From Flavobacterium sp. 5 (lineage in GTDB: Bacteria; Bacteroidota; Bacteroidia; Flavobacteriales; Flavobacteriaceae): DNA of 64,000 bases. Location: assembly GCF_002813295.1 (NCBI RefSeq), contig NZ_PHUE01000001.1, positions 4,836,001 through 4,900,000 of the forward strand. Reading direction: 5' to 3'. The position numbers and the translations under genes are program-made. Below, one piece after another: positions 1 to 64,000 of the stretch. Positions within the stretch are counted from its first letter, which is position 1. Every line of letters begins with the position of its first letter. The notes beneath the pieces are model-generated. The model was not told where the DNA came from. It was given only the letters and a program-made list of their open reading frames with translations, and did not search any database.

Positions 1-3000
1 ACAGCTTCTGCCACTGGTGGAACTGCTGATTATACTTATAGCTGGAATACTACCCCTGTTCAAAATACAGCCATAGCAACTGGACTCGTTGCAGGTACTT
101 ATACCGTAACAGTAACAGATGCGAAAGGATGTACCGATACAGAACAAATTACCATCAACGAACCACAAAATGCTCTTCTTGCTGCTATTGGTTCTGTTGT
201 TGATGTAAATTGTAAAGGCGATGCTTCTGGCTCTGCTACTGCTTCTGCCACTGGTGGAACTGCTGATTATTCTTATAGCTGGAATACTACCCCTGTTCAA
301 AATACAGCCATGGCAACTGGACTCGTTGCAGGCACTTATACCGTAACAGTAACAGATGCGAAAGGATGTACCGATACAGAACAAATTACTATCTCTGAAC
401 CACAAAATGCTCTTCTTGCTGCTATTGGTTCTGTTGTTGATGTAAATTGTAAAGGCGATGCTTCTGGCTCTGCAACAGCTTCTGCCACTGGTGGAACTGC
501 TGATTATTCTTATAGCTGGAATACTACCCCTGTTCAAAATACAGCCATGGCAACTGGACTCGTTGCAGGTACTTATACCGTAACAGTAACAGATGCGAAA
601 GGATGTACCGATACAGAACAAATTACTATCTCTGAACCACAAAATGCTCTTCTTGCTGCTATTGGTTCTGTTGTTGATGTAAATTGTAAAGGCGATGCTT
701 CTGGCTCTGCAACAGCTTCTGCCACTGGTGGAACTGCTGATTATACTTATAGCTGGAATACTACCCCTATTCAAAATACAGCCATGGCAACTGGACTCGT
801 TGCAGGCACTTATACCGTAACAGTAACAGATGCGAAAGGATGTACCGATACAGAACAAATTACTATCTCTGAACCACAAAATGCTCTTCTTGCTGCTATT
901 GGTTCTGTTGTTGATGTAAATTGTAAAGGCGATGCTTCTGGCTCTGCTACTGCTTCTGCCACTGGTGGAACTGCTGATTATACTTATAGCTGGAATACTA
1001 CCCCTATTCAAAACACAGCCATAGCAACTGGACTCGTTGCAGGTACTTATACCGTAACAGTAACAGATGCGAAAGGATGTACCGATACAGAACAAATTAC
1101 TATCTCTGAACCACAAAATGCTCTTCTTGCTGCTATTGGTTCTGTTGTTGATGTAAATTGTAAAGGCGATGCTTCTGGCTCTGCAACAGCTTCTGCCACT
1201 GGTGGAACTGCTGATTATACTTATAGCTGGAATACTACCCCTATTCAAAACACAGCCATAGCAACTGGACTCGTTGCAGGTACTTATACCGTAACAGTAA
1301 CAGATGCGAAAGGATGTACCGATACAGAACAAATTACCATCAACGAACCACAAAATGCTCTTCTTGCTGCTATTGGTTCTGTTGTTGATGTAAATTGTAA
1401 AGGCGATGCTTCTGGCTCTGCTACTGCTTCTGCCACTGGTGGAACTGCTGATTATTCTTATAGCTGGAATACTACCCCTGTTCAAAATACAGCCATGGCA
1501 ACTGGACTCGTTGCAGGTACTTATACCGTAACAGTAACAGATGCGAAAGGATGTACCGATACAGAACAAATTACTATCTCTGAACCACAAAATGCTCTTC
1601 TTGCTGCTATTGGTTCTGTTGTTGATGTAAATTGTAAAGGCGATGCTTCTGGCTCTGCAACAGCTTCTGCCACTGGTGGAACTGCTGATTATACTTATAG
1701 CTGGAATACTACCCCTATTCAAAATACAGCCATGGCAACTGGACTCGTTGCAGGTACTTATACCGTAACAGTAACAGATGCGAAAGGATGTACCGATACA
1801 GAACAAATTACTATCTCTGAACCACAAAATGCTCTTCTTGCTGCTATTGGTTCTGTTGTTGATGTAAATTGTAAAGGCGATGCTTCTGGCTCTGCAACAG
1901 CTTCTGCCACTGGTGGAACTGCTGATTATACTTATAGCTGGAATACTACCCCTATTCAAAATACAGCCATGGCAACTGGACTCGTTGCAGGCACTTATAC
2001 CGTAACAGTAACAGATGCGAAAGGATGTACCGATACAGAACAAATTACTATCTCTGAACCACAAAATGCTCTTCTTGCTGCTATTGGTTCTGTTGTTGAT
2101 GTAAATTGTAAAGGCGATGCTTCTGGCTCTGCAACAGCTTCTGCCACTGGTGGAACTGCTGATTATACTTATAGCTGGAATACTACCCCTATTCAAAACA
2201 CAGCCATAGCAACTGGACTCGTTGCAGGTACTTATACCGTAACAGTAACAGATGCGAAAGGATGTACCGATACAGAACAAATTACCATCAACGAACCACA
2301 AAATGCTCTTCTTGCTGCTATTGGTTCTGTTGTTGATGTAAATTGTAAAGGCGATGCTTCTGGCTCTGCTACTGCTTCTGCCACTGGTGGAACTGCTGAT
2401 TATACTTATAGCTGGAATACTACCCCTGTTCAAAATACAGCCATGGCAACTGGACTCGTTGCAGGCACTTATACCGTAACAGTAACAGATGCGAAAGGAT
2501 GTACCGATACAGAACAAATTACTATCTCTGAACCACAAAATGCTCTTCTTGCTGCTATTGGTTCTGTTGTTGATGTAAATTGTAAAGGCGATGCTTCTGG
2601 CTCTGCAACAGCTTCTGCCACTGGTGGAACTGCTGATTATACTTATAGCTGGAATACTACCCCTATTCAAAACACAGCCATAGCAACTGGACTCGTTGCA
2701 GGTACTTATACCGTAACAGTAACAGATGCGAAAGGATGTACCGATACAGAACAAATTACCATCAACGAACCACAAAATGCTCTTCTTGCTGCTATTGGTT
2801 CTGTTGTTGATGTAAATTGTAAAGGCGATGCTTCTGGCTCTGCTACTGCTTCTGCCACTGGTGGAACTGCTGATTATTCTTATAGCTGGAATACTACCCC
2901 TGTTCAAAATACAGCCATGGCAACTGGACTCGTTGCAGGTACTTATACCGTAACAGTAACAGATGCGAAAGGATGTACCGATACAGAACAAATTACTATC

Positions 3001-6000
3001 TCTGAACCACAAAATGCTCTTCTTGCTGCTATTGGTTCTGTTGTTGATGTAAATTGTAAAGGCGATGCTTCTGGCTCTGCAACAGCTTCTGCCACTGGTG
3101 GAACTGCTGATTATACTTATAGCTGGAATACTACCCCTATTCAAAACACAGCCATAGCAACTGGACTCGTTGCAGGTACTTATACCGTAACAGTAACAGA
3201 TGCGAAAGGATGTACCGATACAGAACAAATTACCATCAACGAACCACAAAATGCTCTTCTTGCTGCTATTGGTTCTGTTGTTGATGTAAATTGTAAAGGC
3301 GATGCTTCTGGCTCTGCTACTGCTTCTGCCACTGGTGGAACTGCTGATTATTCTTATAGCTGGAATACTACCCCTGTTCAAAATACAGCCATGGCAACTG
3401 GACTCGTTGCAGGTACTTATACCGTAACAGTAACAGATGCGAAAGGATGTACCGATACAGAACAAATTACTATCTCTGAACCACAAAATGCTCTTCTTGC
3501 TGCTATTGGTTCTGTTGTTGATGTAAATTGTAAAGGCGATGCTTCTGGCTCTGCAACAGCTTCTGCCACTGGTGGAACTGCTGATTATACTTATAGCTGG
3601 AATACTACCCCTATTCAAAACACAGCCATAGCAACTGGACTCGTTGCAGGTACTTATACCGTAACAGTAACAGATGCGAAAGGATGTACCGATACAGAAC
3701 AAATTACCATCAACGAACCACAAAATGCTCTTCTTGCTGCTATTGGTTCTGTTGTTGATGTAAATTGTAAAGGCGATGCTTCTGGCTCTGCTACTGCTTC
3801 TGCCACTGGTGGAACTGCTGATTATTCTTATAGCTGGAATACTACCCCTGTTCAAAATACAGCCATGGCAACTGGACTCGTTGCAGGTACTTATACCGTA
3901 ACAGTAACAGATGCGAAAGGATGTACCGATACAGAACAAATTACTATCTCTGAACCACAAAATGCTCTTCTTGCTGCTATTGGTTCTGTTGTTGATGTAA
4001 ATTGTAAAGGCAATGCTTCTGGCTCTGCAACAGCTTCTGCCACTGGTGGAACTGCAGATTATACTTATAGCTGGAATACTACCCCTGTTCAAAATACAGC
4101 TATGGCAACTGGACTCGTTGCAGGTACTTATACCCTAACAGTAACAGATGCTAAAGGATGTACCGATACAGAACAAATTACCATTAACGAACCACAAAAT
4201 GCTCTTCTTGCTGCTATTGGTTCTGTTGTTGATGTAAATTGTAAAGGCGATGCTTCTGGCTCTGCTACTGCTTCTGCCACTGGTGGAACTGCTGATTATA
4301 CTTATAGCTGGAATACTACCCCTACTCAAAATACAGCTATGGCAACTGGACTCGTTGCAGGTACTTATACCGTAACAGTAACAGATGCGAAAGGATGTAC
4401 CGATACAGAACAAATTACCATCAACGAACCACAAAATGCTCTTCTTGCTGCTATTGGTTCTGTTGTTGATGTAAATTGTAAAGGCGATGCTTCTGGCTCT
4501 GCAACAGCTTCTGCCACTGGTGGAACTGCTGATTATACTTATAGCTGGAATACTACCCCTGTTCAAAATACAGCTATGGCAACTGGACTCGTTGCAGGTA
4601 CTTATACCGTAACAGTAACAGATGCGAAAGGATGTACCGATACAGAACAAATTACTATCTCTGAACCACAAAATGCTCTTCTTGCTGCTATTGGTTCTGT
4701 TGTTGATGTAAATTGTAAAGGCGATGCTTCTGGCTCTGCAACAGCTTCTGCCACTGGTGGAACTGCTGATTATTCTTATAGCTGGAATACTACCCCTGTT
4801 CAAAATACAGCCATGGCAACTGGACTCGTTGCAGGTACTTATACCGTAACAGTAACAGATGCGAAAGGATGTACCGATACAGAACAAATTACTATCTCTG
4901 AACCACAAAATGCTCTTCTTGCTGCTATTGGTTCTGTTGTTGATGTAAATTGTAAAGGCGATGCTTCTGGCTCTGCAACAGCTTCTGCCACTGGTGGAAC
5001 TGCTGATTATACTTATAGCTGGAATACTACCCCTATTCAAAATACAGCCATGGCAACTGGACTCGTTGCAGGCACTTATACCGTAACAGTAACAGATGCG
5101 AAAGGATGTACCGATACAGAACAAATTACTATCTCTGAACCACAAAATGCTCTTCTTGCTGCTATTGGTTCTGTTGTTGATGTAAATTGTAAAGGCGATG
5201 CTTCTGGCTCTGCTACTGCTTCTGCCACTGGTGGAACTGCTGATTATACTTATAGCTGGAATACTACCCCTATTCAAAACACAGCCATAGCAACTGGACT
5301 CGTTGCAGGTACTTATACCGTAACAGTAACAGATGCGAAAGGATGTACCGATACAGAACAAATTACCATTAACGAACCACAAAATGCTCTTCTTGCTGCT
5401 ATTGGTTCTGTTGTTGATGTAAATTGTAAAGGCGATGCTTCTGGCTCTGCTACTGCTTCTGCCACTGGTGGAACTGCTGATTATACTTATAGCTGGAATA
5501 CTACCCCTGTTCAAAATACAGCCATGGCAACTGGACTCGTTGCAGGCACTTATACCGTAACAGTAACAGATGCGAAAGGATGTACCGATACAGAACAAAT
5601 TACTATCTCTGAACCACAAAATGCTCTTCTTGCTGCTATTGGTTCTGTTGTTGATGTAAATTGTAAAGGCGATGCTTCTGGCTCTGCAACAGCTTCTGCC
5701 ACTGGTGGAACTGCTGATTATACTTATAGCTGGAATACTACCCCTATTCAAAACACAGCCATAGCAACTGGACTCGTTGCAGGTACTTATACCGTAACAG
5801 TAACAGATGCGAAAGGATGTACCGATACAGAACAAATTACCATCAACGAACCACAAAATGCTCTTCTTGCTGCTATTGGTTCTGTTGTTGATGTAAATTG
5901 TAAAGGCGATGCTTCTGGCTCTGCTACTGCTTCTGCCACTGGTGGAACTGCTGATTATTCTTATAGCTGGAATACTACCCCTGTTCAAAATACAGCCATG

Positions 6001-7046
6001 GCAACTGGACTCGTTGCAGGTACTTATACCGTAACAGTAACAGATGCGAAAGGATGTACCGATACAGAACAAATTACTATCTCTGAACCACAAAATGCTC
6101 TTCTTGCTGCTATTGGTTCTGTTGTTGATGTAAATTGTAAAGGCGATGCTTCTGGCTCTGCAACAGCTTCTGCCACTGGTGGAACTGCTGATTATACTTA
6201 TAGCTGGAATACTACCCCTATTCAAAATACAGCCATGGCAACTGGACTCGTTGCAGGCACTTATACCGTAACAGTAACAGATGCGAAAGGATGTACCGAT
6301 ACAGAACAAATTACTATCTCTGAACCACAAAATGCTCTTCTTGCTGCTATTGGTTCTGTTGTTGATGTAAATTGTAAAGGCGATGCTTCTGGCTCTGCAA
6401 CAGCTTCTGCCACTGGTGGAACTGCTGATTATACTTATAGCTGGAATACTACCCCTATTCAAAACACAGCCATAGCAACTGGACTCGTTGCAGGTACTTA
6501 TACCGTAACAGTAACAGATGCGAAAGGATGTACCGATACAGAACAAATTACCATCAACGAACCACAAAATGCTCTTCTTGCTGCTATTGGTTCTGTTGTT
6601 GATGTAAATTGTAAAGGCGATGCTTCTGGCTCTGCTACTGCTTCTGCCACTGGTGGAACTGCTGATTATTCTTATAGCTGGAATACTACCCCTGTTCAAA
6701 ATACAGCCATGGCAACTGGACTCGTTGCAGGTACTTATACCGTAACAGTAACAGATGCGAAAGGATGTACCGATACAGAACAAATTACTATCTCTGAACC
6801 ACAAAATGCTCTTCTTGCTGCTATTGGTTCTGTTGTTGATGTAAATTGTAAAGGCGATGCTTCTGGCTCTGCAACAGCTTCTGCCACTGGTGGAACTGCT
6901 GATTATACTTATAGCTGGAATACTACCCCTGCTCAAAATACAGCCATGGCAACTGGACTCGTTGCAGGCACTTATACCGTAACAGTAACAGATGCGAAAG
7001 GATGTACCGATACAGAACAAATTACCATCTCTGAACCACAAAATGT
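1..7046 (+). repeat. Tandem array of thirty 237-bp SprB repeats
   Basis: The start of the motif gcttctgccactggtgga recurs at 4, 241, 478 and 715, and every 237 bases up to 6877, giving 30 in-register copies. The unit is exactly 79 codons. Copies differ at a few linked positions: DYSYS or DYTYS, TPV/TPI/TPT/TPA before QNTA, NTAM or NTAI, and ISEP or INEP. Synonymous differences such as gctactgct versus gcaacagct also recur. The array continues beyond the left edge of the window. Confidence 0.97.
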
Positions 7047-10000
7047 TTTAAGTGCAACATCTGTAATTATAAACAACAACAATTGTACAAACTGTAGTAA
7101 TGGATCTATCAATCTTACTGTAACTGGAGGCACAGAGCCTTATACTTTCTTATGGACAAATGGAGCCGCAACTGAAGATATATCAAGCTTAGTAAAAGGC
7201 ACATACAGTGTTGAAATTAAAGATCTAAATGGTTGTATTGTAAATTATACTTTCATAATTTCAGAATCAAGTATTAATATAACTAAAGATGGAAACTACG
7301 TTGACAGCAATCAAGATGGAATTACAAACGTAGGAGATACTGTTAAATACAATTTTGTAGTTACAAATACAGGAACTGTAGATCTTACTAATGTAATTGT
7401 TACTGATAACAATGCAGCAATTACAGGAGGACCAATTCCTACTTTACCCGTAGGTGCATCAGACTCAACAACATTCTCAGGCTCATATGTCATCACTCAA
7501 GGAGACATCAATACTGGATATGTATATAATTTGGCAACTGTAATAGCCAAAGACCCTGAAGAAAAACCTGTAACAGATACTTCTTCCGACCCTACTCCTT
7601 GTACAATCTGTACAATAAATCCAGATTGTACTGATTGTACTATTACAGAATTAGAGCAAACCCCAAGATTGGTAGTAATAAAAACTGCAACTACTGCAAG
7701 TTATAGTAAAGTTGGAGACATAATAAACTATACTATAATTATCAAAAACATGGGTAATCAAACTTTGCATCAAATAATAGTAAAAGATCCACTTACAGGA
7801 TTAGATACTACTATTGCAATATTAGAGCCAGGTGCTAGTTCAGAGTATTCACAAAGTCATACGGTAATTCAAAATGATTTGGATATAGGTTCAGTAACTA
7901 ATGTTGCAAGAGCAGATGGATTTACACCTAATGAGACTCCTATTGGTGCTTCAGATGATGAAATAGTTAACGAAAAAACAAATCCAATTGATGCTGTTGA
8001 TGATAATGCGGGAACAATTGTGGGAGTAAACCAAATTACACCAAACGTTATCAACGTTCTTACTAATGATGTTTTGAATGCGTTAGCCGTAAATCTAGCT
8101 GATGTATTTTTAACAACTGTAACATCAAATCCTTTCTTACAATTGAATCCTGATGGATCTATAGACGTATTGCCTGATGCTCCTGTAGGTACCCAAACAA
8201 TGACATATCAAATTTGTGAAAAATTAAACAACACCAATTGTGATACAGCCGTTGTAACTGTTACCATAGAAGCTCCAACTATGACAATAACTGGAGAAGC
8301 TATTTGTATCAATGATGTTCCTTACTTAAGCTATACAGCAACTGCAAATAATTTCACTCCAGTAAATGGTTTGACATTAACTTGGACTGATAGTAATAAT
8401 AATGTAATTGCAACAATGAATAATTTACCATTAAATGGTAAAGTACCATGGCCAGGTGCTGTAGTTGATGAAAATGGTAATGGAATTGATTGGCCTGGTT
8501 GGGTTTTAGAAAATGGTAAATGGATTGAAAGTGCTGATGGTTTTGAAGGTCTTAAACCAACTGCTTCTGTAACTTTTACATTAAATCCAAGTCAAACAAT
8601 TATAGTTAATTATCCACCTTCAGATCCAAGATGTACCTCTAGACCAACATTCAAAATTGATGCAGTTGATGATACAGCTGGACCAATAGATGGAATAAAT
8701 GGTGCTACTAATGTACTTAATGTCTTTACTAATGATACTTTAAATACTGTTGCTGTTAATCCAAACGATGTAACATTGACTTTAGTAACACCTGATCCAA
8801 CAGGTTATATGACAATGAATCTTGACGGTTCAATAGATCTAAAAGACGGTACACCTGCAGGTATTTACACCTTAGTATATCGAATTTGTGAAAATGCAGA
8901 TTTTGGAAATTGTGATACAGCCACTGTGACTATAAATGTAATTTGTAACAATACTACAAAAATGGCTGGTATTGTTTTTAATGCAGCAACAAACACACCT
9001 TTGGCAAATGTCCCTGTAACCTTAATTCCACAAGGAACTACAACTGGGCCAATTCTTATCAGAATTACAAATGCACAAGGGTATTATAATTTCACAGGAA
9101 TGCCAGCTGGAGATTACTTACTACAAGTACAAGATGCTAATTTAGGTAGTGCCTATGAATTGTTCCCTGTAGATTCTAGTTTATTCTTTACAACCTTAGA
9201 AATTTGTGTCTATCAATTCCATGACTTTGGATATGACAAGTCAAAAACACCTGTTCTAGGAGATTTTGTTTGGTATGACAAAAATGAAAATGGAATTCAA
9301 GATGAGTGGTTCGATGCTAATAATGATGGCTTAATTACTCAAAATATTCCTGATGCCAATGGATCTTTCGATTACAGTAAATGGGAATGGATTGATCTTA
9401 ATGGTGATGGAAGTTACACAGGCAAACTGAATGTTGGCGAATTAAATGCTGCTGGTTTTGGTAATGCAAAATCGCCAAATTTATTTGTAACTGGTCCTAA
9501 TAATTATTCTGAAACTGTCATTATTGGTATACAAGGCTATTGGAGAAACAGACCAAGCGAAGGTGCCTATGGTGACTATACTGTAGAATTAAAAATGGAT
9601 AGTAATTTAGAAACCCAATCATCAGCAATGAATGCCACAGGATTGGTAAAAATTCTACCAAATAGTAACAAAATTGCAAATTCACCAAAAACCAGTAAAC
9701 CAGCAAGCTTTGAAGTATGTGGACCTACAAATGAAAATCCTCAAACTGCTGATGTTACCGCTACTGATCAAATTCATTTAGATTTAGATTTTGGTATTAG
9801 CTGTAGAATGTTTGCCAATATCCAAGCTGTAAATGATGTTTATAATGTGACCCAATGCTCTATTCTTGGTGAACTTGATAATCCGCTAAGCAATGATTTA
9901 CTTGATGGAATAAAAGTAAATATCAGTGCTCTTAAATTCAAATTATTATCTGAATTATTGATAGATCATATAGCTTTTAATAACACTGGACAAATAACAA

Positions 10001-10695
10001 TAACAAACGGTGTAGCTGTAGGCGAATACAACTTTGACTATCAAGTTTGTGAAGCTATAAATCCAACAAATTGTGCAACAGCAACAATTACAATAAATGT
10101 TACAGGAATAGAACCAATTACCATTTCTGGTCTAGCTGCTTGTAATGGAGACACTACTCCTATAGACCTATCTAAATCACTTCCTACAGGTGTTCCTATA
10201 AATGGTACTTGGATAGACACTGAAAGCACTGGAGGATTGGTTGGTAATATTTTGAGTTCGATAGGAATACCTGTTGGTAAATATAAATATGAGTATAGAA
10301 TAGAAGGAGATTGTCCAAGAAGCATCTTTTTAACAATCGATATCGACGATGATTGTATAGCTCTCCCTTGTAAAACTATAATTATTCATAATGCACTCTC
10401 TATAAATGAAGATGGTAAAAATGATTATTTCCAAATTGAAAACATAGAAGATAACGATTGCTATAAAAATTTCAAAGTCGAAATCTTTAATCGTTGGGGA
10501 GTTTTAGTTTTTGAAAGAGAGAATTATAACAACGAAGGTAATGCATTTAGAGGACGATCAGAAGGTAGAACTACCATCAGCAAAAATGAAGGCTTACCAA
10601 CTGGAACATACTTCTACATAATAAGTTATGATACTGTTGACGGAGGTAAAACTCAAAATATCAAAAAAGATGGTTATTTATATTTAGTAAAATAA
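1..10695 (+). CDS. Giant SprB-like T9SS-secreted repeat adhesin (5' end outside window)
   Basis: The reading frame is open from base 1, so the gene begins upstream and the internal ATG at 310 is not the start. About 7 kb encodes 30 near-identical 79-residue repeats of the SprB type, each with two cysteines (in VNCKGD and AKGCTD). A diverged repeat follows (about 7047-7263), then two DUF11-like domains (about 7270-7600 and 7670-7960), cadherin-like blocks containing VLTNDVLN and VFTNDTLN (about 7990-8940), CNA-B/SdrD-B-like domains (about 8960-9800, with GDFVWYDKNENGIQD), and a gliding-motility-type C-terminus (about 10380-10695) with ALSINEDGKND and VEIFNRWG. That C-terminus is the family signature of type-B T9SS cargo. 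In Flavobacterium johnsoniae SprB is a mobile surface adhesin used in gliding; the same role here is inferred. A SprF-like partner gene follows. It could be a SprB paralogue rather than the orthologue. Confidence 0.9.
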   Translation, partial: TASATGGTADYTYSWNTTPVQNTAIATGLVAGTYTVTVTDAKGCTDTEQITINEPQNALLAAIGSVVDVNCKGDASGSATASATGGTADYSYSWNTTPVQNTAMATGLVAGTYTVTVTDAKGCTDTEQITISEPQNALLAAIGSVVDVNCKGDASGSATASATGGTADYSYSWNTTPVQNTAMATGLVAGTYTVTVTDAKGCTDTEQITISEPQNALLAAIGSVVDVNCKGDASGSATASATGGTADYTYSWNTTPIQNTAMATGLVAGTYTVTVTDAKGCTDTEQITISEPQNALLAAIGSVVDVNCKGDASGSATASATGGTADYTYSWNTTPIQNTAIATGLVAGTYTVTVTDAKGCTDTEQITISEPQNALLAAIGSVVDVNCKGDASGSATASATGGTADYTYSWNTTPIQNTAIATGLVAGTYTVTVTDAKGCTDTEQITINEPQNALLAAIGSVVDVNCKGDASGSATASATGGTADYSYSWNTTPVQNTAMATGLVAGTYTVTVTDAKGCTDTEQITISEPQNALLAAIGSVVDVNCKGDASGSATASATGGTADYTYSWNTTPIQNTAMATGLVAGTYTVTVTDAKGCTDTEQITISEPQNALLAAIGSVVDVNCKGDASGSATASATGGTADYTYSWNTTPIQNTAMATGLVAGTYTVTVTDAKGCTDTEQITISEPQNALLAAIGSVVDVNCKGDASGSATASATGGTADYTYSWNTTPIQNTAIATGLVAGTYTVTVTDAKGCTDTEQITINEPQNALLAAIGSVVDVNCKGDASGSATASATGGTADYTYSWNTTPVQNTAMATGLVAGTYTVTVTDAKGCTDTEQITISEPQNALLAAIGSVVDVNCKGDASGSATASATGGTADYTYSWNTTPIQNTAIATGLVAGTYTVTVTDAKGCTDTEQITINEPQNALLAAIGSVVDVNCKGDASGSATASATGGTADYSYSWNTTPVQNTAMATGLVAGTYTVTVTDAKGCTDTEQITISEPQNALLAAIGSVVDVNCKGDASGSATASATGGTADYTYSWNTTPIQNTAIATGLVAGTYTVTVTDAKGCTDTEQITINEPQNALLAAIGSVVDVNCKGDASGSATASATGGTADYSYSWNTTPVQNTAMATGLVAGTYTVTVTDAKGCTDTEQITISEPQNALLAAIGSVVDVNCKGDASGSATASATGGTADYTYSWNTTPIQNTAIATGLVAGTYTVTVTDAKGCTDTEQITINEPQNALLAAIGSVVDVNCKGDASGSATASATGGTADYSYSWNTTPVQNTAMATGLVAGTYTVTVTDAKGCTDTEQITISEPQNALLAAIGSVVDVNCKGNASGSATASATGGTADYTYSWNTTPVQNTAMATGLVAGTYTLTVTDAKGCTDTEQITINEPQNALLAAIGSVVDVNCKGDASGSATASATGGTADYTYSWNTTPTQNTAMATGLVAGTYTVTVTDAKGCTDTEQITINEPQNALLAAIGSVVDVNCKGDASGSATASATGGTADYTYSWNTTPVQNTAMATGLVAGTYTVTVTDAKGCTDTEQITISEPQNALLAAIGSVVDVNCKGDASGSATASATGGTADYSYSWNTTPVQNTAMATGLVAGTYTVTVTDAKGCTDTEQITISEPQNALLAAIGSVVDVNCKGDASGSATASATGGTADYTYSWNTTPIQNTAMATGLVAGTYTVTVTDAKGCTDTEQITISEPQNALLAAIGSVVDVNCKGDASGSATASATGGTADYTYSWNTTPIQNTAIATGLVAGTYTVTVTDAKGCTDTEQITINEPQNALLAAIGSVVDVNCKGDASGSATASATGGTADYTYSWNTTPVQNTAMATGLVAGTYTVTVTDAKGCTDTEQITISEPQNALLAAIGSVVDVNCKGDASGSATASATGGTADYTYSWNTTPIQNTAIATGLVAGTYTVTVTDAKGCTDTEQITINEPQNALLAAIGSVVDVNCKGDASGSATASATGGTADYSYSWNTTPVQNTAMATGLVAGTYTVTVTDAKGCTDTEQITISEPQNALLAAIGSVVDVNCKGDASGSATASATGGTADYTYSWNTTPIQNTAMATGLVAGTYTVTVTDAKGCTDTEQITISEPQNALLAAIGSVVDVNCKGDASGSATASATGGTADYTYSWNTTPIQNTAIATGLVAGTYTVTVTDAKGCTDTEQITINEPQNALLAAIGSVVDVNCKGDASGSATASATGGTADYSYSWNTTPVQNTAMATGLVAGTYTVTVTDAKGCTDTEQITISEPQNALLAAIGSVVDVNCKGDASGSATASATGGTADYTYSWNTTPAQNTAMATGLVAGTYTVTVTDAKGCTDTEQITISEPQNVLSATSVIINNNNCTNCSNGSINLTVTGGTEPYTFLWTNGAATEDISSLVKGTYSVEIKDLNGCIVNYTFIISESSINITKDGNYVDSNQDGITNVGDTVKYNFVVTNTGTVDLTNVIVTDNNAAITGGPIPTLPVGASDSTTFSGSYVITQGDINTGYVYNLATVIAKDPEEKPVTDTSSDPTPCTICTINPDCTDCTITELEQTPRLVVIKTATTASYSKVGDIINYTIIIKNMGNQTLHQIIVKDPLTGLDTTIAILEPGASSEYSQSHTVIQNDLDIGSVTNVARADGFTPNETPIGASDDEIVNEKTNPIDAVDDNAGTIVGVNQITPNVINVLTNDVLNALAVNLADVFLTTVTSNPFLQLNPDGSIDVLPDAPVGTQTMTYQICEKLNNTNCDTAVVTVTIEAPTMTITGEAICINDVPYLSYTATANNFTPVNGLTLTWTDSNNNVIATMNNLPLNGKVPWPGAVVDENGNGIDWPGWVLENGKWIESADGFEGLKPTASVTFTLNPSQTIIVNYPPSDPRCTSRPTFKIDAVDDTAGPIDGINGATNVLNVFTNDTLNTVAVNPNDVTLTLVTPDPTGYMTMNLDGSIDLKDGTPAGIYTLVYRICENADFGNCDTATVTINVICNNTTKMAGIVFNAATNTPLANVPVTLIPQGTTTGPILIRITNAQGYYNFTGMPAGDYLLQVQDANLGSAYELFPVDSSLFFTTLEICVYQFHDFGYDKSKTPVLGDFVWYDKNENGIQDEWFDANNDGLITQNIPDANGSFDYSKWEWIDLNGDGSYTGKLNVGELNAAGFGNAKSPNLFVTGPNNYSETVIIGIQGYWRNRPSEGAYGDYTVELKMDSNLETQSSAMNATGLVKILPNSNKIANSPKTSKPASFEVCGPTNENPQTADVTATDQIHLDLDFGISCRMFANIQAVNDVYNVTQCSILGELDNPLSNDLLDGIKVNISALKFKLLSELLIDHIAFNNTGQITITNGVAVGEYNFDYQVCEAINPTNCATATITINVTGIEPITISGLAACNGDTTPIDLSKSLPTGVPINGTWIDTESTGGLVGNILSSIGIPVGKYKYEYRIEGDCPRSIFLTIDIDDDCIALPCKTIIIHNALSINEDGKNDYFQIENIEDNDCYKNFKVEIFNRWGVLVFERENYNNEGNAFRGRSEGRTTISKNEGLPTGTYFYIISYDTVDGGKTQNIKKDGYLYLVK

Positions 10696-10705
10696 ATAGT
10701 AATGT

Positions 10706-10736
10706 ATACTCTGGGTATTTGCAAAACCCAGAGTAT
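10706..10736 (+). other. Intercistronic hairpin between adhesin and SprF-like gene
   Basis: An 11-bp perfect inverted repeat (ATACTCTGGGT / ACCCAGAGTAT, arms 10706-10716 and 10726-10736) lies just after the adhesin stop codon. It is not followed by a clear T-run, so it may be a processing or partial-attenuation structure rather than a full terminator. The SprF-like gene starts about 100 bases later. Confidence 0.55.
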
Positions 10737-10834
10737 TATATACCCTCAATTAAGAACATATAGATCTAAAATATAATCCCTCAAAACTAAGCTATTATAA
10801 AAAATAGCCAATTTTAACCAACAAATCGCTAACT

Positions 10835-11746
10835 ATGAAAACAAAACTATTTTCAATCGTTATGATGTTTACAGCCATTGCATGTTTTGCGCAACAAGAT
10901 GCTCAATATACTCAATATATGTATAACACAGTAAATGTAAATCCAGCATACGCGGGTTCTAGAGGAGCATTAAGCTTTTTTGCATTGCATCGTACACAAT
11001 GGGTAGGCCTTGATGGTGCTCCGATTACAAATACGGTGTCTGTAAATACTCCCTTTAATAATACTAAATTAGGAGCGGGTCTTTCAATTGTAAATGATGA
11101 AATAGGACCATCAACTTCTAATTCTATATCAGCAGATATATCCTATACTATTCCAGTATCTGAATCATTTAAACTCTCTTTTGGGATTAAAGGAACTGCT
11201 AATATCTTTAGTATAGATGTTAATAAATTAAACCCTAGTGATCAAACTGATCCTCAATTTCAAAATATTAGTAGTGAGTTTAATCCTAACATAGGTGCTG
11301 GTCTTTATTTACATTCAGACAAAGCCTATATTGGGTTTTCAATTCCAAATTTCATAGAAGCAGATAAATATAATGACAATGATGTTGCCATTTATAAAGA
11401 GAAAATGAATTATTATTTAATTGGAGGATATGTTTTTGATTTATCTCCCACCATAAAATTCAAACCAGCTTTTATGACTAAACTGGTAGAAGGTTCTCCT
11501 TTACAAGTTGATGTTTCTGCTAATTTTATGTTTATTGATAAATTAACTGTCGGAGTAGCCTACAGATGGAGCGCTGCGATGAGTGCTATGGTTGGATTTC
11601 AAGTTTCTGATGCTTTTTACGTTGGATACTCTTATGATTTTGAAACTACCGAACTAGATAATTATAACTCTGGTTCACATGAGTTGTTCTTACGCTATGA
11701 AATATTCCAAAAAAATAGTAAAATGACAACTCCTAGGTTCTTCTAA
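10835..11746 (+). CDS. PorP/SprF family type IX secretion outer-membrane protein
   Basis: This 303-residue protein has an N-terminal signal peptide ending near CFAQQD. The next segment (DAQYTQYMYNTVNVNPAYAGSRG) contains the QYTQYMYN...NPAYAG signature of the PorP/SprF family. The remainder is rich in alternating beta-strand patterns, as expected for an outer-membrane barrel. In flavobacteria SprF-like proteins are needed to secrete or attach the adjacent SprB-like adhesin, and type-B C-terminal domains pair with PorP/SprF partners. It lies 139 bases downstream of the adhesin on the same strand, so a cognate pair is likely. The partner assignment is inference from gene order. Confidence 0.9.
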   Translation: MKTKLFSIVMMFTAIACFAQQDAQYTQYMYNTVNVNPAYAGSRGALSFFALHRTQWVGLDGAPITNTVSVNTPFNNTKLGAGLSIVNDEIGPSTSNSISADISYTIPVSESFKLSFGIKGTANIFSIDVNKLNPSDQTDPQFQNISSEFNPNIGAGLYLHSDKAYIGFSIPNFIEADKYNDNDVAIYKEKMNYYLIGGYVFDLSPTIKFKPAFMTKLVEGSPLQVDVSANFMFIDKLTVGVAYRWSAAMSAMVGFQVSDAFYVGYSYDFETTELDNYNSGSHELFLRYEIFQKNSKMTTPRFF

Positions 11747-11840
11747 ACACTAAAAACAATTTGTTTTCCTAAAGAAATAAGGAGAATTAACATGGGTTAG
11801 GTATTAAATAAATGACTGTCCATTTTTATAAACAGATATC

Positions 11841-12527
11841 ATGAAAAATAAAATACTCCTTTATGTATTAATAATAGGTTTATCGTCATTCAACTGTTGG
11901 TCACTGCAAAGTCAAATTTCACTTAATGAAAAAAAACTACAAGCGTCAAAAAACAGTTCATCAACAACGAATGCTCAAGGTAAACCTCCTACCAAAAAGA
12001 TAAAATATTATCATGTAGAAGAAACCGTTACATTAAAATTTGGTGGTTACAAAACGGTATATGATGTTATTAATCCAAATATAATAAATACATACGATCT
12101 GGGACCTAATGGTTCAAGAACTATAACTCCTGTTTATGAGGATGAAGTACAAATTCAACATGAAGAGCCCACTATTAAATCAGATACTGTAATGAATATT
12201 AAAAAGCCAGCTTCAATATCAATCTCTGATGCTCCAAAAAAGAAAGATTCGTATGCTTATATTGATGTAATAAAAACCTATGAGAGAGTTGCTGACAAAG
12301 GATATGAATCTGTAGATATGTTAAAAAAAGTTGGAAATTCATATTTTTTTAATGACGAATTTGAAAAAGCTGAAAAATGTTATAGCAAATTATTTAGTAT
12401 TACTACTGATGTAGAACCTGAATATTACTATAGATATTCAATCACTTTGAAATCAATGGGTAACATTCAAAAATCCGATGAATTCTTAAAAAAATTCAAT
12501 CAATTATCTAGTGTTAAACCTAGATAA
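11841..12527 (+). CDS. Secreted TPR-like protein, partial paralogue of the next gene's N-terminus
   Basis: This 228-residue protein has an N-terminal hydrophobic signal (about residues 1-22). A middle region of no recognised family follows (about 30-130), then a TPR-like C-terminus (about 135-225). The C-terminal segment closely matches the first 100 residues of the following OmpA protein, for example SYAYIDVIKTYERVADKGYE against NYAYIDAIKTYERIAQKGYQ. The protein ends where the paralogue continues into PD40 repeats. It may be a stand-alone periplasmic TPR partner or a truncated duplicate. No function is assigned. It lies 51 bases before the OmpA gene and is probably cotranscribed. Confidence 0.75.
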   Translation: MKNKILLYVLIIGLSSFNCWSLQSQISLNEKKLQASKNSSSTTNAQGKPPTKKIKYYHVEETVTLKFGGYKTVYDVINPNIINTYDLGPNGSRTITPVYEDEVQIQHEEPTIKSDTVMNIKKPASISISDAPKKKDSYAYIDVIKTYERVADKGYESVDMLKKVGNSYFFNDEFEKAEKCYSKLFSITTDVEPEYYYRYSITLKSMGNIQKSDEFLKKFNQLSSVKPR

Positions 12528-12578
12528 TAATGCTAAAATGATCCAAAATAAAATTTATAGATTTTAAAAATAAATATT

Positions 12579-14528
12579 ATGAAAAACATTACAGTACTTT
12601 ACCTAACTATACTTAATCTTTTTGCATTATGTTCTTATGCTCAAAAAGGTAAAATAGCGAGTGCAGATAAAAAATACGATAACTATGCCTACATCGATGC
12701 CATAAAAACGTATGAAAGGATAGCTCAAAAAGGCTATCAATCTCCAGATATGTATCAAAAAATTGGTAATGCTTATTTCTTTAACTCTGAGTTAGATGAA
12801 GCCAATAAATGGTATGAAAAATTATTTGCATTAACAACTGATGTAGATCCAGAATATTATTATCGATATGCCTATTGTTTGAAATCTGTTGGACAAAATG
12901 ATAAAGCAAATGAGATGCTTAAAATTTATAATGACAAAACAGGAAACAAAGGTAAAGGAGAATACTATGCCAAGGAAGTCAATTATCTAGATAAAATAAA
13001 AGCAAATTCAGGAAGATATAAAATAAAAGATCCTGGAATCAATACTAAATATTCCGATTATGGAAGTTCATTTTATAATGAGAATAAACTAGTTTTTACC
13101 TCCTCAAGAGACACAGGAAGTTTAGGTCAAAGAAAACACACTTGGACAGATCAATACTTTACCAATTTGTATCAAACTAACTTAGCTGGAGATTCATTAA
13201 CTCCTGAAAAAACAGCAAAATTTTCAAGAAGTGTGAGATCAAAATTTCACGAGGCAAGTGCTATTTTTTCTAAAGATGGCAAAACAATGTATTTTACCAG
13301 AAATAATTATTTGGAAGGAAAAAAAGGGAAAGATGAAAACAAAATTACTTTAATTAAAATATACAAAGCTAGTTTTGAAAAAAATGATTGGGCAAATATA
13401 ACAGAACTGCCTTTCAATAGTAATAGTTATAGCACTGCTCATCCAGCACTAAGTCCTGATGAAAAAACTCTATATTTTGTTTCGAATATGCCTGGAAGCC
13501 TCGGTGAATCTGATATTTTTAAAGTAAGCATCAACGATGATGGATCATACGGTAATCCCGTAAATTTAGGTGATATTATTAACACTCCTGGAAAAGAAAC
13601 ATTCCCTTTTGTAAGCGATGAAAATGAACTTTATTTTTCATCAGACACACATCCAGGACTTGGCGGTTTAGATGTATTTGTTTCCCGAATAAATCCTGAT
13701 GGAACATTTGATGAAGTTCAAAATGTAGGTGCAGATGTAAATGGACCTAAAGATGATTTCGCTTATTTAATCAATACAAAAAACCGAATTGGATTTTTCT
13801 CGTCTAATAGGGATGGTGGAAAAGGATTTGATGACATCTATCAATTTTTAGAAACTAAAAGGCTTACTCCTAAATGTAAACCAGAATTAAATGGAACAAT
13901 TACAGAATTAACTTCAGGTCAAACGCTCTCTAATGCCAAAATAACTCTTTATGATGATCTTCATAAAGCAATAAGCACAACAGAATCTGATGATAAAGGG
14001 TACTATTCCTTTACTGTAGAAAGTCAAAAAACATTTAGCGTAAGAGCCGAAAAAGAAGATTATACTACTACCGAAAAAACTACTACAATAAAAACTGATG
14101 AGTGTAAAACTCAATTAGATTTAGCTTTTGAAAAAGCTTTATGTAAAGTAGCTGTTGGTGATGATTTAGGTAAATGTTTTGGTATAAAATGGATTTACTT
14201 TGACTTAGATAAATCAGATATTAGACCTGAAGCCGCATTAGATTTAGCCAAAATATTAGATGTAATGGGACAATATCCAAACATGAAAATAGATATTCGT
14301 TCTCATACTGATAGTCGAGCTTCATTTAAATATAATCAAGGTCTTTCTGAAAGAAGAGCAAAATCAACCAAAGACTGGTTAATCAAAAATGGTGTTAATC
14401 CAGATAGACTAAGCTTCAAAGGTTACGGTGAAACTCAATTAGTCAACAAATGTTCTGATGGTGTAAAATGTACTGAAGAAGAACATCAACAAAATAGACG
14501 TAGTGAATTCATAATAACAGCTTTATAA
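12579..14528 (+). CDS. TPR-PD40-OmpA family outer-membrane/peptidoglycan-associated protein
   Basis: This 649-residue protein starts with a signal peptide ending near SYAQKGK. It has TPR-like helices (about 25-120), PD40/WD40-type beta-propeller repeats (about 150-420; LSPDEKTLYFVSNMPGSLGE is typical), and a carboxypeptidase-regulatory-like domain (about 435-510). The C-terminal OmpA peptidoglycan-binding domain (about 530-649) contains IRSHTDSRASFKYNQGLSE. Such proteins commonly sit next to SprF/PorP genes in Bacteroidota and probably anchor the secretion or adhesin apparatus to the cell wall. The family call is firm; the link to this adhesin is inferred from the operon. Confidence 0.9.
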   Translation: MKNITVLYLTILNLFALCSYAQKGKIASADKKYDNYAYIDAIKTYERIAQKGYQSPDMYQKIGNAYFFNSELDEANKWYEKLFALTTDVDPEYYYRYAYCLKSVGQNDKANEMLKIYNDKTGNKGKGEYYAKEVNYLDKIKANSGRYKIKDPGINTKYSDYGSSFYNENKLVFTSSRDTGSLGQRKHTWTDQYFTNLYQTNLAGDSLTPEKTAKFSRSVRSKFHEASAIFSKDGKTMYFTRNNYLEGKKGKDENKITLIKIYKASFEKNDWANITELPFNSNSYSTAHPALSPDEKTLYFVSNMPGSLGESDIFKVSINDDGSYGNPVNLGDIINTPGKETFPFVSDENELYFSSDTHPGLGGLDVFVSRINPDGTFDEVQNVGADVNGPKDDFAYLINTKNRIGFFSSNRDGGKGFDDIYQFLETKRLTPKCKPELNGTITELTSGQTLSNAKITLYDDLHKAISTTESDDKGYYSFTVESQKTFSVRAEKEDYTTTEKTTTIKTDECKTQLDLAFEKALCKVAVGDDLGKCFGIKWIYFDLDKSDIRPEAALDLAKILDVMGQYPNMKIDIRSHTDSRASFKYNQGLSERRAKSTKDWLIKNGVNPDRLSFKGYGETQLVNKCSDGVKCTEEEHQQNRRSEFIITAL

Positions 14529-14561
14529 ATTTCCTAACCCTTATAATTTTTCTAATTCTAA

Positions 14562-14597
14562 AAACAAAAAAACTACCATTAGGTAGTTTTTTTGTTT
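14562..14597. terminator. Bidirectional terminator between converging genes
   Basis: A perfect 16-bp inverted repeat (arms 14562-14577 and 14582-14597) with a 4-base ATTA loop has A-rich 5' and T-rich 3' flanks. It sits between the converging OmpA and CAP-protein genes and can end both transcripts. Confidence 0.9.
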
Positions 14598-14619
14598 ATT
14601 TATTAAATATCTAATATGC

Positions 14620-15126
14620 CTAAATTTTTATAAAAATATTAGTATAATATTTTTTACCCGTAGCTGGATTTTCTCTGATTGAAATTCCAAAATGAGTAAA
14701 ATTACCTTCTATATTTTCTCTATGACCATCACTTTTTAACCATGCATCAAAAGCGCCTTGAGCACTATTATAATTATATGCAATATTTTCACTTACATCT
14801 TTTGCTCCTAAAACTTTCATCAAATTTGATGAGCGAGCTTCAAAATCATCATGATTTACAACATTGTTAGCAATCATATATTCATCATGCTCTTCCGATT
14901 TATACGAAATATAATTGATTTTTTCTAAAGTCTTTAATCCAATACTTACTCTGTAATTGTTTATCAAAGTCATCGTTTCTAATTCAACGGCACTATAGTT
15001 ATAATCTAACGCGACAGTTGTAGGATTGGCAATTTCTGTAGCTGGAGGAATATCCTCAGATGAGCAAGAAACCATAAAACACAAAATAGTAACAAAAAAC
15101 GAAAAACGAAGACATTTCAATTCCAT
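14620..15126 (-). CDS. CAP (SCP/PR1) domain lipoprotein, probably surface-exposed
   Basis: This 168-residue protein has a lipoprotein signal peptide with the lipobox FMVSC. After the cysteine comes SSEDI, which resembles the acidic lipoprotein export signal known in Flavobacterium surface lipoproteins. The rest is a CAP domain. Helical segments such as ETMTLINNYRVSIGLKTL and the motif HDDFEARSSN lead to the conserved SENIAYNYNSAQGAFDAWL stretch, GHRENI and the closing beta strand KKYYTNIFIKI. Bacterial CAP proteins are of unclear function. It lies downstream of pdxH on the same strand after a 156-base gap, so it may be transcribed separately. Confidence 0.85.
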   Translation of the reverse strand: MELKCLRFSFFVTILCFMVSCSSEDIPPATEIANPTTVALDYNYSAVELETMTLINNYRVSIGLKTLEKINYISYKSEEHDEYMIANNVVNHDDFEARSSNLMKVLGAKDVSENIAYNYNSAQGAFDAWLKSDGHRENIEGNFTHFGISIRENPATGKKYYTNIFIKI

Positions 15127-15282
15127 AGTATCGGTTAGTTTAAATTTAAAGCAGATTGTGGGGCAAACTCCTTTAACATTAGGACATTAATTCGTTTCCA
15201 AATAAAGTCACAATTCTTTAAAGCACAAAATAAAACCGATGAACTACATACAAATAAATAAACAAAATGTATTTTTCTTATA

Positions 15283-15927
15283 TTAAGGAGCTAAACGAGA
15301 AATTTTCCACGAATAATCATCCTCTAATTTATATCGAATACGATCATGCAAACGATTAGGTCTTCCTTGCCAAAACTCAACTTCTAATGGAGTTACCAAA
15401 AAACCACCCCAATGTTCAGGTCGGAGTATTTCTTTACCTTCAAAATCTTTTTCTAATTGTTTCAAATTCTCTTCAAGATAAGTTCTAGAAGGAACAACCT
15501 CACTTTGATTTGAAACTATTGCTCCTAGTTTACTACCATCTGGTCTGGAATCAAAGTAACCATCAGAATTATTTTCAGAAGTTTTCTGGGCAACACCTTT
15601 TATAATTACCTGACGTTCTAGACTTTCCCAAAAAAAAGAAAGACAAACATTTGGATTATTACCAATAGCTCTCCCCTTTTCAGAATTATAATTAGTATAA
15701 AAAGTAAATCCTTCTTCATTAAATTTTTTCAATAAAACAACTCGTGATTTAGGAAAACCATCCAATCCAATTGTAGAAACTGTCATAGCATTAACTTCAC
15801 CACTTCCTTCAAAATTTTCGACCTCATGAAACCATCTATTGAAAAGATTTATTGGATCTTCTGGGATTGAAGATTCTAATAATTCACTTTTTTCATATGA
15901 TTTTCTATAATTGCTTAAATCACTCAT
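15283..15927 (-). CDS. pdxH: Pyridoxamine 5'-phosphate oxidase
   Basis: This 214-residue FMN enzyme oxidises pyridoxine or pyridoxamine 5'-phosphate to pyridoxal 5'-phosphate in the cytoplasm. Its length and landmarks fit PdxH: DPINLFNRWF near the N-terminus, the FMN-binding SRVVLLKKF and FTFYTNYNSEKG, and the C-terminal signature VEFWQGRPNRLHDRIRY. It follows rnz by 30 bases in a compact minus-strand run. The start is set by the ATG ahead of SDLSNYRKSYEKSEL, the usual N-terminus in flavobacteria. Confidence 0.95.
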   Translation of the reverse strand: MSDLSNYRKSYEKSELLESSIPEDPINLFNRWFHEVENFEGSGEVNAMTVSTIGLDGFPKSRVVLLKKFNEEGFTFYTNYNSEKGRAIGNNPNVCLSFFWESLERQVIIKGVAQKTSENNSDGYFDSRPDGSKLGAIVSNQSEVVPSRTYLEENLKQLEKDFEGKEILRPEHWGGFLVTPLEVEFWQGRPNRLHDRIRYKLEDDYSWKISRLAP

Positions 15928-15957
15928 TTCAATTCGTTTTATTTAAAAATAAATATT

Positions 15958-16863
15958 CTAAAACTCAAAACTTTTACCATCCTCCGCTAATAATACTTCT
16001 TTAAAAATAGTTTCCGCTTCCTTTTTAAAAAAATTAATACTATCATAACGAGTAGAATAATGCCCTAAAATTAATTGCTGTACATTCGCTTTCAAAGCAA
16101 TTCTTGCAGCTTCTTTAGCAGTAGAATGCATTGTTTTTAAAGCCAAATTTTCTTCAGAATCTAAAAATGTAGATTCATGATACAATACAGAAACATTTTC
16201 GATTATTGGAATTATATCTTCATTGTATTTGGTGTCTGAACAAAAAGCATAACTCAAAGGGGGATCAGGATCAAAACTTAATTTACTATTCTCAATAACC
16301 CTACCATCTTCAAGAGTGATGTCTTTTCCATTTTTGATATTCTGATAATAACAGGATTCTATTTCAAAATTTTGAACTGCATTCAAATCTAGCTTGCGCT
16401 CTCCAATTTTTTCCTGAAATAAAAACCCATTGGTATAAACACGATGTTTTAATGGAATTGTCTTTACAACTACTTTATTGTCTTCAAAAACAATTTCACT
16501 TTCCTTAGATTCTAATTCATGAAAAAACAATTGATAATTAGTCCATGAATTAGACAATTTTAATTGCAGATCGATTATTTCTTTTATTCCTTTTGGACCA
16601 TAAATATGCAAATCATTTGTTCTTCCCAAAAGGGCAAAAGTAGATATTAAACCTATTAAGCCAAAAAAATGATCACCATGCAAATGAGAAATAAACACAT
16701 GATTAATCTTAGAAAATTTTAATTTGTTTTTACGCAACTGAACTTGAGTCCCTTCGCCACAATCAATTAAAAAAAGTCTATTCTTAATTTCTAAAACCTG
16801 AGAAGTAGGATTCGTTAAAGTACGCGGAGTAGCGGCATAACAGCCTAGAATGGTGAGTTTCAA
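15958..16863 (-). CDS. rnz: Ribonuclease Z
   Basis: This 301-residue metallo-beta-lactamase-fold endonuclease matures tRNA 3' ends. The zinc motif HLHGDH has H60, H62, D64 and H65. FLIDCGEGTQVQ lies in the first half and the conserved YHESTF and LILGHYSTRY motifs in the second. The length is normal for a bacterial RNase Z. It overlaps neither neighbour, with 60 bases to the upstream STAS-like gene and 30 to pdxH. Confidence 0.95.
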   Translation of the reverse strand: MKLTILGCYAATPRTLTNPTSQVLEIKNRLFLIDCGEGTQVQLRKNKLKFSKINHVFISHLHGDHFFGLIGLISTFALLGRTNDLHIYGPKGIKEIIDLQLKLSNSWTNYQLFFHELESKESEIVFEDNKVVVKTIPLKHRVYTNGFLFQEKIGERKLDLNAVQNFEIESCYYQNIKNGKDITLEDGRVIENSKLSFDPDPPLSYAFCSDTKYNEDIIPIIENVSVLYHESTFLDSEENLALKTMHSTAKEAARIALKANVQQLILGHYSTRYDSINFFKKEAETIFKEVLLAEDGKSFEF

Positions 16864-16923
16864 TTTTTAGTTTATTTTGTTAATCATTAAAGGTTAAATC
16901 ATCAGAAAAACAATTAACCAATC

Positions 16924-17256
16924 TTAAAATCCTAAATCTCTTTCAATTTCATCCATTTCAATTAAATCCTGAGCTTCCAATTGAGTAGGCACAACAATGA
17001 TAGATTGAGGAATTTTATTAAAATCAATATCCTCAACAACCAAGACTAATGATTTTTTTGCTTTTTTATGTTTTTTAGATAAATCTGAAAAAATTTTAAT
17101 AGACTTCACATCAACTGATGTATCATGTGAAATATCTAAAATAAGATTATGTTCTTTAAAGCTGCTGTATTGATTGTTTATCTTTTCCAAAAACTCTACA
17201 ACATCCCCCTCAGTATCTTTAATTATGATGGTATGACCTTTAGTAGTAACTTTCAT
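16924..17256 (-). CDS. Small STAS-like protein next to RNase Z
   Basis: This 110-residue protein has no recognised catalytic motif. The order of predicted elements is a beta strand (GHTIIIKD), a helix (VVEFLEKINNQY), a strand (NLILDIS), a helix (KSIKIFSDLSKKHKKAKK), a strand (SLVLVVE), and a C-terminal PTQLEAQDLIEMDEIERDL. This resembles the anti-sigma-factor-antagonist (STAS) fold. It starts 9 bases after the pyrB stop, so it is translated from the same transcript. A regulatory or protein-interaction role is possible; function is unknown. Confidence 0.7.
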   Translation of the reverse strand: MKVTTKGHTIIIKDTEGDVVEFLEKINNQYSSFKEHNLILDISHDTSVDVKSIKIFSDLSKKHKKAKKSLVLVVEDIDFNKIPQSIIVVPTQLEAQDLIEMDEIERDLGF

Positions 17257-17265
17257 AGTCGATGT

Positions 17266-18192
17266 TTATTGAATTTTTGAAGCCAAAAGATAGATAACTG
17301 CCATTCTAATAGCAACACCATTCTCCACTTGATTTAAAATTACCGATTGTTGAGAGTCGGCTACGTCACTCGTAATTTCAACACCACGATTTATTGGTCC
17401 TGGATGCATAATTACAATTTCTTTATCTAAAGAATCCAATAATGCTTTATCTACTCCATACTGCTGAGCATACTCTCTGGTTGATGGAAAAAAATTAACA
17501 TCCATTCTTTCATTTTGAACCCTTAACATATTGGCTACATCACACCATTCAAGTGCTTTACGTAAATTAGGCTCAACTGTTACTCCAAGTGATTCGATAT
17601 GTCTTGGAATAAGTGTTTTAGGACCACAAACTTTAACTTCGGCACCTTGCATTTGCAAAGCATATATATTAGAAAGTGCAACTCTTGAATGTAATATGTC
17701 TCCAACAATCACTACTTTTTTTCCTGCTACATCTCCTAATTTTTCTCTAATAGAATAACTATCTAACAAAGCTTGAGTTGGATGTTCATGAGCACCATCT
17801 CCTGCATTAACAATACTTGCTTTAACATTTTTAGACAAAAAATATGCTGCTCCCGGATTTGAATGTCGCATTACAACCATGTCAACTTTCATCGAAAGAA
17901 TATTATTTACAGTATCAATTAATGTTTCTCCTTTTTTTACAGAAGACTGTGCTGCTGAAAAACTAATAACATCAGCTGATAGTCTTTTTTGAGCTAATTC
18001 GAATGATAACTTGGTACGGGTACTGTTTTCAAAAAAAATATTAGCAATTGTAATATCGCGTAATGAAGGTACTTTCTTTATAGGTCGATTAATAACTTCC
18101 TTAAAATGATCGGCAGTTTCAAAAATCAGGTTGATATCATTTTCATTAATATATTTAATACCTAATAAATGATTTACACTTAATTCGCTCAT
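17266..18192 (-). CDS. pyrB: Aspartate carbamoyltransferase catalytic subunit
   Basis: This 308-residue enzyme condenses carbamoyl phosphate with aspartate in pyrimidine synthesis. The carbamoyl-phosphate loop FFENSTRTKLSFE has S57-T58-R59-T60. AGDGAHEHPTQALLD, VGDILHSRVA and MHPGPINRGVEI are the usual ATCase motifs. No pyrI regulatory chain is nearby. It follows pyrR by 71 bases on the same strand, as in Gram-positive and flavobacterial pyr clusters. Confidence 0.97.
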   Translation of the reverse strand: MSELSVNHLLGIKYINENDINLIFETADHFKEVINRPIKKVPSLRDITIANIFFENSTRTKLSFELAQKRLSADVISFSAAQSSVKKGETLIDTVNNILSMKVDMVVMRHSNPGAAYFLSKNVKASIVNAGDGAHEHPTQALLDSYSIREKLGDVAGKKVVIVGDILHSRVALSNIYALQMQGAEVKVCGPKTLIPRHIESLGVTVEPNLRKALEWCDVANMLRVQNERMDVNFFPSTREYAQQYGVDKALLDSLDKEIVIMHPGPINRGVEITSDVADSQQSVILNQVENGVAIRMAVIYLLASKIQ

Positions 18193-18263
18193 TATAATTT
18201 ATTTTTTTAGCTTTTTATAATTATTAATAGGGGCAATTTGGGTCTTCTTATTGATGCTAAAAT

Positions 18264-18803
18264 CTAATTGGTTACTAAATAGACACCGTCTTCTCCATCT
18301 TGCTCAACCCAACAAACTTTTACTTTTTCACCATTTATAGCATCTACCTGACGGCCACGGAAATCGGGTTGAATAGGCAAATCTCTACTAAATCGCCTAT
18401 CGATTAATGTCAGTAATTCTATTCCGGAAGGCCTTCCAAAAGATTGAATTGCTGTTAAAGCCGCACGTATACTTCGTCCAGTGTACAGTACATCATCAAT
18501 AAAAATGACTTTTTTATCTTCTACCAAAAAATCAATTTGTGTTTTATTTGCTTCCAAAGGTTTATTAGTTCTGCGGAAATCGTCTCTAAAAAAAGTAATA
18601 TCTAAATATCCTAAAGCAATATTGGGTATCTGATATTCGTTTTCCAATAACTCTTTCAATCGTTCTGCTAAAAATGTCCCTCTGGGTTGGATTCCAATTA
18701 ATACTGTATCTGAAAAGTCAAGATGTTTTTCAATTAATTGACAAGCCAAACGGTTCAAAATAATATTGACTTCCTTTGAATTGAGTAACACTTTTTGATT
18801 CAT
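18264..18803 (-). CDS. pyrR: Bifunctional pyr operon regulator / uracil phosphoribosyltransferase
   Basis: This 179-residue protein has the PyrR/phosphoribosyltransferase fold. The PRPP loop is VIFIDDVLYTGRSIRAAL, the N-terminus contains RLACQLIEKH, and LLTLIDR and LPIQPDFRGRQV match PyrR. In Bacillus, PyrR binds pyr mRNA and regulates attenuation. Here it heads the run pyrR-pyrB-STAS-like-rnz-pdxH. About 90 bases of leader would separate the candidate promoter from the start codon. No clear attenuator was identified, so RNA-binding regulation is only plausible. Confidence 0.93.
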   Translation of the reverse strand: MNQKVLLNSKEVNIILNRLACQLIEKHLDFSDTVLIGIQPRGTFLAERLKELLENEYQIPNIALGYLDITFFRDDFRRTNKPLEANKTQIDFLVEDKKVIFIDDVLYTGRSIRAALTAIQSFGRPSGIELLTLIDRRFSRDLPIQPDFRGRQVDAINGEKVKVCWVEQDGEDGVYLVTN

Positions 18804-18904
18804 ACGTAGTAATTATTTGTTTTTAAAAGATTACGGCAATAGTATCATTTTAAAAATGCCCTATTTGATTATACATTTTTAAAACATCCGTAGGTTTGGT
18901 TAAG

Positions 18905-18912
18905 CAAATATA
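18905..18912 (-). promoter_or_regulatory. Candidate -7 box for the pyrR run
   Basis: On the minus strand the sequence reads TATATTTG, a perfect TAnnTTTG. It is about 100 bases upstream of pyrR. No good -33 TTTG was seen at normal spacing. Confidence 0.45.
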
Positions 18913-19011
18913 CAAATCCGTTTTAGGATTTATTCATTAATAGTCTTTAAAAAATTGAAATGATACAATAATTTTATTTAATTCTATAAATCTCTAACAA
19001 GGTTAACCAAC

Positions 19012-19019
19012 TAATTTTG
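19012..19019 (+). promoter_or_regulatory. Candidate -7 box for the small lipoprotein
   Basis: TAATTTTG matches TAnnTTTG and lies 25 bases before the ATG at 19045. The -33 element is not recognisable. Confidence 0.4.
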
Positions 19020-19044
19020 GTATAAATAAACTAAATCAAATACA

Positions 19045-19218
19045 ATGAAAAATATAATAAACAGAATTTTGGTACTTTGCTTAGTACTATTTTCATTTAC
19101 GAGTTGCGAAGCTATTGGAGACATCTTTAAAGCTGGTATGGGCTTCGGAATTTTTATCGTCATCACTATTATTGCTGTAATTATTTATGTCATTAGCAAG
19201 ATGCTTGGCAAAAAATAA
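19045..19218 (+). CDS. 57-residue lipoprotein with one membrane segment
   Basis: The ORF begins MKNIINRILVLCLVLF and has a lipobox FTSC (C21). A short EAIGDIFKAGMGFG stretch follows, then a strongly hydrophobic segment (about residues 35-50) and a basic tail SKMLGKK. A TAnnTTTG box precedes it and a strong terminator follows directly after the stop, which supports a real gene. From memory, similar short flavobacterial proteins are often labelled phosphatidate cytidylyltransferase in databases. At 57 residues it cannot be that enzyme, and no function is assigned. Confidence 0.75.
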   Translation: MKNIINRILVLCLVLFSFTSCEAIGDIFKAGMGFGIFIVITIIAVIIYVISKMLGKK

Positions 19219-19223
19219 ACATA

Positions 19224-19257
19224 AAAAAATCCCGCTATTTTCATAACGGGATTTTTT
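19224..19257. terminator. Terminator between small lipoprotein and ABC-F gene
   Basis: An 11-bp inverted repeat (AAAAAATCCCG / CGGGATTTTTT, arms 19224-19234 and 19247-19257) ends in a T-run on each strand, so it can serve both converging genes. Confidence 0.88.
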
Positions 19258-19266
19258 ATATTTCAA

Positions 19267-20943
<1,677 letters not shown>

Positions 20944-20953
20944 TCAAAAAAAA

Positions 20954-20975
20954 AACCTGATAAAATTATCAGGTT
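20954..20975 (-). terminator. Terminator of the small GH18 chitinase gene
   Basis: On the minus strand the hairpin AACCTGATA / TATCAGGTT is followed by a run of at least eight T. It sits between the chitinase stop (20997) and the ABC-F start. Confidence 0.88.
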
Positions 20976-20996
20976 CAAAATATTTCAAAAAAGTAT

Positions 20997-22085
20997 TTAC
21001 TTAGATTTCTTTATTTCATCAATTGTATCAAGCATTCCGTTTTGTTTTTTGTCTAAAGTAAGCTCCCAAAACATAATACCTCCTAATTTCTTTTTTATGA
21101 GATAATTTGTTTTCTCTTTTACAGAAGCAATATCATCTCCTGTTGCAAATAACTTTTCTTTTTCATTGTACCAATAAGGAGCTTTAGCTTTTTCATCCCA
21201 ATAATAACTCCATCCTTTTTCTTTTACAAAAGTAGTTTCATAATCTTTAAAATCAATCCCGTTTGTAGCCACACCAGACTGATACAATCCATTATTTACA
21301 TTAGCAACCTCTTTCCAAACTCGGGTATAAAAAGCGGCACCAATAACAAGTTTTTTAGCTGGAATACCTAGCTTTAATAAATATTCTACGGCACGATTTG
21401 TTGATTCTTCTGAAGTATTTGTACTAAATAAAGGAGTATGGTGCCCTGTAACTTTAGAATATCCATTTACCAAATCGTAACTCATAATATTTACACGATT
21501 TACCAATGGCATCACTTTTTCCCACTCGATTGATTCATCTAAATATTTCTGAAAACCTCCTGCAGCAAAACTGAGTTCGTTTTTCGTTCCTAATTCTTTA
21601 CGTAGTGAAATTACAAGTTCAGTGAAATTTTTCTTATCAGCCATTTGATATAAATGACCCGGATACCCTTCGATTGCTGGATATTCCCAATCTAAATCTA
21701 AGCCATCACATTTAAAATAAGCATTAATATCTTTAACTGACTTCGCAAAAATCGCTCTTTTTTCTGCAACAGCGAAAACGGCTGAACAGGGTTCACATCC
21801 ACTCCATCCACCTAGAGATAACATAATTTTTAACTTAGGATTCTTATCTTTTAAAGATACAAGATGCTTAATCGCTGTCGAATCTTTAGCATTTTCAACA
21901 TTTAATTTTCCGTCTTTCAGATGACAAAAACTAAAAATAATATGTGTTAATTTTGAAACATCAAATTCATCTATTTGCTTATCATCACCCATATAATAAG
22001 CGATAACCGATAAATCCTTTTTATTTTGCCCAGAAATAAATAAAGGAATTAGAAAAAATAAAAAATATAATTTAAAGCTTTTCAT
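20997..22085 (-). CDS. chiB: Secreted GH18 chitinase
   Basis: This 362-residue protein has a signal peptide ending near LFISGQ and a single GH18 TIM barrel. The catalytic motif DGLDLDWEYP has E134 as the acid. LSLGGWSG, the beta-strand NIMSYDLVNGY and the closing GGIMFWELTLD are standard GH18 landmarks. It hydrolyses beta-1,4 GlcNAc links in chitin. It lies downstream of the large chitinase with its own terminator. The F. johnsoniae chitin locus carries a comparable small GH18 enzyme, so the symbol follows that usage. Confidence 0.85.
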   Translation of the reverse strand: MKSFKLYFLFFLIPLFISGQNKKDLSVIAYYMGDDKQIDEFDVSKLTHIIFSFCHLKDGKLNVENAKDSTAIKHLVSLKDKNPKLKIMLSLGGWSGCEPCSAVFAVAEKRAIFAKSVKDINAYFKCDGLDLDWEYPAIEGYPGHLYQMADKKNFTELVISLRKELGTKNELSFAAGGFQKYLDESIEWEKVMPLVNRVNIMSYDLVNGYSKVTGHHTPLFSTNTSEESTNRAVEYLLKLGIPAKKLVIGAAFYTRVWKEVANVNNGLYQSGVATNGIDFKDYETTFVKEKGWSYYWDEKAKAPYWYNEKEKLFATGDDIASVKEKTNYLIKKKLGGIMFWELTLDKKQNGMLDTIDEIKKSK

Positions 22086-22149
22086 TTAATTATAATTAAA
22101 AGATTAATACTCAATACAAATATCATAAAATTAAAATTGCATTAAAAAA

Positions 22150-22173
22150 AACCTGGTAACGAATTACCAGGTT
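22150..22173 (-). terminator. Terminator of chiA
   Basis: A perfect 10-bp stem (AACCTGGTAA / TTACCAGGTT) with a 4-base loop is followed by a T-run on the minus strand, downstream of the chiA stop. Confidence 0.9.
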
Positions 22174-22330
22174 CATAATACTCCATTTTAGGTAAAAACC
22201 AATTTACAAATTACCTAAACTCTCAGCATTTATTCGAAATAAAAAACTAGATTAAAATACAAATAACCAAACTCAATTTTAACCGTTCTATTTTTCTATT
22301 TCTAAATTATCCATTCATTGTTATTAAAAC

Positions 22331-25300
22331 TTAATTTAAAAAGTTCATTACTTTGAATGATTTTTTGCTTCCCATTTTATCAGTTACTACAACAATAAAT
22401 AATTGTTTCGTTAAGAAATTTTGGTTTTGAAGCACTACTTCTTTATTATTTTGAATATTCTTATAGCTTACTAAAGATTGTCCAATTGTATTGAATACAT
22501 CAACCTGAGCAATATCTACTATTTCATTGGTAACTGATAAAGCGTCATTTTTAAAGTAAACTACTGTACTATTACTCTTCGCTTCAATTTTGTCAAGCGA
22601 CACTACTTTGGACGTTCCTTGAGTTGCAAAATAATTAGCATACGCTTTAGATAATTCAGATGAATTACCACAAGAAGATGCATCCCAGTTTACAGACCAA
22701 GTCATTAAACCTCTTAAAGAAGGATATGGTCCGCCTGGCTGCATAGTATATGTTCTTCCTGAAAAAGTGTTTCCGTTTCTTAAGTAATCCATAGCACTAA
22801 TTCCTTCTGCCGGCGTTAAATAACCGCTACCTGCTGCACTTGGGCAAGCGGGTAATGCAATAAGAACTTTTGAGGCCGGTAAACCATCAAAATGCATTCC
22901 TGTTGTACCAATGTTATACCCTTTTATCACCATATCCGTTAGGGCAGTTACCATGTTTGCTTTCTTAGCTGAACCATAATATTGACCATCCAATCCGTTT
23001 TCTCCTCCTGTATTATACAATTGTACGGCTAACAAATCCAAATCATTACGTAAGTTTTGAATAATTGGCAGGAATGAACCGAAGGTATCAGTATAGGTTG
23101 AATATCCTCCTTGTACATATTGTGTTTCCGGAGCAGCAGTTAATAAAAATCCTGGGCCATAGTACGCTTTTAATTCTTTGCAGGCATCTACTATGTTTTT
23201 TAATCTTGGATAAGCAGAAATACCTGTATAAGAAATATCTCTTAAACCTCCTGCATTAAAATTCATCGATCCACCTTCAAAATCCAAATCAACTCCATCA
23301 AATTGATACTCGTCAATAATTGCTTTCAGACCATTAACAAAAGTATTTTTTTGAGCTACATTGTCTAAAACAACATGACCATTTTGACCTCCAATAGAAA
23401 CAATAACAGGAACGCCGCTATCTCTTAAGGATTTAATATCATTTTTCAACAATTGCTTATTGAAAACGCCATTGGTTAGATATCTTGTGTCATTTGTAGT
23501 TAATACTGGTGTATAACCATCGCGATTAACGGTTTCTACGAAAGAATAATCAACTACGTTAAACTTACTTCCCACCATTTGATTAAAATATAAAAATGGA
23601 GCACCAGCGTTTTCCCAAGAGTGTGCATATCCTAAAATAATTTTAGATGGAAGCGCGATGAATCTATTGGTGCTCGGCGGAGCAATTTTAATTGTATTGT
23701 TTAATGTAGTTACAGCAGATTTATTATCGGTTGCTTTGATTACAACCGGATAATCCTGATAAGCAGATGGTGTAAAATTATACGTATAGGTATTATTTGC
23801 ACCTGCTGTCATATTGAATGTACCTCCATTTATTGTAATACTAACACCCGAAACCGTTCCGTCACTATCAACAGCTGTAACCGAAATTGGCACAACTTGA
23901 AAAGAACTTTGATTTACAGTAGTATTTGACGGTGAATTCCAAGTAATTACAGGCAATTGATTTGGACAGTTTGCACCTGAACAATTTAATGTAAAACTAT
24001 ATGTTTTTGCATCTGTCGTTCCGTTTGAAGCAGTAGCCGTAACAGTTAATGTATGACTAAGCGAAAACTGATTTGCAACTGGTGTCCAAATCGCTGTATA
24101 AGTTCCTGATGAATTGGTAGCGCTCAAATTTTGTCCATCTAAACTAAATACAACAGATGAGATTGTAGTGGCATCAGTAGCACTTAATCCAACACTTGCA
24201 ACAAAATTAATTGCTGATCCTAAATTTATAGCAATCGCCGAAGCTGTTGGCGCTGTAATGGCAACCACTGGTTTAGTCACAACAGCCGTTTGTGTATTAA
24301 AATTATAAACTTGTGGCGTTGTTGGCACTGCAAAGTTTGCCAAATTTGATGGTAAATAAGTTACGTCACCGTTTTCCCAAGCATTCAATTTTAAACTTGT
24401 AACGATAGAATAACCTAGTACAACTGAATTATCATAACTAAAATTTCCTTGTGCATCTGTTGTTGCAAAAACACTTTTCCATCCATGAGTACTATCAACC
24501 CAAGGTAAAATCAATTCTACTTTTGCACCAGAAACTGGAGTTGTCCCATTTTTAACAGTTCCGCTAATTAAATTTCCGCTCACAACATTCTGAGTAAAGT
24601 TTAAAGTTTTATTAGAATTAATTGCAGAATAGGTTGTAGAAGCAGGACTAAAATTTAATCCTGTTTTAGCAGCACTAACAACATAGTCTGATCCAGCAAC
24701 TAAATTTGCAACCGTATAATTTCCTGAAGCATCTGATGTAGCTGTTAAAGTTGTTGTTCCTGAACTTGCTGAAACTGTTACACCTGAAACTGTATTTGTT
24801 CCATTTTTAGTTGTCCCACTTACCGTATAATAAACAGGATTAACAACTGTTTGTGTAAAATTCAATGTTTTATTTGAACTAATAGCAGTACAAACTGTTG
24901 AAGCCGGGGTAAATGTCACGCCAGTTTTAGCAGCTGTTACTGTATAATTAGAACCTGCAATCAAATTTGCAACGCTATAATTTCCTGAAGCATCTGAGGT
25001 AGATGTCAATGTTGTAGTTCCTGAAACCGCCGAAACTGTTACACCCGAAACTGGAGTTGTTCCGTTTAGAACTGTTCCGCTTACTGTATAATATGTAGGA
25101 TTAACAACAGTTTGACTAAAATTCAATGTTTTGTTTGAACTTATCGCATTATAAACTGTTGATACCGGAGTAAAAGTAACTCCTGTTTTTGCAACAATTA
25201 CCGTATAATTTGATCCCGAAACTAAATTTACAACACTATAATTACCACTTGCATCTGAAGTCGCTGTTAATGTTGTAGCTCCACTAACTGCCGAAATTGT

Positions 25301-27832
25301 TGCTCCTGAAACTGGAGTTGCTCCGTTTAAAACTGTCCCGTTTACCGTATAATATACTGGAGTAACAACACTTGTATTAAAATCATAAACTGTTGAATTT
25401 GTAGGAACTGCAAAGTTTGCCAGATTTGATGGTAAATAAACCACATCTCCATTTTCCCAAGCATTTAATTTTAAACTTGCAATAGTAGTATATCCAGCTG
25501 TAAGAGCATTTTCAAAGCTGTATTTTCCTTGTGCATCAGTAATAGCAATCTTGCTTACGTATGGATGTGTATTATCCATCCAATTTAAAATCAATTCTAC
25601 TTTTGCACCAGCAACAGGATTAGCACCGTTCTTAACTGTTCCGCTAATTTTACTTGATGGAGGCACAACGACATCCTGAGTAAAGTTGAGTGTTTTATTG
25701 GCTATAAGATTGGTATACACGGTTGAAATCGGTGTAAACGACTTTCCTGCCGAAGCAGCAGTAACTGTATAATTTCCGCCTGACGGTACACTAATTGAGT
25801 AAGCTCCGCTGGCATTTGTAACTCCTGTTAAATTTCCTCCTGTAGCAGCCGCTGTAACGGTAACTCCTGCAACTGGAGTTGTGCTGTTTAAAACAGTTCC
25901 TGTAATTGTATAGTAAACAATTGGCGCAGTTTGAGTGAAATTAAGTGTTTTATTCGAGCTTATCGCGTTATAAACTGTTGAAACCGGTAAATAAGAAAAA
26001 CCAGATTTTGCAGCTGTTACTGTAAAGTTTAGTCCCGCTGTTAAACCAGCAACGCTATAAACACCACTTGCATTAGAAACTCCTGTCAAAGTTGTTGTTC
26101 CTGTGGTAGCCGAAACTGTTACGCCAACCACTGGTATAGTTCCGTCCAAAATAGTTCCGCTTACTGTATATAAAGGTTGTGTTCCCTGAATAACAACAGC
26201 TGTTTGGTTAACCGTAACATTGGTTAGATTTACCGGAATAAAAGTATACCCTCCTTTTAGAGCTGTAAGAGAATAATTTTGTCCTGAAGGCAAATTATTA
26301 AAAGTAAAACTACCCGTAGTAGAAACAACAGTTGCTAAAACATTATTACTTCCGTCTCTTAATTCTACTGTAACATCTGGAACCAAAGCTGCTCCGTTTT
26401 TTACAGATCCTGCGATCGTTACAGATCCTGGTAAAACGCTTCCGAAAGAAGTATCAACCTGATTTAATAAAGCATTTGGAATAGAACCTCTAGTATCTTG
26501 AGATAATTCCCAAACCATACCTCCGGCAAGATTTCTTGATTTGATATACTGTACTTTTAAATCCATCGATTGTTTATCCTCATAACTTATAAACTGTTTT
26601 AAAGTAGCATTGTATAAATAAGGAACTTTAGTTGTATTATCAAAATATCTAACCCATCCTGCAGCTGCTGCAGTTGGAGTAACTAACATTGTATTTGGAT
26701 CTAAATAAGGATGTGAATTTGTAACTGGATTTCCAACTAAATCACAAATTTCGATACTTCCAGATTTTTCGCATGCAGCAGAACCATCCCAAGTTCCTGT
26801 AGGATTTTGTGGATTGGTACATCCTGAAACTACATCTCTTGGTGCAGAAACAAATAATCCATTAGTTGAATTGGTAGTAACATGATCGAACTTTTTTCCA
26901 TAAAAAGGCAATCCCATGATTAATTTATTCGCAGGAAAACCAACAACATTCAAATATTGATTGGTTAATTCATCAAGTGATTCTGATTGAGTTACACCAT
27001 ATAAAGGATCGTTTGAATTACCACTTGCATATAAAGGGGCATTATAGCATGTTTTATCATACCAATTACCACCAAAATCATATCCAAAGTAAGTGATGTA
27101 ATCACAATAAGTAGAAATGTCTTCTGTCATTCCGTATTGTGATCTATTGCTTGGGCCTAAATATTGTGAGGCTACTTTTCTAACGTTGTTTCCAGCCGCA
27201 ATAGAGATTAATTTATTTGGCATTGCCTGACGCATTGCTTTTAATAAATACACTAAATTTTTATTATCATCAGGGCTGTACTTTTGTGGAGGAATTGGTG
27301 ATCCATTAATAACTTCTGTACCATCTGTTCCTCCAGAAAGAGGATATTCCCAGTCAATATCAAATCCATCAATAAACGGATAAGTAGTAATGAACTTTGC
27401 CATATCTGCAGCTAAAGCAGCTCTTGCTACAGAACTTGCAGCAATTGGAGATAAATCTTGACCTTTTGTCCATCCTCCAACAGAAATTAAAACTTTTAAA
27501 TGAGGATACTTTTCTTTTAACTTCATCAAGTCATAAAAGTTTCCTTTTACTGGAGCATCCCAAGGAATTCCTCCTTCCATGTGCTCAAAATCAGCATAGG
27601 AATCTAAGCATAGTAACTTTGTATTCTCAGGATGAGCAGGATCGAAAGTCGTCCCATAAAAAGAATAATTTAAATGCGTCAATTTACTTCCATCTATCTT
27701 AGGAATGTTAAAGTCCCGGGCATAAATGGACCATTGCGCATAATACCCTACTACTTTCTTACCGTGAGCTGGTTGGGCTACCACTAGTAATGGAAAGAGT
27801 ACCATAATCAGTAATCTGAAATAATTTTTCAT
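22331..27832 (-). CDS. chiA: Large bimodular GH18 chitinase secreted by T9SS
   Basis: This 1833-residue protein has a signal peptide ending at VVAQ. The first GH18 domain (about 25-460) has the catalytic motif DGFDIDWEYP with E162. About 725 residues of linker follow, holding eight carboxypeptidase-regulatory-like or CNA-B-like repeats (for example YYTVSGTVLNGTTPVSGVTV). Two linker modules share KVELIL...AWENGDV..YLPSNLANFAVPT. Two Ig/PKD-like domains follow (about 1190-1385). The second GH18 domain (about 1389-1735) has DGVDLDFEGG with E1519. The last 90 residues resemble a T9SS C-terminal sorting domain. This architecture matches F. johnsoniae ChiA, in which the two GH18 domains act together on crystalline chitin. 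The linker appears longer than in that protein, recalled at about 1578 residues. Confidence 0.93.
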   Translation of the reverse strand: MKNYFRLLIMVLFPLLVVAQPAHGKKVVGYYAQWSIYARDFNIPKIDGSKLTHLNYSFYGTTFDPAHPENTKLLCLDSYADFEHMEGGIPWDAPVKGNFYDLMKLKEKYPHLKVLISVGGWTKGQDLSPIAASSVARAALAADMAKFITTYPFIDGFDIDWEYPLSGGTDGTEVINGSPIPPQKYSPDDNKNLVYLLKAMRQAMPNKLISIAAGNNVRKVASQYLGPSNRSQYGMTEDISTYCDYITYFGYDFGGNWYDKTCYNAPLYASGNSNDPLYGVTQSESLDELTNQYLNVVGFPANKLIMGLPFYGKKFDHVTTNSTNGLFVSAPRDVVSGCTNPQNPTGTWDGSAACEKSGSIEICDLVGNPVTNSHPYLDPNTMLVTPTAAAAGWVRYFDNTTKVPYLYNATLKQFISYEDKQSMDLKVQYIKSRNLAGGMVWELSQDTRGSIPNALLNQVDTSFGSVLPGSVTIAGSVKNGAALVPDVTVELRDGSNNVLATVVSTTGSFTFNNLPSGQNYSLTALKGGYTFIPVNLTNVTVNQTAVVIQGTQPLYTVSGTILDGTIPVVGVTVSATTGTTTLTGVSNASGVYSVAGLTAGLNFTVTAAKSGFSYLPVSTVYNAISSNKTLNFTQTAPIVYYTITGTVLNSTTPVAGVTVTAAATGGNLTGVTNASGAYSISVPSGGNYTVTAASAGKSFTPISTVYTNLIANKTLNFTQDVVVPPSSKISGTVKNGANPVAGAKVELILNWMDNTHPYVSKIAITDAQGKYSFENALTAGYTTIASLKLNAWENGDVVYLPSNLANFAVPTNSTVYDFNTSVVTPVYYTVNGTVLNGATPVSGATISAVSGATTLTATSDASGNYSVVNLVSGSNYTVIVAKTGVTFTPVSTVYNAISSNKTLNFSQTVVNPTYYTVSGTVLNGTTPVSGVTVSAVSGTTTLTSTSDASGNYSVANLIAGSNYTVTAAKTGVTFTPASTVCTAISSNKTLNFTQTVVNPVYYTVSGTTKNGTNTVSGVTVSASSGTTTLTATSDASGNYTVANLVAGSDYVVSAAKTGLNFSPASTTYSAINSNKTLNFTQNVVSGNLISGTVKNGTTPVSGAKVELILPWVDSTHGWKSVFATTDAQGNFSYDNSVVLGYSIVTSLKLNAWENGDVTYLPSNLANFAVPTTPQVYNFNTQTAVVTKPVVAITAPTASAIAINLGSAINFVASVGLSATDATTISSVVFSLDGQNLSATNSSGTYTAIWTPVANQFSLSHTLTVTATASNGTTDAKTYSFTLNCSGANCPNQLPVITWNSPSNTTVNQSSFQVVPISVTAVDSDGTVSGVSITINGGTFNMTAGANNTYTYNFTPSAYQDYPVVIKATDNKSAVTTLNNTIKIAPPSTNRFIALPSKIILGYAHSWENAGAPFLYFNQMVGSKFNVVDYSFVETVNRDGYTPVLTTNDTRYLTNGVFNKQLLKNDIKSLRDSGVPVIVSIGGQNGHVVLDNVAQKNTFVNGLKAIIDEYQFDGVDLDFEGGSMNFNAGGLRDISYTGISAYPRLKNIVDACKELKAYYGPGFLLTAAPETQYVQGGYSTYTDTFGSFLPIIQNLRNDLDLLAVQLYNTGGENGLDGQYYGSAKKANMVTALTDMVIKGYNIGTTGMHFDGLPASKVLIALPACPSAAGSGYLTPAEGISAMDYLRNGNTFSGRTYTMQPGGPYPSLRGLMTWSVNWDASSCGNSSELSKAYANYFATQGTSKVVSLDKIEAKSNSTVVYFKNDALSVTNEIVDIAQVDVFNTIGQSLVSYKNIQNNKEVVLQNQNFLTKQLFIVVVTDKMGSKKSFKVMNFLN

Positions 27833-28318
27833 AGTTAATAAATATTTGATTAAAAAAATAAATATTCTAATTACAACACCTTACATACTAAAAGAAGCAT
27901 ATAAATACTATAATCAGGATTCAACAAATTGCAAATAGAAAACATTGAATTCGCTGGAAATTAAATTGTTTAACATCTATAAATATTACTATTACTGATT
28001 TCCGCCATAATCATTAGCTAATAGCATGATTTATGTATAATTTTTTAAAAATTAGCATTAAACACAAGAAGATAAATTTGGGGACAATTCATCACTCTAA
28101 AAATTCGCTTTTTTGTTTCTGTTTCTTATTAAAATTGGTTTTTAAAATGTTATTAAATATTTATGTTGTTTATTCTCACTATCAAACACAAGTCTGAAAA
28201 ACTGTGTTAATTTTTTTAATTTTGCAAAAATTTATCTCTACCAGATTTTTGGTAGAGATATTTTTTTAAACAACTAAACCAAATTCAGTTTAGTAAATAC
28301 TAATTCAAAAACAAAACT
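27833..28318. other. Intergenic region between chiA and the GH20 gene
   Basis: These 486 AT-rich bases hold no convincing ORF. The only clear structure is the hairpin at 28233-28260. No TAnnTTTG box was found on the chiA strand, although chiA should have its own promoter here. Confidence 0.6.
28233..28260. terminator. Hairpin downstream of the GH20 gene
   Basis: A 10-bp inverted repeat (TATCTCTACC / GGTAGAGATA) is flanked by a T7 run on the plus strand and AAATTTTT on the minus strand. It most likely ends the GH20 transcript, but the stronger T-run is on the plus side. Confidence 0.6.
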
Positions 28319-30385
28319 TTATAATAATCTCTTTAAGCCAGCATAAACTGCTAACTCAACATCTGCATATTCTTTTGTATTGCAATCCTCAATTAATTTT
28401 TTTAAATCATCTGATTTTAAAGTTGATTTATTATCCAAAACAAGTAATAATTCCTGTGATACATCATTTAATCTTTTTGATAATGGCAAAAGTGGTTGAA
28501 CAAGTGGAGCATTATTACTCAAAACATTTAATTCTGAATTCATTTTAATCCATTTATTTAAATAACTAAATACAACTAATTTATTTACAAGTGATTTATT
28601 AGATAAATAATTAGAAACTGCTTGATTAAATAGTATCGCATCTGAAGCATCTGGAGTACACACATCAGCAAATAATGTCAATGGAGAATACATTTTATAT
28701 TCAGTGCCTTCACTATTTCTTGAATAGCCCTTTAATGGTTCGCAAACATTAGATAAATCGAGTAAAGCCTCACTTCTTTGATTATTACTAATGTTTCTCA
28801 ACAGGCCTTCTTTACTTTTTAAATGTGTCAACCCTAATTCTTCCAATCTAAAAGAAATTGTATTTAATCTTTTGCGTAAACTAGTCAAATCCGTAACACT
28901 TTCATTAGACCATAACCTTTCAGCAATAGCTGCAGTTCTTGGCCAAATCCGAGAATCAATTGTCGCAGGAGTTGCCAATTCAGTCCACATAGGAGCTTCT
29001 CCACCTAATATTCTTGCTTTTTCCTCATCAGTCAATGCTATATTTTTTGGCATTGGATCTACAGTATAATGATTTTCAACTCCATAAACTAAATCAATAT
29101 AATACCCATTAGACAAAACGGTTTTATATCCGCCTTTTACAGCATTAACTAATGATTGACCAGCTGGAACACCTTCATTAGCACCTTTCCAAGAATGTAT
29201 TATGGCATCTTTGGACATGTTTTTAGTCATAATTTCTTCCCAACCCATTAAGACTTTATTATGCTTTTTAAGCATTGGAACCAATTGCATCGTAAAATAA
29301 GTTTGCAATTCATGGTTATTAGCTAAATTATGCTTCTTTTTGAATTCTTGTATTTTAGGATTTGAATCCCAGTCTTTCCCTTCATTTTCATCACCCCCTA
29401 TATGAAAAAATTTCCCAGGAAAGAGTGGACAAACTTCATCAAAAATAGAACTTAACAACTCGTATGTTTTAGGATTCGAAGGATCAAGTGTAGGTGTAAA
29501 AATCCCAGCGTTTCTTTCTACATCATACTTTTGTATTTGTTTGAATTGCTGCCCTTTTTCACCATTCCCAACATTCAAAATTTCAACTTTACTGCCAATT
29601 TCTGGATAAGCAGTCAAAATAGCAGACGCATGACCAGGAACGTCAATTTCTGGAACTACTAAAATTCCTCTATCAGCTGCATATTTTATAATATTTTTAA
29701 TTTCTTCTTGTGTATAATAGTTTCCATCAGACGCCATTTCAATTAACTTCGAATGCTTTTTCATTTCGATTCTCCAACCTTGATCATCTACCAAGTGCCA
29801 GTGAAAAACATTCATTTTTACAGCTGCCATTCCATCTAAATTGCGTTTAATAACATCAACAGGCATAAAATGTCTAGCACCATCAATCATTAAACCTCTC
29901 CAAGTGAATCTTGGAAAATCTGAAATTTTTGAAACTGGAAAATAAAAAGAACTACTATTGTTTTGTAAAAGTTGTAACAGCGTTTCCAAACCATGCAAAG
30001 CACCAATATCGGTAGTAGCATTTATAGTAATCTTGCTTGTTGTCACATCCAGTAAATAACTTTCATCCTCATATAGTTCAATTTTACCACTGCGTACACA
30101 ATTAATTTGCAATTGAGCATCAGGAACTTCATTTAAACCAGTTATAAATCCTTGGTTAAAAAACTTCCCAGTTCTTCCATCTAATCTTCTCAAAAAATTA
30201 GTCGCACCTACAAATATTCTTGCGTTTGGAGTTCCAGTAATATTTACTTTAAAATCCTTACTCACAATAAAATAACCTTCACTGAGGTTGATATTTTGAG
30301 GCCAAGGCATAATATCCAATTGCTCTTTAGTAACTTGAGCTGAAGAAATAATAGAAACGAATAAAAAAAACAGAATGTATTTCAT
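28319..30385 (-). CDS. Secreted GH20 beta-N-acetylhexosaminidase
   Basis: A start at 30385 gives MKYILFFLFVSIISSAQ, a clean signal peptide, so the in-frame ATG 18 codons upstream is not favoured. The GH20 N-terminal domain is followed by the catalytic barrel, with HIGGDENEG (D332-E333, the catalytic pair), NVFHWHLVDDQGWR and VVPEIDVPGHA. The enzyme releases GlcNAc from chito-oligosaccharides, probably in the periplasm. It lies 116 bases downstream of nagB and is likely cotranscribed. The C-terminal 130 residues or so are a helical extension of no recognised family. Confidence 0.93.
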   Translation of the reverse strand: MKYILFFLFVSIISSAQVTKEQLDIMPWPQNINLSEGYFIVSKDFKVNITGTPNARIFVGATNFLRRLDGRTGKFFNQGFITGLNEVPDAQLQINCVRSGKIELYEDESYLLDVTTSKITINATTDIGALHGLETLLQLLQNNSSSFYFPVSKISDFPRFTWRGLMIDGARHFMPVDVIKRNLDGMAAVKMNVFHWHLVDDQGWRIEMKKHSKLIEMASDGNYYTQEEIKNIIKYAADRGILVVPEIDVPGHASAILTAYPEIGSKVEILNVGNGEKGQQFKQIQKYDVERNAGIFTPTLDPSNPKTYELLSSIFDEVCPLFPGKFFHIGGDENEGKDWDSNPKIQEFKKKHNLANNHELQTYFTMQLVPMLKKHNKVLMGWEEIMTKNMSKDAIIHSWKGANEGVPAGQSLVNAVKGGYKTVLSNGYYIDLVYGVENHYTVDPMPKNIALTDEEKARILGGEAPMWTELATPATIDSRIWPRTAAIAERLWSNESVTDLTSLRKRLNTISFRLEELGLTHLKSKEGLLRNISNNQRSEALLDLSNVCEPLKGYSRNSEGTEYKMYSPLTLFADVCTPDASDAILFNQAVSNYLSNKSLVNKLVVFSYLNKWIKMNSELNVLSNNAPLVQPLLPLSKRLNDVSQELLLVLDNKSTLKSDDLKKLIEDCNTKEYADVELAVYAGLKRLL

Positions 30386-30501
30386 TTTAATAGAAGAAAG
30401 TATATTAATAAAAGAAATGTGAATTAGTGCTAAACCCAAGTTTTAAAGTCATAAAAAACTAAAAGTCTAGCACCTATTAACACAAAACAAAAAATATGGT
30501 A

Positions 30502-32439
30502 TTAGTACTCAAAACGTTTAAAAGCTTCTATAGCTTCATATTCGGCCAAACCTAAGTCATCGTATAATTTGGCAGTATTTTTATTTCTATCCTCTGCTCT
30601 TACCCAAAATTCTCTAGAGTCATTACCTTGAAACATTACTCTATCTTTTTGAGACTGATGATACAGAATAGCTTGTCTTTTCAATAACACTTCATCTGGA
30701 CTTAATGGAACCGCCATATCAATTTCATGAATGTCCCATTCGTGCCAAGCGCCTCTGTATAACCACAACCAACAATCATTCATAAATGGTTTAGATTTTA
30801 ATGCTTTCATGGCTGCAAAAATGGCATTCAAACATACTTCATGAGTACCATGTGGATCAGCAAGATCTCCAGCTGCAAATACCTGATGTGGCTTAATTTT
30901 CTCTATAATTTCTTTAACTATAGCGATATCTTCTGGCCCTAATGGTTTCTTTTGAACCATTCCTGTTTCATAAAAAGGCATATCCAAAAAATGAGTATTT
31001 TCATCCTTTAACCCGATATATCTTGTAGCAGCATACGATTCACGTCTTCTTATCAAGCCTTTTAATTTACGAACCTCTAAAGTGTCACTTTGCCCAATTG
31101 GTTTTGAATTAATGGAATCAATTACTGATTGAAAATTAATTCCTGATTTATTATTTTCAACAAAATCATTACATACTTCAGCAAATTTTAACGCCTCATC
31201 ATCAGTAACTGCAATATTCCCAGAAGTTTGATATACTACATGTACATCGTGACCCTGCTTAATTAACTTTGCAAAAGTTCCCCCCATAGAAATGACATCA
31301 TCATCAGGATGTGGACTAAAAAGAATTATTCTTTTTTTAGATGGATTAGCTCTTTCTGGTCGGAAAGAATCATCTGTATTTGGTTTTCCCCCTGGCCATC
31401 CAGTTATAGTATGTTGCAATACATTGAACATATTAATATTCAGATCATAAGATGAACTACCTGCTGCTAATAAATCAGACATTCCATTATTATTGTAATC
31501 TCTATCAGTTAATTTTAAAATCGACTGATTAGTATGCTGACAAAGCCAAACAATAGCTTTACTTTTTAATTCAGGTGTCCAAATACACTCCCCTACTAAC
31601 CAAGGTGTTTCTAAACGAGTCAATTCTGAAGCAGCTCCTTGGTCTAAAATAAAAGTAGTGTTATTATGATTTTGCAAAAAAGTAGCAGGTACTTCAGAGC
31701 TAATATCACCTTGAATAGTTCTTTTTATAATAGAGGCTTTATTTTGCCCCCAAGCCATCAAAACAATTCTTTTGGATCTAAGAATTGTTGAAACTCCCAT
31801 AGTGATTGCCTTTTTAGGAACATTACCGATTCCATTAAAATCACCTGAAGCATCTACTTTGGTAATATGATCCAAGGTAATAATTCTAGTACCTGAGTTT
31901 ATGTGTGATCCTGGCTCATTAAAACCTACATGCCCAGTACGACCAATTCCTAGTAATTGAAAATCTAATCCACCAGCATTTTTAATATTCATTTCATAAT
32001 CAACACAAAATTGATTTAAGTCTTCTAATTCAACAGTTCCGTCAGGAATATTAACATTTTCGGGTCTGATATCAACATGATTAAAAAGATGCTGATGCAT
32101 GAAATAATGATAACTCTGATTGCTTTCCTTTGGCATCGGATAGTATTCATCTAAGTTAAAAGTAACAACATTGTCAAAACTTAAACCTTCTTCTTTGTGC
32201 ATACGCACCAATTCTTGATATACTTTTATAGGAGATGAGCCTGTTGCTAAACCTAACACACATTTTTTATTCTTTTCTTGTTTAGAACGAATTAAATCCG
32301 CAATCTCTTGAGCAACGATAATTGAAGCATCTATCGAATTTTTAAAAATTACGTTGTGAATCTTTTCAAAACGGGTGTCTTCAAACTGACCTGCTTTTTT
32401 GAAGCTTATGTCATTACCTAAGTTTGATGTAGTTCTCAT
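30502..32439 (-). CDS. nagB: Glucosamine-6-phosphate deaminase fused to a PIG-L/LmbE-type domain
   Basis: The N-terminal half of this 645-residue protein (about 25-290) is NagB, with LGLATGSSPIKVYQEL, FNLDEYYPM and GIGRTGHVGFNEPGS. It converts GlcN-6-P to fructose-6-P and ammonia. The C-terminal half (about 365-640) is a PIG-L/LmbE-like domain with the metal motif SPHPDDDVISMGGT and a later DPHGTHE. This domain family contains N-acetylglucosamine deacetylases, so it might supply the deacetylation step; no separate nagA is in the window. This two-domain form is common in Bacteroidota. It precedes the GH20 gene and carries a long leader. Confidence 0.93.
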   Translation of the reverse strand: MRTTSNLGNDISFKKAGQFEDTRFEKIHNVIFKNSIDASIIVAQEIADLIRSKQEKNKKCVLGLATGSSPIKVYQELVRMHKEEGLSFDNVVTFNLDEYYPMPKESNQSYHYFMHQHLFNHVDIRPENVNIPDGTVELEDLNQFCVDYEMNIKNAGGLDFQLLGIGRTGHVGFNEPGSHINSGTRIITLDHITKVDASGDFNGIGNVPKKAITMGVSTILRSKRIVLMAWGQNKASIIKRTIQGDISSEVPATFLQNHNNTTFILDQGAASELTRLETPWLVGECIWTPELKSKAIVWLCQHTNQSILKLTDRDYNNNGMSDLLAAGSSSYDLNINMFNVLQHTITGWPGGKPNTDDSFRPERANPSKKRIILFSPHPDDDVISMGGTFAKLIKQGHDVHVVYQTSGNIAVTDDEALKFAEVCNDFVENNKSGINFQSVIDSINSKPIGQSDTLEVRKLKGLIRRRESYAATRYIGLKDENTHFLDMPFYETGMVQKKPLGPEDIAIVKEIIEKIKPHQVFAAGDLADPHGTHEVCLNAIFAAMKALKSKPFMNDCWLWLYRGAWHEWDIHEIDMAVPLSPDEVLLKRQAILYHQSQKDRVMFQGNDSREFWVRAEDRNKNTAKLYDDLGLAEYEAIEAFKRFEY

Positions 32440-32567
32440 GTTGTTTGTATTATATATTTTATGTTGTATAATAAGTTTTGCTATTAAACTTATATTTAAT
32501 GATTTAATTTAAATACAGATATACATATTCTTCCGTTTTAAATTAAATTCTGCTTTTGCATTCGTAA

Positions 32568-32575
32568 CAAAACTA
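32568..32575 (-). promoter_or_regulatory. Candidate -7 box proximal to nagB
   Basis: The minus strand reads TAGTTTTG, matching TAnnTTTG, about 130 bases before the nagB start. No -33 TTTG is at standard spacing. Confidence 0.4.
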
Positions 32576-32647
32576 TATGCGTTTTGCTTATATATAAATT
32601 TTATTTTCTAAAAAAATAAAAGAAATTTCGATAGTAATAGACTCTTT

Positions 32648-32930
32648 AAACAAAGTATAAATACTTTACAAATCAGAGTGATTGTTTTTTTTAGTCTTCA
32701 AGTCAATTTAAAAAGTCTTGTAAACTATAGTGTAAAAATATAAGGAATATACTCCTCAAAAAAATAAATTAAACCAACAACTCTGTTTTTTAAACCAACT
32801 ACATCTTTCAATCAATAATGTGGTTTTTAAATAAAAAAAGAAACTGTTATTTAAAGTAAAAAGAACTTTAGCTGGTAATAAATAATCTTTTACAAACAAA
32901 GTAGAAATAATTTTATAAATCGGAGCGATT
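32648..32930. repeat. Duplicated block of about 36 bp with AATCnGAGnGATT core
   Basis: The copies at 32648-32683 and 32894-32930 both begin AAACAAAGTA and end in AATCAGAGTGATT or AATCGGAGCGATT, matching at about 30 of 36 positions. A looser match of about 40 bases continues after each, ending in TCTTG followed by TA or CA. The core is an interrupted palindrome, AATC-N5-GATT. Confidence 0.75.
32733..32822 (-). promoter_or_regulatory. Candidate LytTR operator and promoter in the nagB leader region
   Basis: TTAAACCAAC occurs at 32769-32778 and 32790-32799 on the plus strand, a 21-bp period. Flanks match the element upstream of susC, including AATCAATAATG beyond it. A -7-like box (minus strand TATTTTTA) lies 28 bases downstream, the same spacing as at susC. 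Confidence 0.65.
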
Positions 32931-32986
32931 AGCTATATAGCTTTTAATTAAAAAATCTTGCAGCATTTTTTAATTCTTTTTTTATA

Positions 32987-33012
32987 TCCAGACAGGTGAA
33001 AACCTGTCTGGA
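32987..33012. other. GAAA-loop hairpin after susD without a T-run
   Basis: A perfect 11-bp stem (TCCAGACAGGT / ACCTGTCTGGA) closes a GAAA loop on the plus strand. Flanking T-run (before) and A-run (after) extend the pairing, so neither strand has the 3' poly-T of an intrinsic terminator. It may protect the 3' end of the susD mRNA. Confidence 0.7.
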
Positions 33013-33035
33013 ATAAAAAATAACAATTTGTATTC

Positions 33036-34616
33036 TTAGAATTTATTAACTCCAGTATCCCACCAAAGTCTACTTCCTCCATCGTCATCATCTCCTAAAA
33101 GTTTAACCCCTTGGGCATAACCTGCTGGATTAGAAGTTTTCTCATTTACTGGGAAATTCACTCTTTTAACAAAAGCTCCAGCTTCAATTTTTCCTGCAGA
33201 AAAATTGTTTACAGGTAAAAATAATTTAGGATATCCTGTTCTTCTAGTCTCAGCCCAAGCTTCTTGACCATCAGGGAAACCTGCAATCCATTTTTGAGTA
33301 ATAATTTTTTGCAATTTAACTTCGTTACCAGCACCTTCAGACCACTTAACAGATACTAAATTTTTAGCAGTAATATTATTACCAGCATTTAATGGATCAG
33401 AGAAATCATCAGGCATTGAAGTATCATCATTAATATAAGTAGAAGCGCTTCCTGCATTCAATTGCGCAAAAGAAGTTGCAATACCAGACTCATAAAATGA
33501 TTGAGCAGTTCCTCCAACATTCCATCCTTTTAAAGCTCCTTCAGCTTTTAAGAAATGTGACTCCGCAGCACAAAACCAAGGAATCATATTTTGTCTAACA
33601 ATTTTACCTACTATAGAAAATTGATCCGCTTTTGCAAATCTATAATCATCATTAACCAAAGAACCCATTCTGATACCTTGATAAGTACCATTTTTTGCAG
33701 CTTCGAAGAACGTAGCTCTTCTTGGATCATTATAACCATTCATGATTGTAGTAAGAGCTCCTCCAGCAACAATATCCGCCCATGGTCCACTATAAGTTGC
33801 AACAGGATGATCAGCTAAATAGAATACGTTATCGTCATTTGAAGTAATAACACCATATCCTTTTAAAGCCTCTTCTCCTTCAATTTTTGCTTTTGCTGGA
33901 TTAACATTCGAAATACGCATTGCTAAACGCAAACGCAAAGAATTAGCAAATTTTATCCATTTTACAATATCTCCTTTTGCAGTAGTTCCATCAGTAGGAT
34001 CAGCTGCATCCGGGAAAAAGGTTTTAGTACCACTAGCTACTTTTGCATTCAAAATATCTGTAGCTGTTTTTAACTCTGCAAAAAATTGATTATAAACTGC
34101 TTCTTGTGAATCATAAGGAGTTGTTCCATCTGGATTTCCAAAACCAGAATATACGATTGGCCCATAATAATCCGTAGTTTTATGCATAGCATAAACTTTC
34201 AAAATCAAAGACCATGCATAAAATTGTGGGTACTTACCTTTTGTTGCTTTTTCAAGATTATATGCATACACCATTTCATTTTGATACTTTTGAACCCATT
34301 CCGCTTGATTCCAACCGTCAGAAAGAGCATAAGTAGAGTTATTATTATTACCAGCAAAATCATGAGGAGTAGCCATATATCCAGAGAAAATATCAGCACT
34401 TAAATTGAACTGAATATCTCCTTGCCAATCATCAGCAACAAGAATATACATTCCGCGCTCCATTTTTTTAATTGGAGCTTTTACGTGATTAAAGTCTTGT
34501 TCTAATTGTGTGTTACTAAAATTAGAATCACTATTATTTATATCCTCAAAGTCACCTGTACAGCTACCTAACGAAAACGCTAAAACTGTACCTAACATTA
34601 ATAATTTATTTTTCAT
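33036..34616 (-). CDS. SusD/RagB-family nutrient-binding lipoprotein
   Basis: Starting at 34616 gives MKNKLLMLGTVLAFSLGSC, a lipoprotein signal with the lipobox LGSC. The upstream in-frame ATG (34667) would bury it. The acidic stretch TGDFED after the cysteine fits a surface-export signal. The protein is 526 residues, typical of SusD-like proteins, with the helical TPR-like scaffold (NQAEWVQKYQNEMVYAY; KFANSLRLRLAMRIS). It would bind chito-oligosaccharides outside the cell and cap the SusC channel encoded just upstream. Ligand specificity is inferred from the surrounding chitinases. Confidence 0.93.
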   Translation of the reverse strand: MKNKLLMLGTVLAFSLGSCTGDFEDINNSDSNFSNTQLEQDFNHVKAPIKKMERGMYILVADDWQGDIQFNLSADIFSGYMATPHDFAGNNNNSTYALSDGWNQAEWVQKYQNEMVYAYNLEKATKGKYPQFYAWSLILKVYAMHKTTDYYGPIVYSGFGNPDGTTPYDSQEAVYNQFFAELKTATDILNAKVASGTKTFFPDAADPTDGTTAKGDIVKWIKFANSLRLRLAMRISNVNPAKAKIEGEEALKGYGVITSNDDNVFYLADHPVATYSGPWADIVAGGALTTIMNGYNDPRRATFFEAAKNGTYQGIRMGSLVNDDYRFAKADQFSIVGKIVRQNMIPWFCAAESHFLKAEGALKGWNVGGTAQSFYESGIATSFAQLNAGSASTYINDDTSMPDDFSDPLNAGNNITAKNLVSVKWSEGAGNEVKLQKIITQKWIAGFPDGQEAWAETRRTGYPKLFLPVNNFSAGKIEAGAFVKRVNFPVNEKTSNPAGYAQGVKLLGDDDDGGSRLWWDTGVNKF

Positions 34617-34764
34617 TTGTGAATTTTTATTGTTAATTAAAATCATTTTTATTGCATTATAAGCCACTCCTTTCGAGTTAATCAGTTATCCTAAACCATT
34701 ATAGTTTTCAAGAAACTTATATCTTATAATAACCAAAAGGTTTAGTCCTTATTTAATAGTAATA

Positions 34765-37700
34765 TTAGAAAGTTAAATTTAAATTAACACCAATACTTCT
34801 TGTAGATGGCATTCCAAAAATATCTACTCCTTGTAAACCTTCTCCTGAACTTAAAGTTACGTTTGGATCAAACGGAGCATCTTTATAGAAGAAAAATAAG
34901 TTTTTACCAACAAGTGAAACATTCACAGTCTTAAAAATAGTTGTTTTACTGAAATCAAAAGAATATCCTAATGAAAGCTCACCTAACTTAACGTTTGTAG
35001 CTTTGTACATATACTCACCTGTAGCACCACTTCTATCTCCAACTTGATTGTAGTAATCTTTAGCAGACATTGTAGTTACAGCATTTCCATTTGTATCAAC
35101 TGCATTTATAGCAACTCCTCCAGCATCTCTTGCATCAGCTGTTACTTGAGACACACCATAAAAATCTAACATTGCTTGAGTCATACTCATTACATGTCCA
35201 CCAAATCTTCCATCAACAAGTACATTTAAGAAAGCTTTTTTGTATTTGAATGTATTAGAAAAACCTAACATAAAATCAGGATTTGAGCTTCCTAAATCTT
35301 GAAATGCAGTTTTTTGAATACGACCATCAGCATCTAATAAAATTTGACCTTGGTCATTTCTTACAATATTTTTACCTTGAATTTGTCCAAATGGTTTTCC
35401 AACCTCTAAAACATATCTATAACTATTAGGGTCTCCGTTAGTTAAAACAACTGTATTAACACCACCATTAACACCAGGTCCTAAATCTAAAACTGTATTT
35501 TTGTTTGAAGCATAATTTAAATTTAAGTCCCAAGAGAAATCACCTGCAATAACTGGCTTAGCAGATAATGTTATCTCAAATCCTTTATTTTGAATACTAC
35601 CTGCATTAAATGCATAATTAGCATATCCTATAGTATTCGGAACTGGAGCTGGAGCTTGTATTAATTGATTTTTTGTTTCGTTTTGGTAATATGTAAAATC
35701 AAATCCAATTCTGTTTTGAGCAAATCTCCATTCTGTACCAAGCTCAAATGAATTTTGTTTTTCTGGTTTTAAAGATGAAGTTGGACTTTGACCAACTTGA
35801 GGAACACTAAATTGACCTCCAACTATAGTATTTAAAGGTGTAGTTAAAAAAGCACCAACATCATTACCTACCTGAGCATAAGAAGCTCTAACTTTTCCAA
35901 AAGTAATTGCCTCAGGCAATTTAACCATTTCACTAATAATCGCTGTAAGACCTACTGAAGGATAAAAGAAACCTAAATTATCAGTATTAACCAATGTAGA
36001 CGACCAATCATTTCTTCCTGTTACATCAAGAAATAACATTTCTTGATATCCAAAAGTAGCACTAGCAAAAACAGATTGCACTTCTTTATTAGCTCCAACA
36101 AGTTGATTATTTTTTCCAACAGAATCAAAGTTTCCTATATTAAACCAGTTTGCATAAACCAATCCACCTTTTGTTGTACCCGAATCATTTATAATCGCAT
36201 CATTAACTGTTGATTTAGTTAAACTTGTACCTACAACAGCATTGAAAGAAAAAGCATCATTGAATTTTGTATTAATAGTAGCAATTAAATCACCATACAA
36301 CTGAGAACTTTCACTATCAGAATAAATATACCTTCCATTAGCTCCAGATAATGTTAAATTTGTACCAGCATACATTCTTTTGTCAAATGTATTACTTAAT
36401 TTATTATAACCTCCTCTAGCCTTAACACTTAACCAATTATTAGCTTTATAACTAATTGCTGCAGAAGAAATTAAAGATTGATTTTTATCAATTGATTGAT
36501 TTCTGTTTAAAATCCAATAAGGATTTTGAATAATATCACTAGTACCTGTTGGCCAGTTTTGTGTCATTAAGTTTCTAGCCGGGTCAAAAACTTCAAAATT
36601 GTTTTTATAATAATCAAAATCATTTCCTCTTGGGAATAAATAAACACCAGTTAATGGATTAAAATACAATGCATTTACTGGTTTGTTTACGATTTTTTGC
36701 TCAGCATAAGATAACGAAGCATCAACTGTTACTCTATCATCAAACATCTTGATACTTTGACGAAGAGCAATATTGTTTTTCTTAAATTCATTTGTTGGTA
36801 TAATACCATCAACTTTAGTATTAGCAAAAGTAAGACTTGTTGACATTTTATCTGTACCCCCGTTAATTCCAACAGAATTAATATAAGTCATACCTGTATT
36901 GTAAAAATCTTTTACATGATCAGGAGAATTTTTCTTAGCTCCCCAAGTAGTTGTAGCACCAGCCTCAGCACCGTAAGAAGTTTGAAATTCTGGCAATGAA
37001 ACTACATTATCCGCAAAAACACTTGAATTGAAATTAGCTGTTACTTTACCTTCTTTACCTTTTTTAGTTGTTACTAAGATAACACCATTAGCTCCTTGAG
37101 AACCGTATAAAGCCGATGCAGAAGCTCCTTTAAGAACTGTCATAGACTCAATATCATCAGGATTCATCATAGAAATAGCATCTCCACCATCTCTATTACC
37201 TCCTGCTGTATCTCCAAAAACTTGATTTGATTGAGTAGAAGAGCTATTCAACATAGGAATACCATCAATCACATACAAAGGCTGATTGCTTGTTGCTGAA
37301 GAATTACCACGAATAGTTACTTTTACTGACCCACCTGCACCAGCTGAACTTTTACCAACAATTAGACCAGCAACCTTTCCAGATAAACTGTTCATCATGT
37401 TAGCATCTTTTACCCTGGTAACTTCTTCTCCTTTTAATTCTTGAGCTGAGTAAGTTAACGATTTTTTAGATTTTTTGATACCTAATGAAGTTACTACTAC
37501 TTCTGTCAAAGCTGTAGAACCTGCCTCGTTTAATTTTACATTAATAGTATTAGACTCTCCTACTGTTACACTTTTGGTTTCATATCCTAAATATGAAATT
37601 TCTAGAGTAGCACCAGTTTTAGCCTCAATAGTAAAACTACCATCAAAATCTGTAGAGGTACTATTTGATTCTCCTTTCACACTAATGTTTGCAGAAGGTA

Positions 37701-37806
37701 AAGGAATACCCTTTGCATCAGAAACCAAACCCTTGATTGTTTTTACCTGCGCAAGGGTAACTTGCGTAGTAAAAATAACCATTACGATTAAAAAAATTTT
37801 TCTCAT
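34765..37806 (-). CDS. SusC/RagA-family TonB-linked outer-membrane transporter
   Basis: This 1013-residue protein has a signal peptide (ending TLAQ) and a carboxypeptidase-regulatory-like N-terminal domain (about 22-100; VKTIKGLVSDAKGIPLPSA). The TonB plug has the SusC signature LYVIDGIPM and the motif GASASALYGSQGANGVILV. A large beta-barrel ends in IGVNLNLTF. It would import chito-oligosaccharides with the SusD partner, energised by TonB. The gene heads the susC-susD transcript, with 148 bases between the two. The promoter and operator region lies 28-95 bases upstream. Confidence 0.96.
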   Translation of the reverse strand: MRKIFLIVMVIFTTQVTLAQVKTIKGLVSDAKGIPLPSANISVKGESNSTSTDFDGSFTIEAKTGATLEISYLGYETKSVTVGESNTINVKLNEAGSTALTEVVVTSLGIKKSKKSLTYSAQELKGEEVTRVKDANMMNSLSGKVAGLIVGKSSAGAGGSVKVTIRGNSSATSNQPLYVIDGIPMLNSSSTQSNQVFGDTAGGNRDGGDAISMMNPDDIESMTVLKGASASALYGSQGANGVILVTTKKGKEGKVTANFNSSVFADNVVSLPEFQTSYGAEAGATTTWGAKKNSPDHVKDFYNTGMTYINSVGINGGTDKMSTSLTFANTKVDGIIPTNEFKKNNIALRQSIKMFDDRVTVDASLSYAEQKIVNKPVNALYFNPLTGVYLFPRGNDFDYYKNNFEVFDPARNLMTQNWPTGTSDIIQNPYWILNRNQSIDKNQSLISSAAISYKANNWLSVKARGGYNKLSNTFDKRMYAGTNLTLSGANGRYIYSDSESSQLYGDLIATINTKFNDAFSFNAVVGTSLTKSTVNDAIINDSGTTKGGLVYANWFNIGNFDSVGKNNQLVGANKEVQSVFASATFGYQEMLFLDVTGRNDWSSTLVNTDNLGFFYPSVGLTAIISEMVKLPEAITFGKVRASYAQVGNDVGAFLTTPLNTIVGGQFSVPQVGQSPTSSLKPEKQNSFELGTEWRFAQNRIGFDFTYYQNETKNQLIQAPAPVPNTIGYANYAFNAGSIQNKGFEITLSAKPVIAGDFSWDLNLNYASNKNTVLDLGPGVNGGVNTVVLTNGDPNSYRYVLEVGKPFGQIQGKNIVRNDQGQILLDADGRIQKTAFQDLGSSNPDFMLGFSNTFKYKKAFLNVLVDGRFGGHVMSMTQAMLDFYGVSQVTADARDAGGVAINAVDTNGNAVTTMSAKDYYNQVGDRSGATGEYMYKATNVKLGELSLGYSFDFSKTTIFKTVNVSLVGKNLFFFYKDAPFDPNVTLSSGEGLQGVDIFGMPSTRSIGVNLNLTF

Positions 37807-37834
37807 TTTTAAATTATTTTTGTTAGTTATAAAA

Positions 37835-37901
37835 CAAATTTATTCTTAACGTCTTGTTAAAAAAAATAAATTAAACCAACAACATTATTTTTTAAACCAA
37901 C
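37835..37901 (-). promoter_or_regulatory. susC promoter with upstream direct repeats, candidate LytTR operator
   Basis: On the minus strand TAAATTTG (37835-37842) is a perfect TAnnTTTG, 28 bases before the susC ATG. No -33 TTTG is present. Instead GTTGGTTTAA occurs twice (plus-strand coordinates 37871-37880 and 37892-37901) with a 21-bp period. LytTR regulators typically bind imperfect direct repeats two helical turns apart, so activator-dependent transcription is likely. Confidence 0.7.
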
Positions 37902-37930
37902 GACATAATTTAATCAATAATGCGTTTTTC

Positions 37931-37942
37931 GAAAACGTTTTC
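37931..37942. promoter_or_regulatory. 12-bp perfect palindrome GAAAACGTTTTC
   Basis: The sequence is identical to its reverse complement and resembles the central-CG operators of LacI-family regulators. No LacI-type gene is in the window, so the binding factor is unknown. Confidence 0.5.
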
Positions 37943-38089
37943 TTGAATATATTTTTCACCTTAATTAGTTTTTTATAGTTTTTTATTCATCAAAATGGCT
38001 TTTTTAATAACAAAATGATTATTGTTGCAAAATAAAACAGATGTTTTAATTCTTTGTCCCACTTATTAATATTGCCACTTAGAAACAAA

Positions 38090-39130
38090 ATGAAAAAAAT
38101 AAAATTCCAAATAAAATTCAAAAACCATGTTTGGTTCTGGGCTATCTATTTCATTCTTAATTTTTTGAGATGGGGTGCATACTTTAATAATTATAGTTAT
38201 TCTTTCAAATCGAATTTAATTGAATTTGCGCTTCACATACCGTTAGTATATTTCAATTTATTAATACTCATTCCTATGTTTGTATTAAAATCGAAATACG
38301 TTAAATACACATTTTCATTAATAGCAAGTTTGGGTGTTGTTTATTTATTAAAAACAGGATTAACTTATTATATTATTTCTAAAAATATTTGGCCAGAAGC
38401 TAATAGAGATTATAGTCCTTTTGAAATCAATCATATTGTAGCAGTTTGCATTGGAGAACTTTATGTACTTGCAATTGCTTCTTCTATTTACTTGATGCTA
38501 ACATGGCTCAAAGAGAGAGATCGCAACAAAGCAATAATGGAAAATCAAAATAAAATAAAATTGAAGTATTTGAAAAATCAGATTCAACCTCATTTTTTTT
38601 TTAATACGCTAAATAATCTGTATGCCCTTTCATTAGAATCATCAAACAAAGTTCCAGATGTCATTATTAAACTTTCCAATCTAATGGAATATGTTTTATA
38701 TGATATTGATGATGACAAATTTGTGCCTTTAATAAAAGAAATTGATTATATTCAAAATTATATAGAAATTGAAAAACTACGTTTTCAAAATGTTGAAGTT
38801 AGAATTAACCTCGAATCTGATATTGATGCCATAAAAGTTCCTCCTTTGCTATTTATTTCACTCATAGAAAACGCATTTAAACACGGTGGTGTAAATAACG
38901 AAAAACTCAAAATTAAAATCAACTTCAGAATCATAAAATCTAAACTTGAATTTGAAATAATAAATAATTTTGTATTTTCACACCCAATAAAGAGCAAAAA
39001 AGGAATAGGTTTATCAAATACAAAAAAAAGATTAAAGCTTATTTACAAAAATAATTTCAACATAAACCAAATTATAAAATTCAATTTTTATATTATAAAA
39101 ATACAAATACCTTTATCTAATGAAGATTAA
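38090..39130 (+). CDS. LytS-type sensor histidine kinase
   Basis: The ATG at 38090 is preferred over the in-frame TTG at 38054, giving 346 residues starting MKKIKFQIKFKNHVWFW. Four hydrophobic segments (about residues 12-135) are followed by a His_kinase domain with QIQPHFFFNTLNNLYAL (phosphoacceptor H168). A degenerate ATPase domain has LLFISLIENAFKHG and KGIGLSNTKKRL. There is no large periplasmic sensor domain, so it probably senses through the membrane or a partner. Its stop overlaps the start of the response-regulator gene by 11 bases, indicating translational coupling. Confidence 0.93.
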   Translation: MKKIKFQIKFKNHVWFWAIYFILNFLRWGAYFNNYSYSFKSNLIEFALHIPLVYFNLLILIPMFVLKSKYVKYTFSLIASLGVVYLLKTGLTYYIISKNIWPEANRDYSPFEINHIVAVCIGELYVLAIASSIYLMLTWLKERDRNKAIMENQNKIKLKYLKNQIQPHFFFNTLNNLYALSLESSNKVPDVIIKLSNLMEYVLYDIDDDKFVPLIKEIDYIQNYIEIEKLRFQNVEVRINLESDIDAIKVPPLLFISLIENAFKHGGVNNEKLKIKINFRIIKSKLEFEIINNFVFSHPIKSKKGIGLSNTKKRLKLIYKNNFNINQIIKFNFYIIKIQIPLSNED

Positions 39131-39821
39131 ATGTGTAATAATTGACGACGAGCCTTTAGCTATAAAAGTATTACTCAATTATTTTGTGAATTTTTCAGAT
39201 TTTGAAGTAATTGCAACATTTAATAATTCATTAGAAGGGCTTGAATTTATTAATTCTAATACTGTAGACGCCATTTTTTTAGACATTAACATGCCTATGA
39301 TGACAGGATTTGAATTAATAAGTCTACTTGAAAATAAGCCTCGAATTGTTATTACAACAGCTTTTAGAGAATTTGCAGCAGAAAGTTATGATCTCGAAGT
39401 ATTGGATTACTTAGTAAAACCAATCCCGTTACCTCGTTTTATAAAATGTATTCACAAAATTGAAGCTGAACACAATTTAAAAAATAATATTAAAATTGAA
39501 AACCATCGTGTAGAACCACACCTTTTTATCAAAGTTGATAAAAAAATGGTAAAAATTAATATTGACGAAATTCTTTTTATTGAAGGAATGAAAGAATACA
39601 TTAAAGTTGTCACTGCAGAAAAGACATACATAACTCATAAATCACTAACCTCACTAACAGATGAATTACCATCTGATCGTTTTGTCCGCATTCATAAATC
39701 ATATACGATTGCATTAAACAAAGTAAAATCTATAGAGGGTAATAGAATTCAGATTTTATCCTACACAATTCCTATAGGTAGAAATTACAGTAAGGAAGTT
39801 AAAAGTAAAATTTTAGAGTAA
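39120..39821 (+). CDS. LytTR-family response regulator
   Basis: This 233-residue protein has an N-terminal receiver domain with acidic IIDDEP and phosphoacceptor D55 in AIFLDINMPM, and K109 in VLDYLVKP. The C-terminal LytTR DNA-binding domain (about 130-233) contains ILFIEGMKEYIKV and FVRIHKSYTIALNKV. It overlaps the kinase gene by 11 bases. Candidate targets are the 21-bp-spaced repeats upstream of susC, in the nagB leader region and, in partial form, upstream of the MFS gene. Control of chitin genes by this pair is inferred from position and these repeats. Confidence 0.94.
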   Translation: MKIKCVIIDDEPLAIKVLLNYFVNFSDFEVIATFNNSLEGLEFINSNTVDAIFLDINMPMMTGFELISLLENKPRIVITTAFREFAAESYDLEVLDYLVKPIPLPRFIKCIHKIEAEHNLKNNIKIENHRVEPHLFIKVDKKMVKINIDEILFIEGMKEYIKVVTAEKTYITHKSLTSLTDELPSDRFVRIHKSYTIALNKVKSIEGNRIQILSYTIPIGRNYSKEVKSKILE

Positions 39822-40155
39822 AAACTCTCTAAGAATTATACTTTGTTAAAATAACAAAATCAAATCACCACAAAGCCACTTTTAATAAATTATTTGTGTA
39901 TTTATTACACTTAATTTATGATCGGAATTATTCGTTTTTTTAATCAGATCGTTACAAAAAAAACTATTCTATATCGTTATATTACTTAGTAAATAGTAAT
40001 AAAAATACCATTTGTTGACAAAATAATGTCGTTTATTTAAAAGTGAAAAACTTTACCTCCTAAAATTTTTTTTTAAAATTCTTAACAAATATATTTACAG
40101 TCTTGCAGCATCAAAAAAATTAATAATAACCAAAAAAAAATTAAATTTTTAAATT
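39822..40155. other. Intergenic region upstream of the MFS gene
   Basis: These 334 bases carry no ORF. A short inverted repeat TTTGTTA-N3-TAACAAA lies near 39842. A partial match to the susC repeat element spans about 40007-40040. TCTTGCAGCAT (40101-40111) also occurs in the nagB leader region near 32955-32966. No clear TAnnTTTG was found. Confidence 0.55.
40007..40040 (+). promoter_or_regulatory. Partial LytTR-like operator upstream of the MFS gene
   Basis: The proximal half (40020-40040) agrees with the proximal susC repeat and its flank at 18 of 21 positions, sharing AAAATAATGT. The distal half is weak, about 7 of 13 positions. Confidence 0.45.
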
Positions 40156-41631
40156 ATGAGTTCAGAAAATGTGCAAACCAAATGGGGACAGTTTATCTCT
40201 TTGATAATCGTCTTCTTTTTTTGGGGTTTTGTTGGTTCGGCCAATGATATCTTAATCCCAGTTTTTAAAAAAGTTTTTACTTTATCACAAGTCCAATCAC
40301 AATTAGTTGCTTGGGCATTTTATGCTGCTTATTTTGTAGGATCAATAATATTCTTCCTAGTTTCTTTAAAATCTGATGTTTTACAAAAATTTGGATATAA
40401 AAAAACCCTTTCAGCAGGATTGATTCTTTCTGCAATTGGATCATTTTTATTCGTTCCAGCTGCCACAATGGAAAGTTTTCCTTTCTTTTTGACAGCACTA
40501 TTTACTGTAGGTTTAGGATTCTCTATTCAACAGATTGTAGCAAATCCATTAGCAATTAAAATGGGAAGTCCACAAACAGGAGCACATCGTTTGACATTAG
40601 CAGGAGGTGTTAACTCTTTTGGAACCACTATTGGTGCAATCTTATTAGGAATAGCTCTTTTTGGAATGGGTGATAACAAAAAAACAAACCTTTCTTTAGA
40701 AGATATCAAATTACCATTTATAATTTTAGGACTTGCCTTTATCCTAGTTGCGATTTTTATGAACTTTTCTAAAATCGAAGATCCTGCTAAAGCAGATGAA
40801 GAAGAAGCTATAATTGAACACAAACATGCTAAATTTAGCATTTTAGACTACCCTCAATTATATTTAGGAATGTTAGGTATCTTTATTTATGTTGGTACAG
40901 AAGTTACGATCATTAGTAACTTACCTGCTTTATTAAAAACCCATGAATTTGGCGGTATCTTAGAAGATGCTATTGCTCCTTTCATTGCGCTATACTGGGG
41001 AAGTTTAATGATCGGTCGTTGGAATGGTGGTGTTAATGTTTTCAACACTTCCAATTTAGTAAATATTGCTCTTAAATTTATTGTACCTGCTTTAGGATTT
41101 GGAGTTATTATTGGAGCTAACATTTTTGCTGCTCATGACGTTTCTTCATTCTATATTTACCCAATCTGGATTTTACTTTTTATTGCAGTAAGTTTTGTTG
41201 GTGGTAAAAATGCTGGAAAAACATTAATGCTTTTTGGAATATCAGGTTTATTAATGATGGTAGCTGGATTAATTTGTCCAGACCCAAGTATTGCTAAATT
41301 CTTCTTTATATCTGGTGGATTATTTTTATCAATTATGTGGCCATCTATTTTCGATTTAGCCATTGCTGGTTTAGGAAAAAACACTGGAAAAGCATCTTCT
41401 TTCTTAATCATGATGATTCTTGGTGGTGGTGTAGTTCCACTTGTACAAGGAAGTATTTGTGATTTAGATTTAACTAATCCAAACGGAATATGCGGTATTA
41501 GTTATACACACTTTTCATATATTGTACCACTTATTGGTTTTGCCTATTTAGCATTTTACGGTTTTTATTGCCCTAAAATATTGAAAAAACAAGGAGTAAG
41601 TCATGTTCAAAGCGAAGGCGGAGGTCATTAA
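40156..41631 (+). CDS. MFS sugar permease of the chitin locus (probable GlcNAc uptake)
   Basis: This 491-residue protein has about twelve hydrophobic segments and no signal peptide. Its beginning (FISLIIVFFFWGFVGSANDI) resembles FucP/GluP-type MFS sugar:H+ symporters and Bacteroidota GlcNAc permeases of the NagP type. A hydrophilic loop near residues 205-230 separates the two halves, and the C-terminus is short and soluble. It would carry GlcNAc or chitobiose across the inner membrane for the NagB pathway. The substrate is inferred from locus context. Confidence 0.85.
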   Translation: MSSENVQTKWGQFISLIIVFFFWGFVGSANDILIPVFKKVFTLSQVQSQLVAWAFYAAYFVGSIIFFLVSLKSDVLQKFGYKKTLSAGLILSAIGSFLFVPAATMESFPFFLTALFTVGLGFSIQQIVANPLAIKMGSPQTGAHRLTLAGGVNSFGTTIGAILLGIALFGMGDNKKTNLSLEDIKLPFIILGLAFILVAIFMNFSKIEDPAKADEEEAIIEHKHAKFSILDYPQLYLGMLGIFIYVGTEVTIISNLPALLKTHEFGGILEDAIAPFIALYWGSLMIGRWNGGVNVFNTSNLVNIALKFIVPALGFGVIIGANIFAAHDVSSFYIYPIWILLFIAVSFVGGKNAGKTLMLFGISGLLMMVAGLICPDPSIAKFFFISGGLFLSIMWPSIFDLAIAGLGKNTGKASSFLIMMILGGGVVPLVQGSICDLDLTNPNGICGISYTHFSYIVPLIGFAYLAFYGFYCPKILKKQGVSHVQSEGGGH

Positions 41632-41658
41632 AAATTTCTAAAAAAGAACAAAAATATT

Positions 41659-41684
41659 AAAGCCCCATTAAAAAATGGGGCTTT
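41659..41684 (+). terminator. Terminator of the MFS gene
   Basis: An 11-bp stem (AAAGCCCCATT / AATGGGGCTTT) with a 4-base loop is followed by a T-run. Confidence 0.92.
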
Positions 41685-41792
41685 TTTTTATCCTTTTCCA
41701 AATCGCTGAGAATCGCATAAAAAAAAACATTTTGAACTCAGTTTCAAATATCGTAAAATCCATACTTACAAAATCTACACGTGAATCCACAA

Positions 41793-41820
41793 AAAAACCT
41801 CATTGTTACATGAGGTTTTT
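41793..41820 (-). terminator. Terminator of the transaldolase-like gene
   Basis: An 11-bp inverted repeat (AAAAACCTCAT / ATGAGGTTTTT) with a 6-base loop lies downstream of the minus-strand stop codon, followed by T7 on that strand. Confidence 0.88.
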
Positions 41821-41844
41821 AAAATAGATAAAATTCTAAAAATC

Positions 41845-42501
41845 TTATTTATTTCCTTTTTCAAAATCAGCAACAAACTGTGCCAATCCAATATCAGTTA
41901 AAGGGTGTTTCAATAAACCATAAATAGCAGAAAGAGGTCCAGTCATTACATCAGCACCAAGTTTCGCGCAATTTACAATATGCATAGTATGACGCACAGA
42001 AGCAGCCAAAATTTCAGTTTCATAACCGTAGTTATCATATATCAAACGAATTTCTTCAATAAGTCCTAAACCATCTGTAGAAATATCATCTAAACGTCCA
42101 ATAAAAGGAGAAACATAAGTTGCACCCGCTTTAGCAGCCAATAAAGCTTGACCAGCTGAGAATACAAGAGTTACGTTTGTTTTAATTCCTTTATCAGAAA
42201 AATATTTAGCAGCCATTACACCTTCTTTTGTCATTGGCAATTTAACAACGATTTGCTCGTGTAAATCTGCCAACTCCTCACCTTCTTTGATCATTCCATC
42301 GTAATCCAAAGCATTTACTTCAGCACTTACATCACCATCAACCAAATTACAGATATCAACATAATGTTTCAAAATATTGTTTTTTCCTGTAATTCCTTCT
42401 TTAGCCATCAAGGATGGATTTGTCGTTACACCATCTAAAACACCTAATGCTTGTGCTTCTTTAATTTGAGCTAAATTAGCTGTATCAATAAAAAATTTCA
42501 T
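41845..42501 (-). CDS. fsa: Transaldolase/fructose-6-phosphate aldolase family protein
   Basis: This 218-residue protein is of the short transaldolase class. It has [16 protein letters not shown] at the start, [13 protein letters not shown], the Schiff-base lysine in IVVKLPMT (K87), and [19 protein letters not shown]. The family includes both true transaldolases and fructose-6-phosphate aldolases, which sequence alone does not separate well. It is a single-gene unit with its own terminator. The upstream SDR gene is 100 bases away on the same strand. Confidence 0.88.
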
Positions 42502-42601
42502 AATATATATTTATTTAATTGTGTTCTTATCTTAATGAGGTCGCGCTATCTATACTACTTCAGTAGTTTACTTTTCTACCTCACACAAATTCGGTGCAAA
42601 A

Positions 42602-43405
42602 TTACAATTTATAATGATTCATCAACATTTTTTCATATACTTTATCTGGAAGTATTCTTTTCAATACAATAGAAAATTTTTGCATAAAAGCACCAACCTT
42701 ATAATGAACTTTGGGACTTGGGTTTTCAATAATTGTAAATACAGCTTCAGCCATTTCATTTGGATTACTTCCCGAATCCACATGTTCATCCATAGTTTTT
42801 AGGTTATTCCCATATGATAATTCATAAGCAGAACCCTTAATTACAGGTGCATGAAAACGACCAGCAGCTATGTTTGTTGCAAAATCACCCGGAGCTATAT
42901 TTGTAATTTGAATTCCAAATGACTTTACTTCCATACGCAATGCTTCAGTAATTAATTCCAAAGCTCCTTTTGAAGCTGAATAAATACTTCTATATGGCAA
43001 GCCCATATACCCTGCAATTGAAGTAATATTAATAATCAGTCCCGATTGTTGCGAACGCATTTGCGGCAATGCAGCTTTTATTACTTCTATAGGACCAAAA
43101 AAATTGGTTTCAAAATTGTTTTTAATTTCTTCCATCGGAATTTCTTCCAAAGGTCCAGTAATACCAACTCCAGCATTATTAATTACAACATCCAATCTTC
43201 CTGAAACTGCTATTACTTTAGCCACAGCGGTCTGAATTGAATCTACATTTCTAACATCCAAAGCAATTAATGGAAAAATAGAATTTACAATTCGTTCTGG
43301 ATTTCTACTTGTTCCATACACCACAAATCCTTTATGATGCAAAAATTCCCCAATAGATTTCCCAATTCCCGAAGAACCTCCTGTAATTAAAACAACTTTA
43401 CTCAT
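42602..43405 (-). CDS. SDR family NAD(P)-dependent oxidoreductase
   Basis: This 267-residue Rossmann-fold protein has the cofactor motif TGGSSGIGKSIG, NNAGVG, and the catalytic YSASK with an upstream serine in NITSIAG. An Arg near the first beta-alpha-beta unit (TSRNPER) suggests NADP(H). It resembles classical short-chain dehydrogenases such as those acting on ketones or fatty acyl derivatives, but the substrate cannot be told. It lies just downstream of the SRP RNA terminator. Confidence 0.88.
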   Translation of the reverse strand: MSKVVLITGGSSGIGKSIGEFLHHKGFVVYGTSRNPERIVNSIFPLIALDVRNVDSIQTAVAKVIAVSGRLDVVINNAGVGITGPLEEIPMEEIKNNFETNFFGPIEVIKAALPQMRSQQSGLIINITSIAGYMGLPYRSIYSASKGALELITEALRMEVKSFGIQITNIAPGDFATNIAAGRFHAPVIKGSAYELSYGNNLKTMDEHVDSGSNPNEMAEAVFTIIENPSPKVHYKVGAFMQKFSIVLKRILPDKVYEKMLMNHYKL

Positions 43406-43450
43406 GGTTTAATTTATAAATTCATATTACTTTAGAAATGCCTAAAAATA

Positions 43451-43472
43451 AAAAAATCCTCCCGAAGGAAGA
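43451..43472 (-). terminator. Terminator downstream of the SRP RNA
   Basis: On the minus strand TCTTCC-TTCG-GGAGGA forms a stem with a stable cUUCGg loop (one G-U pair), followed by a T-run. It separates the SRP RNA from the SDR gene. Confidence 0.75.
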
Positions 43473-43507
43473 CTACTTTTGTATAATTCTTGTAAAAATA
43501 AAAAAAA

Positions 43508-43602
43508 TGGCAAGCGATCTACATCGCACCGCTCAACCACGTACCCTTGCTATGTTCCCATCCTGGGGGAGTCTGCAGGAGCTGGTCGTGTAGGACTTGC
43601 CA
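43508..43602 (-). ncRNA. ffs: Small bacterial signal recognition particle RNA (4.5S type)
   Basis: On the minus strand a 95-nt segment starts TGGCAAGTCC and ends GCTTGCCA, so the ends pair. Its middle contains CTCCCCCAGG, GGGAACATAGC and AAGGGTA, the conserved asymmetric-loop and tetraloop region bound by Ffh. It ends at a T-rich stretch. The length fits the small SRP RNA lacking an Alu domain. The short minus-strand ORF crossing it is spurious. Confidence 0.9.
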
Positions 43603-43605
43603 GTG

Positions 43606-43635
43606 CAAATATACAACCTTTTTATATTTTTGCAA
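43606..43635 (-). promoter_or_regulatory. Promoter of the SRP RNA
   Basis: On the minus strand TATATTTG (43606-43613) is a perfect TAnnTTTG. A TTG (43633-43635) lies 19 bases upstream, the expected Bacteroidota -33/-7 spacing. Transcription would start at or next to the RNA 5' end. Confidence 0.85.
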
Positions 43636-43689
43636 GCGCTTTGCTCTAATAAAATAACGTTGTATATTGGTCTTTTTAAATTATAAACC

Positions 43690-44739
43690 ATGAAAAAACA
43701 TAACTTCTTAATTGCCATTTTATTAGGAATCACATTAATTGGATGTGGAGACACAAAAAAAGGTGAAAATTCTTTGTTCACTATTGATGATTCAGCTTTT
43801 CCAGTTCATTTTACCTCTCCAGAATCAGTTTCTATTGGTATTTTAAATCCAAATTCGAAAGAAATTGACAGTATTGCTTACTTTGTAAACGACAAAAAAG
43901 TGGGAAGTACAAAAGGGTCTGAAAAACTCAAATTTGAATTAAAAGATCAAAAATTAGGATATCAATACTTAAAAGCTACTGCTTATTTTGGATCAGATTC
44001 ATCTGATGCTACTAAAAGAATTGAATTGGTTTCAAACATTACCCCAAAATTATTGAAATATAAAATCATTAATACCTATCCTCACGATACAACATCCTTT
44101 ACCGAGGGTCTGGAGTTTCATGACGATGTTTTATTTGAAAGTACTGGACAAAAAGGAGATTCTTATTTAAGAAAATACGATTATAAAACAGGGAAAATCA
44201 TTAAACAAATTGATTTAGATTCTATGTATTTTGGAGAAGGAATTACTTTCATCAACGGTAAATTATTTCAACTAACTTGGCAAGAAAAAACAGGTTTTAT
44301 CTATGATGCAAAAACTTTAAAGCTTGAAAAAACTTTTAAATTTGATAAAAATATTGAAGGTTGGGGAATGACAAATGACGGAAAATATATTTATCAGTCA
44401 GACGGAACTGAAAAAATATGGAAAATGGATCCAGCTACTCAAAAACTAATTGATTACATCAATGTATACTCAGGTGATTCAAAAATAAAAGCTGTTAATG
44501 AACTTGAATTAATTGAAGGGAAATTCTACACTAATGTTTTCGAAAAAGACGCCATTGCTGTTGTAAATCCTAATACTGGAGCTGTAGAAGGAATTTTAGA
44601 TATGTCTGGTTTACGTAAATTTTTAAATGTTAAACCTACAGATGTTTTAAACGGAATTGCTTACAATCCTAAAACTAAAACAATTTTTGTAACAGGGAAA
44701 AACTGGAACAAAATGTTCGAGATAACAGTTTTTGAATAA
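43690..44739 (+). CDS. Glutaminyl-peptide cyclotransferase lipoprotein (beta-propeller type)
   Basis: This 349-residue protein has a lipoprotein signal with the lipobox LIGC (C19). The body is a five-bladed propeller of the Glu_cyclase_2 family, with YPHDTTSFTEGLEFHDDVLFESTG, YKTGKIIKQIDL, FINGKLFQLTW and NELELIEGKFYTNVF, and WGMTNDGKYIYQSDGT in the middle. Such enzymes cyclise N-terminal glutamine to pyroglutamate, which is frequent on exported Bacteroidota proteins. It lies 7 bases ahead of hutI and probably shares its transcript. Confidence 0.88.
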   Translation: MKKHNFLIAILLGITLIGCGDTKKGENSLFTIDDSAFPVHFTSPESVSIGILNPNSKEIDSIAYFVNDKKVGSTKGSEKLKFELKDQKLGYQYLKATAYFGSDSSDATKRIELVSNITPKLLKYKIINTYPHDTTSFTEGLEFHDDVLFESTGQKGDSYLRKYDYKTGKIIKQIDLDSMYFGEGITFINGKLFQLTWQEKTGFIYDAKTLKLEKTFKFDKNIEGWGMTNDGKYIYQSDGTEKIWKMDPATQKLIDYINVYSGDSKIKAVNELELIEGKFYTNVFEKDAIAVVNPNTGAVEGILDMSGLRKFLNVKPTDVLNGIAYNPKTKTIFVTGKNWNKMFEITVFE

Positions 44740-44746
44740 ATAGAAA

Positions 44747-45985
44747 ATGACAACCCTAATTACCAATATAAAAGAGCTACTTCAGGTTCGGGAAAATTCT
44801 ACACTAAAAGTTGCTGGAGCAGAAATGGCTGTTTTACCAACGATTAAAAATGCCTTTTTATTACTTGAAGACGACCTAATTGCAGATTTTGGAGAAATGA
44901 AAAATTTATCTAAAATTAAAGCTGATAAAGTTATTGATGCTACTGGGAAAATAATTTTGCCCTCTTGGTGTGACAGTCATACACACATTGTGTACGCTGG
45001 CAATCGTGAACAAGAATTCGTGGATCGTATTAACGGAATGACCTATGAAGAAATTGCAAATCGCGGTGGAGGAATATTAAACTCTGCTAAGAAACTAAAC
45101 GAGACCTCGGAAAAAGAAATCTATAATCAATCGAAAGTACGATTGGAAGAAGTAATGCGATTAGGAACCGGTGCAGTCGAAATTAAATCAGGTTACGGAC
45201 TAACCGTTGAAGGAGAACTTAAAATACTTCGCGTGATTCAACAATTAGCACAAAACTATCCTATAACAATAAAAGCTACTTTTCTTGGTGCTCACGCATT
45301 TCCTAGCGCTTTCAAAGATAATAAAAGAGGATATCTTGATTGTATAATCAATGAAATGCTCCCAGAAATAGCCCAAAATAAATTAGCTGATTTCATCGAT
45401 GTTTTTTGTGAAACTGGATATTTTTCAGTTGAAAATACTGAAGAAATAATGCAAGCTGGAATTCGATTTGGTTTAAAACCAAAAATTCACGTCAATCAAT
45501 TCAATTCAATTGGGGGTATTCAAGCTGGTGTAAAATATAATGCTCTTTCAGTAGACCATTTGGAAATCATGAAGCCCGAAGATATTGAAGTTTTAAAAAA
45601 TACTGAAACAATGCCAGTAGCATTGCCTTCTTGCTCCTATTTTTTAAGCATTCCTTATACTCCTGCCCGTGAAATGATTACTGCTGGACTTCCAATTGCG
45701 CTTGCAACTGATTACAATCCTGGTTCTACTCCATCAGGAAATATGAATTTTGTAGTTGCCACAGCCTGTATTAAAATGAAAATGACACCCGAAGAAGCTA
45801 TAAATGCAGCAACCCTTAACGGCGCTTATGCTATGGGAATTTCTAAATCACATGGCAGTATTACAAAAGGTAAAAAAGCCAATTTAATCATCACAAAAAA
45901 AATCTCTTCATATTATCAATTGCCGTATGCTTTTGGTAGTAATTTAATCGAAAGCGTAATTCTAAATGGTCAAATATATCAATAG
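44747..45985 (+). CDS. hutI: Imidazolonepropionase
   Basis: This 412-residue amidohydrolase performs the third step of histidine degradation, opening imidazolonepropionate to formiminoglutamate. The metal site motif is CDSHTHIVYAGNREQEF. Substrate motifs IKSGYGLTVEGELKILR, FLGAHAFPSAFK and ATDYNPGSTPS match the family, and the length is standard. It is followed by a terminator. hutG lies about 1 kb further on the same strand, past an opposing coiled-coil gene. Confidence 0.96.
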   Translation: MTTLITNIKELLQVRENSTLKVAGAEMAVLPTIKNAFLLLEDDLIADFGEMKNLSKIKADKVIDATGKIILPSWCDSHTHIVYAGNREQEFVDRINGMTYEEIANRGGGILNSAKKLNETSEKEIYNQSKVRLEEVMRLGTGAVEIKSGYGLTVEGELKILRVIQQLAQNYPITIKATFLGAHAFPSAFKDNKRGYLDCIINEMLPEIAQNKLADFIDVFCETGYFSVENTEEIMQAGIRFGLKPKIHVNQFNSIGGIQAGVKYNALSVDHLEIMKPEDIEVLKNTETMPVALPSCSYFLSIPYTPAREMITAGLPIALATDYNPGSTPSGNMNFVVATACIKMKMTPEEAINAATLNGAYAMGISKSHGSITKGKKANLIITKKISSYYQLPYAFGSNLIESVILNGQIYQ

Positions 45986-46010
45986 TTTTTTATTAAATTT
46001 AAAACAAAAA

Positions 46011-46044
46011 AAAAGAGCAATATTAATTTAAATATTGCTCTTTT
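46011..46044. terminator. Bidirectional terminator after hutI
   Basis: A 14-bp perfect inverted repeat (arms 46011-46024 and 46031-46044) has A-rich and T-rich outer flanks. It lies between the converging hutI and coiled-coil genes. Confidence 0.9.
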
Positions 46045-46061
46045 CTAGTTTTATATACTAA

Positions 46062-46937
46062 CTATTTCAAAGTAAAATTAGTTGAAGAAACCAATTGATC
46101 TTTATCAAATACATTCACAGCATATACTCCTTTAGCAAAATCTTTACCTGGTAAATCTTGAGAAACTTGTACAGTTTTATTTTCATATTTTACACTTGAA
46201 ACAAAACTGTAAGACAATACTTTTTCACCAAAAGTGATAGTTTTTGACTGACCCAAAACATTGTTTTTACTATCAATTACCTGTACATAATAATCTTTAT
46301 CACCAGATTTCGCAATTGAATTTTCAGCAATAGTAAAACTTATCTTTAAAACATCTGCTCTACTTGCTTTATCTGTAGCAATTTCTTTTCCTGAACTTTT
46401 TAATTTATAAGCCGCAGTTTGCAAATTTAAAATAGATAATTTAGCTCCTTTTTCAACAGTTTTAGATAATTCTTCATTTTGACCAACTAAAACTTCATTG
46501 AATTTTTTAGATTCTCCCAAAACTACAACAGTACTATCACGTTGACTAGTTAAAGTGACATTTTGTTTTTTCAAACCTTCATTTTCTTGCATCAATTCTT
46601 TCATATGCCCTTGCATAGATTTAACTTGATTTTTGTATTTTGACATATCCCCATTTGACTTTTTAAGCTCGTCCATCAAGTTTACCACTTTATCTCTTTC
46701 TTGCAACAATTCTTCAGACATTGATGTGTTTTCTGCAATTGCAGCATCATAAGTAGCTTTAAGGTCTTGTAAATCTTTCATAACAGATTCTTTCTCAGAA
46801 CCAGTTTTTACAATTTCACTGTGAACTGCATCAACTTCTGAAGACATCTTAAAAATATAAACTAAACTTCCAACTAATAAAATAGCCAAAACAGCTATGA
46901 CAGCTTTTAGACTTGAATTGTTTTTTTGATTTTCCAT
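46062..46937 (-). CDS. Membrane-anchored coiled-coil protein of unknown function
   Basis: This 291-residue protein has a short cytoplasmic start (MENQKNNSSLK), one membrane helix (about 13-30), and a long heptad-type coiled coil (about 31-165). A compact beta-rich C-terminal domain follows (about 190-291), with DYYVQVIDSKNNVLGQSKTI and GVYAVNVFDKDQLV. No catalytic motif is present. It may be a periplasmic or envelope scaffold. It is divergent from hutG, with its promoter candidate at 46960-46985. Confidence 0.75.
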   Translation of the reverse strand: MENQKNNSSLKAVIAVLAILLVGSLVYIFKMSSEVDAVHSEIVKTGSEKESVMKDLQDLKATYDAAIAENTSMSEELLQERDKVVNLMDELKKSNGDMSKYKNQVKSMQGHMKELMQENEGLKKQNVTLTSQRDSTVVVLGESKKFNEVLVGQNEELSKTVEKGAKLSILNLQTAAYKLKSSGKEIATDKASRADVLKISFTIAENSIAKSGDKDYYVQVIDSKNNVLGQSKTITFGEKVLSYSFVSSVKYENKTVQVSQDLPGKDFAKGVYAVNVFDKDQLVSSTNFTLK

Positions 46938-46959
46938 GTTAAAATATTATTGTTTTTTA

Positions 46960-46985
46960 CAAATTTAATAATATATATAACGCAA
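46960..46985 (-). promoter_or_regulatory. Promoter candidate of the coiled-coil gene
   Basis: The minus strand has TAAATTTG (46960-46967), matching TAnnTTTG, with TTG (46983-46985) 15 bases upstream, slightly short spacing. Confidence 0.55.
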
Positions 46986-47001
46986 CTTAGCCCAATTATA
47001 T

Positions 47002-47009
47002 TATTTTTG
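47002..47009 (+). promoter_or_regulatory. -7 box of hutG
   Basis: TATTTTTG matches TAnnTTTG and lies 15 bases before the ATG at 47025. This excludes the far upstream in-frame ATG at 46926. Confidence 0.5.
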
Positions 47010-47024
47010 AAAAATATTTTTTTT

Positions 47025-48065
47025 ATGGAAAAGCTTATCATATTCAGTATTAACGACCTAGCTAAAATCACCAATCATAGAAGTGGTGAAATTAAATTTG
47101 GCGAGAAAATACTTGTTGTTCCCAAAGATACCGACCCATTCGATTTTATAAAAAACAGTGAAGCAAAATTCGTTTTATTTGGAATCCCAGAAGACATCGG
47201 AGTTCGAGCCAATTACGGGAGACCTGGAGCGGCATCAGCATGGCAAAGTGCTATAAAAAGTATAGCTAATATTCAACACAATCGTTTTTCAAAAGGGAAT
47301 CAAATCATTGTTTTAGGACATCTTAATGTTCAACAAGAAATGAAAGAAGTAGAACATCTCGATTTTAATGATATCGATGATCGTTCTAAACTAAGCCAAT
47401 TAGTTGAAAAAATTGATAAAGAAGTATCTCATATTATATGCAAAATCATTCAATCGGGTAAAATCCCAATAGTTATTGGTGGTGGACATAACAACTCTTA
47501 TGGAAACATAAAAGGAGCAGCTTTAGCAAAAGGAAAAGCCATAAATGCTATCAATTTTGATGCTCATTCAGATTTTAGAATCTTAGAAGGTCGCCACAGT
47601 GGAAATGGCTTTTCATATGCTTTCGAAGAAGGTTTTCTGAAAAAATATTTCATTTTTGGTCTTCATGAAAATTACACTTCAAAAAGTGTATTGGATATTA
47701 TAAAAAAAATTGAAGATCGTGTACGATACAATACTTATGACAGCGTTAATATTAGAAAAGAAAAAGTTTTTTCTGAAGAAATGCTCGCTGCTCTAGATTT
47801 TATCAAAAATGATCCTTATGGAATCGAAATTGATTTAGATGCCATTCCAAATATAGCAAGTAGTGCGATGACTTTAAGCGGATTTTCAATCGAAGAGCTT
47901 CGTCAATTTGTTTCTTTTTTTGCTAAAAATAAGAATGCAGCCTATTTACATATTTGTGAAGGAGCTCCAGATTTAGGAGAAGATAAAAACAATCATTTAA
48001 TTGGTAAACTCATTGGTTATTTAGTAACTGATTTTATGAAATCACATAACTCTATTGCAACATAA
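47025..48065 (+). CDS. hutG: Formimidoylglutamase (arginase family)
   Basis: Starting at 47025 (MEKLIIFSINDL) gives 346 residues. The longer frame from 46926 would add a hydrophobic, low-complexity leader overlapping the opposing gene. Manganese-binding motifs are IGGGHNNSYGN, NFDAHSDFR and EIDLDAIPN. The last replaces the usual DxDxxDP of arginases, with the two metal aspartates replaced by E/D positions. With hutI nearby, formimidoylglutamase fits better than arginase or agmatinase. It splits formiminoglutamate to glutamate and formamide. Confidence 0.85.
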   Translation: MEKLIIFSINDLAKITNHRSGEIKFGEKILVVPKDTDPFDFIKNSEAKFVLFGIPEDIGVRANYGRPGAASAWQSAIKSIANIQHNRFSKGNQIIVLGHLNVQQEMKEVEHLDFNDIDDRSKLSQLVEKIDKEVSHIICKIIQSGKIPIVIGGGHNNSYGNIKGAALAKGKAINAINFDAHSDFRILEGRHSGNGFSYAFEEGFLKKYFIFGLHENYTSKSVLDIIKKIEDRVRYNTYDSVNIRKEKVFSEEMLAALDFIKNDPYGIEIDLDAIPNIASSAMTLSGFSIEELRQFVSFFAKNKNAAYLHICEGAPDLGEDKNNHLIGKLIGYLVTDFMKSHNSIAT

Positions 48066-48103
48066 ATTGCGAAACATTACTTACTTAAATTCAAAATAAT
48101 TTT

Positions 48104-48129
48104 CATCCAAAATAATAACACTATCTTTG
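48104..48129 (+). promoter_or_regulatory. Promoter of the DEAD-box helicase gene
   Basis: TATCTTTG (48122-48129) is a perfect TAnnTTTG. A TTTC at about 48101-48104 lies 17 bases upstream as a -33-like element. The ATG at 48176 is about 45 bases downstream. Confidence 0.65.
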
Positions 48130-48175
48130 CGGCCTTATCTATGTACTAAATACAAGATATTTTAATATCAAAAAT

Positions 48176-49426
48176 ATGTTATTCGAAGATTTATCACTTT
48201 CAAAAAGTATACAAAGAGCCGTATTTGAAGAAGGCTATACACAAGCAACACCTATTCAGGAACAATCGATACCAATTGTGTTGGCTGGAAAAGATTTGAT
48301 TGGTTGTGCTCAAACAGGAACTGGAAAAACCGCAGCTTTTGCAATCCCAATTATTCATCAATTGCATCGAATAGTAGGTTCAACAAAAAAAGCAAAAGTC
48401 ATTCGCGCACTTGTTGTCACTCCTACAAGAGAATTAGCGGTTCAAATTGGACAAAGTTTTGACACTTATGGCAAATACACCAATTTGACTCAATTGACAC
48501 TTTTTGGTGGTGTTTCTCAAAATCCACAAGTTGACGCTTTAAAAAACGGTGTAGATATTGTAATAGCAACACCAGGGCGATTATTAGACTTACACAAGCA
48601 AGGTTTTATAGATTTAAACCATTTACATACTTTAGTATTAGATGAGGCAGATCAGATGCTTGATATGGGTTTTGTTAATGATGTCAAAAAAATTGTTAAA
48701 CTGACTCCAAAAAATAGACAAACACTTTTCTTCTCTGCAACTATGCCAATAGCTATAAGAGAATTAGCCGAAATGTTTCTTACCGATCCAGAAACTGTAA
48801 CTGTTTCCCCTGTTTCTTCTACAGCAGAAAATGTTGAGCAACGTGTTTATTTTGTTGAAAAAACCGAAAAAAGAAACCTGCTTTATCATCTGATAAAAAA
48901 TGAAAATTTATCAAATGTTCTAGTATTTTCGAGAACAAAACATGGAGCAGATAATGTGGTAAAAGCGTTAAGAAAGAAAGATATTCCTGCCGAAGCAATT
49001 CACGGTGATAAATCACAAAATGCAAGACAGCGTGTTTTAGACGCGTTTAAAAACAAAGAAGTTGGAGTCCTTGTAGCTACTGATATTGCTGCCCGTGGTA
49101 TAGACATCGACCAACTGCCTTTCGTCATTAATTTTGATTTGCCTAATATTCCAGAAACATACGTGCATCGTATTGGAAGAACTGGTCGTGCTGGAAATGG
49201 CGGAATTGCAATTTCATTTTGCAGTAAAGATGAAAAGGATTATTGGAAAGACATTCAAAAACTTATAAAAGTGAATGTTGAAACCATAGATAATCATCCT
49301 TATCCATGGCATTCTGGCAATCCAACTTCAGATAGTAATCCTCCAAAAAATTCAAATAGAAGCGGAGGCGCACATAAATCTAGAAAATCGGATGCATCAA
49401 AGCAAAATAAAAAACGCTGGTATTAA
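48176..49426 (+). CDS. DEAD-box RNA helicase (RhlE-like)
   Basis: This 416-residue ATPase carries the helicase core motifs: Q-motif TPIQEQSIP, motif I AQTGTGKT, Ia PTRELAVQ, II DEAD in VLDEADQML, III SAT, and VI HRIGRTGRAG. The C-terminal tail from about residue 375 is short, basic and Ser/Asn-rich, as in RhlE-type helicases that aid RNA folding or ribosome assembly at low temperature. It is a single-gene unit with its own promoter and terminator. Confidence 0.95.
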   Translation: MLFEDLSLSKSIQRAVFEEGYTQATPIQEQSIPIVLAGKDLIGCAQTGTGKTAAFAIPIIHQLHRIVGSTKKAKVIRALVVTPTRELAVQIGQSFDTYGKYTNLTQLTLFGGVSQNPQVDALKNGVDIVIATPGRLLDLHKQGFIDLNHLHTLVLDEADQMLDMGFVNDVKKIVKLTPKNRQTLFFSATMPIAIRELAEMFLTDPETVTVSPVSSTAENVEQRVYFVEKTEKRNLLYHLIKNENLSNVLVFSRTKHGADNVVKALRKKDIPAEAIHGDKSQNARQRVLDAFKNKEVGVLVATDIAARGIDIDQLPFVINFDLPNIPETYVHRIGRTGRAGNGGIAISFCSKDEKDYWKDIQKLIKVNVETIDNHPYPWHSGNPTSDSNPPKNSNRSGGAHKSRKSDASKQNKKRWY

Positions 49427-49455
49427 AAAAATCAGTTAAGCATCTAAATTTATAA

Positions 49456-49488
49456 AACCATCTTTTAAACCTATTTTAAAAGATGGTT
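49456..49488. terminator. Terminator after the helicase gene
   Basis: A 13-bp stem (AACCATCTTTTAA / TTAAAAGATGGTT) with a 7-base loop is followed by TCTTTTTT on the plus strand. It also faces the converging hybrid-kinase gene. Confidence 0.88.
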
Positions 49489-49505
49489 CTTTTTTAGGAT
49501 CATAA

Positions 49506-51722
49506 TTAAACAACTACTTTAGTTTTTAAAATAAGACAATTAATAATTTTAAATAGCTGTACTGACTCAAATGGTTTTACAATAATATCGTTTATCCCTA
49601 CCATTATTGCCTCATCTGTTATTTCGTTTTTATCAAAAGCTGTTAATGCAATAATTGGAGTGTCAATTCCTTCCATCCTTATCCTTCTTGATGTTTCAAA
49701 TCCATTGATTAGAGGCATATTGATATCCATTAAAATAATATCAAATACTTCATTTTTTAAAATTTCTAAAGCCTTAAATCCATCATCTACTACAATGCAA
49801 GAATAATTGTTTTTTTCAATAATTTTTTTGGTTATCAATTGATTGATGTGATTATCTTCAACCACAAGGACTTTAAATATTTGACTAGAAGTTAAATCCA
49901 CTTGTATGTTATTTATAATTTCATTTATTTTTAAATTATTACACTCAAAATCAATACAAAAAGTAAAAACAGTGCCTTTTCCTAATTCACTTTCGACTAC
50001 AATATCACTACCAAAAAGTTCCAATAATCTTTTTACTATAGACAATCCCAAACCAGTACCTTGGTAATCGAGTTCTTTCCTTCCTACTTGAACAAATTTA
50101 TCAAAAATTTTATCTTGATCTAAAGATGCTATACCTATTCCGTTATCTTGTATTTTAATTTCAATAGAATGAACTTCCTCTTTCAAAGTTATTTGTCTAG
50201 CTATTATATCAACCTTCCCATTTTTTGTAAACTTCAAAGCATTACTAACCAAATTCATTAAAACTTGAGCAAATCGAAGTTTATCACCGATTAAACTTTC
50301 AGGGATTAATGGATCAACATCAATATATATTTTGTTATTATTTTTTTTAGCAATGAACGATAATGAATTTTTTATCATATTAAATTCATCTGTCAAATTA
50401 AATGTCATTCTATCTAAAATGATTTTATTCTCCTCAATTTTATTGATTTGCAAAATATCATTCACTAATGATAACAAATAACGAGCAGAAAATTTTAAAG
50501 AATTTAAATGTGGGCTTTTAGCGAGTTCTTTATGTTCTTCTAACAGTAGATCAGCAATACCAACAACTCCGTACAGCGGCGTCCTTAATTCATGGCTTAT
50601 TGTAGAAACAAATTGTGTTTTCAATAATGCTGATTCTTCTGCTTTTTTATTAGCAACAATCAACTCTTCATTGGCAACCAATAAATCTGCATTTGATTTT
50701 AATCTAAATCTATTATTCTTAATTAATGAGTTAAGAAAAAGTAACAAAACAAAAATAGCAATAATGAAAAGTAAAACTATTATCCTAGTTTTTTTTAAGC
50801 TTTGATATTGCAAATCTCTTTCAGTTTCAATTTTATCAACAGTACGCTTATATTCGTCCAGCTCAATATTAATACCTTCAATATTTGCTTTTTCTAATTT
50901 TTCTTCGGCATAAATTTCATCATTAAGTCGTGTGTAAATTTCTAAATTTTCATAAGCTTTTTTATAATCTTTCTGTTTTAGTAACAATTTAGAATATTCC
51001 AAATGCGAATAAGAAAGATCCGATTTTTCATTTAGCTTATTTCCTAGTCGAATAGCTTCTTTAAAATAAAAATCAGCTTTTGCATCTTCATTTTTAAAAT
51101 TATAGTACATACCATTAAGCATATCAAGTACAACTATAACAAAATCATTTTTATTCTTTTTATAATATGAATTAATAATTTTTAAACTTTCTTCTCCTTC
51201 TTTATAATTACCAATGTCAAAAAGTGCCCAAGTTAAATTGAGATTCGTAAAAGCAATTTGGGAAGAATCGGAAATTTTTTTGCTGTATTCAATCGCTTTT
51301 CTATAATACTGAATTCCTTCATCGTACTTCTTTTTTTCAAAACAAAACATATTCCCCAGGTTGTTATTCACCCTTTGCTTTATAGTATCGTTTTGAGTTA
51401 AATTCACATAAACTAAAGCTTTTTCGTAGTAAAAAATAGCTTTATCAAACTCTGCCAAAGCATTAAAATTTGCAGCAACATTATTATAATTTTCTGCAAT
51501 AAGAACATTATTTTTTATAGATATTGCTTTACGTAAAGCCAATCTTGAAATCAATAATGATTTTTCAAAATCTCCAGATTCTCTAAGTTTTGTAGCTGAT
51601 CCTATTAATTTATTAATTTCCTTTTTAGTTGGCAATTGAGTTTGCCCAATTATACTTGTTCCTAAAAAATTAAACCAAAACACAATTAATAAAACTATCC
51701 TTATTTGGGGCATAATAGACAT
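49506..51722 (-). CDS. TPR-containing hybrid sensor histidine kinase / response regulator
   Basis: This 738-residue protein has a signal-like N-terminus and TPR repeats (about 30-270) predicted in the periplasm. One membrane helix (about 312-332) is followed by a HisKA domain with FVSTISHELRTPLYG (H377). The HATPase has VLMNLVSNALKFTKNG, DNGIGI and GTGLGLSIVKRLL. A receiver domain has the phospho-aspartate D666 in IILMDINMPLINGF. It has no DNA-binding output, so it probably acts by phosphorelay to an unlinked partner. The -7 box at 51731 leaves almost no leader, so ATG 51713 (MPQIRI) may be the true start. Confidence 0.92.
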   Translation of the reverse strand: MSIMPQIRIVLLIVFWFNFLGTSIIGQTQLPTKKEINKLIGSATKLRESGDFEKSLLISRLALRKAISIKNNVLIAENYNNVAANFNALAEFDKAIFYYEKALVYVNLTQNDTIKQRVNNNLGNMFCFEKKKYDEGIQYYRKAIEYSKKISDSSQIAFTNLNLTWALFDIGNYKEGEESLKIINSYYKKNKNDFVIVVLDMLNGMYYNFKNEDAKADFYFKEAIRLGNKLNEKSDLSYSHLEYSKLLLKQKDYKKAYENLEIYTRLNDEIYAEEKLEKANIEGINIELDEYKRTVDKIETERDLQYQSLKKTRIIVLLFIIAIFVLLLFLNSLIKNNRFRLKSNADLLVANEELIVANKKAEESALLKTQFVSTISHELRTPLYGVVGIADLLLEEHKELAKSPHLNSLKFSARYLLSLVNDILQINKIEENKIILDRMTFNLTDEFNMIKNSLSFIAKKNNNKIYIDVDPLIPESLIGDKLRFAQVLMNLVSNALKFTKNGKVDIIARQITLKEEVHSIEIKIQDNGIGIASLDQDKIFDKFVQVGRKELDYQGTGLGLSIVKRLLELFGSDIVVESELGKGTVFTFCIDFECNNLKINEIINNIQVDLTSSQIFKVLVVEDNHINQLITKKIIEKNNYSCIVVDDGFKALEILKNEVFDIILMDINMPLINGFETSRRIRMEGIDTPIIALTAFDKNEITDEAIMVGINDIIVKPFESVQLFKIINCLILKTKVVV

Positions 51723-51730
51723 TGTTTTTT

Positions 51731-51738
51731 CAAATGTA
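51731..51738 (-). promoter_or_regulatory. -7 box of the hybrid kinase gene
   Basis: The minus strand has TACATTTG, matching TAnnTTTG, only 8 bases before the annotated ATG. It favours a start slightly downstream. Confidence 0.45.
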
Positions 51739-51812
51739 CATCAAAATATATCATTTTATAACATTTTTATTAGGAATATTCAAAACTTAAACAATTATTT
51801 TAAAAACAAAAA

Positions 51813-51839
51813 AGCAGTCACTTAAAAAAAGTAACTGCT
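51813..51839 (-). terminator. Terminator of the dicarboxylate symporter gene
   Basis: An 11-bp stem with one mismatch (AGCAGTTACTT / AAGTGACTGCT on the minus strand) is followed by TTTTTT. Confidence 0.8.
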
Positions 51840-51908
51840 ATCTATTTTGTATTCTTAAACTTCAATTTTTAGGATGTTTACCTAAATTAAAAAATTTTTA
51901 TTCGATAT

Positions 51909-53174
51909 TTAAATGTTTTCTTTTTCATCTTCCCATTTACCCACTACAGATGTTGCTAAGGCATTTCCTAAAACGTTTGTCGCACTTCTAAACATATCAC
52001 AAAAATGATCTATAGGCAATATTAAAGCAATACCTTCAATAGGAATTTTAAACATACCACATGTTGCGGCTACAACCACCAAACTAGCCCTGGGAACTCC
52101 CGCAATACCTTTACTAGTTAACATTAAAACAAAAAGCATTGTAAATTGGGTTGGATAATCCAGATGGATTCCATAAGCTTGTGCAATAAAAATACCTGCA
52201 AAAGTCATATACATCATACTTCCGTCAAGATTAAACGAATATCCTAATGGCAACATAAAAGAAACTATTTTATCTTTTACTCCAAATCGCTCCAATTCTT
52301 CAGTAAGTTTTGGAAAAACTGCTTCAGAACTTGTAGTTCCAAAAGCTATAATCAATGGACTTACTATATGTCTTAACAATGTTTTCATTCTATTTCCTAG
52401 GAAAAGGAACCCAATAGCAATCAATACAATCCAAAGTGTACTAATACCAATAAGAAACGAACCGAAAAATTTGAAATAGGTGATAGCTAATTCTTGAAAG
52501 TCACGAACAGCAAATACTCCTGCAATTGCACCAAAAACACCAATTGGCGCAAATTTCATGACGTAGTTCACCATTTTTAAAACGATATGTGAAGTTCTGT
52601 CTAAAAAATCAATAACAGGTTTCGCGTTATCTCCCATTGAAGCTGCCGCCAATCCAAAAAATATGGAAAAAATAACAATTTGCAAAATTTCGTTGGTAGC
52701 CATTGCCTCAAAAATACTTTTGGGTACAATATGCTCTATAAAATTTTCAAAAGATAAACTTTGAGTTTTTGCAGTTACATCTGAAGCAGTAGCTAAATCA
52801 ACATGAGACAAATTTAACCCAATACCTGGCTGCAATAAATTCACATATAACATTCCAATTAATAATGAGACAAAAGAAGCAGTAAAAAACCAAGCTAAAG
52901 CTTTCCCCCCTATCCTACCAACTGCTTTTATATCACCTAATTTTGCAATTCCAACTACCAAAGTAGTAAAAACCAAAGGTGCAATAATCATTTGCACAAG
53001 TCTAATAAAAATAGTAGCTAACATTTTTATTTTGGCACTAAATTCTTGAGTAATTTCTACAGCTACTGAGTTGTGAATGATAACACCTAATACGGCTCCT
53101 AAGAGCATTGCAACAAGAATCTGACCAGTTAGTCCTTTAAAAAAAGGTGTTTTTTTGGTTTCAATTGTAGTCAT
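51909..53174 (-). CDS. Dicarboxylate/amino acid:cation symporter (DAACS family)
   Basis: This 421-residue membrane protein has eight or so helices and two re-entrant loops. Family motifs include FIRLVQMIIAPLVFTTLVVG, the serine-rich AFGTTSSEAVFPKL (HP1), GYSFNLDGSMMYMTFA (substrate and sodium region of helix 7) and GIAGVPRASLVV (HP2). Homologues take up glutamate, aspartate or C4-dicarboxylates with Na+ or H+. The exact substrate cannot be fixed from sequence. It is monocistronic with its own terminator. Confidence 0.93.
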   Translation of the reverse strand: MTTIETKKTPFFKGLTGQILVAMLLGAVLGVIIHNSVAVEITQEFSAKIKMLATIFIRLVQMIIAPLVFTTLVVGIAKLGDIKAVGRIGGKALAWFFTASFVSLLIGMLYVNLLQPGIGLNLSHVDLATASDVTAKTQSLSFENFIEHIVPKSIFEAMATNEILQIVIFSIFFGLAAASMGDNAKPVIDFLDRTSHIVLKMVNYVMKFAPIGVFGAIAGVFAVRDFQELAITYFKFFGSFLIGISTLWIVLIAIGFLFLGNRMKTLLRHIVSPLIIAFGTTSSEAVFPKLTEELERFGVKDKIVSFMLPLGYSFNLDGSMMYMTFAGIFIAQAYGIHLDYPTQFTMLFVLMLTSKGIAGVPRASLVVVAATCGMFKIPIEGIALILPIDHFCDMFRSATNVLGNALATSVVGKWEDEKENI

Positions 53175-53300
53175 TTAATTAATTTCAAGGTTAATTTTCA
53201 ATATTTAGCTCGTCAAAATACTGAATATATTCTTCTTCAAAAAAACATTATTTTCATAACGTTATCAGAAGCAATATTTGTTTTTTGAAATTATTTTCAA

Positions 53301-54362
53301 TTACAAATATGTTTTATTTAAAAGAAAGAAATCGGCCAAAACAATAGCTGCCATAGCTTCTACAATAGGAACTGCACGAGGAACAACACATGGATCGTGA
53401 CGTCCTTTTCCAACCATTTCGGTGATATTTCCTTTATTATCTAAAGACTCTTGTTTTTGCATTATAGTAGCTACTGGTTTGAAAGCTACTCTAAAATAAA
53501 TATCCATTCCATTACTTATACCTCCTTGAATTCCTCCAGAAAGATTGGTTTGAGTAGTTCCATCAGAATTATATAAATCATTGTGTTCACTACCTTTCAT
53601 TTTTACACCTTCAAATCCGCTTCCAAATTCAAAACCTTTTACAGCATTAATAGACAACATTGCTTTTCCTAATTCAGCATGTAATTTATCGAATACAGGT
53701 TCACCTAATCCGATTGGCACATTTTGGATTACACAAGTAACTGTCCCTCCAACAGTATCACCTTCTTTACGAATTTGACGAATATATTCTTCCATGATTA
53801 TGGCAGATTCTTCATCTGGGCAACGTACTGGATTACTTTCTATTTTAGAAAAGTCTAATTCCTGATAAGGCTTTTCAAGAAAAATAGGTCCAACTGAAGA
53901 AACATATGCATTGAACTTTATTTCAGGAAGCATTTGTTTTGCAATAGCACCAGCTACTACTCTACTTGCTGTTTCACGTGCTGAACTTCGTCCACCACCT
54001 CTATAATCACGAAAACCATATTTTTTGTCATACACATAATCGGCATGACTTGGTCTGTAATTATCTTTAATATGTGAATAATCATCTGATTTTTGATTGG
54101 TATTTGGAATAATAAAACCAATTGGCGTACCTGTAGTTTTACCTTCAAAAATTCCAGATAAAAACTGTACATCATCTGGTTCTTTACGTTGGGTAACTAT
54201 TGCAGATTGACCTGGTTTTCTTCGCGACATTTCAAATTGAATTGCATCCAAATCTAGTTGAATTCCTGATGGACAACCATCAATAATTCCACCCAATGCT
54301 TCTCCATGCGATTCTCCAAAAGTGGTTACTCTATATAGTGTTCCGTAGCTATTTCCTGCCAT
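53301..54362 (-). CDS. aroC: Chorismate synthase
   Basis: This 353-residue enzyme makes chorismate from EPSP using reduced FMN, the last shared step of aromatic amino-acid synthesis. Family signatures are [18 protein letters not shown] at the N-terminus, [18 protein letters not shown] in the middle, and [17 protein letters not shown] near the end. Length is normal. The candidate -7 box 18 bases upstream supports the annotated ATG. Confidence 0.97.
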
Positions 54363-54666
54363 TGTATAAAAATTTTACGCAAATGTAAGTTTTATGCATT
54401 AAACTAAAAATTATAAATTAGTAATATTTCACATTAATTACATTCAATATCTTTATAAATCCAATGGTTTTCAGAGGTAGTTTATAGTAAACTCTTAAAT
54501 TAACAAATATTCCTTTATATCAAATAATTTCAATTTTTAAAGCAAATCAATTATTTATTTTATCAAACAAAAAAATCAACCAATTGATTTAAAAATAATT
54601 AACATTGTTTTTCTATTTTTTGTAACTTTAAAAATCCAATATGGATAACCCCTTTAGAATAGGCAT
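54363..54666. other. Divergent intergenic region between aroC and a small OMP gene
   Basis: These 304 AT-rich bases contain the aroC -7 box and a near-match TAACTTTA at 54623-54630 that could serve the plus-strand gene. Nothing else was recognised. Confidence 0.5.
54380..54387 (-). promoter_or_regulatory. -7 box of aroC
   Basis: The minus strand reads TACATTTG, matching TAnnTTTG, 18 bases before the ATG. The -33 element is not clear. Confidence 0.5.
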
Positions 54667-55167
54667 ATGAAAAAAAACTACTATTGCTTATATTTATTAT
54701 TTGGTATCATCTTTTCTAGTCAAGCACAGGAAAACACTTTAAAAAATGCGATTGGGCTTCGATTTGGAAACAATCATGGCCTTGGCATTGAAGTTTCGTA
54801 TCAGAACAAACTATCTCTAAAAAACAGATTAGAACTTGATTTTGGTTGGACAAATGATAACCATACTGATGCTTTAAAAATATCTGGAATTTACCAATGG
54901 TATTGGAATTTTGAAAAGGAAGTAGATTGGTATGCAGGTTTTGGTGGAGGATTAGGATCTTGGAATACCGATAACAATTATATGAACAGCTATGGAAATG
55001 ATAATGGTATTTTTTATGTAATCAACGGTGATGTTGGTATTGAATATAACTTTAAAGAAATTCCTATTCAATTAGCTATAGATCTAAGACCTGAATATGT
55101 CTTTAATAATTATGAGAGAAATGATTTTGGAATTAACTTTGGTTTAAGCATTCGGTACAAATTCTAA
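54667..55167 (+). CDS. Small outer-membrane beta-barrel protein
   Basis: This 166-residue protein has a signal peptide ending near FSSQAQE. Alternating hydrophobic strands follow with glycine-rich turns (WYAGFGGGLGSWNTDNN). It ends in FGLSIRYKF, a terminal aromatic typical of barrels inserted by BamA. The size suggests an eight-stranded barrel. No ligand is predictable, and it stands alone with its own terminator. Confidence 0.8.
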   Translation: MKKNYYCLYLLFGIIFSSQAQENTLKNAIGLRFGNNHGLGIEVSYQNKLSLKNRLELDFGWTNDNHTDALKISGIYQWYWNFEKEVDWYAGFGGGLGSWNTDNNYMNSYGNDNGIFYVINGDVGIEYNFKEIPIQLAIDLRPEYVFNNYERNDFGINFGLSIRYKF

Positions 55168-55170
55168 AAT

Positions 55171-55210
55171 AAAAAATCCATCTCTATCAATAAAATAGGA
55201 TGGATTTTTT
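55171..55210. terminator. Terminator between the small OMP gene and bshA
   Basis: A 12-bp stem (AAAAAATCCATC / GATGGATTTTTT), with an inner CTAT/ATAG pairing, lies between converging genes and has T-runs on both strands. Confidence 0.88.
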
Positions 55211-55229
55211 ATTAATTATATTGAATTAC

Positions 55230-56363
55230 TTATTTGTATTTATTAATCGCTTTATGATATAAATCCTCATAGATTGGTAAAATATTTTTTATATCAAATT
55301 GTTCAGCAACATGCAACGCATTCTTTTTAAACTCATTAAGAACGCTGTCTTCTTTTAAAATTTTCAATGCATTTTCAGCCATTTCATTTACGTTACCAAC
55401 ATCACTCAAATAACCTGAAACGCCATCACTATTTACTTCAGGTAAACCTCCCGAATTACTTGATATTACGGGAACTCCACATGCCATAGCTTCGAGTGCT
55501 GCCAAACCAAAACTTTCGGTTTCTGAAGGCAAAAGAAACAAATCGGTAAGACACAAAATTCGGTCAATTTCATTGCTATTACCAAAGAATATTACCTTGT
55601 CCTGAATACCATATTTTCTGCACAACTTCTCTGCTTTCTCTTTTTCAGGTCCATCTCCTACCATCATTAATTTGGCTGGAATTTCTTTTTGAATCTTATA
55701 AAAAATCTTAATAATATCTGGAATTCGCTTTACTTTTCGAAAATTACTAATATGCGTAATTATTCTTTCATTATCGTTGGCCATTACTGAACGTCTACAA
55801 GGAACAGTCGGATCATAATCATTTTTATTTAATTCAATAAAATTAGGAATAACCTGAATTTGATTTTTTATATTGAATAATTTCAACGTATCATCTTTTA
55901 GACTTTGAGAAACTGAAGTCACATAATCTGATTTGTTTATACTAAATGTCACCGCTGGTTTATAAAAAGGATGATTCCCTACCAAAGTAATATCTGTCCC
56001 ATGCAGAGTTGTCACCATTGGAATATCAATTCCTTCATCTTTTAGCATTTGTTTCGCCATATAACCTGCATATGCGTGTGGGATAGCATAATGTACGTGC
56101 AAAACTTCAATTTTGTACAATTTAACCATATCCACCAATTTACTGGACAAAGCCAATTCGTAAGGCTGAAAATGAAAAAGAGGGTATTCAGGAACTATTA
56201 CTTCGTGATAATGAACATTTGGATTAAGTAATGCCAAACGTACTGGTTGACTATAGGTAATAAAATGAATTTCATGGCCTCTTCTAGCTAACTCCAAACC
56301 TAATTCTGTTGCAACTACTCCACTTCCGCCAAAAGTAGGATAACAAACAATTGCTATTTTCAT
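55230..56363 (-). CDS. bshA: N-acetyl-alpha-D-glucosaminyl L-malate synthase
   Basis: This 377-residue GT4 glycosyltransferase makes the first intermediate of bacillithiol from UDP-GlcNAc and malate. CYPTFGGSGVVATELGLELA at the N-terminus and the retaining-GT motif PSETESFGLAALEAMACGVP at the C-terminal domain are diagnostic, and LHVHYAIPHAY matches BshA. The product is a low-molecular-weight thiol precursor for redox and metal stress defence. No bshB or bshC is in the window. Confidence 0.93.
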   Translation of the reverse strand: MKIAIVCYPTFGGSGVVATELGLELARRGHEIHFITYSQPVRLALLNPNVHYHEVIVPEYPLFHFQPYELALSSKLVDMVKLYKIEVLHVHYAIPHAYAGYMAKQMLKDEGIDIPMVTTLHGTDITLVGNHPFYKPAVTFSINKSDYVTSVSQSLKDDTLKLFNIKNQIQVIPNFIELNKNDYDPTVPCRRSVMANDNERIITHISNFRKVKRIPDIIKIFYKIQKEIPAKLMMVGDGPEKEKAEKLCRKYGIQDKVIFFGNSNEIDRILCLTDLFLLPSETESFGLAALEAMACGVPVISSNSGGLPEVNSDGVSGYLSDVGNVNEMAENALKILKEDSVLNEFKKNALHVAEQFDIKNILPIYEDLYHKAINKYK

Positions 56364-56658
56364 ATATATATTTGATTGTTTTTATTGATCATATTTAATT
56401 TGCAAATCACTATAAATATTACTACTATATTTAGGTTATGCACTTTTTATATATGATTTTAAAGTCTAACGAAAGTAAGGAGATTAGCTGGGGTTTATTA
56501 TGAAAAAAAAGTTAAATTTTAACATTTTTAAGGTTAGGTCAAATGTTGTGTAATATGGTTCAATTGTATCGGACTATTTTCAAATTTAATTGACTGCATG
56601 CGTTATCACTTCGGACTAGAATGCAATTTAGTGATAGAATTCTACGAATAACCCCAAA

Positions 56659-56848
56659 TTTGACGTTCCAGACGTCAAGTTTGGGGTCATTAACGCCAAC
56701 TATGGGGTTCCAGACGCCATATTTGACGTTCCTGACATCAAATTTGGGGTTATACAACGTCAATTATGGGGTTCCAGGCGTCAAATTTAGGGTTCCGAAC
56801 GCCATATTTGACGTCTGCAGCGTCAACTATGGGGTCCTGAGGGCATAC
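56659..56848. repeat. Array of nine degenerate 21-bp near-palindromic units
   Basis: Units start at 56659, 56680, 56701, 56722, 56743 (22 bp), 56765, 56786, 56807 and 56828. The ideal unit is TTTGACGT-N5-ACGTCAAA, almost perfectly met by the first (8-bp arms, TCCAG loop). Others begin TATGGGGT, TTTGGGGT or TTTAGGGT and end ACGCCATA, ACGCCAAC or similar. A partial unit ending ACCCCAAA precedes 56659. Base composition is richer in G+C than the flanks. Confidence 0.9.
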
Positions 56849-56938
56849 GTATCATTATTGGGAATAAATACTATTGATGCAGCCTTAAAAATCTATTTAT
56901 TTTAAAACATACATCGTTTACTTCCTAATCTTTTTTTT

Positions 56939-57047
56939 GCGTGTGGGATTGAAGTAGAGCTCTTTTTATATTTGTCGATTTTTCTTCGCCGAATATAAAA
57001 AAGCAGGAACGGAAAGCCCGACCCGACCTTTTTGGGAGGGTCACGCC
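56939..57047 (+). ncRNA. Structured intergenic element, possibly Flavo-1-like RNA
   Basis: An outer stem pairs GCGTG (56939) with CACGC (57042-57046). One inner hairpin pairs CTTTTTATATT with AATATAAAAAAG around a TTCG-like loop. A second pairs GACC with GGTC around CCTTTTTGG. The conserved-looking stretches GGGATTGAAG and GGAAAGCCCGACCCG recall a dispersed flavobacterial intergenic element and the Flavo-1 candidate RNA of comparative-genomics surveys. The family name is from memory and unverified. Confidence 0.5.
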
Positions 57048-57104
57048 TAAATAAACTTTTTAAAACTAATGAAGTGAATTGAAATTGATGAAGTTAAAAA
57101 TAAT

Positions 57105-57719
57105 TTATTCCCAAAGCTTTTTTTGATGTGGTGCTCTTTTTTTATTAATCCATTTATTCAATTTGTAGCATAAAAAAGCAGATCCACTACCTACGATCGC
57201 ACCTGCCAAAACATCGGTAGGATAATGAACTCCGAGATACATTCGGGAATACCCTACTGCACCTGCCCACAAAAAAGAAGGTGCAATAACATACCATTTA
57301 GGATATGCCATGCTTAATGATGTAGCCGTTGCAAAAGCTGCAGAAGTATGTCCGGAAGGAAAGGAATAACTCGACTCATTAGTAACATTATCAATTTCTG
57401 GATAGGTTACATAGGGTCTATCTCGCTTAATACTGTTTTTTAATACAAGAGTAATAAATGCAGAAGCAGCCAATGTTTCTCCAACAAAGACTGCTTTTTT
57501 TTTGGTAGTACTGTCTTTTTCTATCAATCCGACAGCATATATAATAACTGGAGTTCCGATACTAATAGCAAAAGTACTATTGGTCACCCCTTTCATAAGA
57601 GGTTCTATGTTTGTATTTCTATTGAGATTGATTTTTTCTAAAAGATCAATATCTGAATTTTGAGCATTTGAAATTGAAAAACAAAACAGGAATAAAAAAA
57701 GACAAATAATTTTAGACAT
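57105..57719 (-). CDS. PAP2-family membrane phosphatase
   Basis: This 204-residue protein has a signal-like N-terminus and several membrane helices. The three phosphatase motifs are present: KNSIKRDRP, PSGHTS, and SRMYLGVHYPTDVLAG. These use a catalytic histidine on lipid phosphates or undecaprenyl pyrophosphate. It is the last gene of a six-gene minus-strand envelope run, 18 bases after its neighbour. The lipid substrate is not determined. Confidence 0.9.
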   Translation of the reverse strand: MSKIICLFLFLFCFSISNAQNSDIDLLEKINLNRNTNIEPLMKGVTNSTFAISIGTPVIIYAVGLIEKDSTTKKKAVFVGETLAASAFITLVLKNSIKRDRPYVTYPEIDNVTNESSYSFPSGHTSAAFATATSLSMAYPKWYVIAPSFLWAGAVGYSRMYLGVHYPTDVLAGAIVGSGSAFLCYKLNKWINKKRAPHQKKLWE

Positions 57720-57737
57720 CTTTTGTTTTTGATTCGG

Positions 57738-58220
57738 TTAAAAAAAACGACTATGCCAGCTATCTAAAGCAGGTACCTCCCAAGATTCATTAAATTCTTC
57801 GATATTGTTTACCAAATTATTGAAGACAATTGTGTTTTCGGTAACGGCTTTATCTTTGACCATTTTCTTGAAGTCAATCAATGGTTTGTGTGCAATGTGA
57901 TCTCCAAGTTTGAAGGTTACATTCATTTTATCCAATAAATCTACATTGTATTTTTTTTCTAAGCTTTGGATAAATTCTACTGAAGAATCAATAGAACACC
58001 CCGTTGCTGCTTGAATTTCTTGGTTAACTGCTAAAATAATAAAACGATTGTATTTTAACAAATAAGAACATTCAAGGCTAGTTCCGTGTGCGGCCCATTC
58101 GTTAAGAAAGGATTGCAAATCTGTTTCGATTTCAGAAAACTCGGCATCCGAAAATTTTCTATTCGATTGATAAATCCAAATTTTAGATTCTCCGGGTAAA
58201 TTTTCAAAAGGAACGTACAT
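57738..58220 (-). CDS. Conserved 160-residue protein of unknown function
   Basis: It begins MYVPFENLPGESKIWIYQSN and has a mixed alpha/beta composition, with a conserved-looking SLECSYLLKYNRFIILAV stretch. No Walker A, Walker B or signature motif is present, although flavobacterial homologues are often labelled ABC transporter ATPase. It lies between the HdrB-like gene and the PAP2 gene in a tight run. No function is assigned. Confidence 0.8.
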   Translation of the reverse strand: MYVPFENLPGESKIWIYQSNRKFSDAEFSEIETDLQSFLNEWAAHGTSLECSYLLKYNRFIILAVNQEIQAATGCSIDSSVEFIQSLEKKYNVDLLDKMNVTFKLGDHIAHKPLIDFKKMVKDKAVTENTIVFNNLVNNIEEFNESWEVPALDSWHSRFF

Positions 58221-58264
58221 ATTAATTATGAATTATGAGTTATTAATTATGAATTTAAAATTCG
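58221..58264. repeat. Short AT-rich direct repeat, 21-bp period
   Basis: ATTAATTATGAATT occurs at 58221-58234 and again at 58242-58255, with related sequence between. Such stretches recur in flavobacterial intergenic regions. It sits between two co-directional genes. Confidence 0.7.
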
Positions 58265-58272
58265 TAATTGAT

Positions 58273-59064
58273 TTATATATCTTGGGCATTTGCTATTAAT
58301 TCTGCTATATCCATTACTTTAACATCACCTTCTCTTTCTTTATTTTTAACACCGTCAGTCAACATGGTGTTACAAAAAGGACAACCTGCAGCAATAATAT
58401 GTGGTTTTGTTTCTAGAGCATCTTCAGTTCTTTCTACATTGATTTCTTTGTTTCCAGGTTCAGCATCTTTAAACATCTGTGCTCCGCCAGCTCCACAACA
58501 CAAACCATTTGCTTTTGAGCGTTTCATTTCAACCAATTCTGCATCCAATTTTTGAATTAAATCTCTTGGTGCTTCATAAACATTATTGGCTCTACCTAAA
58601 TAACAAGGATCGTGAAAAGCAATTCTCTTTCCTTTAAACTGACCTCCTTCAATCGTTAATCTTCCTGAATCTAATAATGATTTAAGGAATTCTGTATGAT
58701 GAACAACTTCATAATGACCACCCAATTCTGGATATTCATTTTTTAAAGTATTAAAGCAATGTGGACAAGCAGTAACTATTTTCTTTGCTTCGTAAGCGTT
58801 TAGCACTTCGATATTCATCATGGCTTGCATCTGAAACAAAAACTCATTTCCTGCTCTTTTAGCCGGATCTCCAGTACAACTTTCTTCGGTACCAAGAACA
58901 GCAAAAGATACATTAGCACGATTCAAGATTTGAACAAATGCTTTGGTTATTTTCTTAGCTCTATCGTCAAAACTTCCTGCACAACCTACCCAGAATAAAA
59001 CTTCCGGTTGTTTTCCTTGAGCAAGCATCTCTGCCATTGTTGGCACTATTAAACTTTCTGACAT
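58273..59064 (-). CDS. Fe-S oxidoreductase with two CCG domains (HdrB/GlpC-like)
   Basis: This 263-residue soluble protein has two cysteine-rich CCG modules. The first contains FWVGCAGSFDDRAKK and TACPHCFNTLKNEY. The second contains FHDPCYLGR, LCCGAGGAQMF and AAGCPFCN. This matches subunit B of heterodisulfide-reductase-like and LutA/GlpC-like complexes, which bind an unusual Fe-S cluster. It follows the membrane Fe-S protein by 73 bases, so the two form an HdrC-HdrB type electron-transfer pair. The physiological electron donor or acceptor is unknown. Confidence 0.88.
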   Translation of the reverse strand: MSESLIVPTMAEMLAQGKQPEVLFWVGCAGSFDDRAKKITKAFVQILNRANVSFAVLGTEESCTGDPAKRAGNEFLFQMQAMMNIEVLNAYEAKKIVTACPHCFNTLKNEYPELGGHYEVVHHTEFLKSLLDSGRLTIEGGQFKGKRIAFHDPCYLGRANNVYEAPRDLIQKLDAELVEMKRSKANGLCCGAGGAQMFKDAEPGNKEINVERTEDALETKPHIIAAGCPFCNTMLTDGVKNKEREGDVKVMDIAELIANAQDI

Positions 59065-59137
59065 ATTCTTTATATTATTTTCTGCAAAAAGATTAAGTCC
59101 CTATTTGCAAGTATTTTATATTCTATTTTAAAACAGA

Positions 59138-60472
59138 TTAATTTTCGTTTTTCCAATTTAAACGATCTTGTTGACTGTATTGCCAAGGAGCTCCATTGTT
59201 CTCAATATTAGTCATCATAGCATTTATAGGCATTGGAGCAGCGCTTTTCTCCATTACTAGATAACGTCTCATATCCATAATAATAGAAAGTGGACTAATA
59301 TTTACAGGACATTCTTCAACACATGCATTACAAGAAGTACAAGCCCACAACTCCTCTGGAGTAATATAATCATTCAATAGGGTTTTGTTATCTGGAATAA
59401 AAACACCTTTGTTAGCGTCTATGTTTCTACCAACTTCTTCTATCCTATCTCTAGTATCCATCATAATTTTACGAGGAGACAATAATTTACCTGTTTGATT
59501 GGCTGGACAAGAAGAGGTACAACGACCACATTCTGTACAAGTATAAGCATTCAATAATTGAACCCAATTTAAATCCTGAATATCACTAGCGCCAAACTTA
59601 CTTGGAGTTGCATTTTCCGAAACTGGTGCTGCCGCAAATGGATCAGCATTTGGATCCATCATTAATTTTACTTCAGCAGTCACAGAAGCTAAATTATCAA
59701 ATTGTCCTTGCGGATTCAAATTAGCAAAATAAGTATTTGGGAAAGCTAATAAAATATGAAGGTGTTTTGAAAAATATAAATAATTCATAAAAACCAAGAT
59801 TCCAACAATGTGTAACCACCAAAAACCTTCGTTAAGTAACATCACCAACTCATTTGACATTCCATTAAAAGCAGGAGCTATAAATTGACTTACTGGAAAA
59901 GAACCCGCTTTTATAAAATGAGAGAATCCTCCAGGAATATTTTGTAGATGTAAATCAGAAGCATTCATTAATAAAAACAGAGTCATCAGAAACATCTCAA
60001 AATACAAGATATAATTGGCATCACTTTTAGGAAAACCTTTTAAATCCGGGTTAAAAAAACGTTTTAATTTGACAATATTTCTTCTTATCCAAAAAACAGA
60101 AACTGCTACAAGAACCAAAAGTGCTAATATTTCAAAAGAACCGATAAGGACATCATAAATTACTCCAATAGGAGCAAAAATTCTATGAGTTCCAAATAAA
60201 CCATCAATGATAATTTCTAATAATTCAATATTGATAATAATAAAACCAACATAAACTATAATATGGAGTATTCCGGCAACAGGACGTTTTACCATTTTCG
60301 ATTGCCCAAGTGCAATCATAGCCATATTTCTCCATCTAGCTTTTGCATTATCAGTTCGATTTACAGCAATACCAAGATTAATATTTCTGATTATTTTTTT
60401 GATATTTAAATAAAAATATCCAAATCCAATAATCAATACAATGGCAAATAAAACATTACTAAGATAGGTCAT
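59138..60472 (-). CDS. Membrane-bound 4Fe-4S protein (NarI-like plus HdrC-like)
   Basis: The first 270 residues or so of this 444-residue protein hold five to six membrane helices with conserved histidines (HIIVYVGF, WWLHIVGILVF) resembling a NarI/HdrE heme-b domain. The soluble part has two 4Fe-4S motifs, CTECGRCTSSCP and CTSCNACVEECP. It would move electrons between quinone and the CCG protein encoded downstream. It starts 4 bases from the MCE gene stop, implying coupled translation. Confidence 0.9.
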   Translation of the reverse strand: MTYLSNVLFAIVLIIGFGYFYLNIKKIIRNINLGIAVNRTDNAKARWRNMAMIALGQSKMVKRPVAGILHIIVYVGFIIINIELLEIIIDGLFGTHRIFAPIGVIYDVLIGSFEILALLVLVAVSVFWIRRNIVKLKRFFNPDLKGFPKSDANYILYFEMFLMTLFLLMNASDLHLQNIPGGFSHFIKAGSFPVSQFIAPAFNGMSNELVMLLNEGFWWLHIVGILVFMNYLYFSKHLHILLAFPNTYFANLNPQGQFDNLASVTAEVKLMMDPNADPFAAAPVSENATPSKFGASDIQDLNWVQLLNAYTCTECGRCTSSCPANQTGKLLSPRKIMMDTRDRIEEVGRNIDANKGVFIPDNKTLLNDYITPEELWACTSCNACVEECPVNISPLSIIMDMRRYLVMEKSAAPMPINAMMTNIENNGAPWQYSQQDRLNWKNEN

Positions 60473-60476
60473 GAAA

Positions 60477-61436
60477 CTAGTTTTTTACGTTTGTTATAGA
60501 ATCTTTTGGAGCAACGTATGGTTTGTTCTTTTTACCAAAAACAGAAACATTTACATATCTGGTTGGATTCAATCTCACATCTTGTAAAAGTAATTCTAAC
60601 TCTCTTGAAGTTTTTGCTAAATTTTGATACAAAGCATCATCATTCATTAATTTCCCCATAGTTCCTTTACCAGATTCTATACCTTTCATTATACCATCAA
60701 CTTTACTCAAAGTTGCATTTAAATTTTTGACTGTCTGACCTAAGTCAGCTTTATTTAATGAATCAGATATTTTTACAAAATTATCAGAAACTTTATTAAA
60801 ATTAGTAACTACACCTTTCAGTTGTCCTTTATTTTCTTCTAAAATCACATTTGCATTCGCAGCTACTTTATGAAATTGTTCCATAGTAGCACTAAGTTCA
60901 GCTAAACTCTTTTTCAAATCAGCTTTTCCTTTGGCGTCTAGAACTTCATTAAAACTAACAACTAATTGATCTGCACTAGACATTAACTTTTCGACTTTAG
61001 CCATAGCTGGAGAAACTTTATCACCTAATGAGTCTACCAAACTTACTTCAATAACTCCTTTTAGATAATCTCCACTCTCCGCAATATTTTTATCAGCATA
61101 ATTTGGATGAATTGCCAATTGCTTTCCTCCAATTAAACTTGCATCATAAATTACTGCTGTACTAGATTTAGAAATTGGAAAATCAGTATTAATTTGCAAT
61201 TGAACCAAAAGAGTACCTTTCTCGGTTAGTGTTATAGATTTTACTTTACCAATAATTAGCCCGTTGATAGTTACAGGAGCTGAAGGAGCCAATCCTTCTA
61301 CGTTTTCATATTCGGCGTAAAAAAATTTATAACTATTAAAAAGGTCGTTCCCTTTTAAATAACTGTATCCCCAAATGAATAATAAAATTGATGTTATAAC
61401 TAAAATAGCTGTCTTTATTTCTCTTGTAATTTTCAA
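60477..61436 (-). CDS. MCE/MlaD-family lipid-transport protein
   Basis: This 319-residue protein has one N-terminal membrane helix (about 10-28) and then an MCE domain (about 35-115) with YENVEGLAPSAPVTINGLIIG. A long helical segment follows (about 140-270), ending in KGTMGKLMNDDALYQNLAKT, and a short disordered tail. MCE proteins form hexameric pores or tubes for phospholipid traffic. The usual MlaE permease and MlaF ATPase are not in the window. It lies between the amidase gene and the Fe-S genes. Confidence 0.9.
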   Translation of the reverse strand: MKITREIKTAILVITSILLFIWGYSYLKGNDLFNSYKFFYAEYENVEGLAPSAPVTINGLIIGKVKSITLTEKGTLLVQLQINTDFPISKSSTAVIYDASLIGGKQLAIHPNYADKNIAESGDYLKGVIEVSLVDSLGDKVSPAMAKVEKLMSSADQLVVSFNEVLDAKGKADLKKSLAELSATMEQFHKVAANANVILEENKGQLKGVVTNFNKVSDNFVKISDSLNKADLGQTVKNLNATLSKVDGIMKGIESGKGTMGKLMNDDALYQNLAKTSRELELLLQDVRLNPTRYVNVSVFGKKNKPYVAPKDSITNVKN

Positions 61437-61485
61437 AATTTTGTTTTTTAATGGGTAAATTTAATATAAAATATTTGAACTAAAA

Positions 61486-62643
61486 TTATTTGATGGCTTC
61501 TTGAATGCTTATTTTTTTACCATTTCTAAATGCGATCAAAAAAGCTGAATCATATCCTTTTGACTTTACATCTTTTAATTGATTTTTAGCTTCCTCATAG
61601 TCAGCGATTTCTCCGTATAGATATTTATAAATTTTATCTTCATATATTACAGACACATTTTTTAATCCTTTGAAATTTTGTGGTTTCAAGGCTAGTTTCT
61701 TTTTACTGGCAGAAAGTTGAATTTTATAAATAGAACCTAAAGTATCTTTTTTAATAATGGTCTTATTTGTTTCTGGAGTTTGAGAACTTTTTATGGGAGT
61801 TTCAGAATCTTTTACAGGATTTTCTTTAAGTATTTGTGAAGGTTTTTCTCCAAAAGTTTCTGCACCTCCATCTCCAAAATATTCATTTTTATAACTTATG
61901 ATAGCATCAGCAATTGCTTTGGCAATATCATTTTGCCCTTGTTCTGAATTTAGTAATTCACCTTCAACAGTATTAGAAACAAATCCAGTTTCAATTAAAA
62001 CCCTCGGCATATATGCTTTATGTAATACCATATAAGGAGCTTGTTTAACACCGCCATGACGCAATTTTTTTCCTAATAAAGCAAAAGCATCTTCTACTTT
62101 ACTCGCTAATGAAATACTATTTTCCAAGTATTCCTCTTGCATCAAAGTCATACCAATCATTGTTTCGGGAGAATTAGGATCAAATCCTTCGTACTTTTGT
62201 TTATAATCTTTTTCTAAAGTAATTACTGCATTTTCTTTTTTTGCAGCCTCCAAATTTGAAGCCACTTTGGTCATCCCCATAACGTAGGTTTCAGTACCAT
62301 CTGCAGCTAAATTTTTATTTGCATTACAATGTATAGATACAAAAACATGAGAATCTGCTCTATTGGCTATATTGGCTCGTTCCACTAAATCTATAAAAAC
62401 ATCAGTCTTTCTTGTATAAATAACATCTATTTTAGGATAAGATTCCAAAATTTTACCAACTTTCAATGCAATGGCTAAAGCGATATTTTTTTCGATCCTA
62501 CCACTATAAACAGCCCCAAAATCATGAGCGCCATGACCTGCATCTAAAGTAACTTTAAAATTATTGGATTGTCCATAAGTATCGACCATCGACATCACTA
62601 TTAAAAACGTGAATACAATTTTTATTTTTTTCGATATATGCAT
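61486..62643 (-). CDS. N-acetylmuramoyl-L-alanine amidase (Amidase_3)
   Basis: This 385-residue protein has a signal peptide ending near DTYGQ. The Amidase_3 domain (about 28-255) has the zinc ligands in LDAGHGAHD, RIEKNIAL and VSIHCNAN, and the catalytic glutamate in VLIETGFVSN. A Pro/Ser/Thr-rich linker leads to a C-terminal SPOR-like domain (about 305-385) containing YKIQLSASKKKL and VKSKGYDSAFLI. It cleaves peptide side chains from glycan strands during cell separation. It is first in the minus-strand run and divergent from lptD. Confidence 0.93.
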   Translation of the reverse strand: MHISKKIKIVFTFLIVMSMVDTYGQSNNFKVTLDAGHGAHDFGAVYSGRIEKNIALAIALKVGKILESYPKIDVIYTRKTDVFIDLVERANIANRADSHVFVSIHCNANKNLAADGTETYVMGMTKVASNLEAAKKENAVITLEKDYKQKYEGFDPNSPETMIGMTLMQEEYLENSISLASKVEDAFALLGKKLRHGGVKQAPYMVLHKAYMPRVLIETGFVSNTVEGELLNSEQGQNDIAKAIADAIISYKNEYFGDGGAETFGEKPSQILKENPVKDSETPIKSSQTPETNKTIIKKDTLGSIYKIQLSASKKKLALKPQNFKGLKNVSVIYEDKIYKYLYGEIADYEEAKNQLKDVKSKGYDSAFLIAFRNGKKISIQEAIK

Positions 62644-62715
62644 CTAATAGTTAATTTAATTAAAAGACTTCACTTATAAATTTATGATTTGATTATTTTT
62701 GCCAAAAAAATATAG

Positions 62716-62723
62716 TAATTTTG
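62716..62723 (+). promoter_or_regulatory. -7-like box ahead of lptD
   Basis: TAATTTTG matches TAnnTTTG. A TTTG at 62698-62701 is only 14 bases upstream, shorter than usual. If used, translation would start downstream of the TTG at 62721. Confidence 0.4.
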
Positions 62724-64000
62724 GCACACGAATACTTGAGTCTTCATTTTACAAAAATAGCATTTAAACCTTTGCATACAAACTTATTTAATATCGTTTT
62801 ACTATCATTTTTCCTATCTATAGGTTGTTCTAATTTATATTCACAAGATATGAAAAAGAAACAAACGACTATTTCATCTAAGAAACAAGAAGTTAAGAAA
62901 CCTGTCGAGGAAGCTAAGAATACTACACCTTCGACTGAATCACCTACTGACACTGTCAAATTAGACACGATTAAAGTTAAAAAAGTTTTTCTAAACGGGA
63001 AAGTAAATTACAAAGCCGCAAGCTATGCTAAAATTGAGCAAAAGAAAAAACTTATTACATTATACGATAAAGCGGAGTTATATTACCAAGATGTTGAGTT
63101 AAAATCGGGTATCATAGTCTTGGATTATGAAAAAAATGAAGTTTATGCTGGTCGAATAAAAGATTCACTAGGAAATTACACTCAATTTCCTAATTTCAAA
63201 CAAGGCTCCAATGAAATTCAGCCAGATTCCATTCGTTTCAATTTTAAAACAAAAAAAGCTTTAATTTGGAATTCCAGAACTACTCAAGGCGAGTTTAACG
63301 TAAAAGCTGCTATAACTAAAAAAGAAAATGACTCTGTTTACTTTCTTAAAGGCGCAAGATTTACAACTGCAAAAGACGTAGACAATCCAGAATATTATTT
63401 TCAAACCAACAAAATAAAATTTATTCCAGGAAAAAAAATAGTTACTGGCTCCACTTATATGGTAATTGGAGGCGTACCAACACCAATATACCTACCATTT
63501 GCCTATTTTCCACTTTCAAAAGAAACTAGTGTCTCTGGTATTATTTTACCATCCTATAATGACTCTAATACCAAAGGTTTCTCACTTCAAAACGGAGGAT
63601 ATTATTTTGCTCTAAGTGATCATTATAATTTAACTGTTGTGGGAGATTATTATACTAATGGAAGTTATGCATTAGGAATGCAATCATCATATGCTAATAG
63701 ATACCATTATCAAGGAAATGTAAATATTAGATTCGAAAATAATATTATTAGTGAAAGAGGATATCCTGATTATTCTAAGACAAGAATCTATAATATTCAA
63801 TGGTCACATTCACAAGACTCAAAAGCGAACCCTAATTCAACTTTTTCTGCTTCAGTGAATTTAGGAAGTAGTGAATATTTCAAGCAAACTATCAATCAAG
63901 TCAACGTAGGATCTTCATTAAACAATACACTGAGTTCATCTGTATCATACAGTACCGTATTTCATTCGGTACCAGAAAGCAGAATTTCACTCACAGCAAC
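62721..64000 (+). CDS. lptD: LPS-assembly protein LptD (3' end outside window)
   Basis: The frame is open from the TTG at 62721 to the window edge. It has a hydrophobic signal segment with SFFLSIGCSN, a Lys-rich low-complexity stretch, and then the OstA-like periplasmic jellyroll (KVNYKAASYAKIEQKKKL, LKSGIIVLDYEKNEVYAG). Barrel strands begin with GGVPTPIYLPFAYFPLSK and IILPSYNDSNTKGF, a family hallmark. LptD inserts lipopolysaccharide in the outer membrane. The start is uncertain: TTG 62721, TTG 62736 or ATG 62850. The last would remove the signal segment. No ATG precedes the signal segment nearby. Confidence 0.88.
   Translation, partial: MAHEYLSLHFTKIAFKPLHTNLFNIVLLSFFLSIGCSNLYSQDMKKKQTTISSKKQEVKKPVEEAKNTTPSTESPTDTVKLDTIKVKKVFLNGKVNYKAASYAKIEQKKKLITLYDKAELYYQDVELKSGIIVLDYEKNEVYAGRIKDSLGNYTQFPNFKQGSNEIQPDSIRFNFKTKKALIWNSRTTQGEFNVKAAITKKENDSVYFLKGARFTTAKDVDNPEYYFQTNKIKFIPGKKIVTGSTYMVIGGVPTPIYLPFAYFPLSKETSVSGIILPSYNDSNTKGFSLQNGGYYFALSDHYNLTVVGDYYTNGSYALGMQSSYANRYHYQGNVNIRFENNIISERGYPDYSKTRIYNIQWSHSQDSKANPNSTFSASVNLGSSEYFKQTINQVNVGSSLNNTLSSSVSYSTVFHSVPESRISLTA

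Follow-up and report, generated by a model that had tools for sequence, protein, structure and literature searches.

The nine-unit palindromic repeat examined here, which lies in a 64,000-nucleotide stretch of the Flavobacterium sp. 5 genome (the window; contig NZ_PHUE01000001.1, positions 4,836,001 to 4,900,000), is one dispersed array of an apparently undescribed Bacteroidota module made up of a gene and its arrays. The module as we propose it would comprise an orphan protein of ~160 aa, predicted to be all-helical, together with a home array beside its gene and dispersed arrays of the same type, one subfamily adding an HTH protein that is encoded just past the array. The reading that we favour, with some reserve, is that the array forms a row of putative binding sites in phase with the helix, belonging to a dedicated chromosomal protein–DNA module. 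Literature searching found no description of such a gene-plus-array module, and in the searches made no described system corresponded to either the arrays or the protein family, REPtrons being the nearest in layout.

Nine 16-bp palindromic cores of the form ACNYC-AAATTT-GRNGT occupy window positions 56651–56835, with no strand assigned, and follow one another at steps of 21, 21, 21, 21, 22, 21, 21 and 21 bp (5-nt spacers and one of 6 nt). The first-pass annotation had placed nine units of 21–22 bp at 56659–56848; the array is real and its units do number nine, the cores having the boundaries given here. In order they read ACCCC AAATTT GACGT (core 1, 56651–56666), ACGTC AAGTTT GGGGT (core 2, 56672–56687), ACGCC AACTAT GGGGT (core 3, 56693–56708), ACGCC ATATTT GACGT (core 4, 56714–56729), ACATC AAATTT GGGGT (core 5, 56735–56750, followed by the only 6-nt spacer and hence by the 22-bp step), ACGTC AATTAT GGGGT (core 6, 56757–56772), GCGTC AAATTT AGGGT (core 7, 56778–56793), ACGCC ATATTT GACGT (core 8, 56799–56814) and GCGTC AACTAT GGGGT (core 9, 56820–56835). 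TRF reported periods of 21 (score 107) and 63 (score 180) for this array, and the motif originally described, TTTGACGT-N5-ACGTCAAA, was matched three times in the window with ≤3 mismatches where 0.42 matches would be expected, a count of three being reached in 2/100 shuffles. Flanking the array, both on the minus strand, are a gene at 55230–56363, presumably glycosyltransferase-like, and another at 57105–57719, which from its sequence we take to be PAP2-like. We call this array and its relatives type A; the family gene of that type lies outside the window, at about 2.0025–2.0030 Mb of the contig.

The lack of any second array had been named as a refuting outcome, and a search for clusters of the motif in this and other flavobacterial genomes had been proposed; further arrays were found in both. 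Four more type A arrays were located by DNA search in the same genome (near 1.288, 1.551, 2.002 and 2.286 Mb), and a profile of two adjacent units, built from sequence only, detected type A arrays in at least 35/398 Flavobacterium genomes, a lower bound as the best 17 candidates were scored per genome. A search of 100 genomes, this one included, gave matches in six other Flavobacterium genomes and none in the searched genomes outside Flavobacterium. With a stringent pattern, at least 80 stretches were recovered from a species-level collection, mostly from Flavobacterium; the matches listed also came from Kaistella, Epilithonimonas, Chryseobacterium and Bacteroidota MAGs, and among them were two MAGs labelled Acidobacteria and Bdellovibrio. 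The stringent pattern found nothing in viral contigs, nor did the window array, used as query, in plasmids. Lone units matching a degenerate pattern with ≤3 mismatches showed no genome-wide excess (195 and 202 matches, against 400 and 429 for the reversed control): the signal resides in arrays, not in lone units. Several contigs of the draft genome G218 end at or begin with arrays (L062, L065–L068), and arrays may break short-read assemblies and hence be undercounted. Tandem repeats of 21 bp but of other sequence, with no family gene seen beside them, were noticed on contigs that also carry a type A array (L157, 316–500 and 2000–2600; L160, 1225–1400).

The anatomy of type A arrays was characterised after leaving out those with fewer than six units or more than one odd step. 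The first set comprised 92 arrays, in which eight pairs have an exact 60-mer in common, one of these pairs being a chain running into weak units (L108); the main set, from which arrays overlapping by an exact 60-mer were removed, comprised 84 arrays and 852 units. Eight units was the commonest length (24 of the 84 arrays), and 766/768 spacers measured 5 or 6 nt (673 of 5 nt, 93 of 6 nt, and one each of 7 and 4 nt). In the 92-array set the leading half-sites were the same on both sides of the unit (ACGTC, ACCCC, ACGCC and ACCTC) and the unit profile was symmetric, without a one-ended tag. By eye, alternative words appear at the same positions, namely ACGTC or ACCCC in type A half-sites, GAGCTAAACTC or GAGGTGAACGG at L299 1272–1470, and ACCAATA or ACCTGTT in type C units.

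That divergence between units often keeps their symmetry, and that compensatory change might exceed chance, had been suggested at the outset; in the 84 arrays this holds for the central core only. The two half-sites of a unit vary independently; complementary change in the mid-core exceeded that in within-array shuffles at positions 5/12 (z 3.7), 7/10 (z 7.2) and 8/9 (z 8.1), whereas pairs in the hairpin arms showed no excess complementarity (3/14, z −2.3; 4/13, z −1.1) and neither did pairs across the spacer (top z 1.8). In the 92 partly overlapping arrays the result was alike, except that one spacer pair was also in excess (12/5, z 4.9). Since positions 8 and 9 are adjacent and cannot pair in a hairpin, and since the spacer shows no excess, the symmetry looks like what would be expected of a site recognised in double-stranded DNA, although the central symmetry may instead be of mutational origin. 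A simple test of unit-consensus symmetry was significant in 5/17 stretches but not in the window array (P 0.12), and outside types A and C the palindromy is therefore putative.

These measurements bear on whether the units, or the array as a whole, act instead as folded strands, be it as a terminator, an RNA element or a cruciform, which we consider improbable. Taken as single-stranded DNA or RNA, the plus strand of the window array folded better than 200/200 dinucleotide shuffles (z −7.4), and the minus strand also outdid its shuffles (z −5.7); the arrays at 1.551 and 2.002 Mb are able to fold as one long hairpin, and mirror pairing was above shuffles in the first 16 arrays. However, the arm pairs lack covariation, and folding was no better than with the order of units shuffled: across 84 arrays of ≤16 units, longer ones having been left out, mean z was 0.01, with seven arrays below −1.65, two above 1.65 and only L012 below −3. 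By eye, moreover, most arrays at the home loci read sit past a terminator-like hairpin belonging to the gene, and the orientation of genes around 73 arrays (43 tandem, 16 divergent, 14 convergent) showed no preference, unlike that expected of a terminator. An Rfam search of window positions 55000–58300 at E≤1 returned only Flavo-1, beside the array, and no covariance-model match on the array itself; at the gathering score, six further loci likewise gave Flavo-1 only. Matches to Flavo-1 (RF01705) lie near three arrays (window 56934–57027, L013 4071–4150 and L074 3340–3443).

The array had also been described as open to reading on both strands, with a relic of a repeat-coding gene offered as one explanation, 21 bp being seven codons. 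ORFs of 94 aa (plus strand) and 67 aa (minus strand) do overlap the window array, but its 22-bp step breaks the frame. Among the 84 arrays, 48 have at least one stop-free frame of the six and 23 contain only 21-bp steps, against 36 with no stop-free frame and 61 with steps other than 21 bp; type C arrays, described below, step strictly by 22 bp. A repeat-coding gene or its relic thus has next to no likelihood in our estimate.

When the genes around the 92 arrays were clustered, the sole recurrent family beyond one conserved locus was that of the ~160-aa protein, present at 18/92 loci. Twelve of the loci were inspected in detail; ten carry the complete gene and two only C-terminal pieces of it, and the array is found beyond the gene's 3′ end. 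The association was quantified by searching both 600-bp flanks of family genes for periodicities between 15 and 35 bp, called at z≥4. A period of 21 or 22 bp was found beside 80/108 family genes, compared with 8/436 control segments, these being single 600-bp segments, so that, a gene having two flanks and thus two chances, the fair control rate is about 16/436. Ten loci gained through array searches were listed as biased, and 100 genes remain once they are removed; of these genes, found by protein search only, 72/100 had a 21/22-bp array within 600 bp (49/65, 13/18 and 10/17 by falling profile score), with a best period of 21 bp in 58 and 22 bp in 14. No array reached threshold beside the other 28/100, some of which have arrays that, by eye, drift in step, and others none; L213 and L214, for example, are negatives of the scan with arrays visible by eye. 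Array sequence differs completely between branches of the family, while the 21/22-bp step is kept phylum-wide.

Gene and array also tend to share genomes. The family gene occurs in 47/398 Flavobacterium genomes, namely in 23/35 of those with type A arrays (as listed, a lower bound on array carriage) and in 24/363 of those without (Fisher P 5e-16, uncorrected for relatedness). For the 12 array genomes lacking the gene, profile searching recovered divergent members in two genomes, and in both of these a 21-bp array adjoins one or more of the copies; 10/35 type A array genomes had no family gene detectable even by this search. Across the phylum, a survey found the family in 23/296 genomes and 15/139 genera. 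A distant relative is carried by a gammaproteobacterial plasmid, pTs417 of Candidatus Thiodictyon syntrophicum (L308), where no array lies beside the gene.

This link bears on a more ordinary origin, in which the arrays would be minisatellites drifting by slippage and associated with the gene by chance or hitchhiking. Adjacent units are indeed more alike than distant ones (92-array set; the excess in identity is 0.030 at distance 1 and falls below zero from distance 5 on), and some 21-bp tandem repeats lie away from the gene family. Slippage is nonetheless a poor account of a step held at 21–22 bp throughout a phylum while the sequence is replaced, of a gene link of 72/100 against 8/436, and of coexisting types with dispersed copies, and we give it very little weight, marginally less than folding.

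Several types coexist in the genome from which the window was taken. Five family genes are present, at 2.002, 2.384, 3.193, 1.391 and 0.347 Mb, each adjoining an array of different sequence. The gene at 3.193 Mb defines type C, of which six more arrays were found elsewhere, each with a best period of 22; the totals seen are thus five arrays of type A and seven of type C (at least four and six, respectively, being dispersed). At nine loci, all of the subfamily with types C, D and E, the order on one strand is helical gene, array, and then a gene of a Cro/C1-type HTH family; an HTH gene was not found beside type A genes. One protein of this HTH family passes the Pfam HTH_26 cut-off, and another that was tested had no HTH match. 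As the array sits where the operator of the HTH gene would be, the HTH protein is a natural candidate for its binder. At one type E locus (L264, 3505–4548) a tyrosine recombinase gene (PF00589) follows the array and the HTH gene, without recurrence at the other loci examined.

The helical protein itself is an orphan. No convincing family emerged when Pfam, NCBIfam and PHROGs were scanned: the likeness to DUF6730 (PF20503) consists of weak matches in 15/52 members (best E 0.00037), and the L090 protein scores 14.2 bits against it, below the cut-off of 27. AlphaFold models of the type A and type C proteins, which are 21% identical, share a set of five helices, including in both a helix of 55 residues (pLDDT 89.4 and 87.6; pTM 0.69 and 0.67), and neither model had a Foldseek match in the PDB at E≤0.001. 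It is a speculation from these models that the protein measures the step, a 55-residue helix being ~8 nm long and 21 bp ~7 nm. With a pI of 5.6 the type A protein is acidic, as is the majority of the 52 members; the one basic group is that of type B.

Three explanations were put forward at first: clustered binding sites, a signal for replication or segregation, and a coding relic. The first of them has the most support, and there is now a gene family that is its candidate partner. Under the arrangement that we envisage, sites repeated every 21 bp, about two helical turns, would all face the same side of the duplex; each palindromic core would be occupied by a protein of two-fold symmetry, and the fixed step would allow neighbours to touch and a regular complex to form. 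The home array may also control the genes of its module, and several modules with unrelated site sequences coexist in one genome. Either the HTH protein or the helical protein, or both, could bind the array, presumably cooperatively and without cross-reaction between types, and any role in the cell, whether in chromosome organisation, segregation or gene control, is conjectural. A binding platform gives the best account of the constant step, of symmetry as in duplex DNA, of the HTH gene and of types that coexist; selfish spread accounts for the copying. Counted against it are the acidity of the type A protein, in which no recognisable DNA-binding domain was found, the restriction of the HTH gene to nine loci, the 28/100 genes without an array, the 10/35 array genomes without a gene, and the period present in 8/436 controls.

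Parallels exist among known arrays of sites. Iterons and centromere-like arrays (parS, or parC with ParB, ParR or TubR) are helix-phased short sites beside the gene of their binder, and in such systems sites and binder change together. The present arrays resemble them in keeping sites in helical phase (of 72 called arrays, 58 have a best period of 21 bp and 14 of 22 bp), but differ in being several per chromosome and dispersed, and in being chromosomal, not plasmid-borne, in the searches made; no ParA-, ParM- or TubZ-like gene recurs beside them. CRISPR loci also consist of palindromic repeats, regularly spaced, with spacers of roughly 20–40 bp and adjacent cas genes. The arrays likewise have palindromic repeats at regular spacing by a gene family, yet their units are degenerate and their spacers measure 4–7 nt, and no cas family recurs among their neighbours, so that the initial judgement that this is not CRISPR is probably right. 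DUF6261, considered as a relative system, gave five genes in 2/148 genomes and no clear array in a lag scan.

The main rival is selfish DNA akin to REPINs, in which a factor from the home gene would copy and spread the arrays, the dispersed ones being non-autonomous offspring with no function for the host; we regard this as rather unlikely as the full account, although a binding platform and selfish spread could both hold. Home genes with dispersed repeats of their own type, as for types A and C, are what it would lead one to expect. The nearest neighbour of an array in sequence was in the same genome in 27/41 cases (shuffled mean 3.0), five arrays in G138 have a common flank of about 270–355 bp, and two arrays in G434 carry C-terminal pieces of the family gene; from these flanks and gene pieces, arrays appear to spread by the copying of segments with varying ends. 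The distribution is patchy, with the gene in 47/398 genomes and type A arrays in at least 35/398, and in G029, the only relative found with the same gene pair as the window locus, no array is seen at that place; an exact empty site was not found, the one syntenic relative being too diverged. On the other hand, the copies read in G138 and G434 have no fixed ends, few arrays per genome were seen (five of type A and seven of type C here), and the home locus is conserved in several genomes. Fixed ends, with terminal inverted repeats and a target duplication, would mark a MITE or other insertion element, and the varying ends of these copies agree in part with the initial judgement that the array is no MITE. 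The searches made revealed no likeness between the protein, predicted to be all-helical, and any transposase, and the type A protein had no match among phages, viral contigs or plasmids. At one conserved locus, presumably rsgA–dtd, an array is present in L079, L100 and L090, together with a gene for a methylase-like protein of 823 to 859 aa in G404 and G319 or a Y1 transposase in G163, and the locus may therefore be a hot spot for insertion.

REP and REPIN sequences with their RAYT transposases (REPtrons) are described as short palindromic intergenic repeats with the gene beside a cluster of its own type (PMC3116915, PMC3733652). The likeness extends to intergenic palindromes, a gene beside its own cluster, several types per genome and dispersed copies; a repeat cluster beside its cognate gene together with dispersed copies is present here for types A and C, with a different gene family. 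The differences are that the helical family is not a Y1 transposase, that the repeats form phased rows of about eight units and not hairpin doublets, that arm pairing is not conserved and that copies are few. Y1_Tnp searches of 15 array genomes gave 36 matches in 11 of them, one of which lies within 1 kb of an array read (G163, L090). Identity with REPIN–RAYT is not supported, as a Y1 gene does not as a rule accompany the arrays read in these genomes and stem pairing at 3/14 and 4/13 is not conserved. CGTC-tagged REPs, for which no dedicated transposase is known and which are described from five phyla, Bacteroidetes among them, have stems of 8–9 bp and loops of 4–5 nt; at one end they bear a CGTC tag that stays unpaired, they also have a CCA-like tail, and they are seldom found in clusters (PMC3733652). 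Their stem and loop sizes are close to those of TTTGACGT-N5-ACGTCAAA (PMC3733652), but the symmetric profile, the lack of a one-ended tag and the arrangement in arrays set the present units apart, a distinction drawn from the description of those REPs.

A broader formulation of the binding platform, to which we lean a little less than half-way, is that these modules are phylum-wide systems of chromosomal addressing, in which each orphan helical protein, either alone or joined by a Cro/C1-like partner, would assemble on its own scattered arrays phased at two turns, with up to five systems per cell, each having its own site, and with sites rewritten repeatedly while the 21/22-bp step is kept. 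Should the link between gene and array hold, a widespread family without assigned function would acquire a DNA partner, and Bacteroidota would offer a system whose geometry is constant while its sites and proteins are altered in sequence time and again, along with natural sets of protein–DNA pairs of differing specificity. It would also allow one to test directly whether bacterial chromosomes are organised by scattered arrays or whether these represent a new kind of selfish repeat.

A further repeat was noted elsewhere in the window, at positions 1–7045, where TRF reported a 237-bp unit in 29.7 copies with 96% matches; it runs off the window edge and probably belongs to a giant protein built of 79-residue repeats.
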